A model generated the notes under the pieces. That model searched no databases, had not been told where the DNA came from, and saw only the letters and a program-made list of their open reading frames with translations. Both the position numbers and the translations under genes were made by a program. This document shows, piece by piece, positions 1-32,443 of a DNA stretch of 32,443 nt (within the stretch, counting starts at the first letter, position 1; every line of letters starts with the position of its first letter). The DNA is taken from the IMG/VR virus record IMGVR_UViG_3300032288_001826, positions 1-32,443 of that record; one strand, given 5' to 3'. This DNA comes from a virus.

Positions 1-123
1 ATTTTTTTTTTGTCACTACTCAGGAACCACCACAAAAATCAAACCTTCCAGATATGTAACGGTAGCATGCACCCCCCCGAGGTTTTGTTCCCATTTTTGC
101 CCATTATCGGTCCGTTTTGTCAC
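1..123. repeat. Exact direct repeat of contig ends (copy 1 of 2)
   Basis: The first 123 bases are identical to 32321-32443. Both copies begin in a run of T and end in TGTCAC. This means either a circular contig with assembly overlap, so the unique genome is about 32,320 bp, or a true short terminal repeat. No gene is seen in it. A 10-base motif TTTTGTCACT occurs at 8-17 and again at 115-124. Confidence 0.95.
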
Positions 124-294
124 TCGAAATTTTTCGGAAACCCACAAAATTGACAAAAACGCCTAAGTGTCAATATGACACTAAGAAAGTGTTAAAATTA
201 GCCAAAGATTAGAGAAAAATTAGTAAAAGATTAAAGTTTCAAAGTGTTAAACTGACACTAAGGAAAATCGGAAAAACCGATTATTTTTGTCCAA
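124..294. promoter_or_regulatory. Leader region with repeated AGTGTYAA palindromes
   Basis: No gene is seen here. The sequence holds an inverted repeat AGTGTCA-ATA-TGACACT at 166-182 and a near copy AGTGTTA-AAC-TGACACT at 243-259. Single AGTGTTAAA half sites lie at about 188 and 304. The two palindrome centres are 77 bases apart. Paired dyads ahead of the first late gene look like operator sites or origin iterons. No gene for the protein that would bind them is evident. Confidence 0.45.
266..290 (+). terminator. Short hairpin with T tract in the leader
   Basis: AATCGG (266-271) pairs with CCGATT (277-282) around a five-A loop and is followed by ATTTTTG. This is compatible with a weak intrinsic terminator ending read-through across the circle join. 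The same bases include TATTTTTG at 282-289, which fits the Bacteroidota -7 box TAnnTTTG. A promoter there would give a nearly leaderless mRNA for the gene starting at 295. The sequence alone does not decide between the two. Confidence 0.4.
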
Positions 295-747
295 ATGTTA
301 ATTAGTGTTAAAGATAATTTTTTGCAGCTGGAGGATCTGGAGTTCTTACGGGCTTACGCGATCGAAAACGTTAACACGATATTAAAGGACGAGTCGTTAA
401 CGCTGTGGTTCTGGAGGAAGTACCGGGAAAAACTCCTCGAAATAAATTCGCGATGGGTAGGACTTTATCCGGACGTAACGATCACAAACAGCTCGAAGCC
501 TATCGGCAAGCACCAGGACCGGACAACGATCACTCAGGCGCGAGAGAAACTACTTATTTACTTAAACGAAGTCCCAAACGGCGGGACGGTTTTTTTTGTG
601 GCTGGAGAGGAGGTTTTGATTAAAAATAAAGTTAACCGTCTGGTTTGTTTTGATATTCAGCTATACCACCAGAGCGAGAACTTTAAGGTCGAAGGACAAC
701 TCGTTAACAAGCTCGCGATCGGTTTCCGACCCGTTACAAGTTTTTAA
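295..747 (+). CDS. 2-oxoglutarate/Fe(II)-dependent oxygenase (prolyl 4-hydroxylase-like)
   Basis: This 150-residue protein has the core signature of P4H-type 2OG-Fe(II) oxygenases: H73-x-D75 in KHQD, the strand LIYLNEVPNGGTVFF (87-101), a distal H125 in LYHQS, and a following K139 or R145 that could bind the 2-oxoglutarate carboxylate. The family hydroxylates protein side chains or nucleobases using 2-oxoglutarate and O2. The substrate here is unknown. At 150 residues it is little more than the catalytic domain. It opens the late operon ahead of SSB and terminase and is the only gene between the leader and the packaging genes. Family assignment is fairly sure. Any link to DNA or virion modification is inference. 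Confidence 0.8.
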   Translation: MLISVKDNFLQLEDLEFLRAYAIENVNTILKDESLTLWFWRKYREKLLEINSRWVGLYPDVTITNSSKPIGKHQDRTTITQAREKLLIYLNEVPNGGTVFFVAGEEVLIKNKVNRLVCFDIQLYHQSENFKVEGQLVNKLAIGFRPVTSF

Positions 748-802
748 CACCTCTGGGAGCGTTTATCGTTTATAGGTAAATTCGTTTTTAAATTAATTCG
801 CT

Positions 803-943
803 ATGCCACTAAAAGAGGGTTACTCAGCTAAAACCGTGAGCAAAAATATTAAGACCGAGTTAAAAGCCGGAAAGTCTCAGGCGCAAGCGGTCGCGATCGC
901 GCTCGATGTGGCAAAAAAGGCTAAGCAAAAGAAAAAGAAGTAA
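803..943 (+). CDS. Small phage protein with QAVAIAL motif (46 aa)
   Basis: The 46-residue product begins MPLKEGYSAKTVSKNIKTEL, continues through a GKSQAQAVAIAL segment, and ends in a lysine-rich tail. The pattern of an S/N-I-K-x-E stretch followed by G-x-x-x-x-QAVAIAL is a recurrent small phage and plasmid protein family of unknown function, which I recognise by motif only. Its stop overlaps the SSB start as TAATG, so it is probably translationally coupled to it. The 55-base gap before it is A+T-rich and shows no clear motif. Confidence 0.7.
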   Translation: MPLKEGYSAKTVSKNIKTELKAGKSQAQAVAIALDVAKKAKQKKKK

Positions 944-1317
944 TGGAAAAAATCATAATTACGGGAAACCTGGGCGCGGACGTCGAGGTTAAACAGTTTG
1001 ACAAACGAGTCGTTTTAAACTTTTCGGTCGCGGTCCGCAAAAAAGAAATTACTCACTGGTACCGCTGCGCCTACTGGAGGAACGCTGGTCAGGACGTCGT
1101 AAAGGATTTTTTAAAGAAGGGCCAGAAGGTACTGATCGAGGGGACGCCTGACGTCCGGATTTATCAAAAGGACGGCCAGCCCGTCGCGACGATCGACGTC
1201 GAGGTTAACTACCTGGAACTACTGGGCGCGGTCGATAAACCAGCGGCTCCGTCGTCTAACGGATCGCTGAGCAATAACGGCGAGCTTTACCCGCCAACGA
1301 TTAACCCGTTTTTTTAA
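943..1317 (+). CDS. ssb: Single-stranded DNA-binding protein
   Basis: This 124-residue protein is a typical bacterial-type SSB OB fold. It starts MEKIIITGNLGADVEVK, has FSVAVRKKE, the WYRCAYWRNAG stretch, VVKDFLKKGQKVLIEG and a last strand ending around YLELLGA (residues 88-94). It coats ssDNA during replication and recombination. The C-terminus is short, ends in NPFF, and lacks the usual acidic DDDIPF-like tip that recruits host partners. It lies beside terminase in the late module, far from the primase and recombination genes, which is unusual. The next gene starts directly after its stop. Confidence 0.92.
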   Translation: MEKIIITGNLGADVEVKQFDKRVVLNFSVAVRKKEITHWYRCAYWRNAGQDVVKDFLKKGQKVLIEGTPDVRIYQKDGQPVATIDVEVNYLELLGAVDKPAAPSSNGSLSNNGELYPPTINPFF

Positions 1318-1494
1318 ATGGACGACTACCAGCGCTATGATGAGTGGAACGAGCGCCGGGAGGTCCTATGTTTGGAGACGGACCGCAAGACCTACAACCG
1401 CTTAGCGGATCTGGTATGGCAAGCTGAACAAATGGGATTAGACGTTCCAAAGATATTAATAGACGCGCTCCGGCTGGAGCTTGACGAGTTATGA
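1318..1494 (+). CDS. Hypothetical protein (58 aa) upstream of terminase
   Basis: The ATG follows the ssb stop with no gap, and its own TGA overlaps the next ATG as ATGA. This tight spacing supports a real gene. The product (MDDYQRYDEWNERREVLCLE at the start, ending LRLELDEL) is acidic and predicted helical, with no recognised domain. Its position directly before the small terminase suggests a packaging accessory role, but nothing in the sequence proves it. Confidence 0.6.
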   Translation: MDDYQRYDEWNERREVLCLETDRKTYNRLADLVWQAEQMGLDVPKILIDALRLELDEL

Positions 1495-1808
1495 GTAAAC
1501 CTATCGAGATAATAACAGAGGCCGAGGAGGTTTCGAGTAAGCCAGTCGAAAAAATGACAACGGCGGACCTGGGCACGTTGGTTCGCGAACGAACGTTCCT
1601 ATCCGGAGAGAGTGGCCAACAAAAGCTGATCGAAATGATCGACGCGATAATTACCAGGGCGACGCGTGGCGACATGAAGGCCGCCGCGATTATATTCGAG
1701 CGAGGCTGGGGCAAGGTTCCCGAGACGTTCGTCCAGACGGTCAGCTCAGAGGGTACGAGTAAGATCACGATAATAACTCCGGACGGAAACCAGCTTCTCC
1801 TCGATTAA
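1491..1808 (+). CDS. terS: Probable terminase small subunit
   Basis: The 105-residue protein directly precedes the large terminase (TAATG overlap). The core MIDAIITRATRGDMKAAAII (about residues 49-68) followed by FERGWGKVPE resembles the DUF5681-like small terminase or DNA-recognition proteins of many phages, where a GDxxAA helix is followed by a GKP/GKV turn. Small subunits bind the packaging start site and pass DNA to the large subunit. Identification rests mainly on position and this weak motif. The protein is short for a complete TerS, so an accessory packaging protein remains possible. Confidence 0.65.
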   Translation: MSKPIEIITEAEEVSSKPVEKMTTADLGTLVRERTFLSGESGQQKLIEMIDAIITRATRGDMKAAAIIFERGWGKVPETFVQTVSSEGTSKITIITPDGNQLLLD

Positions 1809-3118
1809 TGAGCGTCGATTTACGAGCTAACCCGAAACAGTGGGTTTATTTTTGTAAAGTAATCGAGGCGTTACTGGGCCATAACGAGTACCGGAATTTT
1901 TTTTATGGCGGGGCGATACGTGGCGGAAAGACATACGTCAGCGCGGCAATTTTACTTTACGCGGGACGACAGTTCCCGAACACACGCTGGCACGTTGTAA
2001 GGAGAACGTTTAAGGTAATGAAGGACACGACGATACCGACGTTCGAGAAAATCGTTAGCGGCGGCGTTAACTGGAAGTGGAACCGTGACCCCGGTAACTT
2101 TTTTTTATACCACAAAAAGACAGATAGTAAAATTTTTTTTAAAGGAGAGAATATCGAGGACGACCCGAACCTTAACAACTGGCTGGGGCTTGAGACGAAC
2201 GGCGTGTTTATGGAGCAAATCGAGGAGCTCTCGATTAAAACCTGGAATATGGCGCTGACCAGGATCGGGAGCTGGTACGTCGATAACATGCCGAAACCGA
2301 TAACGCTCAGCACGTTCAACCCGACGCAAAAATGGATTAAACAAAAAGTACATTTACCGTACATGAACGGGACACTACCGGAGACGTTTTACTACCAGCT
2401 GGCGAACTACCAGGACAACGCGTTTGTAACTAAGGATCAGATAAGCAACTGGACCAACACGCTGGACGAGCGTTCCAAGCGGATCATGTTAGACGGCGAC
2501 TGGACGAATTACGACAACGATGGGAACCGCTGGGCGTACGCTTACAACTCAGAGCGACACCTGACGCGTGAGAGTCAACTGATGGGCGGCGAGGTTTACC
2601 TCTCGTTTGACTTTAACAAAAACCCGATGAGCTGTATCGTTTTTCAAACGAACCGCTTTAACCAAATTTACGTTCATGAAGCGATTAAACTCCCGAACTC
2701 GGATATTTACGAAATGTGCCAGTATATCGAGGCGCACTATCCGGGGCGGTTGTTTATCGTTACGGGCGACAGCTCGGGCAACGCGAGGAGCGGACTCGTT
2801 CGGGATTCAATGACGTACTACCTGATAATACAAAAACAGTTAAACCTGAGTGGAAATCAAATGATGATCCCGAACTCGAACCCGTCAATCGAGAAAAACC
2901 GGGTACTGTTTAACTCGGTATTAAGTAAAGGAGAGTTTAAGATATACGAACCGAAATGTAAGGCTCTGATTTTTGACCTGGAGAACGCGGCGATTCGGGC
3001 GGACGGTAGTTTAATAAAGCAAGACCGAAACGATCCGACTCAACAGCTCGACCTCCTCGACTGTGCGCGTTATGCTGTTAATACTTTTTTGAGTTCCTTT
3101 TCAAATTTTAATTATTAA
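1808..3118 (+). CDS. terL: Terminase large subunit (packaging ATPase and nuclease)
   Basis: This 436-residue protein has a complete two-domain layout. The ATPase domain has Walker A GAIRGGKT (35-42), a Walker B-like GVFMEQIEE (132-140) and a coupling motif LSTFNPT (168-174). The RNase H-like nuclease domain has acidic residues D268 in LSFDFNKNP, D321 in VTGDSS and D418 in LLDCARYAVN. It cuts concatemeric DNA and drives it into the procapsid through the portal. Size and motifs are normal for the PBSX/phage terminase family. The two T8 runs in this gene are in-frame Phe codons. Confidence 0.95.
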   Translation: MSVDLRANPKQWVYFCKVIEALLGHNEYRNFFYGGAIRGGKTYVSAAILLYAGRQFPNTRWHVVRRTFKVMKDTTIPTFEKIVSGGVNWKWNRDPGNFFLYHKKTDSKIFFKGENIEDDPNLNNWLGLETNGVFMEQIEELSIKTWNMALTRIGSWYVDNMPKPITLSTFNPTQKWIKQKVHLPYMNGTLPETFYYQLANYQDNAFVTKDQISNWTNTLDERSKRIMLDGDWTNYDNDGNRWAYAYNSERHLTRESQLMGGEVYLSFDFNKNPMSCIVFQTNRFNQIYVHEAIKLPNSDIYEMCQYIEAHYPGRLFIVTGDSSGNARSGLVRDSMTYYLIIQKQLNLSGNQMMIPNSNPSIEKNRVLFNSVLSKGEFKIYEPKCKALIFDLENAAIRADGSLIKQDRNDPTQQLDLLDCARYAVNTFLSSFSNFNY

Positions 3119-3131
3119 ATTTGAGTCACTT

Positions 3132-3518
3132 ATGGCACTGGTAAACTGCGGACCAACTTACACTCGAACCGTCTCAGGTTGCAACGAGTTTATAAATATC
3201 GTCTGGGTTCCTGACGGATCGATGGACGTATGGATTAAGGTCACACTCCAGAGCGGCAAGTCGTTAGTTTATCAAACGGTTTCCGACTTTAACGGAACTA
3301 TTCAGCTGGCACAAAACGAAATCGCTCCCGGGTTCTGGAACTCCAGCGACGGAGTTACGAAATGGGAGTTTTACTCTGACGAGAATTTTTGTAACTTAAT
3401 AACGCCCGAAATTTGCGGCGTTACTTATACGGACCTCGCGATTATATTCGACGACAGCACGGCGTCGCCTGGTTTATTCGAGGTCGTTTGTGTTTGTGAG
3501 GAGGAGCCGCCAGTATGA
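3132..3518 (+). CDS. Hypothetical late protein (128 aa), possible tail component
   Basis: Not recognised. The protein begins MALVNCGPTYTRTVSGCNEF, looks beta-rich with several aromatic strands, and ends in a cysteine- and acid-rich tail (CVCEEEPPV). It has no signal peptide or membrane segment. It follows terL by 13 bases and overlaps the next gene by ATGA, so it belongs to the late operon. Its placement upstream of the chaperone and tape measure genes suggests a tail or neck structural protein. TAAATTTG at 3116-3123 resembles a -7 promoter box but has a poorly spaced -33 partner. Confidence 0.7.
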   Translation: MALVNCGPTYTRTVSGCNEFINIVWVPDGSMDVWIKVTLQSGKSLVYQTVSDFNGTIQLAQNEIAPGFWNSSDGVTKWEFYSDENFCNLITPEICGVTYTDLAIIFDDSTASPGLFEVVCVCEEEPPV

Positions 3519-3799
3519 ACGAGGTAATTTTAAACGCGTTCTGGTGTGTGGGCGTTCACATTTTACTGGTATTCGATTTTTCGATATTGCGCCCGGTAGG
3601 ATGGCAGCTGGAGAGGTTACTCCCGGACTGGATGGCAAAGCCGTTGTTTACGTGCCCGGTTTGCATGTCCTCGGTACATGGGTTTTTATTTTTATGTAAG
3701 TTTAGCGCTCCGAAGTGGGCGCTACATATAGGCGCTCTGGTAGCGTTCAACGCGTTACTGGTTGGAACGATTTACAAATTATTTCCGGACCAGGAATGA
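3515..3799 (+). CDS. Small membrane protein with CPVC motif, DUF1360-like
   Basis: The 94-residue product has a hydrophobic N-terminal segment (about 7-25), a central TCPVCMSSVHG motif (about 46-56) and a second hydrophobic segment (about 68-88). The C-P-x-C-x-S-x-x-G pattern between two membrane helices resembles the DUF1360-type family, whose function is unknown. The cysteine pair could bind metal or form a disulfide. It overlaps both neighbours by ATGA. Its job within the packaging and tail genes is not clear, and it is probably not a classical holin. Confidence 0.65.
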   Translation: MNEVILNAFWCVGVHILLVFDFSILRPVGWQLERLLPDWMAKPLFTCPVCMSSVHGFLFLCKFSAPKWALHIGALVAFNALLVGTIYKLFPDQE

Positions 3800-4026
3800 A
3801 TATCGCACACGCTCACGATTTTATTTTAAGCCGCGGCGCTCAGTATATCGGGGAGACTTGCGGCTGTAACGGGGCCCCGAAAAAAAAACAGTATAAATTT
3901 AAAAACTGGGTTCTGGTAGTTATGCCCGCGCGTGGCGTGTATTACTGGAACGTTCCAGTCGGCAACGAAAAACACCCTCTTAACGATTTACTTAACGATG
4001 AACGACTCACTGTTTACGAGAATTAA
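3796..4026 (+). CDS. Hypothetical protein (76 aa)
   Basis: I chose the ATG at 3796 because it overlaps the preceding stop as ATGA. An in-frame ATG exists at 3715 but lies inside the upstream gene. The product begins MNIAHAHDFILSRGAQYIGE and has a GETCGCNG cysteine pair and a lysine-rich KKKQYKFK stretch followed by WVLVVMPARGVYYW. No family was recognised. Its 3' end overlaps the next gene by 29 bases. Confidence 0.6.
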   Translation: MNIAHAHDFILSRGAQYIGETCGCNGAPKKKQYKFKNWVLVVMPARGVYYWNVPVGNEKHPLNDLLNDERLTVYEN

Positions 4027-4609
4027 GCACGTATTTAAACCGCCAGTTAACCAGCTGGAGCGGGATAGGTTCGTAGTCGATTACGCGTTTACGTGCGGCG
4101 GCGTGGATTACTACGAGTTTAAGGACAAAAATAATTTGCCGTACGAGCGCGGGCTGGAGAGCCTGACGTTTTTCCAGGAGCTCCAGAACGGAGTTACAAA
4201 CGATTACTTAAAGGCGCACTGTGAGCAATTTAAACGGATTATTGAGAACCCCAAACAGATAAACATATCGGAAATCATACGGCTTTATTCAAAGCTGGAG
4301 GACCGTTTACAGTATATAGTCAGCAAGGACGTTATTTATCGCGTGGCCTCGGTAGTGTTTATCGACAAAACAGAGAACCCGCTCCGGTACGATTACGAGT
4401 ACAACTGGAAAAAAATAGCACACTGGAAAAAACACGATGCCGACAGTTTTTTTTTGCGCGAGCCTTTAAGGAGACTGATACCGTTTTTACAACTATCCGG
4501 AAACTCTTCCCTGATGTATTTGCAAACGGTGGAACTGATCGAGGCGATCCTACAAAACGAAACTGGAGAGTCGACGTCCGAGAAGGAACGGAGGACCGCG
4601 AGCGTATGA
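3998..4609 (+). CDS. Probable tail assembly chaperone, short (unshifted) form
   Basis: The 203-residue product starts at MNDSLFTRIKHVF. An upstream in-frame ATG at 3932 would add 22 residues but reads through the previous gene. There is no direct sequence match to a known family. The assignment rests on its position immediately before the tape measure gene and on a T9 run inside the gene with an open -1 frame behind it, the classic architecture of phage tail assembly chaperones (G and G-T proteins). These bind the tape measure and guide tail tube polymerisation. The C-terminal part after residue 152 (FLQLSGNSSLMYLQTVEL) is helical. Confidence 0.6.
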   Translation: MNDSLFTRIKHVFKPPVNQLERDRFVVDYAFTCGGVDYYEFKDKNNLPYERGLESLTFFQELQNGVTNDYLKAHCEQFKRIIENPKQINISEIIRLYSKLEDRLQYIVSKDVIYRVASVVFIDKTENPLRYDYEYNWKKIAHWKKHDADSFFLREPLRRLIPFLQLSGNSSLMYLQTVELIEAILQNETGESTSEKERRTASV

Positions 4610-4740
4610 AGTTACGAGTAATGAAATACCTCCCGGCGAATTACCAGCTTAACGGTTTGGGTTTGTACGACTTTTTTTTCTACGCGGACGAGGCGCGTAG
4701 GTCAGAGGCAAGACAGAACGCAAGGCAAAAAACAAAATGA
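3998..4740 (+). CDS. Predicted frameshifted tail assembly chaperone (G-T-like), -1 shift at 4447-4455
   Basis: Reading 3998-4453, slipping back one base, and continuing 4453-4740 gives a fusion of about 247 residues. The -1 tail reads FARAFKETDTVFTTIRKLFP, later DVREGTEDRERMKLRVMKYL, and ends EARQNARQKTK. In the -1 frame an ATG at 4606 overlaps the 3998-frame stop as ATGA. It could instead start a separate 44-residue protein, MKLRVMKYLPANYQLNGLGL onward. Either way the -1 frame appears coding up to the tape measure start. Frameshifting is inference. A low-abundance extended form is the usual arrangement. Confidence 0.5.
4447..4455 (+). other. Candidate -1 ribosomal frameshift site (T9)
   Basis: Nine T bases give in-frame slippery heptamers T TTT TTT (4447-4453) and T TTT TTG (4450-4456) relative to the 3998 frame. 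The -1 frame has no stop from 4246 to 4738 and ends in a TGA that overlaps the tape measure start. Runs of 8 T also occur in terL and elsewhere in this Phe-rich genome, so the run alone is weak evidence. Position, shift direction and the open frame together make the case. Confidence 0.55.
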
Positions 4741-7451
4741 CCGACGTCGTCGTTAAGTTCGTCGCGGACACTCAGGGGCTACTCCCAGCGGTTCAAATCA
4801 TGAAAACGCTCGGACAGTTATCGGATGAGCAAGCCGCGGAAATCGATCGAATAAACACAAAGCAAAAGGAAAGCATTTCGATATTAAACCAGAGCGCGAC
4901 GGCGGCTGGCAAACTGGAGGGCGAGATTAAGGACCTGGGAAAAACGCTCGGCGACGGAGTTTTTCAAAAGGCGCCCGGAGTTCTCGATCCAAAGGAGGGA
5001 GCTCCGATTCCTGAGACGATTAAGAAAACGAAAACGTTAAAGCAAGAGTTAAAGGAGTTAAAGGCCCAGATCGCGAGCGGCCAACTGGAGGGAGCGGAAC
5101 TACAAAAGGCGGCCGCCAGAGCTGGAGAACTGGCCGACGCTATCGAGGACGCAAGCCGTCAGGTTAAAGCGTTCGCGGGTAATCGTTTGGAAAATAATTT
5201 AAAGGCAATTGGAGAGGGAGTTCAGCTGGCGACGGCTGGGTTTGCTGCTTACCAGTCGATTGTTACTTTGACGGGTTCGAAAAACGAGGAGCTACAAAAA
5301 ACGATGGTAAGGGTGCAAGCGGCGGCGACGTTATTACAGTCGGCGACGACGATAACGAACCTCCTCCAAAAGGAGAGCGCGTTAATCCAGGGTATATTAA
5401 CCGGGCGTTTGTACGGGTTAGACAAAGCTCAGCGGTTAGTCGCGATCGGGGCTCGCGTTATGGGCGTCGAGACGGCAACGGCGACGGCGATAATGAGCGG
5501 AGGTTTGACTGTTATTTTAAGCCTCGTCGCGGCGGCTGCTCTGTTTGCTATGGGCGAGGAGGAGCTGACGGACTCGATTACAAAAACGAGTTCAGCGATG
5601 GACGACCAGAAACGAGCGGCTGGCGATTTAGCGGACAAGCTCGCGGAGGTTGACGCGGACCTGGCTGTTTTGAGCGGATCCATGAGTCAACGCGAGGCGG
5701 ATATTTTAAAGGCTGATATAAAAAATAAAAAGGAACGAATAAGCGCCGAGGACGATTACCAAAAGCTCAAAGAGAAGGCGGTAATGGACGGAATTAAACA
5801 AGTTTATAAAGACGAAACCGAAGCCCAGGAAATGTTTAAAAAACTGGAAATGGACAACGGTTACGTTCGCTTAAAGGTTAAAGCGGATATGGACTCTCAG
5901 GAGTACATGGCGGCGCAAATGGTAAATAAAAAGCTTTTTAAATTAGCTGGGGAGCACATAAAATATATGGCCGACCTTGAAACGTTAGGCAACAAAGAGA
6001 AGGAAATAATAAACAAAAACCACGACACGCGCGAAAGCCAGGCCCGTAAGGCGGCAAATGAAAAAGCTCGTCAGGCTAAACAGCAAGCGGATAAACAAGC
6101 GATGGACGACGCGCGAGCACTGGCCGCGTGGATGGCTGCGGAGTCAGTGGCAAGGGCTAAGCGTGAGCTGGCGATTTATACCGACGAGGACCTCGAGCCA
6201 AAACTCAAAGCGGAGGAGGATTATCACAAAGCCCTAATGGCGCAAATCGATAACAACTTTAAGGCGCAAGGAAAAACAAACAGCGAACAACACCAGACAG
6301 CACTCGCGGAGGAGACCGACAGATATAACGACCGGATAAACAACCTCCGGACGAATTATTGGGATAAGGTAATGAGCGAGACGGAGCGCAAGGCCCAGGA
6401 GCAAAGGAAACTCGAGGACCGTTTGTTTAAGTTAAACATGGACGAGCAAGCCGAGAATTTCGCCTCGATACAACTCGCCCAGCTCCAGCTCGAAAAGGAT
6501 AACTATGAAGGACGCAAGGAGCTGTTAATGGAATGGCTGCGGACGAAAAACAAAGAGACTTATTTACAATTCGAGAACGAGGGTAAACTCGGTTCGGAGG
6601 CTTACAAGTTAGCGCTGGCCCAGAACCAGGCGGAGTTCGAGGCTCAGATGAAATCGCTCGACGACACTATGAAGGCGAGGCGTAAAGAATACCAGGACGC
6701 CGCGATCGGTTCGGCGATGGAAATAATTAACGCGGTTAACACGATAACGGCAAGTAACCGTAAGGCTGAGACAGACGCCCAGCTGGAGGACCTTAACACC
6801 AGACGCGAGGCGGCACTGAGTAACGCGAACCTAACCGAGAGCCAAAAAATGGCTATCGAAAAGCGTTACCGGAATGAGGAAAAAGCGATTAAGCGCCAGG
6901 CGTGGGAGGCTGACAAACAAGCCGCCGTCGTTATGGCTGTAATAAATACAGCCGTCGCGGTTACTAAGGCACTGCCTAACGTTTTACAAGCCGTCGCGGC
7001 TGGCGTGGCTGGAGCTGCCCAGGTGGCGGTTATTGCAAGCCAAAAGCCGCCGAAGTTTGCAAAGGGAACCGAGTTCGTGGAAGGTCCGGGAACTGGAACG
7101 AGTGACTCGATTCATGCGATGTTATCGCGTGGAGAGCGCGTGGTTCCGGCTAAGATTAACGAGGAGTATTTCGAGGCGCTCAGTGCGATACAAAACCGCA
7201 AGGTCGAGCCAGGGCTGGCGAACAATATCATGGAGAGCCTCGCGTCTGGTTCGTACCGTTTGGCCGCGTTTAAAGGTTCTCGCGGCGTGGGCTCAGCAAA
7301 CCAGATGGATTACGAGCGTCTCGCTCAAATAGTAAAGCAAGGCCGCACGAACGTCGAAATATCGATGGACGAAAAGGGTTTTAAAAAATACATGATTAAC
7401 GAGCTGAGTCGGACTCAGTACGTCAATAAAAAACTAAGGATAAAAACATGA
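4737..7451 (+). CDS. Tail tape measure protein
   Basis: The 904-residue protein is by far the longest of the tail module and sets tail length (about 135 nm if 0.15 nm per residue). It starts MTDVVVKFVADTQGLLPAVQ and has long alanine-, lysine- and glutamate-rich coiled coils (about 45-155, 290-480, 490-720). A hydrophobic stretch lies at about 160-275 and a second near 730-770 rich in Ala and Val. Near the C-terminus is the FAKGTEFVEGPGTGTSDSI segment followed by MLSRGERVVP, a hallmark of many phage tape measures. It overlaps the upstream frame and the downstream gene by ATGA. Confidence 0.93.
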   Translation: MTDVVVKFVADTQGLLPAVQIMKTLGQLSDEQAAEIDRINTKQKESISILNQSATAAGKLEGEIKDLGKTLGDGVFQKAPGVLDPKEGAPIPETIKKTKTLKQELKELKAQIASGQLEGAELQKAAARAGELADAIEDASRQVKAFAGNRLENNLKAIGEGVQLATAGFAAYQSIVTLTGSKNEELQKTMVRVQAAATLLQSATTITNLLQKESALIQGILTGRLYGLDKAQRLVAIGARVMGVETATATAIMSGGLTVILSLVAAAALFAMGEEELTDSITKTSSAMDDQKRAAGDLADKLAEVDADLAVLSGSMSQREADILKADIKNKKERISAEDDYQKLKEKAVMDGIKQVYKDETEAQEMFKKLEMDNGYVRLKVKADMDSQEYMAAQMVNKKLFKLAGEHIKYMADLETLGNKEKEIINKNHDTRESQARKAANEKARQAKQQADKQAMDDARALAAWMAAESVARAKRELAIYTDEDLEPKLKAEEDYHKALMAQIDNNFKAQGKTNSEQHQTALAEETDRYNDRINNLRTNYWDKVMSETERKAQEQRKLEDRLFKLNMDEQAENFASIQLAQLQLEKDNYEGRKELLMEWLRTKNKETYLQFENEGKLGSEAYKLALAQNQAEFEAQMKSLDDTMKARRKEYQDAAIGSAMEIINAVNTITASNRKAETDAQLEDLNTRREAALSNANLTESQKMAIEKRYRNEEKAIKRQAWEADKQAAVVMAVINTAVAVTKALPNVLQAVAAGVAGAAQVAVIASQKPPKFAKGTEFVEGPGTGTSDSIHAMLSRGERVVPAKINEEYFEALSAIQNRKVEPGLANNIMESLASGSYRLAAFKGSRGVGSANQMDYERLAQIVKQGRTNVEISMDEKGFKKYMINELSRTQYVNKKLRIKT

Positions 7452-9730
7452 TCTGGAGGTTTGCACTCGAAGGGCCAAACCAGCCTTACACGGTTATTGA
7501 CGAGCCGATCGGATGGGCTGACATGGGCCAGAGCCTCCGGAGAAACCTCGAACACCACGGCGTTTTTCAAACGATCGACACGTCGGACCTCGAATATATT
7601 GGAAACGGGTTTACGATATTGCAAACGGAATATAACGCGAGAGGAGCCGACGGGGAAATGAATTTATGGGTTGACTATAAGTGCGAGGGAGACGTAAACT
7701 GGAGCGAGTTTTATTACGGTAAGTTTGATTTTCAAACGTTCGCGCGTCACTGTGGGGACGACTGCTGGATCACGTGCACGGTAACAAATAGCCGCTGCGC
7801 GGATATATTACTCGGACGTTTGGACCAGCGAGTTAAAGCCTCGGCTGTCGAGAATTTCGACGGGCAACCGATAACGCCGTTACAAGGCGATAACGTAAAC
7901 GTGAGGGGCCAGGAGATAGTTTTACAAAATAACGCCACGGTCGATTTACCAGCGTTTTATGGCGGTGGTTTAGTACCTTACCCACCGTTGCAAAATGTAA
8001 CTCCGAAAAGGTTTTATATCCCTATACTGTTTGATAAGGACGTCGTCGGAGACGTTGGTTTTTGGAACTTAAATACTGGACTTGATCCGGTGGTTTATAA
8101 AAATGATTTCAGCGCAATTGATTTTAGCGATCCGGACGAATGGGCTGAGTATGGATTTAAACTTGCACTATGGGAACGAGGCGAACCGGATAACGTGAAC
8201 TGCGTTTACGACTGGAACGATCCGATTTTTGATTTTAAAATTGAGGGAGAATTTACCGGATCGGGAGCGAACCCACCAGCTCCGGGGGATGATCCTCAGT
8301 TTTACTCGGCCTGGGTTAAATTAGCGTTTTATAATCAGTCGAGCGGTTATATTAATACTATCGTTTCGCACCCTATCGGTTCGGGTAGCTGTGTAGGGAG
8401 TGGCACTACGTTGCAATTTAGTTACAGTTTTTTTAACACGCCGTTGTTATACGGTTACTCTCACGTTTTATACTGGATTGAGGTCTGGCTATTTGATGGC
8501 ACTCCAGTTTTTCCAAGTGACCCGGATACTTTTATTGGTTACGCTTTAAACAATTTTACACCAGGCGGAGAAACTGAGGACGTTAATTACTTTAAACTAA
8601 CCTGGAACACGTTTTGTCCTCCGACGAAACCGCTCGGTTATCGTTTGGACAAACTACTCGCGTGGCTTCCGACCGCTTACGTCGAAACGGATTGTTTCGA
8701 AAACGGCTCGACTTGCGACGTTGAATGTTTTCAGGATTACCACATTTTTAACGGGTTATTGTTGCGCCTCGTTACGACTCCAGTTCCGGCTGAGCTGTAC
8801 GTAAGTTTCGACGAATTATTTCGAGGAGCCTCGCGTATATTTAACGTCGGCTGGGGACTGTTTCAAAACGAAACAGAGGTAAGGGTTAGCTCGTTACCGA
8901 CGTTTTACGCGGACCGTTTTGTCCTCGACCTGGGCGCCGTTTTCGAGGCTGAGTTTACCAACGCTGAGAAAATGGTTTACGGTTTGATTAAAATCGGGTA
9001 CTCTAAATGGGAGCTCGGAGAATATACGGGCCTTGACGAAATGAACACGCGGCGAGAGTACCGTCGGAACGTTAAAAACCAAATGACCGCGCTCGACTTG
9101 CTGAGCGATTTAATCGCGGGCGGTTACACTATCGAAACAACCAGACGGAGAAACCAGAACGTTATCGGGACAGCTGACAACGCGTTCGATAATGATCTGT
9201 TTATCTTAAACACGTTTCTCGATATTGACGACGACCAGTATTACGATTACCGGGGCGTGGACGTTGGACCTTCTGGAATAACAACACCAGCGACTCGTTT
9301 AAATTATCGTTTAACTCCAGTGCGTAATTTATTACGCTGGTTTAAAACTATCGCGGCGGGTAATCCAAACACGGCCAGCGAGTCGTTACTATTTAACAGC
9401 GCGGACGGAAATTACCTCTCGGCTGGACAAATGAACTCCTCGGTTTGCGATCTGGAGAACCAAATAATTAAGGAGGACCAAACGATTACCGAGAGTTTAT
9501 TTATTGATCCGACGGACGCAAGTCCGCTCTGGGAAACTATTATAATAAAGTTAACTGGCGTCCCTTGTTCAATTAGCCAGTGGAATTTATTAAAGTCCGA
9601 CCCTTACGGTTACGTCCGTTTTACTTGCGGAGGGACACTGTACCAGGGATGGGTTATTGAGGCGACTCAAACACCGAACGAAGGGACCGCTGACTTTACA
9701 CTGTTAAAGGTCCGTCAAAACGAATTATAA
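7448..9730 (+). CDS. Distal tail / baseplate hub-type protein
   Basis: The 760-residue protein is translationally coupled to the tape measure gene (ATGA). In siphophages this position holds the distal tail (Dit) and tail-associated (Tal) hub proteins. It starts MIWRFALEGPNQPYTVIDEP, is beta-rich and acidic, and contains several cysteines (CDVECFQDYH near residue 425). There is no recognisable lysin or peptidase motif. The C-terminal part (GYVRFTCGGTLYQGWVIEAT) looks like a beta domain. Function is inferred from position and size. A fused Dit-Tal arrangement would explain the length. Confidence 0.7.
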   Translation: MIWRFALEGPNQPYTVIDEPIGWADMGQSLRRNLEHHGVFQTIDTSDLEYIGNGFTILQTEYNARGADGEMNLWVDYKCEGDVNWSEFYYGKFDFQTFARHCGDDCWITCTVTNSRCADILLGRLDQRVKASAVENFDGQPITPLQGDNVNVRGQEIVLQNNATVDLPAFYGGGLVPYPPLQNVTPKRFYIPILFDKDVVGDVGFWNLNTGLDPVVYKNDFSAIDFSDPDEWAEYGFKLALWERGEPDNVNCVYDWNDPIFDFKIEGEFTGSGANPPAPGDDPQFYSAWVKLAFYNQSSGYINTIVSHPIGSGSCVGSGTTLQFSYSFFNTPLLYGYSHVLYWIEVWLFDGTPVFPSDPDTFIGYALNNFTPGGETEDVNYFKLTWNTFCPPTKPLGYRLDKLLAWLPTAYVETDCFENGSTCDVECFQDYHIFNGLLLRLVTTPVPAELYVSFDELFRGASRIFNVGWGLFQNETEVRVSSLPTFYADRFVLDLGAVFEAEFTNAEKMVYGLIKIGYSKWELGEYTGLDEMNTRREYRRNVKNQMTALDLLSDLIAGGYTIETTRRRNQNVIGTADNAFDNDLFILNTFLDIDDDQYYDYRGVDVGPSGITTPATRLNYRLTPVRNLLRWFKTIAAGNPNTASESLLFNSADGNYLSAGQMNSSVCDLENQIIKEDQTITESLFIDPTDASPLWETIIIKLTGVPCSISQWNLLKSDPYGYVRFTCGGTLYQGWVIEATQTPNEGTADFTLLKVRQNEL

Positions 9731-9732
9731 AC

Positions 9733-10590
9733 ATGCCGATTACTGGACAAACATACACGGGAGCGCGAAATAGTTTTTTAACTTTTTTCGGAAGGGACCA
9801 GCAACTTTACCCTCTCGATATTTGCGCGCTCGATATTAATTTTTGTTTCCCGTTTTACCAGAGCGGAGACGTTCGTTTCCAGTTTACGATTAACACGCCA
9901 TACCTCCCGGCCGACTATGAGGACACGGGACAGTTAAGGTTTTTTACTGAGACTGACGCCGGGCTGTTACAGATTAACGGCGTAACGTGGACCGCGACAC
10001 AAACGGCACTGGGTAAGGTTTTACTGGACGTAAATTTTCAGGGTTCGGATATTGCTCAAACGTATATTGATGGGACTTGTTTTACTATCCGGATTCAAAC
10101 GGGAAACCAGGCGCCAGCTCCAACGATATTACCGTTTGAGTTTTGGAACTCCGACCAGTGTTTCGTCAGGATCACGAACCCGTGTAATACGTTAAAGCTA
10201 ATTTATTACAACCAGGACGACGCGTTCGGGTTTATTTACCCAGGGCAAAACGCTATCCGGCTCCCGATTTACTTTAAAGATACCGAAATCGAAATCGATC
10301 AAAAAGTATATTTAAGGAGTGACGGCTCACGTCAGCGTATTAAGTCCCGTTTAAGTCGTAAATTTAAGGCACTCGTCGACGTTATGCCAGAGCAAGCACA
10401 TAAAGCCTTAATCGTTGCACTAAACCACGACAGCGTTAACGTTGTTTTTCCTAATGGTTTAGGAACGTTTATCAGTTTCGACAACGAATACACGAGTTTA
10501 TTTCCAAGCTCGACGACTGTAATAAACGGCTATCCGGCGGAGTTTATCGCATACGAGACACCGTTTGACGAATTAAACACAAATTGCTAA
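9733..10590 (+). CDS. Minor tail protein (285 aa), unrecognised family
   Basis: Begins MPITGQTYTGARNSFLTFFG. It is beta-rich, with an N-terminal part of about 180 residues and a C-terminal part (about 185-285) carrying a basic stretch SDGSRQRIKSRLSRKFKAL. No catalytic motif or membrane segment was seen. It lies two bases after the distal tail gene, in the place of a tail-tip or baseplate component. It is followed by the glycosyltransferase gene, whose ATG comes two bases after this stop. A receptor-binding role is possible but not shown. Confidence 0.65.
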   Translation: MPITGQTYTGARNSFLTFFGRDQQLYPLDICALDINFCFPFYQSGDVRFQFTINTPYLPADYEDTGQLRFFTETDAGLLQINGVTWTATQTALGKVLLDVNFQGSDIAQTYIDGTCFTIRIQTGNQAPAPTILPFEFWNSDQCFVRITNPCNTLKLIYYNQDDAFGFIYPGQNAIRLPIYFKDTEIEIDQKVYLRSDGSRQRIKSRLSRKFKALVDVMPEQAHKALIVALNHDSVNVVFPNGLGTFISFDNEYTSLFPSSTTVINGYPAEFIAYETPFDELNTNC

Positions 10591-10592
10591 AA

Positions 10593-11477
10593 ATGGCTAA
10601 AGAAAAAAAACGCGGAGTTTTACTCCTTGCACTCGGACACCAGAATTATTTAAACATGGCCTCGACTCTCGCGTTATCGTTACGCGCTAACGGTTACGAG
10701 GGGCCGCTGTGTTTAGCTACCGACGAGGCTAACATGTTTAGGATTAACCCGGAATACAAGGTTTTTTTTACGGACCTTGTAACGGTTCCGGAGCGAATGT
10801 TTACCAACAAAAAACAACGCTGTTATTTAAAGGCAAAAGCCCATATTTACGATTTAACACCCTACGACGAAACGCTGTTTCTGGACGTTGATTTAATCGC
10901 GTTAAACGAGCGGAACGTTTCGGAGTTTTTGGACGGGCTGAGCGGTTTGGATTTTTGCATAAAAAACAGCGGAGGACGTAAGGCAAACACGATCCAGGAA
11001 GGCGAGCAACAGTGGGCCGACCTTAGCGAGGTCGTAAAGGCTTACGAGTTTAACGAGGAGGTTATCTGGGACGTACACTCGGAGGTTATTTGGTTTAAAA
11101 AAACACCAGAGAACGCGGCACTATTTAAGCGCTGGAAGTACAATTTCGAAAACTTAAAAACAAAGCACCGCGTTTTTGCTACGTGCATCCCTGACGAGTT
11201 ACCGTTATATATTGCGATGGCTCAGGAAAACAGAGGCCCCGGTTTGGAGAACTGGAAACCGACGTACTGGCCAAGCGAGCAACCGGGCCAGCTGGCGCTC
11301 CGGGATTTACGCGACAAAGATTATTTATTTTTGTCGATAGGCGGATCAAACGTGGCAAAATTTCAGTTAACGAATTATAACTTACTGGTGGAGATTTACG
11401 CGAAACCGTTCGGTCTCCGATACACTTATAAGGCCCAGCAAAAAAGACGCTGGCTGGCCGAACGTCAAACAATTTAA
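10593..11477 (+). CDS. GT-A fold glycosyltransferase (GT8-like)
   Basis: I chose the ATG at 10593. A TTG at 10584 would add three residues and overlap the previous gene. The 294-residue protein begins with MAKEKKRGVLLLALGHQNYL and has the DVD metal/nucleotide-sugar motif at 98-100 in ETLFLDVDLIAL, as in GT-A glycosyltransferases related to family 8. Downstream GGRKAN, W-D-V-H-S-E and the IPDELPLYIAM segment are consistent with an acceptor pocket. It would move a sugar from a nucleotide donor to an unknown acceptor. Sitting between tail and portal genes, it is probably expressed late. Modification of virion protein or of DNA is inference. Confidence 0.8.
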   Translation: MAKEKKRGVLLLALGHQNYLNMASTLALSLRANGYEGPLCLATDEANMFRINPEYKVFFTDLVTVPERMFTNKKQRCYLKAKAHIYDLTPYDETLFLDVDLIALNERNVSEFLDGLSGLDFCIKNSGGRKANTIQEGEQQWADLSEVVKAYEFNEEVIWDVHSEVIWFKKTPENAALFKRWKYNFENLKTKHRVFATCIPDELPLYIAMAQENRGPGLENWKPTYWPSEQPGQLALRDLRDKDYLFLSIGGSNVAKFQLTNYNLLVEIYAKPFGLRYTYKAQQKRRWLAERQTI

Positions 11478-11481
11478 CGCG

Positions 11482-13413
11482 ATGGAACTTTACAGAAAAA
11501 TTGAAATCTTTACGGCCGCCGAGGTCGAAAAACTAATCAAACACAAACCGCACGCGGAGGAGTATGAGAACTTTTTAATTTACTCAGACGCGAAATACCC
11601 ACGCGAGTTACTGGACAAACAACGTCCAAACGAGCACGAAACTGTTAAACGTTACCGGAAGGAAACCTACGAACCCGTTTTCTGTGAGGTTTTCGACCGT
11701 CTATTAAACTCGTTAAACCGGATCCAACGGTCCGACGGTTATATGTTAAAGTACCCGGACGAGAGTCAGTGGCCAGCGATTAAGGAGGAGGAGCGTTTAA
11801 GCGTTTACCTGGGCACGGATTTTTCAGCGGAGAAGGATCTAATGAGCTGGACGTTTAACGTCGCTATGAAGCAACAAATAATCGACGCGAACGGCGTCGT
11901 CGTTATCTGGGGCGAGCGCTCAGACGATCCGACAGAGTACACCGAGGTCACGCCTTACATTATAAACAGCGACCGGATTCTTTATTATTGCGACGAAAAA
12001 AGTATACTATACAAGGCCGAGCACGAACGCCGTCGCTGGTACTCGATCGACGAGGAGAGCTGGAAGGTTTGGGAGCAAGGTAATAACGGGCAAATTAAAT
12101 TAGTCGAGGAGTATTACCACGGGCTCCCAGAGGTTCCAATGTTTAAACTCGGCGGCGTGGTTAAGAGTCAATATAAGGAGGACATAACTTACCAGTCCAG
12201 ATTTAAGGGGATGCTACCCTGGTTAAACGTGGCGACGATGGAGTTCTCAGACTTACGCGCTGAGATAACTTTACACCAGTACTCGACGCTGTGGATGTAT
12301 GAGGACGAACAGTGTCCAGAGTGTGTGGGGATGGGTTTCCTAATTAAAGAGAGTCAAAAAGTACCTTGCACAAATAACAAGTGTGTTAACGGCGTGGTTC
12401 CGCGTTCCCCGTTTGACGTTATTAAAGTCCGTCCTCCAAAGGCAAACCTCGGCGAGCAAATGGCGCCACTCCCTCCGGCTGGGTATATTCAAAAACAAAC
12501 GGATATAGCCGAGCTCCAGAGTAAGCGGATCGAAGGCCACCGTTACCGGGCGCTCGCGGCGGTTAATATGCAATTTTTGGAGGAGGCTCCAGCGGCTCAA
12601 AGCGGACTCGCGAAGGCTTACGACCGCGACGAAACAAATAACACGTTTTACGGCGTGGCTCTGGACCTTGCGCGCGTTATGGAGTTAACGGCAAAATATA
12701 CAGCGCTCTGGCGTTACTATCCGTTGTACTCGGAGGACGACTGTGAAGCTATGGTTCCGCTGGTTATCGTTCCGAACACGTTCGATATTTTGGGATCGGA
12801 TTTTTTAGTAAGCGAGTTAAAGGTCGCAAACGACAGCAAGGTAAACGACGCGATTTTAAGCTCAATAGAAAAGGAGTTAATCCGGAAGCGTTTCCCCCAA
12901 GACTTTAAACTGCAAAACCAGTTAACGGACGCGTTCGACCTGGACCCTATGAGCGGGTTAACCGAGGACGAGAAGGCGCTCCGGGTAAGTAACAAGGGAG
13001 CGACTAAACAAGACTATTTGATAAGTACATATATTCAGGATTTTATCCGGATGGCATACGAGGAGAACCCAGAGTTTAATCGTTTGAGCCGGAGAGAAAA
13101 ACAAGCGGTAATGGAAAAAATGGCTAACGAAAAACTGAAAAATATAAATTCAGTTAACAAGTTATACACTCAAATAATGGGCGAGGTTGAAACAAGCGGA
13201 GGAGGTAACGAGTTAAAGAACTCCGTCGGAGGTTTGACTGGTATCATCGAAATAGTTAAGGCTGTGAGCTCTGGAGTTTATGACCTCGAAGCTGCTATCG
13301 CGTTAGTAATGGATCGATTCGGGTTAACATACGAACAAGCGAAGGCTCAACTCGGAACGCCTCAAACAATAACAGATCCGACAAAAGTCGATAACGTGGC
13401 TAAATTGATTTAA
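11482..13413 (+). CDS. Portal protein with inserted zinc ribbon
   Basis: The 643-residue protein precedes the MuF-like gene by a TAATG overlap, the usual portal-MuF order. N-terminal residues carry KRYRKETYEPVFCEVFDRLL; the middle has VVVIWGERSDDPTEYTEVTP and LPWLNVATMEFSDLRAEITL; helical stem-like segments follow around LAKAYDRDETNNTFYGVALD. Portals form the dodecameric ring through which terminase packages DNA. An unusual C278-x2-C281-x14-C296-x4-C301 cluster in the middle looks like a zinc ribbon insertion. Assignment to the portal family comes from size, position and general pattern. Confidence 0.82.
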   Translation: MELYRKIEIFTAAEVEKLIKHKPHAEEYENFLIYSDAKYPRELLDKQRPNEHETVKRYRKETYEPVFCEVFDRLLNSLNRIQRSDGYMLKYPDESQWPAIKEEERLSVYLGTDFSAEKDLMSWTFNVAMKQQIIDANGVVVIWGERSDDPTEYTEVTPYIINSDRILYYCDEKSILYKAEHERRRWYSIDEESWKVWEQGNNGQIKLVEEYYHGLPEVPMFKLGGVVKSQYKEDITYQSRFKGMLPWLNVATMEFSDLRAEITLHQYSTLWMYEDEQCPECVGMGFLIKESQKVPCTNNKCVNGVVPRSPFDVIKVRPPKANLGEQMAPLPPAGYIQKQTDIAELQSKRIEGHRYRALAAVNMQFLEEAPAAQSGLAKAYDRDETNNTFYGVALDLARVMELTAKYTALWRYYPLYSEDDCEAMVPLVIVPNTFDILGSDFLVSELKVANDSKVNDAILSSIEKELIRKRFPQDFKLQNQLTDAFDLDPMSGLTEDEKALRVSNKGATKQDYLISTYIQDFIRMAYEENPEFNRLSRREKQAVMEKMANEKLKNINSVNKLYTQIMGEVETSGGGNELKNSVGGLTGIIEIVKAVSSGVYDLEAAIALVMDRFGLTYEQAKAQLGTPQTITDPTKVDNVAKLI

Positions 13414-14336
13414 TGACCGGAGACAAAGAGATAAATAATTTACTGACGACAGTCGACAAAGGGCTGGCAACGTTTGACGAGGTAATTCCGGAAATTCAAA
13501 ATCGGATTTACTCTAAGTTAGTCGAATTCCAGCGAGAGCTCGACGTCTCCGGCGGAACGTTACAAAATACGGCAAAAAATATCCGGCTACTGGGTAGGCT
13601 AAAATCCGAACTGCAAAAAATAATACTGGACGACGCCGATTATCTGGAGGCCGTTACTCAGTTCGGCAAGCTTTACGAGAAGGTCGACACGTTAAACTTG
13701 AACTATTTTAAGAGCCTCGAAAAAAAATTTAAGCCGCCCGAAATAGTGAGCGCCGTTCGCGAACAATCCGTCGGAATTTTACTCGAGCAACTAACCGAGG
13801 GCGGGATGGACGCGAACATTATAAGCCCGATCCGTGAGGTAATAAATACCTACGTAACAACGGGCGGGAGTTACGCTAAGCTAAGCGAGGAGCTCGGGAA
13901 CTATATTAAAGGCTACCAGAGCAACGCGGGACCAGTGGACGGCGTTCTGTTAAAATATACTAAGCAAATAACGACCGACGCGATTAACCAATACAGCGCG
14001 ACGGTTAACGATTTAATGACTAAGGACCTCGGCTGGGAGTGGTTTCGTTACCAGGGGAGCGACAGAAAAACGACGCGCACGTTTTGCAAGGCCTTAAAAG
14101 ATAAAAAGTATTTCCACCGCTCCGAACTCCCGAACATTATAAAGGGAAATTTTACTGAGTTTCAAAATTTAAACGGTAAGATTTACGCCAAAACGGGACT
14201 CCCGCAAGGCATGATCGACGATACCAATACGTCGAACTTTATGGTTTACCGTGGCGGCTATAACTGCGGACACCAAGTTTATCCGATACCTGCGGCACTG
14301 GTTCCGGCAAATATAAGGGCTTTAATAACTGGTTAA
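13413..14336 (+). CDS. MuF-like minor head morphogenesis protein
   Basis: The 307-residue protein has the C-terminal MuF-type signature: TRTFCKALKDKKYFHRSELP, then GLPQGMIDDTNTSNFM and YRGGYNCGHQVYP (about 281-293). The N-terminal two thirds are helical. MuF proteins sit at the portal vertex inside the head and take part in capsid assembly or are ejected with DNA. It follows the portal gene with a TAATG overlap. The 19-base gap after it holds a perfect 12-base palindrome GTTAAATTTAAC at 14342-14353. Confidence 0.85.
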   Translation: MTGDKEINNLLTTVDKGLATFDEVIPEIQNRIYSKLVEFQRELDVSGGTLQNTAKNIRLLGRLKSELQKIILDDADYLEAVTQFGKLYEKVDTLNLNYFKSLEKKFKPPEIVSAVREQSVGILLEQLTEGGMDANIISPIREVINTYVTTGGSYAKLSEELGNYIKGYQSNAGPVDGVLLKYTKQITTDAINQYSATVNDLMTKDLGWEWFRYQGSDRKTTRTFCKALKDKKYFHRSELPNIIKGNFTEFQNLNGKIYAKTGLPQGMIDDTNTSNFMVYRGGYNCGHQVYPIPAALVPANIRALITG

Positions 14337-14355
14337 TTATTGTTAAATTTAACGC

Positions 14356-14676
14356 ATGAATACAAATCAAAATCCCACTTACAAAGTGTTAAAGATTACA
14401 CTGCCAAACGGAGTGAGTCAGATCATCCCGGACAACGCGAAAAATCGAAAGTTTCACGCGACAAAAAAGTCGAGCGTGAGCCGTGAAAAACAAGCTCGTT
14501 ACTTTATCGAGCCGCAAGAGCTGAACCTGGACGAGGCCGCCGAGCTCGGAATTTACGAAGCGTACGCGCGTAAAAACCCGCCGAAGGTCGTCGAACAAAA
14601 GAGCCAGACTCAAATCTTAATGGAGTTAATAAAACAGAACCAGGTCCTAATCGAACAACTCACTAAAAGCACCTAA
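14356..14676 (+). CDS. Hypothetical head-module protein (106 aa)
   Basis: Begins MNTNQNPTYKVLKITLPNGV. Contains a basic stretch KNRKFHATKKSSVSREKQAR and ends in a glutamine/leucine-rich segment (ILMELIKQNQVLIEQLTKST) that should form a short coiled coil. No family was recognised. It lies between the MuF-like gene and the scaffold, so a capsid assembly or decoration role is plausible but unproven. Start chosen as the first ATG after the palindrome in the intergenic gap. Confidence 0.6.
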   Translation: MNTNQNPTYKVLKITLPNGVSQIIPDNAKNRKFHATKKSSVSREKQARYFIEPQELNLDEAAELGIYEAYARKNPPKVVEQKSQTQILMELIKQNQVLIEQLTKST

Positions 14677-14678
14677 AA

Positions 14679-14735
14679 ATGGCAAAAACGAAAATAACTC
14701 GCCCGAGTAAACCTTGCTGCGGCGGTTCACGTTAA
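14679..14735 (+). CDS. Possible micro-ORF with CCGG (18 aa)
   Basis: An ATG two bases after the previous stop, preceded by AAAA like other starts here, encodes MAKTKITRPSKPCCGGSR. The peptide is basic with a Cys-Cys-Gly-Gly end. Spacing fits an operon member and leaves only 12 bases before the scaffold ATG, so the gap is otherwise filled. Too short for a family call; it may be a real micropeptide or chance. Confidence 0.4.
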   Translation: MAKTKITRPSKPCCGGSR

Positions 14736-14747
14736 AAAAAACAATTT

Positions 14748-15632
14748 ATGAAAACAGCTGGAGAACTATTTAAAGACCTCCTCGAGCGTGCCGGGTTTGA
14801 CACGAATGAGAAGGCGTTCATTGATATTTTGAGCAAGGCGGATTTTTCGACGACTCCGATCCCGGACTCGATTACTGAGGCGCTTACGTCAAATCTTATA
14901 AGCCTGGAACACGGCAAAGCACACCCTACGCTGAAAAAACACTATACAGCGATGGCGCTCGATCCGTTTAATAATAACATCGAGACCTGGTTATCGGAGC
15001 ACGGTATCGCGGACGAAACGATTAACGAAATCGTTCGAGAAAAAAGCACCTACTCGAAGGTTGAAAAAGCCCTTAAAAAAATAGCGGAGCAAGCGGGTAA
15101 CAACGCTAAGAGCTCAGCTGGTAAGGATTCACAAACCTACCAGGCGCAAATCGTCGAGCTGAACCGTAAGCTCTCCGAAATGGAGACACTTAAACAGCAA
15201 GCGCTTAAAGAGGTTACGGACCGTTACGAGAGCCAAATCTTAAACGAAACGGTTAACTCGATATTGAGCGGTTTACCGTTGCCGTCGAACGTGGATAAAG
15301 AAATCGAAACACAAATCGCCCGGTCCATTGTTGACCGTAAGCTCGAGGAAAAAGGCGCTGTGTTAAAAAAAATAAATGGAAAACTTACGCTCGTTAGCAA
15401 AGAGGACGGACAAACACCTATCTTTGACAACGGCAAGGAGTTATCCTTCCAGACACTCTCACAAGCTGCCCTGGCCGAGAAAAACTTTTTAAAGGTTAAC
15501 GGAGTGGGCGAAACAAAACCTGGAGCACAAGCTCCGAGACAACCGCACCAAAGCGGAACCCCTCAAAAACCAACCGTAACAGCGGCGTTAAGTCACATCG
15601 ACGATATGCTGAATTCGGTAAAAACAACTTAA
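14748..15632 (+). CDS. Capsid scaffolding protein
   Basis: The 294-residue product sits directly before the major capsid gene. It is helical and rich in Lys and Glu, with a coiled coil around 124-165 (QIVELNRKLSEMETLKQQAL), a proline- and glutamine-rich low-complexity linker (KPGAQAPRQPHQSGTPQKP), and a short C-terminal helix (LSHIDDMLNSVKTT) like the capsid-binding tail of scaffolds. Scaffolds guide procapsid assembly and then leave. Assignment is by position and composition. No protease domain is seen. Confidence 0.75.
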   Translation: MKTAGELFKDLLERAGFDTNEKAFIDILSKADFSTTPIPDSITEALTSNLISLEHGKAHPTLKKHYTAMALDPFNNNIETWLSEHGIADETINEIVREKSTYSKVEKALKKIAEQAGNNAKSSAGKDSQTYQAQIVELNRKLSEMETLKQQALKEVTDRYESQILNETVNSILSGLPLPSNVDKEIETQIARSIVDRKLEEKGAVLKKINGKLTLVSKEDGQTPIFDNGKELSFQTLSQAALAEKNFLKVNGVGETKPGAQAPRQPHQSGTPQKPTVTAALSHIDDMLNSVKTT

Positions 15633-15636
15633 AAAA

Positions 15637-16749
15637 ATGGCTTTAGGATATTGCCCGGCGATCCTCGAACACATGAAATACGTGATCGGAGAAAACGCGC
15701 CAGAAACAAAAATTACTCCCTCCGGATTTTTAAAGGTCCTCCTCGAGAAGGGAGCCCAAGCGTCTCCAATGGGAGACCCTTTGACACTATCAAATGAGGC
15801 TGGTCACATCAAGGACCTACGTTTGAAGTATTACACCAGAACCGAAGGATCGCAAATTTCAGAAATTGATAACTGCGATATTAACCTGGTTCCTGAGTAC
15901 TCAGAAATCACTATTGACAGCGTAGCGACCGCTAAGTTCGGTATGCACTTTAGCGACGAGACTATCGCTCGTTATTGCGACGAGGCGAGCCGTTCCGTAG
16001 TTTTAGGCGGAGCTCCGACTCCGTTTATGCAAGAGCACCTTGCGGGCCTTATGGCCTCAATGAATGGTTTCGTTACTGCAATTAACAGCGGATTAACCTC
16101 CTCCGTAGTTTGGGGAGTTAACGCCGTTACTGGTAATAACACCGCCGTAACCGTAAACTTTAACCAGGACTTAACAGTGGACGATTTCACTGAGGGCTGG
16201 ACTAAGGTTCTGAACGATTACGCGTTTAACGAAGGTATGGGCCGCCCTATCGTGGTAGGTTCTGGACTTGTTAACGCCGCCGCTATTCAAGCTCGTAACG
16301 GTCTAATGACTAACTACGCGCAAATGAATAACAACGCTGGTTTTGGCGCGTTTGATTATTACCACGATATTATTTCAGCGTCAACGTGGGGAGCTAACCA
16401 GTTTGGAGTTTTCCAGCCTGGAACGTTTGGACTGGTTCAAATTAACAAATACACTGGTTTCCGCGCTGGCCAAAAAGGAACCAGCTGGTTCTGGAACATG
16501 CCTATCCCTATGGACATGCCAGGAGCCGAAGGTTTGTTACCTTTGTTTAACATCGATTTCCAAATGAAGTATCTCGACTGTCCGACTACCGTAATTGTAG
16601 GCGAGGAGGAGGTTACTTACCAGCGTGGCTGGAGCTTAATCATGAGCAAAGAGTACGCTCTGTGGCAAGTTCCAAATGACGCTTACCAAGCTACCGACCG
16701 TTTGACTGGAGTTAACGGAGCGTTTCGTTACACCGCAACCAACGCCTAA
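15637..16749 (+). CDS. Major capsid protein
   Basis: The 370-residue protein follows the scaffold by four bases. It starts MALGYCPAILEHMKYVIGEN and contains HIKDLRLKYYTRTEG, a glycine-rich loop AFNEGMGRPIVVGSG and a beta-rich C-terminus, consistent with an HK97-like coat fold. Its codons differ from neighbours: more GGT, GCT, CGT, ATC and ACT, as expected for the most highly translated structural gene. The upstream AACTTAAAAAA stretch is the A-rich type of initiation region seen in this phage. Position and size agree with a coat protein; I see no diagnostic motif. Confidence 0.85.
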   Translation: MALGYCPAILEHMKYVIGENAPETKITPSGFLKVLLEKGAQASPMGDPLTLSNEAGHIKDLRLKYYTRTEGSQISEIDNCDINLVPEYSEITIDSVATAKFGMHFSDETIARYCDEASRSVVLGGAPTPFMQEHLAGLMASMNGFVTAINSGLTSSVVWGVNAVTGNNTAVTVNFNQDLTVDDFTEGWTKVLNDYAFNEGMGRPIVVGSGLVNAAAIQARNGLMTNYAQMNNNAGFGAFDYYHDIISASTWGANQFGVFQPGTFGLVQINKYTGFRAGQKGTSWFWNMPIPMDMPGAEGLLPLFNIDFQMKYLDCPTTVIVGEEEVTYQRGWSLIMSKEYALWQVPNDAYQATDRLTGVNGAFRYTATNA

Positions 16750-16752
16750 CCT

Positions 16753-17778
16753 ATGGGCTGCCTGAGTGGTTTAGTTTACTTAAAGGGCTGCTCGATTAAT
16801 GAAGTACCCGGAGCGATTTATAACTTAAACTCGCTCCTGGGTATTTCCTTAAAAAGTTTCGCCGAGGTGGCGGACTCCGAGCAAGTTAATTATCTGGGCG
16901 TTTGGGAGGATATAAACGAACGCGCGGAGGCTCGGATCAAAAACGAAATAATGACTCACTTAAGTACGCGTTATAACCTTAAACGCGTACGTCGGACAGT
17001 GGACACGGCTAACGTTCAACCGACCGCGCCGTTTGCCGCTGGCGACACTTACCAGGGGATAGTTTTAAACCAGGCGTACACGTTTACGGACGACTGGATT
17101 TTAACGCCGTTCGCGAATTTTTCAGTCGATAAAATTCGTTTTTATTACGGCGTGGGAACTGTGGCGACATCGGTCGATATTCAGTTTTTTAACTACCTCA
17201 CAAAAGAAATCCTCGACACGAAAACTATCGACTTAACGGCTTACACGCCGGGGAACTGGATCGAGGTTTCAATTTTAAAAAAATGGAATATCCCCGTTTT
17301 AGGCGTCGGTTTTAATTCGACCGACGTCGAGACGTTAACATATAGCGCCGCCGAGTTAAACGGACTCTGGGCCGAATGTATGGATTACTGTTACGACGTG
17401 AGCTGTGGCTACTTACAAGGGTTTGCAAGTTCAACGAATAACGCGAACGGTAATCTTAACAACGGCGATTTAATAACCGGGCTCCAGATCGTTGTAACTA
17501 TGGGCTGCGATTACGACCCGGCTATTTGCAGCAACCGACAAATTTTTGCCGAGGCGTTTTGGTATTTACTGGGCTGCGAGTTTATGAGCGAAAGACTTTA
17601 CACCAGCCGAGTTAATTATCTAAGCACGATCAAACGAGAGGAGGCTCGCGAGCTGTTTAACCTTTACGAGGGTAAATATCGAGAGGCTCTAAAAAACGCG
17701 CTGGACGGCCTTAAATTTAGCTGCGACGCGTGCCTCGAGTGTAACTCCTTAGTAACTGTTTTTTCTCCGTTACCGTAG
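16753..17778 (+). CDS. Head-tail connector / neck structural protein (341 aa)
   Basis: Lies three bases after the coat gene, where head completion adaptors usually sit. Starts MGCLSGLVYLKGCSINEVPG. A helical N-terminal part (to about residue 80), a middle beta-rich region that may be an inserted carbohydrate-binding-like domain (about 95-190, with DWILTPFANFSVDKIRFYYG), and a cysteine-rich C-terminus (FSCDACLECN). Much longer than a typical adaptor, so a fused decoration or adhesion domain is possible. No family recognised with certainty. Confidence 0.65.
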   Translation: MGCLSGLVYLKGCSINEVPGAIYNLNSLLGISLKSFAEVADSEQVNYLGVWEDINERAEARIKNEIMTHLSTRYNLKRVRRTVDTANVQPTAPFAAGDTYQGIVLNQAYTFTDDWILTPFANFSVDKIRFYYGVGTVATSVDIQFFNYLTKEILDTKTIDLTAYTPGNWIEVSILKKWNIPVLGVGFNSTDVETLTYSAAELNGLWAECMDYCYDVSCGYLQGFASSTNNANGNLNNGDLITGLQIVVTMGCDYDPAICSNRQIFAEAFWYLLGCEFMSERLYTSRVNYLSTIKREEARELFNLYEGKYREALKNALDGLKFSCDACLECNSLVTVFSPLP

Positions 17779-18215
17779 TGCAATACTTTAGCAATATATA
17801 CCAAGTTATCGGGGACCTCGTTACGAGTATTAACGCGCTCGAGTACGCGGAGACGGTTTCACGTGCGGCCGCTGCGGCTGTTATGCCGGAGCTCCGGGAG
17901 CGAATACACGAACGAGGAGAGAAACCAGACGGAAGTCCAATCGGGACCTACTCGGAAAAATACGAGGCGCTCAGAGAAAAAAAATACAACCGAACCGAAG
18001 GAAACAAAGTGGTTTTATCTTTGACCTCAAACCTCGAACAAAGTTACACGCTTGCGGCTCAAGACAACGGTTACACGATCGGAGTTCTGGGAGATTTAAA
18101 CGCGAATAAAATCGAGTGGTTAACCGAGCGTTATGGTAACGTTTGGGAGTTATCCCAGCGTGAACAAGACATGGCAAAAATAGCCGCCGAGGAGACGGCT
18201 CGAAAACTGTTATAA
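17778..18215 (+). CDS. Head-tail joining / virion morphogenesis protein (gp10-like)
   Basis: Starts with GTG in a TAGTG overlap with the previous stop, so re-initiation is likely. The 145-residue product has an N-terminal helix with Ala repeats, MPELRERIHERG, DGSPIGTYSEKYEALREKK, and LSLTSNLEQSYTLAA followed by a beta hairpin and a C-terminal helix. This pattern resembles HK97 gp10-like or phage virion morphogenesis (neck/tail completion) proteins. Identification is by pattern and position, not by a strict signature. Confidence 0.65.
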   Translation: MQYFSNIYQVIGDLVTSINALEYAETVSRAAAAAVMPELRERIHERGEKPDGSPIGTYSEKYEALREKKYNRTEGNKVVLSLTSNLEQSYTLAAQDNGYTIGVLGDLNANKIEWLTERYGNVWELSQREQDMAKIAAEETARKLL

Positions 18216-18782
18216 ATGAACCTAACCGGAATAATAAACGAAATAGACAAAGCGATTAACGCCGTTTTAACGCCGCGAGAGCTCAGTCCATTAAAGGCCT
18301 GGGGACTTGCCGAGCGTTATTACGACGATAAGTATTTTTTTTCTGGAGTTCAGCAAGGAAGCGAAATCGTTAACTGTATGTTTACGGACCAGTACCGCTG
18401 TTCATGGTATCATCGTGAGCTGACGGGTAAATACTTAACCGTTGAGAACAACTACGGAGACAAGCTCGACAAGGTCGAGGAGTCGAACGAGATCGCGCTT
18501 ATTATTTTTTTCCACCGTAGCACGTTAACGGCTGAGACTGTTAAGGACTTGTTTATCGGTTCAATTCCAAGCGTTTTAACGAGAGCAATCTGTGAGAGTT
18601 TGCAACTGTTTGACTGCCGTATTGAACTAATTAATCATGACCTCGACGCTCGAGTCGTCCAGCAATCAGAGACCAACGTCCCCGAAGTGAGAGTCGGGTT
18701 AAATTATGGACTTGTCTCAGTCCGTTACTCAATCAAAACAACCTATCGGAGATCATGTATTGAGCTCTGTAAAAACTGTTAA
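18216..18782 (+). CDS. Probable tail terminator/completion protein (188 aa)
   Basis: Directly follows the gp10-like gene and precedes the tail tube gene, the usual spot of the tail terminator. Begins MNLTGIINEIDKAINAVLTP. Contains alternating helices and strands (NEIALIIFFHRSTLTAETVK) and ends in a cysteine-rich tail CIELCKNC. No family recognised with certainty; the call is from gene order. Confidence 0.55.
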   Translation: MNLTGIINEIDKAINAVLTPRELSPLKAWGLAERYYDDKYFFSGVQQGSEIVNCMFTDQYRCSWYHRELTGKYLTVENNYGDKLDKVEESNEIALIIFFHRSTLTAETVKDLFIGSIPSVLTRAICESLQLFDCRIELINHDLDARVVQQSETNVPEVRVGLNYGLVSVRYSIKTTYRRSCIELCKNC

Positions 18783-18785
18783 ATT

Positions 18786-19328
18786 ATGCCTTACTATCCT
18801 TCAGGCTGCGAGGAAAACATCGCGGCTCACGTTTGCGGTTCATGCGACGTTGAACTCTCCCGCGTGCGCGGAGTGGCGCTCGTGAACCAATCATATTACC
18901 CTACGCTTGTCGCTAACTTAGGCGACCAGGCAACCTGGGACGCTGGTATTAACTCCGGCGAAATTTACGTATACCCTGAGACCCAGGGCGATTACGACGG
19001 CGGAACTCCTAACATGGGACAAGGTTACGGAGACACTGAGGAGAACCTCAACTCTTACACTTTTAACCTGACGTTTAAGGACCCGAACTACATTAACAAC
19101 CGGAACCACTACAACAGCGTAAAGGGCTCGAGAAATTTCCACGTAGCGTTCCGCTCGGAAACCGTTCTGGCTATTTCTGACGTGCCGTGTACGATCGTTC
19201 CGCAAAACCCAATCCAGAACGATTTAAAACTGGAGCGCACCTGGGACGTTGCCGCTAAATGGACCAGCGACAATTTCCCCGAAGAGGCGACTTACTCAGC
19301 TGGGCTCTGGACTTGTTACGTTCCTTAA
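18786..19328 (+). CDS. Tail tube protein, copy 1 (major)
   Basis: 180 residues starting MPYYPSGCEENIAAHVCGSC. Paralogous to the next gene: both share MPYYPS, ELxRVR, the YVYPETQG/FVYPETQG segment, a GS/GD-x-EE stretch and NRNYHV or SRNFHV. Codon use is like the coat gene (AAC, GGT, ACT, GTT), suggesting high expression, as expected for the major tail tube subunit. Position after the terminator-type gene fits. The fold is not provable from sequence alone. Confidence 0.7.
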   Translation: MPYYPSGCEENIAAHVCGSCDVELSRVRGVALVNQSYYPTLVANLGDQATWDAGINSGEIYVYPETQGDYDGGTPNMGQGYGDTEENLNSYTFNLTFKDPNYINNRNHYNSVKGSRNFHVAFRSETVLAISDVPCTIVPQNPIQNDLKLERTWDVAAKWTSDNFPEEATYSAGLWTCYVP

Positions 19329-19345
19329 TTAAAGTGTTAAAAAAT

Positions 19346-19371
19346 GGAGGGCCGTTTTATCGCGGCTCTCC
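19346..19371 (+). terminator. Hairpin between the paralogous tail genes
   Basis: GGAGGGCCG (19346-19354) pairs with CGGCTCTCC (19363-19371), a 9-bp stem with one G-T pair and an 8-base loop. It is followed by TTACCTTTG rather than a long T run. It could act as a partial terminator or RNA 3' end stabiliser, giving more transcript of the capsid-to-tail-tube genes than of the genes downstream. TACCTTTG at 19373-19380 also fits the -7 promoter box but lacks a good -33 box. Confidence 0.55.
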
Positions 19372-19384
19372 TTACCTTTGATTT

Positions 19385-19975
19385 ATGCCGTACTATCCCA
19401 GCTGTTTAGTTCCTGACGTTAATATAGGCCCGAACTGCGAGCCAGAACTCGGACGCGTTCGAGCTGTGGCGTTTGTCCATCGTAACTATTTTAACACGAT
19501 AATTTCGGACGTTACTAACTTAACGAACTGGGATATCGGGCGGTCAGCTCAACGGATTTTTGTTTACCCAGAAACTCAGGGAGAGTTTAACGGAGGCGAT
19601 CCTATAAACGTCCGCGGGTTCGGTAGTATGGAGGAGTTTCCGCTGCTTTATAATTTTCAACTAAAAATTTCCGAGCCTAACTATAAAGGAAACCGCGATC
19701 ACTGGAACGCGTTAATCGGAAACCGTAATTATCACGTTTTTTGGCAAACCGAAACAATCATGTACGCGAGCACGCGTCCAGTCGTTATCGTTCCAAAAAA
19801 CCCACACTCAAACAGTTTAAAAGACGAGGTTGTTTGGGTGGCCGAGATCCAGTGGACAGACAACAAATTTCCGTTCGAGTTCGATCGGGATAACAACGTA
19901 ATGAGCTGGAGTTATACGTTTGTACCTCCGCCTTATTATTCATTCGACGACAGTTTCGACAATTCATACCAATAA
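19385..19975 (+). CDS. Tail tube-like protein, copy 2 (divergent paralog)
   Basis: 196 residues starting MPYYPSCLVPDVNIGPNCEP. Clearly homologous to the 18786 gene over nearly the full length, including ELGRVRAVAFV, RIFVYPETQGEF, NRDHWNALIGNRNYHVFW and VIVPKNPHS. It has a longer C-terminus rich in Tyr, Phe and Asp (YYSFDDSFDNSYQ). Codon use is genome-average, so it is probably a minor tail component or a tube cap rather than the bulk subunit. Its stop overlaps the next start as TAATG. Confidence 0.65.
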   Translation: MPYYPSCLVPDVNIGPNCEPELGRVRAVAFVHRNYFNTIISDVTNLTNWDIGRSAQRIFVYPETQGEFNGGDPINVRGFGSMEEFPLLYNFQLKISEPNYKGNRDHWNALIGNRNYHVFWQTETIMYASTRPVVIVPKNPHSNSLKDEVVWVAEIQWTDNKFPFEFDRDNNVMSWSYTFVPPPYYSFDDSFDNSYQ

Positions 19976-21228
19976 TGGCACAACTAAACCGCTCCGTTTT
20001 AAACGCGGATATTATCGCAAACATATACACGAACATCGTTAACTTTATTACTGGTAATAACCTCCAGCAACGGTTAATCGATTTATCGGACAGCTCAGTA
20101 AACGCGTTATCTGACGCGGGACAGCCTGGCGGTTACGTGGACCTTGACGCTAACAGCCAAATGGACCAGGGACTCGTTTTTGAGACGATTAGTTACGCCT
20201 CTTTTTTGGCGCTAATCGGAGCCAGTTCTTTAAAGGTCGGTAAATTGTATCACGTTACCGGGATAGCTGGAGGAGTTCGCGATTTAATGGTTCGCGCGGA
20301 CAGTGTTACAACTGTTTACCCTGAGGCGATTGATATAAACTCCGGAGAGTGCGGAAAGTACGATCAAACGGGAGACGCGTTCGAGCGTTTCGACGTTGTC
20401 GTCGGTTTTTACTCTCAAATTAGCGCGCTTGTTACGGCTAGTATTTTAACGTCTTACACGGACTATATTATTTTAAACGCGGTTTCTGGAACCTTGTCGC
20501 TAATTGTTAAGGCCGACAGTAACACCTCGTTTTTTCCAGCCGCTACGGAGCTATACACGGCGGAGCCTGGGGTTTATAATTTCGGACTCGATAGCTGGAC
20601 ACCGACTCAATTTTTTACGCGCGACACTTACGCGGCGATAAACAACCTCGCCACGTTAAATTTATTAATACCTGGGCGCCGATATATTGTGACGGACGGA
20701 AACGGAGGAGCGGATAAAATTCAATTTATTGCCAAGGATCCAGCTGGTCCGTACAAATTAAGTTCGAATTTTTCATCGGACGAAATGGGAAGTTATAATT
20801 TACCGACCGACACGTTCACTCCGTTTAACTTTTTAAAATTTAAAAAATATACATTCACGGCGGGCGATATTCAAGCGGGCGGAACTTACACGCTCGAGGC
20901 CGCTCCGGGAGTGGGTAAATTTTACCAGGTCGTCCAGGTTTCAGCCAAACGCGACGCTGGTACTATTTACGACGGTTCTCAGTTACATTTTCACGTTGGA
21001 ACGTCGACCGCTGCGGCCGCTGGAAATGGTCAGTTTACCGACGTCAATAACAAGTTATTAAAGTCAGCCTCGGCACACTTTACAAACCTCGAACGTTACG
21101 ACACCGAGGACACTATAAATACAACTATTAACGAGAACGAGGACCTCGTTGTTAATTTTTCAACTACATCGACAGCCGGAAGCGGAGACCTTACAGTTTA
21201 CGTTTCCTATGTTATTTTAAGCGTTTAA
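19975..21228 (+). CDS. Fibre-like protein with three tandem repeats; receptor-binding candidate
   Basis: 417 residues. An N-terminal attachment segment of about 70 residues is followed by three divergent repeats of about 70 residues at roughly 73-143, 145-213 and 216-285. Each runs aromatic-x-x-L, an LxxGxxYxVT-type strand, a G-x-x-L-x-V-x-AD strand and a GxYN or GKYD turn before an F. The C-terminal domain (about 288-417) is beta-rich with LHFHVGTSTAAAAGNGQFTD. This layout matches tail fibres or receptor-binding proteins, and it sits just before the lysis genes. Function is inferred. Confidence 0.6.
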   Translation: MAQLNRSVLNADIIANIYTNIVNFITGNNLQQRLIDLSDSSVNALSDAGQPGGYVDLDANSQMDQGLVFETISYASFLALIGASSLKVGKLYHVTGIAGGVRDLMVRADSVTTVYPEAIDINSGECGKYDQTGDAFERFDVVVGFYSQISALVTASILTSYTDYIILNAVSGTLSLIVKADSNTSFFPAATELYTAEPGVYNFGLDSWTPTQFFTRDTYAAINNLATLNLLIPGRRYIVTDGNGGADKIQFIAKDPAGPYKLSSNFSSDEMGSYNLPTDTFTPFNFLKFKKYTFTAGDIQAGGTYTLEAAPGVGKFYQVVQVSAKRDAGTIYDGSQLHFHVGTSTAAAAGNGQFTDVNNKLLKSASAHFTNLERYDTEDTINTTINENEDLVVNFSTTSTAGSGDLTVYVSYVILSV

Positions 21229-21229
21229 A

Positions 21230-21457
21230 ATGAACTGGGAAATTACCGAGCACTTTCCAAACAAACCGATAACTAACTTTTTTTTGTCGGTTATTTGCTT
21301 ACTTTTTGGCGAATTTTTGGGAGAGCTCCAGCTCGAGGATTACGCGCACGTTATTACCTGGGTGTTTCGAAATCTGGCATACTTAGGCGCCAGCGTTTCA
21401 TTTTTTAGGTTTATTAAAGAGCTTGCTACCGGAGCAAAACCGGAGGAGAAAAAATGA
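21230..21457 (+). CDS. Small membrane protein, holin candidate
   Basis: 75 residues with two hydrophobic segments (about 17-33 and 43-62) separated by a short acidic loop, and a charged C-terminus (ATGAKPEEKK). Size, topology and position two genes before the endolysin fit a class II holin, which opens the inner membrane at lysis. Several neighbouring small membrane proteins could share or take that role. Overlaps the next gene by ATGA. Confidence 0.55.
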   Translation: MNWEITEHFPNKPITNFFLSVICLLFGEFLGELQLEDYAHVITWVFRNLAYLGASVSFFRFIKELATGAKPEEKK

Positions 21458-21660
21458 TACCGACGCCGTTCGAGTTATTTTTAATCTTAGGCGGTCCTCT
21501 GGTAATTTTAGCGCTGTGTTTTTTTTGGTACGACCGCCAGTTAAATAAAGAGGTCGAGGATTTTTCGAAAAAAATTACCCAAATAATAACGACGGCCAAG
21601 CTGTTTTTTTTGGCCTGGCTGTTTAAAAACGACGATCATGAACAACCAGGAAATGTTTGA
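21454..21660 (+). CDS. Small single-pass membrane protein in lysis module
   Basis: 68 residues: an N-terminal hydrophobic helix (about 7-25, ELFLILGGPLVILALCFFWY), then a charged, helical region and a second short hydrophobic segment (KLFFLAWLF). Could be an i-spanin, a holin partner or an antiholin. No lipobox is visible. Overlaps the preceding gene by ATGA and the endolysin gene by 23 bases. Confidence 0.5.
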   Translation: MIPTPFELFLILGGPLVILALCFFWYDRQLNKEVEDFSKKITQIITTAKLFFLAWLFKNDDHEQPGNV

Positions 21661-22120
21661 TAAATACGGGTTTCCGTTTGACCTTACGGGAACCAAAGTA
21701 AACGAGCGAAAACTGTTTGAGGCAAAAAATATGCTCGTTTGGGAGTGTAATTTTCCAAACATGCCCCCAAAGATTTACATAAACCGCGACCTCCAGAAAC
21801 CGTTACACACGGCGCTCGATAATTTGCGGAAAAAAAAGATACAAAACCAGCTCCTAACGTTTAACGGCTGCTATAACCCGCGCCCCATTCGTGGTTACGA
21901 GGGTAAATTTGCGGCTGCTATCGCAAAAAACGACATAAAAACAGCGATTAAATACGTTTCCAAACATTCATGGGGGACGGCTATCGACTTAAACGCCGCC
22001 TGGAACGGACTCGGTAAGGAGCCAACGCTCAGCCCTGAGTTCGTTAAATGTTTTACTGACGCTGGTTTTACATGGGGCGGAACGTTTAAGCGTTTGGACG
22101 GTATGCACTTTGAGCTTTGA
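21638..22120 (+). CDS. Endolysin, M15-family D-Ala-D-Ala carboxypeptidase type
   Basis: 160 residues. The zinc site of M15 (VanY-like) peptidases is visible: H110 and D117 in SKHSWGTAIDLN, and H157 in the C-terminal DGMHFEL. A Trp follows at AAWNGLG. It cleaves peptide cross-links in peptidoglycan. No signal peptide is seen, so release depends on a holin from the adjacent membrane proteins. Length is normal for a single-domain M15 endolysin. Confidence 0.88.
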   Translation: MNNQEMFDKYGFPFDLTGTKVNERKLFEAKNMLVWECNFPNMPPKIYINRDLQKPLHTALDNLRKKKIQNQLLTFNGCYNPRPIRGYEGKFAAAIAKNDIKTAIKYVSKHSWGTAIDLNAAWNGLGKEPTLSPEFVKCFTDAGFTWGGTFKRLDGMHFEL

Positions 22121-22302
22121 GACGTATTAAATTACTATTCAGAACGAAACGACGCCGTTTTCTTTACGCGTTAAAAACTTTTATCGCTACTTTAAGCGTA
22201 AGTACGTACATTAGCGGCTCGCCAGCGTTGTCGTTTACGGCACTACTGGCGGGCGGTTTAATAGATTTAGTTATCGATTTATTTTATCCGGTAGAAAATT
22301 AG
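22117..22302 (+). CDS. Small membrane protein (61 aa), TTG start
   Basis: Begins at a TTG within TTGA, overlapping the endolysin stop. No ATG is available in this frame upstream or nearby. The product has a highly basic N-terminus (MRRIKLLFRTKRRRF) followed by one long or two short hydrophobic segments to LIDLVIDLFYP. A basic amino end ahead of membrane helices fits a lysis accessory (holin or spanin) protein. Last gene before the late terminator. Confidence 0.5.
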   Translation: MRRIKLLFRTKRRRFLYALKTFIATLSVSTYISGSPALSFTALLAGGLIDLVIDLFYPVEN

Positions 22303-22322
22303 GGTTTCTGGGTTAGTTTGTT

Positions 22323-22355
22323 AAAAAACGGTTTCAATTTTGAGCCGTTTTTTTT
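22323..22355 (+). terminator. Rho-independent terminator of the late region
   Basis: AAAACGG (22325-22331) pairs with CCGTTTT (22345-22351). The inner bases TTCAA and TTGAG extend the stem around a small loop with one bulge. The 3' arm runs straight into eight T. It lies between the lysis genes and the helicase gene and is the clearest terminator of the long late operon. Confidence 0.8.
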
Positions 22356-22366
22356 ATTTTTAACAC

Positions 22367-23752
22367 ATGCTTAGAGACTACCAGATCGCCGCCATCGAGG
22401 GGCTCCGTAATTTATACCGCGAAAACAAAAAAAAACCGATTTTAGTTTTACCTACCGGAGCGGGAAAAACCGTTGTATTTACTAAAATCGCGTATTTAAT
22501 GAGCAACCAAATGAGGGACGTCCTTATTTTGGTACATCGGGTCGAGCTTATTAAACAAACCGTCGCAAAACTCGAAGCGATAAACGTTAAACACTCGGTA
22601 ATTCATCCGGATTATGAACGCGCTCCGATACGTGAGCGAGTCGTCGTCGCCAGCGTTCAAACGTTATCGCGTAATATACCGGAGGATTTAATCCCGGACC
22701 TTATAATTATCGACGAGGCACATCACGCGACCGCTAAAACCTATAAAAAAATAATTGAAACGATTAAACCGCGCTGGCTCCTCGGAGTAACGGCCACGCC
22801 ATCCAGACTCGACGGAAACGGCCTCGCGGATATTTTCGACAGTATGTTTATCGGGGCAACGATTAAGGAGTTAATCGAGAAAAACTACCTCGTTAAGCCT
22901 CGCGTTTTTTCGACGATAAACATTCCGGACCTCAGCACGGTAAAAAAATCGAGGGGCGACTATCAAACCGACGCGATAGCTCAGCTATTTAACACTGCAA
23001 AAATAACCGGGGACGCTGTCCAGCACTATAAACAACTCGCTAACGGTAAGCGGGCCGTCGTTTTTTGCGTTAACGTGAAGCATGCGGACCAGGTGGCCCA
23101 GCAATTTAACGACGAGGGGATCGCGGCAAAATCGATTAACGGAGAACTAAAACCAGCCGAACGAGCTCGAGCGATCCAGGAACTAACGGACGGAACGATT
23201 AAGATACTGACGAGCTGCGAGGTAATAAGTGAGGGAACGGATATTCCAGCCGTCGAGGTCGCGATTTTACTTAGGCCCACGGCCTCGCAAAATTTATATT
23301 TACAGCAAGTCGGCCGAGTATTACGTCCAGCACCGGGTAAGGACTCGGCTATTATTTTGGACCACGTCGGAAATTGCCACCGGTTCGGATTACCCGAGGA
23401 GGATCGACTGTGGACGCTGGAGCACGGAGCTAAACAATTCCAAAAAATCGAAATTAAAACTCGCACGTGCCAAAAATGTTACGCGGTTTTTTCGATAACG
23501 AAAAACGTTTGCCCAGAGTGTAACGATATTTATATTCCAAAACTCCGCAAACCGATTAAAACGGTCGACGGTGTACTGTTCGAGGTTACGGCGCCAGATA
23601 TTAAGCCGCCGGAGGAAAAAAAACTTGTTTACAAATCTTTAAGCGAGTGGAAGGGTATCGCGCAAGAGCGAGGTTACAGCCCCGGCTGGGCCTATCACAT
23701 GTTCAAATGGCAACAGAGCAAACTCACAAATAAACCAGCTAAACGTTATTAA
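22367..23752 (+). CDS. SF2 DEAD/DEAH-box DNA helicase with C-terminal zinc ribbon
   Basis: 461 residues with Walker A PTGAGKT (29-35), DEAH box (116-119), motif III TATPSR (142-147), and motif VI QQVGRVLRP (313-321) after SEGTDIP (288-294). This is the layout of the SSL2/RecQ-adjacent phage helicases often linked to replication or recombination. A CQKC (368-371) and CPEC (382-385) pair forms a zinc ribbon. It probably unwinds DNA for phage replication. The gene stands alone between the late terminator and the promoter-like site at 23811. Confidence 0.92.
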   Translation: MLRDYQIAAIEGLRNLYRENKKKPILVLPTGAGKTVVFTKIAYLMSNQMRDVLILVHRVELIKQTVAKLEAINVKHSVIHPDYERAPIRERVVVASVQTLSRNIPEDLIPDLIIIDEAHHATAKTYKKIIETIKPRWLLGVTATPSRLDGNGLADIFDSMFIGATIKELIEKNYLVKPRVFSTINIPDLSTVKKSRGDYQTDAIAQLFNTAKITGDAVQHYKQLANGKRAVVFCVNVKHADQVAQQFNDEGIAAKSINGELKPAERARAIQELTDGTIKILTSCEVISEGTDIPAVEVAILLRPTASQNLYLQQVGRVLRPAPGKDSAIILDHVGNCHRFGLPEEDRLWTLEHGAKQFQKIEIKTRTCQKCYAVFSITKNVCPECNDIYIPKLRKPIKTVDGVLFEVTAPDIKPPEEKKLVYKSLSEWKGIAQERGYSPGWAYHMFKWQQSKLTNKPAKRY

Positions 23753-23778
23753 CAGGTTTTTGTTCATAAGTTAATAAC
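23745..23778. repeat. Perfect 9-bp inverted repeat after the helicase gene
   Basis: GTTATTAAC (23745-23753, including the helicase stop) and GTTAATAAC (23770-23778) are exact reverse complements with a 16-base spacer. A GCGGGTTTTTT stretch follows. It could be an AT-rich terminator stem or an operator next to the promoter-like site at 23811. The stem is weak for a terminator, so a protein-binding dyad is at least as likely. Confidence 0.5.
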
Positions 23779-23810
23779 AAGCGGGTTTTTTAACATATTT
23801 GTTTTTTTTG

Positions 23811-23818
23811 TAGTTTTG
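23811..23818 (+). promoter_or_regulatory. Candidate early promoter (-7 box TAGTTTTG)
   Basis: TAGTTTTG matches the Bacteroidota -7 consensus TAnnTTTG. The -33 TTTG is imperfect: only a T run is found at the right distance (about 23786-23790). A start site near 23825 would leave a short A-rich leader before the ATG at 23839. It would drive the early gene cluster that begins there. Confidence 0.5.
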
Positions 23819-23838
23819 TGGCAACAAATTAAACCAAT

Positions 23839-24078
23839 ATGACAGAAAACAAAAACTGGCAAATCGAGGAGGTGGTCCTCCGGATAGCCGAAAAAAATTA
23901 CCTGGTAGAAATCGATCAAGCCTGGAACGTTCAGCTACACGATCCGGTTTTAATGACTATCCCAGTCGATAAAATCTTTACGGTTTACGAGAACGATTAT
24001 TGTTGGGAAATTAGCACGAACCACGTTCTGGTAAGGTTCAAAAAAAATATCGACGGAATCGAAATCTTTGTTTATTAA
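23839..24078 (+). CDS. Hypothetical early protein (79 aa)
   Basis: First gene after the promoter-like site. Begins MTENKNWQIEEVVLRIAEKN, mixed alpha/beta with alternating hydrophobic residues, ends EIFVY. No cysteine cluster, membrane helix or known motif. First-transcribed small phage genes often counter host functions, but nothing here shows what it does. Confidence 0.65.
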   Translation: MTENKNWQIEEVVLRIAEKNYLVEIDQAWNVQLHDPVLMTIPVDKIFTVYENDYCWEISTNHVLVRFKKNIDGIEIFVY

Positions 24079-24081
24079 GCT

Positions 24082-24519
24082 ATGGACGGAATAAACGAAC
24101 CTATTATTCGAGGCTCCAAAACTGGAGCGCTTGCACGTGCAGAGTTTTTACCTATGGATTTTTCCAAGTTTCCGCGCGTCACTGAGTACATATTTTTAGA
24201 CGAACGCGGTTATCTGTATTATTGTAAGCACGGCGAGGAGGAGAGCGCTCAGGCTACCGAAACGGGAACCTACCTCGTTAAAGGCTCACACGATTACCAG
24301 GTTAACGAGCGCGTCGAAATCGTCCATAAATACTTCGAAAACGGCGAGGCGAGAACCTTACACCGCGTTCTAATCTTAATGGCAAAAATGAGCTTTCACG
24401 TGCGCCGGATCAGTGCCTTTTCTCGACACATCGACGGGATAAAAAAATCGAACGGCTGGGACTTTATGCTGGACATATACCGCGACTCTGAAATCGGGAG
24501 GATGACATGGCTACCTTAA
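24082..24519 (+). CDS. Hypothetical early protein (145 aa)
   Basis: Starts three bases after the previous stop. Begins MDGINEPIIRGSKTGALARA, with a beta-rich first half and a second half containing HRVLILMAKMSFHVRRISAF and a charged C-terminal region. The N-terminal EPIIRGSKTGALARAEF segment recurs in my memory of small proteins of Bacteroidota phages, but I cannot name a family. Its stop overlaps the next gene by 13 bases. Confidence 0.65.
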   Translation: MDGINEPIIRGSKTGALARAEFLPMDFSKFPRVTEYIFLDERGYLYYCKHGEEESAQATETGTYLVKGSHDYQVNERVEIVHKYFENGEARTLHRVLILMAKMSFHVRRISAFSRHIDGIKKSNGWDFMLDIYRDSEIGRMTWLP

Positions 24520-24740
24520 AATACAACAAACGCCCCTCGAGAATCCGGAGGCAAATTTTCGAACAGTACGGAACCAATATCCGAACCCTCCGGAAAGTTC
24601 TCCGGAGCTGCCTCCTATATCGTTATCAGTTCGGACGTAATGAAGCGATGGACCTCTATATTCACGTTCTAAATAATTTTATCAAACAAACCGAAAAAAC
24701 CCGAAACAATGGACAAAAAAACAATTGCCTCAATCGCTGA
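24507..24740 (+). CDS. Hypothetical basic early protein (77 aa)
   Basis: Begins MATLKYNKRPSRIRRQIFEQ. Very rich in Arg and predicted helical (TLRKVLRSCLLYRYQFGRNE), ending in a Lys/Asn-rich tail. This suggests nucleic acid binding, which is inference. Overlaps the gene before by 13 bases and the one after by 32 bases. An A AAA AAC heptamer at 24716-24722 is in its frame, but the -1 frame does not lead into the next gene. Confidence 0.55.
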   Translation: MATLKYNKRPSRIRRQIFEQYGTNIRTLRKVLRSCLLYRYQFGRNEAMDLYIHVLNNFIKQTEKTRNNGQKNNCLNR

Positions 24741-24969
24741 CTTTATGGCGTCGGCTTACTGGGACGTCGTTAACTACGGCGACGCCAACGACAACGACAT
24801 ATTTTACGCTAAAGTATTACTCCGAGTTACTCCCGAGGTCCGCTGGAGGAGTATTATCGAGAGTTGTAACTTCTCCGGGCACGAGCCCATGACTTACGCG
24901 GTCGAAAAAATCGCGACTAAATTAGTTAAGGAGAGCCACCCAGATTTAACCGCGGAACTTTATGTATAG
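24709..24969 (+). CDS. Hypothetical early protein (86 aa)
   Basis: Begins MDKKTIASIADFMASAYWDV. Acidic, mostly helical, with no recognised motif. Start is within the preceding gene, and its end overlaps the next gene by 8 bases, which supports translation as a compact operon member. The 32-base overlap with the previous frame is long for this genome. Confidence 0.55.
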   Translation: MDKKTIASIADFMASAYWDVVNYGDANDNDIFYAKVLLRVTPEVRWRSIIESCNFSGHEPMTYAVEKIATKLVKESHPDLTAELYV

Positions 24970-25210
24970 CCCTATTCACTTACACCCACACGTTTACCAG
25001 GTAAACTGTCGGGAGTGCCACGGGCGCGGACGCGTTCGCGGTTTTATCGACTGCGGCAAGCCTATGAGCCTATGCTGTGGGGGCTGTACCGAGCTTGTAA
25101 CTTGCGAGGTTTGCGAGGGACGGGGAATCGTTTTTTGTGACTGTTATGAAATCGAGGAGTTCGAGTTCCAGTGTATCGACTGTTTAAACGAGGGCCTGAC
25201 AAATGACTGA
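24962..25210 (+). CDS. Cysteine-rich zinc-binding protein, DnaJ-type repeats (82 aa)
   Basis: Twelve cysteines in 82 residues. C16-x2-C19 in CRECHGRGRV, C48-x2-C51 in CEVCEGRGIV and C71-x2-C74 in CIDC, plus C31, C38, C39, C42, C59 and C61. The CxxCxGxG elements resemble the zinc-binding repeats of DnaJ, without a J domain. Likely binds two or more zinc ions. It may bind protein or DNA. It overlaps the VRR-NUC gene by 8 bases, so a link with nuclease or primase function is possible. Confidence 0.7.
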   Translation: MYSPIHLHPHVYQVNCRECHGRGRVRGFIDCGKPMSLCCGGCTELVTCEVCEGRGIVFCDCYEIEEFEFQCIDCLNEGLTND

Positions 25211-25550
25211 AAAAGAAATAATGGACTCGATCCGGGCGGAGCTCAGTCGTAACGACGTCCGGCTATTCAGAAATAACGTCGGCCTCGGATTTACAGCTAA
25301 CGGTTTCCCGATAAATTTCGGCCTTCAAAAGGGCAGCGGCGATTTAATCGGATGGGTTCGCGTAATAAAAAACAACCAAGTTTTCGCCGTGTTTTTGTCC
25401 GTCGAGGTTAAAACGCCGCGCGGTAAACTATCCCAGGAACAAAAGGACTGGATGGATTACGTAAACAAGGTCGGAGGTATCGCGATCGTTGCCACCAGTC
25501 CGGAGGAGGCGCGCGAAAAATTAAACGAAAAACTGTTAAGCTATGAGTGA
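25203..25550 (+). CDS. VRR-NUC domain nuclease
   Basis: 115 residues. The PD-(D/E)xK-type core of VRR-NUC is visible: GSGDLIGW with D47, then VEVKTPRGKLSQEQKDW with E68, K70 and glutamines 78 and 80. Stand-alone VRR-NUC proteins in phages are found next to helicases and primases and cut branched or structured DNA. The gene overlaps the primase-helicase gene by 8 bases. Confidence 0.88.
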   Translation: MTEKEIMDSIRAELSRNDVRLFRNNVGLGFTANGFPINFGLQKGSGDLIGWVRVIKNNQVFAVFLSVEVKTPRGKLSQEQKDWMDYVNKVGGIAIVATSPEEAREKLNEKLLSYE

Positions 25551-28209
25551 AATAAAGCAAAAAATCGCACGAGTCCAGCTGAGCTCAGTCCTAAAACAGT
25601 TTATCGAGCTAAAAAAATCCGGAAACAGCTATAAGGCCGTTTGCCCGTTTCACGACGATACCGACCCGAGCCTAATCGTTACGGACTCAAAGCGCCTATG
25701 GAAATGTTTTTCGTGCGGAGCTGGGGGAGACGTTCTCGATTTTCTCGTCAAAAAAAATAACTGGACAACGGTCGAGGCGCTCCAGTGGTTAGACCAGCAC
25801 GAGGGTAACGTCCGAGTTACTGAGGTCCAGCAAAAAAAAGACGTTAAAAAACCGATACACCCGGTCCCAGATTACGCGCGTAAACCTACTTTTAATCATA
25901 TTAAACACGGCTACCCGTCGCAAACATACACCTATACCGATATAAACGGCAACCTATACGGATATGTTTGTCGGTTCGACTTTGATAACGGGAAAAAAGA
26001 GGTACTCCCTCACTGTTTCGACGGCGCAAGCTGGCGCTGGATGGGTTTCGCCGAACCTCGTCCGCTGTTTAATTTACCGAGCTTAAAACAGTTCCCAAAC
26101 CGGACCGTTATCGTTGTCGAGGGAGAAAAAACAGCACGCGCCGCGATTAATTTATTCCCAGAGAACCCGGTCGTTACATGGATCGGAGGCTGTGACGCTA
26201 TTAAAAAAACAGACTGGAGTCCGTTGTTTGGCCGCAAAATTTTATTCTGGCCCGATAACGACGAGGTCGGTTTCCGCGCTATGTTTGGAGGCTGGGAGGC
26301 CGTAAAAAACGCTAAAAACGAAATAGTCGATTATCGCTCCGTTGACGGGATCATGGATATTTTAACAAGTAATTGCGTCGCCAAAGCCGTTAAAATGGAT
26401 CCCGTCTGGCCGACTAAATTCGACGCGGCGGACTTTACGGGCGACGTAAATAAATACCTGGAGAGCGGAAACATGATCGACGTTCCAGTTCGCGGAGAAA
26501 AACCAGCTCTGGAGGTAATCGCCGAGGAGGTACCTCACGTTATCGAGGCGCCGTTTAAGTTTCTCGGATTTACTAAGGTCGAGTTTAACCCTCGGTTTAT
26601 ATTTTACGTGCACCAGTCCCACATTGTCGTCGCGTTTAACGCCTCCGGGTTATCTATGGCAAACCTTATAAACCTGGCGCCTATAGAATGGTGGGAGGCT
26701 AATTTCCCAAGCCGGAGAGCCAGCTCACGCTTTGACTTAATTAACGCGACGAACTGGATAGTCTCAGAGAGCTATCGCCGTGGAATGTTCAACCCGGAAA
26801 TAATTCGAGGCCGTGGCGCATGGATCGAAGGAAAAACCGTTGTAATTCACACGGGCGAGAGCTTAATAGTAAATAACAAACGAATGACTTTAAACGAGCA
26901 CAAATCGCGGTATATTTACGAGCAAAGCTGGAAACTGGACTTTAACATAAAAAACCCGTTAACGAAAGAGGAGGCTTACCCGCTACTCGATATGTTAAAG
27001 CTATTAAACTGGGAGCGCGAGGTTAACCCTTACCTACTCGCTGGCTGGTGTGTTATCGCTCCAGTTTGCGGCGCGCTTAAGTGGCGTCCTCACATCTGGC
27101 TAACCGGAGCCGCTGGAACTGGTAAGTCCTGGACGTTTAAACAGATCGTCCGACGTTTACTCGGTAACTGTGTTTTGGACCCTCAGGGAAACAGTACGGA
27201 GGCGGGTATCCGTCAAATGTTACAGCACGACGCTATTCCGGTAGTTTTTGACGAGGCGGAAGGAGAGAGCAAAACGGATATGGAGCGCATGCAAAACGTT
27301 TTACAACTAATGAGAGGTTCCAGCTCTGACGATGGAGGGCGAACGATTAAGGGCTCAACCTCCGGGATGGCGTCCACGTTTAAAATTCGGAGCTGTTTCG
27401 CGTTCGCGTCGATCGCCCCTCAAATGAAAAACATGGCCGACAAAACGCGCGTTACTATGCTGGCCCTAAAAAAACAACGGTCCTTTAACTCAGACGAGAA
27501 CTGGCGTTTACTCCAGTCGATTTATTACGAACTCGTTACCGATATGTTTGTCGATCGCTTACAAGCTCGGACCGTTTCTCTCCTCCCGGTAATACTTAAA
27601 AACTCCGAAAATTTTTCGGCTGCCGTGGCTATTCACTTAAAGAGCCAACGGCTCGGAGACCAGATCGGGACACTACTCGCCGGAGCTTACTCACTAACCG
27701 AGGAGAACGAGGTTACAGTCGAGGAGGCGCTCGAGTTTATTAAGCTAATGAACTGGAACGAGGAGCAAGGACTCGAGGAGAACAAGGACGAGCTGGAGCT
27801 GTTTTATTACATCATGGAGAGCCTACTCCAGGTCGAGTCCGATTACAACGGACGCCAGGAACGCTCGATCGGGGAGTTATGCCAAATATGTTTTGGAGAG
27901 TTCGACAAACTTATCGACGCCAAAGAAGCTAAAACAAAACTTGCCCGCCATGGGATCCGCTGCGAATTTAACCCAGCGCGCGAAATCTGGATCAGCAACA
28001 CGTCGAAATTTATTAAGTATATTCTTAAAGACACCCGCTGGAACGGAGCTCACGGGACTATTTTAAAACGCCTGGAGGGAGCTTACCCGATACCTCACAC
28101 CGTCAGGTTTGGAGCGGTCGAGCAAACGCGAGCCGTCGCGGTTCCAGCGAGCCTCCTCGGCGTGAAATCAAACAGCGAAATTTTAAACGAACAAAACGAC
28201 CCTTTTTAA
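25543..28209 (+). CDS. DNA primase-helicase fusion (CHC2 zinc finger, Toprim, AAA-type helicase)
   Basis: 888 residues. A CHC2 zinc finger at the start: C34, H37, C55, C58 in CPFHDDTDPSL and KCFSCGAGGD. A Toprim-type region: VIVVEGEKTA (189-198) and FWPDNDEVGF (235-244). A P-loop helicase domain: GAAGTGKS (522-529) and Walker B VVFDEAE (567-573). It should make primers and unwind DNA at the phage fork. It is the main replication protein seen, as no DNA polymerase is encoded. The helicase half looks more like P4/DUF927-type ATPases than DnaB, which is inference. Confidence 0.9.
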   Translation: MSEIKQKIARVQLSSVLKQFIELKKSGNSYKAVCPFHDDTDPSLIVTDSKRLWKCFSCGAGGDVLDFLVKKNNWTTVEALQWLDQHEGNVRVTEVQQKKDVKKPIHPVPDYARKPTFNHIKHGYPSQTYTYTDINGNLYGYVCRFDFDNGKKEVLPHCFDGASWRWMGFAEPRPLFNLPSLKQFPNRTVIVVEGEKTARAAINLFPENPVVTWIGGCDAIKKTDWSPLFGRKILFWPDNDEVGFRAMFGGWEAVKNAKNEIVDYRSVDGIMDILTSNCVAKAVKMDPVWPTKFDAADFTGDVNKYLESGNMIDVPVRGEKPALEVIAEEVPHVIEAPFKFLGFTKVEFNPRFIFYVHQSHIVVAFNASGLSMANLINLAPIEWWEANFPSRRASSRFDLINATNWIVSESYRRGMFNPEIIRGRGAWIEGKTVVIHTGESLIVNNKRMTLNEHKSRYIYEQSWKLDFNIKNPLTKEEAYPLLDMLKLLNWEREVNPYLLAGWCVIAPVCGALKWRPHIWLTGAAGTGKSWTFKQIVRRLLGNCVLDPQGNSTEAGIRQMLQHDAIPVVFDEAEGESKTDMERMQNVLQLMRGSSSDDGGRTIKGSTSGMASTFKIRSCFAFASIAPQMKNMADKTRVTMLALKKQRSFNSDENWRLLQSIYYELVTDMFVDRLQARTVSLLPVILKNSENFSAAVAIHLKSQRLGDQIGTLLAGAYSLTEENEVTVEEALEFIKLMNWNEEQGLEENKDELELFYYIMESLLQVESDYNGRQERSIGELCQICFGEFDKLIDAKEAKTKLARHGIRCEFNPAREIWISNTSKFIKYILKDTRWNGAHGTILKRLEGAYPIPHTVRFGAVEQTRAVAVPASLLGVKSNSEILNEQNDPF

Positions 28210-28210
28210 A

Positions 28211-28801
28211 ATGAAAAAAAATCTTAACCACTTATTAATCATGTACGGCGTCGGTATCGCCACCGGAGCCGCTATCGTCTGGCTAATTTTTGACCGCAAA
28301 AAAGACGTCCACACGCAAACGACGACCGTAATAAATAACGACACTACTCGAGTCGTTCTGGAGCCGTTTAAAATAAAGGAACTCCACGAAAAAACGATTT
28401 ACCGGGACTCCGTTATCGTTTACCCTCCCGGACCAGTGGACACCGCCCAAATAATTAAGTCCTTTTTTACGGCGCGATTTTACGAACAAACTATCAGGGA
28501 CACCGTTACAAAGGTCGAGGTTACAGTTTCCGACTCAATTTTTGCCAACCGTTTAAGCTGGCGCGAGGTTTCGACGAAAAACCTCCGACCGACCTCAGTA
28601 ACGACAACGACGACAACTGTCCAGGACGTCCCTCTGTTAACCCTTTACGGAGGTATGCAATACGTCCACGGGAAAAACAAAGGAGCCGCTCCTATCCTTA
28701 CCCTGACGATTAAAAACCTCGCTTACGTCTCCGGCGGTTACGACGTAATAAATAACATGCCAAGCGTAAGCGCTGGGGTAAAAATTAACTTAAAAAACTA
28801 A
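28211..28801 (+). CDS. Membrane-anchored protein with beta-rich C-terminus (196 aa)
   Basis: Starts one base after the primase stop. One membrane helix near the N-terminus (about 8-27, LLIMYGVGIATGAAIVWLIF), then a threonine-rich region and a C-terminal part that alternates hydrophobic and polar residues (LLTLYGGMQYVHG, VSGGYDVINNMPSVSAGVKI) like an outer membrane-type beta sheet. No lipobox. Similar anchored proteins occur in many Bacteroidota phages; the role is unknown. Possibilities include a spanin-like envelope protein or superinfection factor. Confidence 0.6.
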   Translation: MKKNLNHLLIMYGVGIATGAAIVWLIFDRKKDVHTQTTTVINNDTTRVVLEPFKIKELHEKTIYRDSVIVYPPGPVDTAQIIKSFFTARFYEQTIRDTVTKVEVTVSDSIFANRLSWREVSTKNLRPTSVTTTTTTVQDVPLLTLYGGMQYVHGKNKGAAPILTLTIKNLAYVSGGYDVINNMPSVSAGVKINLKN

Positions 28802-28805
28802 AAAC

Positions 28806-29018
28806 ATGGAAAAAACAGCACTCCAGCAATTAATTCACAAGCTATTCACAAGCTATGACTCAGGCGACGCGATCCCGGTTAACGAGGTCGCCGAAATCGC
28901 CGAGCGTTTACTCGACAAGGAACGCCTCGAGATCATGCAAGCCTATGCCCACGGCAAGCTCGACAACGACGATATTTCCGCCGAGGTTTATTTTAACCGT
29001 AAATTTAACAAGCTATGA
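28806..29018 (+). CDS. Hypothetical protein (70 aa)
   Basis: Begins MEKTALQQLIHKLFTSYDSG, helical and acidic, ends FNRKFNKL. Its 5' part includes a perfect 11-base tandem duplication of ATTCACAAGCT (28833-28843 and 28844-28854). Because 11 is not a multiple of three, the two copies encode different residues (IHKL, FTSY). Overlaps the next gene by ATGA. Confidence 0.6.
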   Translation: MEKTALQQLIHKLFTSYDSGDAIPVNEVAEIAERLLDKERLEIMQAYAHGKLDNDDISAEVYFNRKFNKL

Positions 29019-29443
29019 GGATTTATAACGATTATATGATTCTCGGAAAGGCTCGTTTTTACGAGCTGTTTCCGCTCGAGCAACCAGAAACGCTCACGTC
29101 CTATAAAGCAATAAAAAACGTCTGGGAGTTATTCCTGGGCCCAAACGTGGACCGCAAGCTGTTAACTACACGTAACCAATCGATCGTTAACATAAAAAAA
29201 GTATTTACGTTCTGGATTACGTGTAAGTTTCCGGACCTCAAACAGCACGAAATCGGCGAAATAATTGGAGCACCAAGGAGCCGAATTCCTTTTTACCTTA
29301 AAACGGTTTACAACGATTTAACGGTAATACACTACGCGCCAAAGGTAATTGACCAGCTCCAGACGTTAAACTATTATTTAAGCCTCCAGCAAGACCGAGA
29401 GGTCCTCGGATCGCTTTGGGTTAAACCGATAAATGGCTTATAA
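29015..29443 (+). CDS. HTH DNA-binding protein resembling DnaA domain IV
   Basis: 142 residues. The central stretch has an R-rich start (LLTTRNQSIVNIKKVFTFWI) followed by LKQHEIGEIIG and PRSRIPFYLKTVYNDL, matching the order of the DnaA box-binding helix-turn-helix (helix, IG turn, recognition helix). No ATPase domain is present. It may bind origin or promoter sites. It is the last gene before the island at 29444. Confident on HTH, less so on the family. Confidence 0.6.
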   Translation: MRIYNDYMILGKARFYELFPLEQPETLTSYKAIKNVWELFLGPNVDRKLLTTRNQSIVNIKKVFTFWITCKFPDLKQHEIGEIIGAPRSRIPFYLKTVYNDLTVIHYAPKVIDQLQTLNYYLSLQQDREVLGSLWVKPINGL

Positions 29444-29830
29444 CGTAAAAATATTGGCGCAGTTGCGCTTTAAAACCACAAAACTATGATAACAAGAGAA
29501 CAGTATTTAGAAGCATTAGACATCGTTGAAACGTATCACCAGCAATTGCGCCAATATAATGTTGGGCGCAGTTTAACTCCAATTGCAGAATGGGATAAAT
29601 TCGATAGATGCAGTAAAAGATTGCAAAATGTACTTTATGATATAAGACAAGGTACACCAGATTGGATTGGTTATAAAGAAGAATTTATAGAAAACATACA
29701 AATTCATAAAATGAGAAAGTTTCCAAATTGTGGCAAAAAGTCATTGGATGAGTTTATTGAATTGAGGGGCTACTAAATTGCGCCCAACTAATCGCTAACC
29801 GCAACAGTTTCGCTTATACAACCAACGGCG
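29444..29830. mobile_element. AT-richer one-gene island framed by related inverted repeats
   Basis: The island has different codon use from its neighbours and is surrounded by copies of a TTGG(G)CGCA motif. ATATTGGCGCAGTTGC at 29451-29466 is the reverse complement, with one mismatch, of 29542-29557. A third related copy, AATTGCGCCCAAC, lies at 29776-29788, and a fourth, GTTGGGCGCAGTTT, at 29561-29574. This looks like an acquired cassette or miniature element. No transposase or recombinase is inside it. Limits are approximate. Confidence 0.5.
29486..29776 (+). CDS. Small protein with RNA polymerase alpha-CTD-like helix-hairpin-helix end (96 aa)
   Basis: Begins MITREQYLEALDIVETYHQQ. The C-terminus has MRKFPNCGKKSLDEFIELRG (about 75-94), which closely matches the LxxIPNFGKKSLxE helix of the RNA polymerase alpha C-terminal domain, a helix-hairpin-helix that contacts DNA or protein. 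Codons are AT-rich (AGA, GAA, AAA, ATA) unlike the phage genes around it. It is likely a host-derived or cassette gene. The function is unknown. It may bind DNA or mimic the alpha CTD. Confidence 0.65.
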   Translation: MITREQYLEALDIVETYHQQLRQYNVGRSLTPIAEWDKFDRCSKRLQNVLYDIRQGTPDWIGYKEEFIENIQIHKMRKFPNCGKKSLDEFIELRGY

Positions 29831-29911
29831 GGACCCACCTTGTTTTTATTGACTTTTTTAAGGAGCTCCGGCTGCTTTTAACATTTTTTAACATTTTTAT
29901 TTTTGAAAACG

Positions 29912-29943
29912 TTTGCAAAATCAAAAATTAACCCCGTATTTTG
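29912..29943 (+). promoter_or_regulatory. Candidate promoter (TTTG, 21-base spacer, TATTTTG)
   Basis: TTTG at 29912-29915 and TATTTTG at 29937-29943 are separated by 21 bases, which fits the Bacteroidota -33/-7 layout apart from one missing base in the -7 box. Transcription would start near 29950, just upstream of the ATG at 29969. The region from 29777 to 29968 holds no gene, apart from the right-hand island repeat. It also has two TTTTTTAACA-like elements before the promoter. Confidence 0.6.
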
Positions 29944-29968
29944 TCTCAACAAATTAACCCAAATAATT

Positions 29969-30271
29969 ATGAAAACTACCCTAATCGGAGAGGAGCTTTA
30001 CAAGGTAATCGCTCAGGCTCAAACCGCGTACAACTACGCAAACGTTAACTTTTTCGGACCGCCCAAACAGTCCGGTTCCTGGTATACTTTCGAAAAACAC
30101 TTTAACACCTACGACGAGGCCGTCGAGTACCTGGCCGACCGGATCATGTTAAACTATCAAAACAGCTCAGAAACCGAACAAACCTACCTCGACCGCATGG
30201 ACCAGCTCGAGCGTTTCGGTTCCGTTGAGTTTAACGGCGTGCTCGCCTCGATTGACGTTATCGACCTATGA
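29969..30271 (+). CDS. Hypothetical early protein (100 aa)
   Basis: I chose the ATG at 29969. An in-frame ATG at 29903 would add 22 residues, but it lies upstream of the promoter boxes at 29912-29943. The product starts MKTTLIGEELYKVIAQAQTA, is acidic and helical with a FFGPPKQSGSWYTFEKHF segment, and ends DVIDL. No known family. First gene of the recombination-gene transcript. Its stop overlaps the next start as ATGA. Confidence 0.65.
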   Translation: MKTTLIGEELYKVIAQAQTAYNYANVNFFGPPKQSGSWYTFEKHFNTYDEAVEYLADRIMLNYQNSSETEQTYLDRMDQLERFGSVEFNGVLASIDVIDL

Positions 30272-30426
30272 GCGACAACAAACAACACGGCGGCAAGCGT
30301 CCAAACTCTGGTCGTAAGCCGCTTTTTATCGAACCTACCCGGACACTATCGATCCGAGTCCCAGCCAGCAAGTACAACCTAATCAAAAAAATCATTAAAA
30401 AATACCTCGAAAAATGGAAACTCTAA
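30268..30426 (+). CDS. Small basic DNA-binding-type protein (52 aa)
   Basis: Begins MSDNKQHGGKRPNSGRKPLF. The GGKRPNSGRKP stretch is an AT-hook-like basic arm common in small phage proteins. It is followed by TLSIRVPASKYNLIKKIIKK, which fits the strand-helix-helix of a ribbon-helix-helix protein. It probably binds DNA as a dimer and may regulate this operon. It overlaps the preceding gene by ATGA and the exonuclease gene by 13 bases. Confidence 0.65.
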   Translation: MSDNKQHGGKRPNSGRKPLFIEPTRTLSIRVPASKYNLIKKIIKKYLEKWKL

Positions 30427-31181
30427 CCTCCTCGACTTATTACCAGGACACCGCCCGCGTAAGTAAGTCCCAGCTCGACGCGCTTAACCGCTCGCCACTT
30501 CATTACTGGCACCGATACCTTAACCCGGATTACCAGCCTCAAATCACGCCAGCGCTTACGTTCGGGAAACTATTCCACACCCAGCTTTTAACGCCGGACC
30601 AGTTCGAGACGAACTATATCGTTAACGACGCCGACAAACGGACCAGCGCCTATAAAGACGCCAAACGCCACGCGGACGCCGCCGGGCTTACTATCGTCAG
30701 CGGCGACGACCTCCTCCAGGTTCAAACAATGATCGACGCTATTAAAAACCACCCGCTCGCGTCTAAGCTCCTCGCTATGGCTGGCGAGGCCGAAAAAATT
30801 ATCGAGTGGACCTCCGGGCAAACCCTATGCAAGTCCATGATCGACAAATATATTCCAGGCCTTAACGTAGTTATCGACTTTAAAACAACCGACGACGCCA
30901 GTCCGTCCGGTTTCCTTCGCTCTGTTAAAAAATACCGTTACCACGTCCAGGGCGCGTTTTACTCGGACGCGGTTAAGTCCTTAACCGGAACCGCTCCGGA
31001 CTTTATTCTGATCGCCGTCGAAAAAACAGCACCACACCCAGTCGCCGTTTATCATTTAAACCCAGACGCTATCGAGCAAGGCCGCGCTGAGTACCTGGCT
31101 AACCTTCAAACCCTCCAAACATGCCGAGAGACGAACAACTGGCCCAGCTACTCAAACGAACTCTTAACCCTTAACTTTTAA
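30414..31181 (+). CDS. PD-(D/E)xK exonuclease, RecE/exodeoxyribonuclease VIII type
   Basis: 255 residues. Family pattern: SKSQLDALNRSPLHYWHRYL near the start, LTFGKLFHTQLL with H55, an IDFKTTDD core with D155 and K157, and a downstream YHVQGAFYSDAV with Q179 and Y183. RecE-type enzymes resect one strand of a double-strand end to leave a 3' overhang for the annealing protein. The Rad52-like gene follows downstream after one small ORF, as expected for a two-component phage recombination system. Confidence 0.9.
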   Translation: METLTSSTYYQDTARVSKSQLDALNRSPLHYWHRYLNPDYQPQITPALTFGKLFHTQLLTPDQFETNYIVNDADKRTSAYKDAKRHADAAGLTIVSGDDLLQVQTMIDAIKNHPLASKLLAMAGEAEKIIEWTSGQTLCKSMIDKYIPGLNVVIDFKTTDDASPSGFLRSVKKYRYHVQGAFYSDAVKSLTGTAPDFILIAVEKTAPHPVAVYHLNPDAIEQGRAEYLANLQTLQTCRETNNWPSYSNELLTLNF

Positions 31182-31185
31182 AACT

Positions 31186-31410
31186 ATGCAAAAAACACCC
31201 GTCCAGATCATTATCGCGCACCTCCAGAGCTACGGGTTCCCCGTAACCAACGGAGACGCTAACTACTGGATTAAACTCGAGCGCGACCTCGTCAGGGACG
31301 CCTACTCGAACGGCTGGCACGACGGCCAGGACGTAATCATTAACCAGGTTAAACACGTCGACCAGGGCGGAGACGCCGCCGGAGTCGAGTATTACAACTC
31401 TTTAACATAA
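31186..31410 (+). CDS. Hypothetical protein (74 aa) between exonuclease and annealase
   Basis: Begins MQKTPVQIIIAHLQSYGFPV, helical with a WIKLERDLVRDAYSNGWHDG middle and an acidic C-terminus. No family recognised. Lies four bases after the exonuclease stop and nine before the annealing protein start, so it is in the recombination operon and might be a helper of that system. Confidence 0.6.
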   Translation: MQKTPVQIIIAHLQSYGFPVTNGDANYWIKLERDLVRDAYSNGWHDGQDVIINQVKHVDQGGDAAGVEYYNSLT

Positions 31411-31419
31411 TTTAACACC

Positions 31420-32070
31420 ATGACAGACTACAAAAAACTCGAGGCCCTCCAGAAATTTATGCAGCGCCTTAACAGTGAACCTCCCGCCGAGTCGATCGAC
31501 AAAACAGCCGACGGCAAGGCTCGCACGGTCACGATTTCTCACGTCGAAATGACCCTCGACGAACTTTATTTCGGCCTCTGGGAGACCGTCAACTTTACAA
31601 CCGAGCAACTCCTTAACGAGGTCGTCGGACACCTGGAGCTCGTCGTTACACACCCCATAACGGGAGAAAAAATCCACCGGACCGGAGCGGGCGCGGTCGT
31701 AATTACCCAGCAACGCGATACCCCCGTCGCCGACTTTTTACAGTACAAACAAAAAAACGCTCTGGACCTAACTTACCCAAAACTAAAAGCCGAATGTTTG
31801 AAAAACGCCGCCCAGAGTTTAGGCAAAATCTTCGGGCGAGACCTAAATCGGAGGAACGCTGACCAGTTTAAACCCATTTTGAGCTCCGAAGCACTCCAAA
31901 AAAAACTCGCTGAAATTACAACGAACGAACTACCGAGTGGACTAACTACCCAACCGACGAACGAAACGCTGTTAAACGCAAAAAAAACCGCCTTAAAATC
32001 GATTAAGCAAACGGACCAGCAACCACCAAACGAACCACCCACCACCGAAAAACGCCCAGATTTCCTCTGA
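31420..32070 (+). CDS. Rad52-like single-strand annealing protein
   Basis: 216 residues. Rad52/Sak-like pattern: VEMTLDELYFGLWETVNFTT, a beta region LELVVTHPITGEKIHRTGAG, and the helical KAECLKNAAQSLGKIFGRDL segment near residues 124-143. These features match the Rad52-type fold of phage annealing proteins. It would pair complementary single strands made by the exonuclease. The C-terminus is a glutamine- and proline-rich unstructured tail. ERF or RecT families are alternatives. Confidence 0.7.
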   Translation: MTDYKKLEALQKFMQRLNSEPPAESIDKTADGKARTVTISHVEMTLDELYFGLWETVNFTTEQLLNEVVGHLELVVTHPITGEKIHRTGAGAVVITQQRDTPVADFLQYKQKNALDLTYPKLKAECLKNAAQSLGKIFGRDLNRRNADQFKPILSSEALQKKLAEITTNELPSGLTTQPTNETLLNAKKTALKSIKQTDQQPPNEPPTTEKRPDFL

Positions 32071-32122
32071 TGATTACAAAATCAAGTTTTTTTGTTAAAA
32101 TCTGTTAAAATTTTAACTTTTT

Positions 32123-32143
32123 AGGCCCTTCGGGGCCTTTTTT
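32123..32143 (+). terminator. Strong rho-independent terminator of the early region
   Basis: AGGCCC (32123-32128) and GGGCCT (32133-32138) pair around a TTCG tetraloop and are followed by a T run to 32143. A perfect 14-base palindrome GTTAAAATTTTAAC lies just upstream at 32104-32117, and another GTTAAAAT precedes it. This ends the transcript carrying the recombination genes. Confidence 0.9.
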
Positions 32144-32320
32144 CGTTTCCCTCCGTTTACACCGTTACGGGTAAAACATTGAAACTCACACGTTTGCGAT
32201 TACGGAACGCGTAACAAAAAAAAATAGAGATATATATAAATACATAAAAATATATAAAAATATAGTAAAAAATACATAAATATATATATATATATATAAA
32301 TATAACTATTAACTTAATAT
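32144..32320. other. Non-coding AT-rich tract, possible replication origin
   Basis: No gene is seen. After the terminator come short inverted repeats, TTAC-GG-GTAA near 32165 and TTACG-GAACG-CGTAA at 32200-32214. Then an almost pure A/T stretch (about 32216-32329) holds TATATA and ATACATAAA repeats and runs into the T run of the end repeat. A low-stability A/T tract beside dyads fits a DNA-unwinding element of an origin. It could also be only an AT-rich spacer. Confidence 0.4.
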
Positions 32321-32443
32321 ATTTTTTTTTTGTCACTACTCAGGAACCACCACAAAAATCAAACCTTCCAGATATGTAACGGTAGCATGCACCCCCCCGA
32401 GGTTTTGTTCCCATTTTTGCCCATTATCGGTCCGTTTTGTCAC
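32321..32443. repeat. Exact direct repeat of contig ends (copy 2 of 2)
   Basis: Identical to 1-123 over all 123 bases. Its presence at both ends shows that the contig closes on itself; see copy 1. Confidence 0.95.

Follow-up and report, generated by a model that had tools for sequence, protein, structure and literature searches.

A -1 slip that gives a short and a long tail chaperone from one gene is a long-known trick of phages. In phage lambda, the G/GT gene lies directly 5' of the tape measure gene, a -1 slip yields the rarer, longer chaperone, and the T frame extends as far as the start of the tape measure gene. The lambda slip heptamer is GGGAAAG, the distance from heptamer to 0-frame stop is 18 nt, and G adjoins the tube gene V. 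The slip site and the 0-frame stop are likewise 18 nt apart in N15, and at most 52 nt and 38 nt apart in HK97 and Mu, respectively. The slip site of Tweety is not established, and its overlap could reach 87 nt. Phage P2, which has a contractile tail, makes E and E+E' at a T-run slip site, T_TTT_TTG, with an overlap of 21 nt. The extension frame of P2 has no ribosome binding site and overlaps gene T, which encodes the tape measure; in a P2-like phage, T7G stands in for the T6G of P2, with the same purpose and at the same place (PMC3931495). Outside phages, the dnaX gene of Thermus gives two products from a T9 run, by a slippage that is proven by experiment (reviewed in PMC5009743).

The DNA analysed here is a virus record of 32,443 nt (IMG/VR IMGVR_UViG_3300032288_001826, positions 1 to 32,443; hereafter the window), and the chaperone and tape measure features described below lie on its + strand. 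The gene comparable to lambda G opens at ATG 3998 and ends at TGA 4607-4609, encoding 203 aa (3998-4609). Near its 3' end, a T9 run (4447-4455), read in the 0 frame as AG[T TTT TTT TTG], holds two in-frame heptamers, T_TTT_TTT (4447-4453) and T_TTT_TTG (4450-4456). The -1 frame stays open from 4246 onwards and closes with a TGA at 4738-4740, which overlaps the ATG (4737) of the next gene; the first usable start of this frame is ATG 4606. All positions given in a first-pass annotation of the window are confirmed. From the run onwards (4447-4740), the open and conserved -1 frame encodes the T domain, of about 95 aa, and the stretch 4457-4606 is dual-coded, frame 0 giving the C-terminus of G and frame -1 the start of T. 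The gene 3' of G (4737-7451, 904 aa) had been called a tape measure gene, and it does match the tail length tape measure family phrog_18891 (E = 1.8e-8).

We consider it probable that the locus encodes a G/GT tail assembly chaperone and is recoded, in a programmed way, by a -1 shift at the T run. Most ribosomes would read 3998-4609 and make G, and a minority would slip back on T9 by a single base and read on to 4740. The predicted GT of about 247 aa, join(3998..4456, 4456..4740), would have its first 152 residues or so in common with G, followed by the T domain. If the roles are those known from lambda, G would coat the tape measure protein, the T part would recruit tail tube subunits, and both G and GT would leave before the tail is completed. 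The ribosomal nature of the slip, its frequency and the chaperone function are what we infer; the locus itself establishes a slip site, conservation of the -1 frame and a position just ahead of the tape measure gene.

Three features of the G/GT class are present: an ORF directly 5' of the tape measure gene, an in-frame slippery sequence close to the 3' end of that ORF together with an extension frame that is shifted, and protein-level selection on that extension frame. A slip site only a few codons away from the 0-frame stop is the usual arrangement, though not strictly a defining one, and is not found here. The heptamer-to-stop distance is 150-153 nt in the window, against 18 nt in lambda, and the dual-coded overlap spans 39-70 codons across relatives. 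The longer overlap differs in degree, and the comparison covers six phages only. No sequence similarity between the window and lambda or P2 was found. As the first-pass annotation had stated, the protein family is not recognisable, G having no match in PHROGs, Pfam, PDB sequences or 50,697 phage records. Among known tail assembly chaperone families in PHROGs and Pfam, no profile match was significant, the best being phrog_1196 at E = 0.083 in 4 of 25 members. Foldseek searches of PDB and BFVD returned nothing at E <= 0.001, with query models of low confidence (pLDDT 56 and 65). The tail-chaperone role is thus supported by position, architecture and conservation rather than by a recognised family or fold.

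Relatives and conservation of the -1 frame

Used as the only query, the G protein of the window gave no matches in IMG/VR or phage records, and a first scan of bacterial genomes with G gave none either. The entry to relatives was a search with the tape measure protein, which led to L009, a viral contig of the same layout. Its G protein is 24% identical to that of the window over 145 aa (pairwise E = 2e-10). An alignment of the two G proteins retrieved 46 loci, and L009 alone 79. Once duplicates were removed, the set held 64 distinct sequences in which the second frame is complete, namely the window, its relative L010 and 62 sequences of the L009 clade. A terminase search of bacterial genomes succeeded and gave Bacteroidota records, including a Proteiniphilum prophage and a Bacteroidota bin, both with G homologues. 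Aligned with the window, these Bacteroidota homologues retrieved 25 further loci. The window clade as analysed contains 24 sequences that are 33-53% identical to the window. Altogether, about 86 distinct relatives in two clades, at 24-53% identity to the window, keep the T run. Tape measure homologues lie 3' of G in L009 and L010, and the order of G followed by tape measure is common to L009, L010, L148 and L150.

In the window alone, the open -1 frame already exceeds chance. When the 0-frame protein is held and its synonymous codons are resampled, the 51-codon tail of the -1 frame stays open with P = 0.04, and the longer stretch from 4246 to the 0-frame stop in 0 of 5000 draws. No -1 stop occurs in the overlap of the 62 sequences of the L009 clade, where synonymous recoding predicts stops in 44.4 of 45 and 15.7 of 17 sequences. 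The reverse test, in which the -1 protein is held, predicts 0-frame stops in 43.6 of 45 and 16.6 of 17, and none is seen. The window clade likewise has -1 stops in 0 of 24 sequences (null mean 23.8, minimum 21). These nulls take related sequences as separate, and counts inside one clade are not independent. The stronger point from sequence comparison is therefore the agreement of two diverged clades, which outweighs the counts within either. The first-pass annotation had proposed comparing the -1 frame across related phages, and had named conservation of the 0 frame alone, or -1 stops in relatives, as outcomes that would speak against its reading; neither occurred in the 62 + 24 sequences. Its proposal of a lambda-like G/GT architecture is accordingly supported by the position before the tape measure, the slip site and the -1 frame conserved in both clades.

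Codon-position variability, measured in 45 sequences, changes along the gene. Mean values at 0-frame codon positions 1/2/3 are.21/.10/.48 ahead of the run,.25/.23/.37 within the overlap and.27/.39/.28 past the 0-frame stop. In the alignment, this is the pattern of 0-frame coding, then of both frames, intermediate in the dual-coded stretch, then of -1 coding. Sliding-window values are noisier, and one block (codons 16-23) resembles 0-frame coding alone. The T domains of the window and L010 share 43% identity over 90 aa (E = 9e-25); in the first 30 overlap codons of this pair the -1 score exceeds the synonymous null (P = 0.0004). An alignment of 25 sequences also has the -1 frame open and conserved. 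T proteins have in common an aromatic/acidic motif near their end, e.g. GLYDFFFYADEAR, SLYEFFFWANEAR and TIYEFFFKLNKAL. Within the window clade, the -1 frame ends at most about 50 nt from the start of the tape measure gene in every member for which that start was located. As far as sequence comparison can go, the conservation of the frame is as strong as it could be. A second T run, T8, lies within the T domain of the window (4672-4679), where the -1 codons are TTT TTT TTC; the corresponding run of L010 is shorter.

The site and the nature of the slip

The in-frame T run is found at the same place in all 64 of the sequences first collected and in each of the 24 window-clade sequences. Its length varies between clades. 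L009-clade runs are T6 (n=13), T7 (n=18) or T8 (n=31), with T_TTT_TT(T/C) always in frame, and window-clade runs are T9 in 21 of 24 and T8 in the other 3, with T10 in L181. The first Phe codon of the run is TTT in 64/64 sequences, against 136 TTT and 202 TTC in the rest of these genes. The block immediately 5' of the run holds a -1 stop in 63 of 64 sequences. In 19 members (12 of the L009 clade and 7 of the window clade) a -1 stop directly abuts the run, so that entry into the -1 frame from further 5' is impossible and the shift is located at the run. Together with the 12 of 24 window-clade members that have no -1 start between the run and the 0-frame stop, this argues that a -1 shift at the run makes G and GT.

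By their sequence, both heptamers of the window fit a ribosomal -1 slip. In the L009 clade, a GGAGG-like Shine-Dalgarno-like element lies 9-10 nt 5' of the heptamer (in L009 itself, GGAGG at 3393-3397 and the heptamer at 3407), and stimulators of -1 slips are known to sit 9-14 nt upstream (PMC5009743). Its mean pairing energy is -12.4 kcal/mol, against -3.1 kcal/mol elsewhere in the gene, and it beats the synonymous null in 62/62 sequences (null mean -3.5 kcal/mol). The element is also retained where the encoded KGGA has changed to KEGS. Shine-Dalgarno sequences before genes were seen in neither clade, as expected because Bacteroidia ribosomes hide their anti-Shine-Dalgarno (PMC9976891). Frameshifting in prfB nonetheless persists in Bacteroidia, which has raised the question of whether their elongating ribosomes pair with mRNA (PMC8710568). 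An internal Shine-Dalgarno-like element in phages whose probable hosts ignore such signals at initiation offers a case in which to ask whether they still can.

In the window clade, the window included, a Shine-Dalgarno-like stimulator was looked for 5' of the run and was not found. The first-pass annotation had also suggested folding the RNA for a downstream pseudoknot, and none is supported. Single-sequence folds are near random (z 0.2 to -1.5; -2.9 in one member, L055), and an alignment fold of 53 distinct L009-clade sequences is weak and contains no conserved hairpin or pseudoknot. A trade-off between run length and Shine-Dalgarno strength was considered and rejected, the strong raw correlation being lost with phylogenetic contrasts (r = -0.12, p = 0.29).

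For the window, the leading alternative is slippage of RNA polymerase, as T9 is the length at which the bacterial enzyme slips efficiently (PMC5009743). GT would then come from normal translation of transcripts that carry an additional U in the T9 run, and the two products would be the same. T9 runs do slip efficiently in vivo, e.g. in Thermus dnaX (PMC5009743), where slippage is proven; at the present locus it is possible. The run is exactly T9 in 21 of 24 window-clade members and T10 in L181, the clade has no visible stimulator, and L148, described below, carries T10 with its frames exchanged. The length of the run is nevertheless not independent evidence of such slippage, because both reading frames require Ts: dual coding of Phe in -1 over Leu TTR in 0 also demands T9. 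Moreover, the L009 clade manages with T6-T8 and a Shine-Dalgarno-like element, and the extra base beside the run in L148, relative to L181, may be a mutation or an error. We regard RNA-polymerase slippage as rather unlikely overall. The first-pass annotation had called the event a programmed -1 frameshift; conserved -1 recoding at the T run stands, and the length of T9 also fits slippage of RNA polymerase. A tentative possibility, which we rate as doubtful, is that the homologous gene uses two recoding routes, an internal Shine-Dalgarno-like sequence in the L009 clade and T9, perhaps with RNA-polymerase slippage, in the window clade.

A different reading has T as a separate small gene, unfused to G and stop-start coupled at the -1 ATG (4606-4608) that overlaps the 0-frame stop as ATGA. 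ATG, GTG or TTG does occur at that spot in 45 of 64 sequences. However, the 12 window-clade members noted above have no -1 ATG, GTG or TTG between the run and the 0-frame stop, and the ATGA of the window, which is not common to relatives, is therefore taken as incidental as a sole start of T. The -1 frame is also free of stops right from the run, with stops at codons 2-24 in 0/64 sequences against a null mean of 43, and the slip run is invariant. A separate T gene is thus very improbable, and a minor second product from ATG 4606 may exist beside GT. A chance open frame or a homopolymer assembly indel has a negligible probability. Homopolymer runs are error-prone and one genome alone could mislead, but the comparison already refutes this reading: about 86 distinct sequences from many metagenomes have the same offset, varied run lengths and constraint on both frames.

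Hosts, genome context and an exceptional prophage

The -1 recoding site in this tail chaperone gene is real and is conserved in siphophages that are probably phages of Bacteroidota; the gene represents a new family of a well-known kind. The literature covered was limited; it yielded no description of such recoding in Bacteroidota phages, which does not prove its absence. With this family, the G/GT rule reaches a large group of probable Bacteroidota phages that had no such annotation, and annotators gain a family that they currently miss. In the window, ORF callers are offered no -1 ATG before 4606. The long two-frame stretch, retained in very diverged members, is in addition a good natural case of overlapping coding.

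One locus departs from the usual arrangement and counts against the favoured reading. In a prophage of the isolate Proteiniphilum sp. X52 (L148:13699-14445, identical in L170 and L180), the run is T10 and the frames are exchanged: the T domain directly continues the 0 frame, and the tail of G lies in another frame. Its 87% relative L181 also has T10, in the usual arrangement and with one base fewer before the run. The exchange could be a mutation of a resident prophage, an assembly error or a sign that either frame is tolerated.

The module order of the window is unusual. TerL, G and the tape measure gene stand together near its start (terminase, chaperone and tape measure at 1808-7451), and the portal, head (capsid) and putative tube genes follow at 11482-19975, after the other tail genes. 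The two putative tube genes are thus far downstream of G, unlike V in lambda. They encode tandem, similar proteins (18786-19975) that both start with MPYYPS; they were recognised by eye as putative paralogous tail tube proteins and have no PHROG or Pfam match. Between terminase and G lie three small genes (3132-4026, at 3132, 3515 and 3796), whose order is kept in L010.

Follow-up and report, generated by a model that had tools for sequence, protein, structure and literature searches.

An attC-like site that may supply the start codon of a small phage gene

How did a small gene of foreign composition come to lie among inverted repeats in a phage genome, and do these repeats mark a mobile unit? 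The locus lies at 29444-29830 of the window, by which we mean the whole stretch of DNA analysed (IMG/VR virus record IMGVR_UViG_3300032288_001826, 32,443 nt). A sequence-only reading of this region had proposed an acquired one-gene island, either a mobile gene cassette or a miniature element that captures small host genes. Here, we compare the locus with other phage contigs, with Bacteroidota genomes and with published integron systems.

Inverted repeats around a foreign gene

The gene (29486..29776, + strand) encodes a 96-residue, small helical protein. Its codon fit is the worst among the 37 genes of the window, its GC content is 0.33, its GC3 is 0.28 (the median GC3 of the window genes is 0.55), and GC skew changes sign across it. 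By codon use, GC, GC3 and GC skew alike, the gene is foreign, in agreement with the earlier statement that its codon use is unlike that of its neighbours. The protein weakly matches the C-terminal domain of the RNA polymerase alpha subunit (PF03118, E=0.016, below the cut-off). Its predicted structure has a model pLDDT of 73, and a Foldseek search of the PDB with this model returned nothing significant, the best match being an alpha-CTD at E=1.7.

No match to the gene was found among sequenced phages and plasmids. Its nearest relatives are in other phages, on three metagenomic contigs (L002-L004; all viral contigs compared with the window are metagenomic) whose homologues are 62-63% identical and share the same N-terminus. 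Only one distant homologue was found in Bacteroidota, in one of 395 genomes. Capture of a host gene, as suggested by the sequence-only reading, is not supported by this distribution.

That reading had also placed the gene among four related motif copies, and all of its coordinates were correct. The inverted repeat formed by 29451-29466 and 29542-29557 was reproduced (complementary at 15 of 16 positions), and 29561-29575 is complementary to 29774-29788 at 14 of 15 positions. When 29380-29900 was shuffled with dinucleotide composition preserved, only one of 60 shuffles gave an inverted repeat of 15 nt with no more than one mismatch, whereas the segment itself has two that are independent of each other. 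The two inverted pairs therefore exceed chance for this segment. The core TTGGGCGCA by itself is not rare in the window; it is the paired arrangement that is. An AT-rich palindrome with 21-nt arms (86% complementary) lies farther along, at 29893-29928, before the gene at 29969, and is perhaps regulatory.

An attC site followed by a cassette body

We aligned 16 attC-like sites of other phages, excluding the window, and built a covariance model (R1) from the alignment. The model matched the window only once, at 29441-29569 on the + strand, end to end over model positions 1-132 (68.8 bits, E=2.9e-14). An independent rule-based finder chose the same place, plus one chance-like candidate on that strand. 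The match places the site in a family of attC-like sites of about 131 bp found in Bacteroidota, and because of it 29451-29466 can be assigned as L'', 29542-29557 as L', 29561 as the start of R' and 29776-29788 as the next R''. The site's own R'' box, CTTATAAC (29437..29444; compare CATAACGTAAAAAACATTGGCG in another phage attC), ends in AAC. The L'' arm ATATTGGCGCAGTTGC and the L' arm GCAATTGCGCCAATAT, the latter also coding, are paired in the model alignment, and the R' box GTTGGGCGC (29561..29569), recognised by sequence and by the model, starts with GTT and is in frame within the gene. The TAA at 29441-29443 ends the upstream gene (29015-29443) as its stop codon and at the same time belongs to the R'' box, and stop codons overlapping R'' are also seen in several phage cassettes.

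Such repeats might have arisen without any attC site, if template switching at a quasi-palindrome had made 29542-29575 from the two outer copies and left a single gene between inverted ends. As this would require, each of the outer copies is complementary to the internal one, and the phage homologues have a partly similar linker (GCAATTAAAGCCAGATAT) of their own. However, a model made from independent attC sites matches all 129 bp of the element, in which length and order of boxes are the usual ones, and the sequence GCCAATNNAATGTTGGGCGCAGTTTAA around R' agrees at 25 of 27 positions with the attC of another phage contig (L014). The covariance-model match already disfavours template switching strongly, and we consider it very improbable.

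With the attC site retained, the rest of the island reads as a cassette body, 29561..29788 (+), that runs from R' to a complementary R'' box, ATTGCGCCCAAC (29776..29788). R' and R'' agree at 11 of 12 positions. The body encodes the final 71 residues of the gene product and its stop codon, with the TAA just before R'' and 12 nt from stop codon to R'' end (11 nt in most other phage cassettes). As judged from its sequence, the island is thus best described as one integron-type unit, with the attC site (29441-29569) followed by the cassette body. The sequence-only reading had fitted GTTGGGC at 29561 to GTTRRRY and GCCCAAC at 29782 to RYYYAAC but found their arrangement non-canonical. Both box matches hold; the arrangement seemed non-canonical because the attC is the upstream element, 29441-29569, and not the stretch between the two boxes. 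Treating the motifs as one cassette (29454-29788), or as two, was dropped after the attC comparison.

The unit differs from the textbook order in that attC lies at the 5' end of the gene, with only R'' after it. The R1 scan of the whole window found no second attC downstream of the cassette, and with one site the locus falls short of a CALIN, which requires a cluster of two or more attC sites and no intI. Nor is it a complete integron, with an intI carrying the additional domain next to an array: a domain search found no phage-integrase domain (PF00589) in the phage record, nor in any of the 16 viral records searched. After the last R'' (29789 onwards in the window; also in L014, L065, L077 and L192), the next attC is missing or truncated, and at these right ends a GGCG-like stretch often lies about 10 nt beyond R''.

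Do the repeats flank other small genes, as had been proposed for checking? They do. The 15-mer TTGGGCGCAGTTTAA had 48 matches in 2.9 million viral contigs, nearly all of them chance matches in coding DNA, with the exception of L014, where the window's layout surrounds a different gene of 45 aa. Two further scans with R''-side patterns extended the set to seven IMG/VR contigs (L014, L065, L077, L178, L180, L189 and L192), in which GTTGGGCGCA ... TTGCGCCCAAC enclose different small ORFs, the TAA mostly lying exactly 11 nt before the R'' end. L077 carries a tandem array of at least four cassettes, and its boxes differ among cassettes and are complementary within each, which is the hallmark of integron cassettes. 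Polaribacter phage P12002L, one of the phages for which attC sites have been published (PMC9892861), follows this rule too. A repeat-plus-AT pattern used as a probe on 85,000 genomes gave 11 matches, all by chance, and when single attC sites were compared with phage and plasmid records by blastn, none matched.

These comparisons also bear on the miniature element, that is, a miniature inverted-repeat transposon or an invertible segment. Inverted repeats of 15-16 nt that flank a small segment, and the lack of a transposase, would suit such an element. However, the box pairs vary between cassettes while remaining complementary within each, as in integrons and unlike a single fixed terminal repeat. 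Most exact copies of the 15-mer in viral contigs are the chance matches noted above, and no target-site duplication is apparent in the sequence. This explanation is scarcely credible. The proposal of a mobile cassette that entered a phage fared better: the attC site, the cassette body and the like boxes around different genes agree with it, while the full attC, with the gene's start codon inside it, had been missed.

Start codons in attC loops

The ATG at 29486 lies between L'' and L', and its frame continues across L' and R' and on into the cassette body (MITREQYLEALDIVETYHQQLRQYN, then VGRSLTPIAEW...). The start codon and the first 25 codons (29486..29560, + strand) are placed in the attC loop and L' arm by the ORF call and by the N-terminal match to homologues: residues 1-20 match MITREQYLEALDIVETYHQQ in the phage homologues, with nucleotide identity of up to about 95% over this part.

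An in-loop ATG that opens at least 60 codons through R' is present in 11 of 23 phage sites; read in each of the two alternative frames, these ATGs gave one case. Among bacterial sites, in-loop starts of this kind were found in 3 of 83. The contrast (11/23 vs 3/83) is strong, with several of the 23 phage sites coming from the same contigs and so not being independent. In-loop ATGs of phage sites share an A-rich context and occur in L002 (a DNA methylase), L169 (three), L212 (three), L134, L189 and L108; in one L169 gene, a ProQ-like domain begins about five residues past the junction. Within 110 nt after R', there is no ATG-started ORF of more than 5 codons in the window, and none of more than 9 codons in the L002 and L169 (site 442) cassettes. 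It should also be noted that some other spanning ORFs have a later in-frame ATG.

Gene orientation differs as well. In 17 of 21 phage cases the model strand carries the longer open frame, which puts attC at the 5' end of genes, whereas in bacteria the longest cassette ORF is opposite to the phage-oriented model strand in 60 of 65, with attC at the 3' end as in ordinary integrons. The phage cassettes in this comparison are from L134, L169, L189, L210 and L212, and the bacterial ones from L245-L262. In the open-access literature we found no report of start codons in attC loops as a recurring feature. While integron cassettes in phages have already been published, a start codon and leader inside attC provisionally appears to be new.

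We propose that translation starts at the loop ATG (29486), so that attC would provide both the start codon and an N-terminal leader of 25 residues, and that the cassette, presumably without a usable start of its own, would supply the remaining 71 residues. The crossover expected from integron biology, between G and TT (29561/29562), would fall inside the gene, and recombination could thus exchange the C-terminal part while the leader stays. The tyrosine recombinase would come from the host, as the phage record encodes none. Taken as a whole, this combination of an attC-cassette unit, a loop start and an exchangeable C-terminal part is probably the correct explanation of the locus. The recurring layout suggests that phages may use attC sites to start, and perhaps to swap parts of, proteins.

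Some observations count against this explanation. There is a single attC, with none downstream of it, and the L002-L004 homologues are each one continuous gene with no attC inside, so the window attC may just have inserted into a linker that tolerates it. In L002, a weaker attC match (5359-5451) lies just after the homologue, which may also be in a cassette array. The search for a near relative lacking the island found none, and insertion was not directly observed. The upstream gene, used as a probe, found no relatives, and the exonuclease gene found relatives of only 35-42% identity, with too little synteny to show an empty site.

The lone attC, a record without integrase and a cassette with no attC after it could also belong to an ordinary integron cassette remnant, in which attC and gene entered the phage, the frame crosses attC by chance, the leader is without function and the unit is no longer mobile. 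Cassettes in phages have been reported (PMC9892861), and class 1 integrons are known to undergo accidental fusions across cassettes (PMC3375312). An accident does not readily explain why in-loop starts are so much more frequent in phage than in bacterial sites and concentrate in one frame, why the N-terminal residues match a start that the gene family conserves, or why the attC arms are still almost perfectly complementary. We regard a remnant as unlikely, though as the more serious of the alternatives considered.

Bacteroidota arrays and known systems

Model R1 has matches in 104 of 198 sampled Bacteroidota genomes, many of which have a dozen or more. In 18 array regions with 79 consecutive pairs, R' and the next R'' agree at 6.49 of 9 positions, compared to 3.32 for random pairs. 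The arms covary: over 107 bacterial sites, in an alignment that was fitted to the model and so leans towards structure, 95.8% of cells are paired and 459 carry changes on both sides, where shuffling gave a mean of 153. The 131-bp family, whose model the window fits, thus has a conserved fold with covarying arms.

An IntI-like recombinase gene lies about 1-2 kb from attC in at least four genomes (G067, G069, G203 and G062). Six recombinases from genomes with arrays (L264, L266, L267, L269, L270 and L271) align with IntI and lack the IntI-specific additional domain, which is treated as a defining trait of IntI (PMC9668308); relative to a true IntI (L263, above the TIGR02249 cut-off), the missing stretch lies between the middle and C-terminal motifs. 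All six carry an N-terminal extension. An IntI-like recombinase near arrays is likely to be the enzyme for the window attC, a candidate by adjacency, which is no proof. Bacteroidota genomes (e.g. L245-L262) possibly hold a large set of integron-like arrays that standard tools miss; the IntegronFinder 2.0 survey (PMC9024848) named only one complete integron in Bacteroidetes proper, in Salinibacter.

For the wider picture, we see the evidence as evenly balanced: Bacteroidota may have a widespread integron-like system with attC sites of about 131 bp and a recombinase without the IntI-specific domain, whose cassettes phages would use turned round, attC serving as a coding leader with a start codon and the cassette as the exchangeable rest of the protein. 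If attC can carry a start codon, the exchange of cassettes would reach beyond whole genes to parts of proteins, and phages would gain a site-specific way to recombine coding sequence. In Bacteroidota, where integrons are reported to be rare, our search suggests numerous attC arrays accompanied by a recombinase that the usual definition of IntI does not cover, and standard finders probably miss arrays of this attC family.

Several known systems resemble the locus in part. According to Qi et al. 2023 (PMC9892861), phage genomes without integrase, including that of a Polaribacter phage, carry attC sites and cassettes, and most of the phage attC sites tested there recombined with IntI1. Like those phage cassettes and CALINs, the window has attC and a cassette in a phage without integrase. 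Unlike them, it has one attC, under the two-site CALIN threshold used there, this attC comes from a fixed-length family of about 131 bp, and the gene starts in the attC loop, whereas the available text of that study describes no start codon inside attC. The Bacteroidota arrays are like sedentary chromosomal integrons in having cassettes separated by attC sites, R'/R'' complementarity within each and tyrosine recombinases near several, and differ from them in that the array-associated recombinases are without the IntI-specific additional domain. Finally, fused cassettes and ORF-11 of class 1 integrons (PMC3375312, PMC8876359) also involve translation that begins in one element and continues into or onto the following cassette, as is predicted here. 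The class 1 cases are rare fusions, usually through loss of attC, or translational coupling from attI; in the window, by contrast, attC is intact and itself carries the in-frame start codon.
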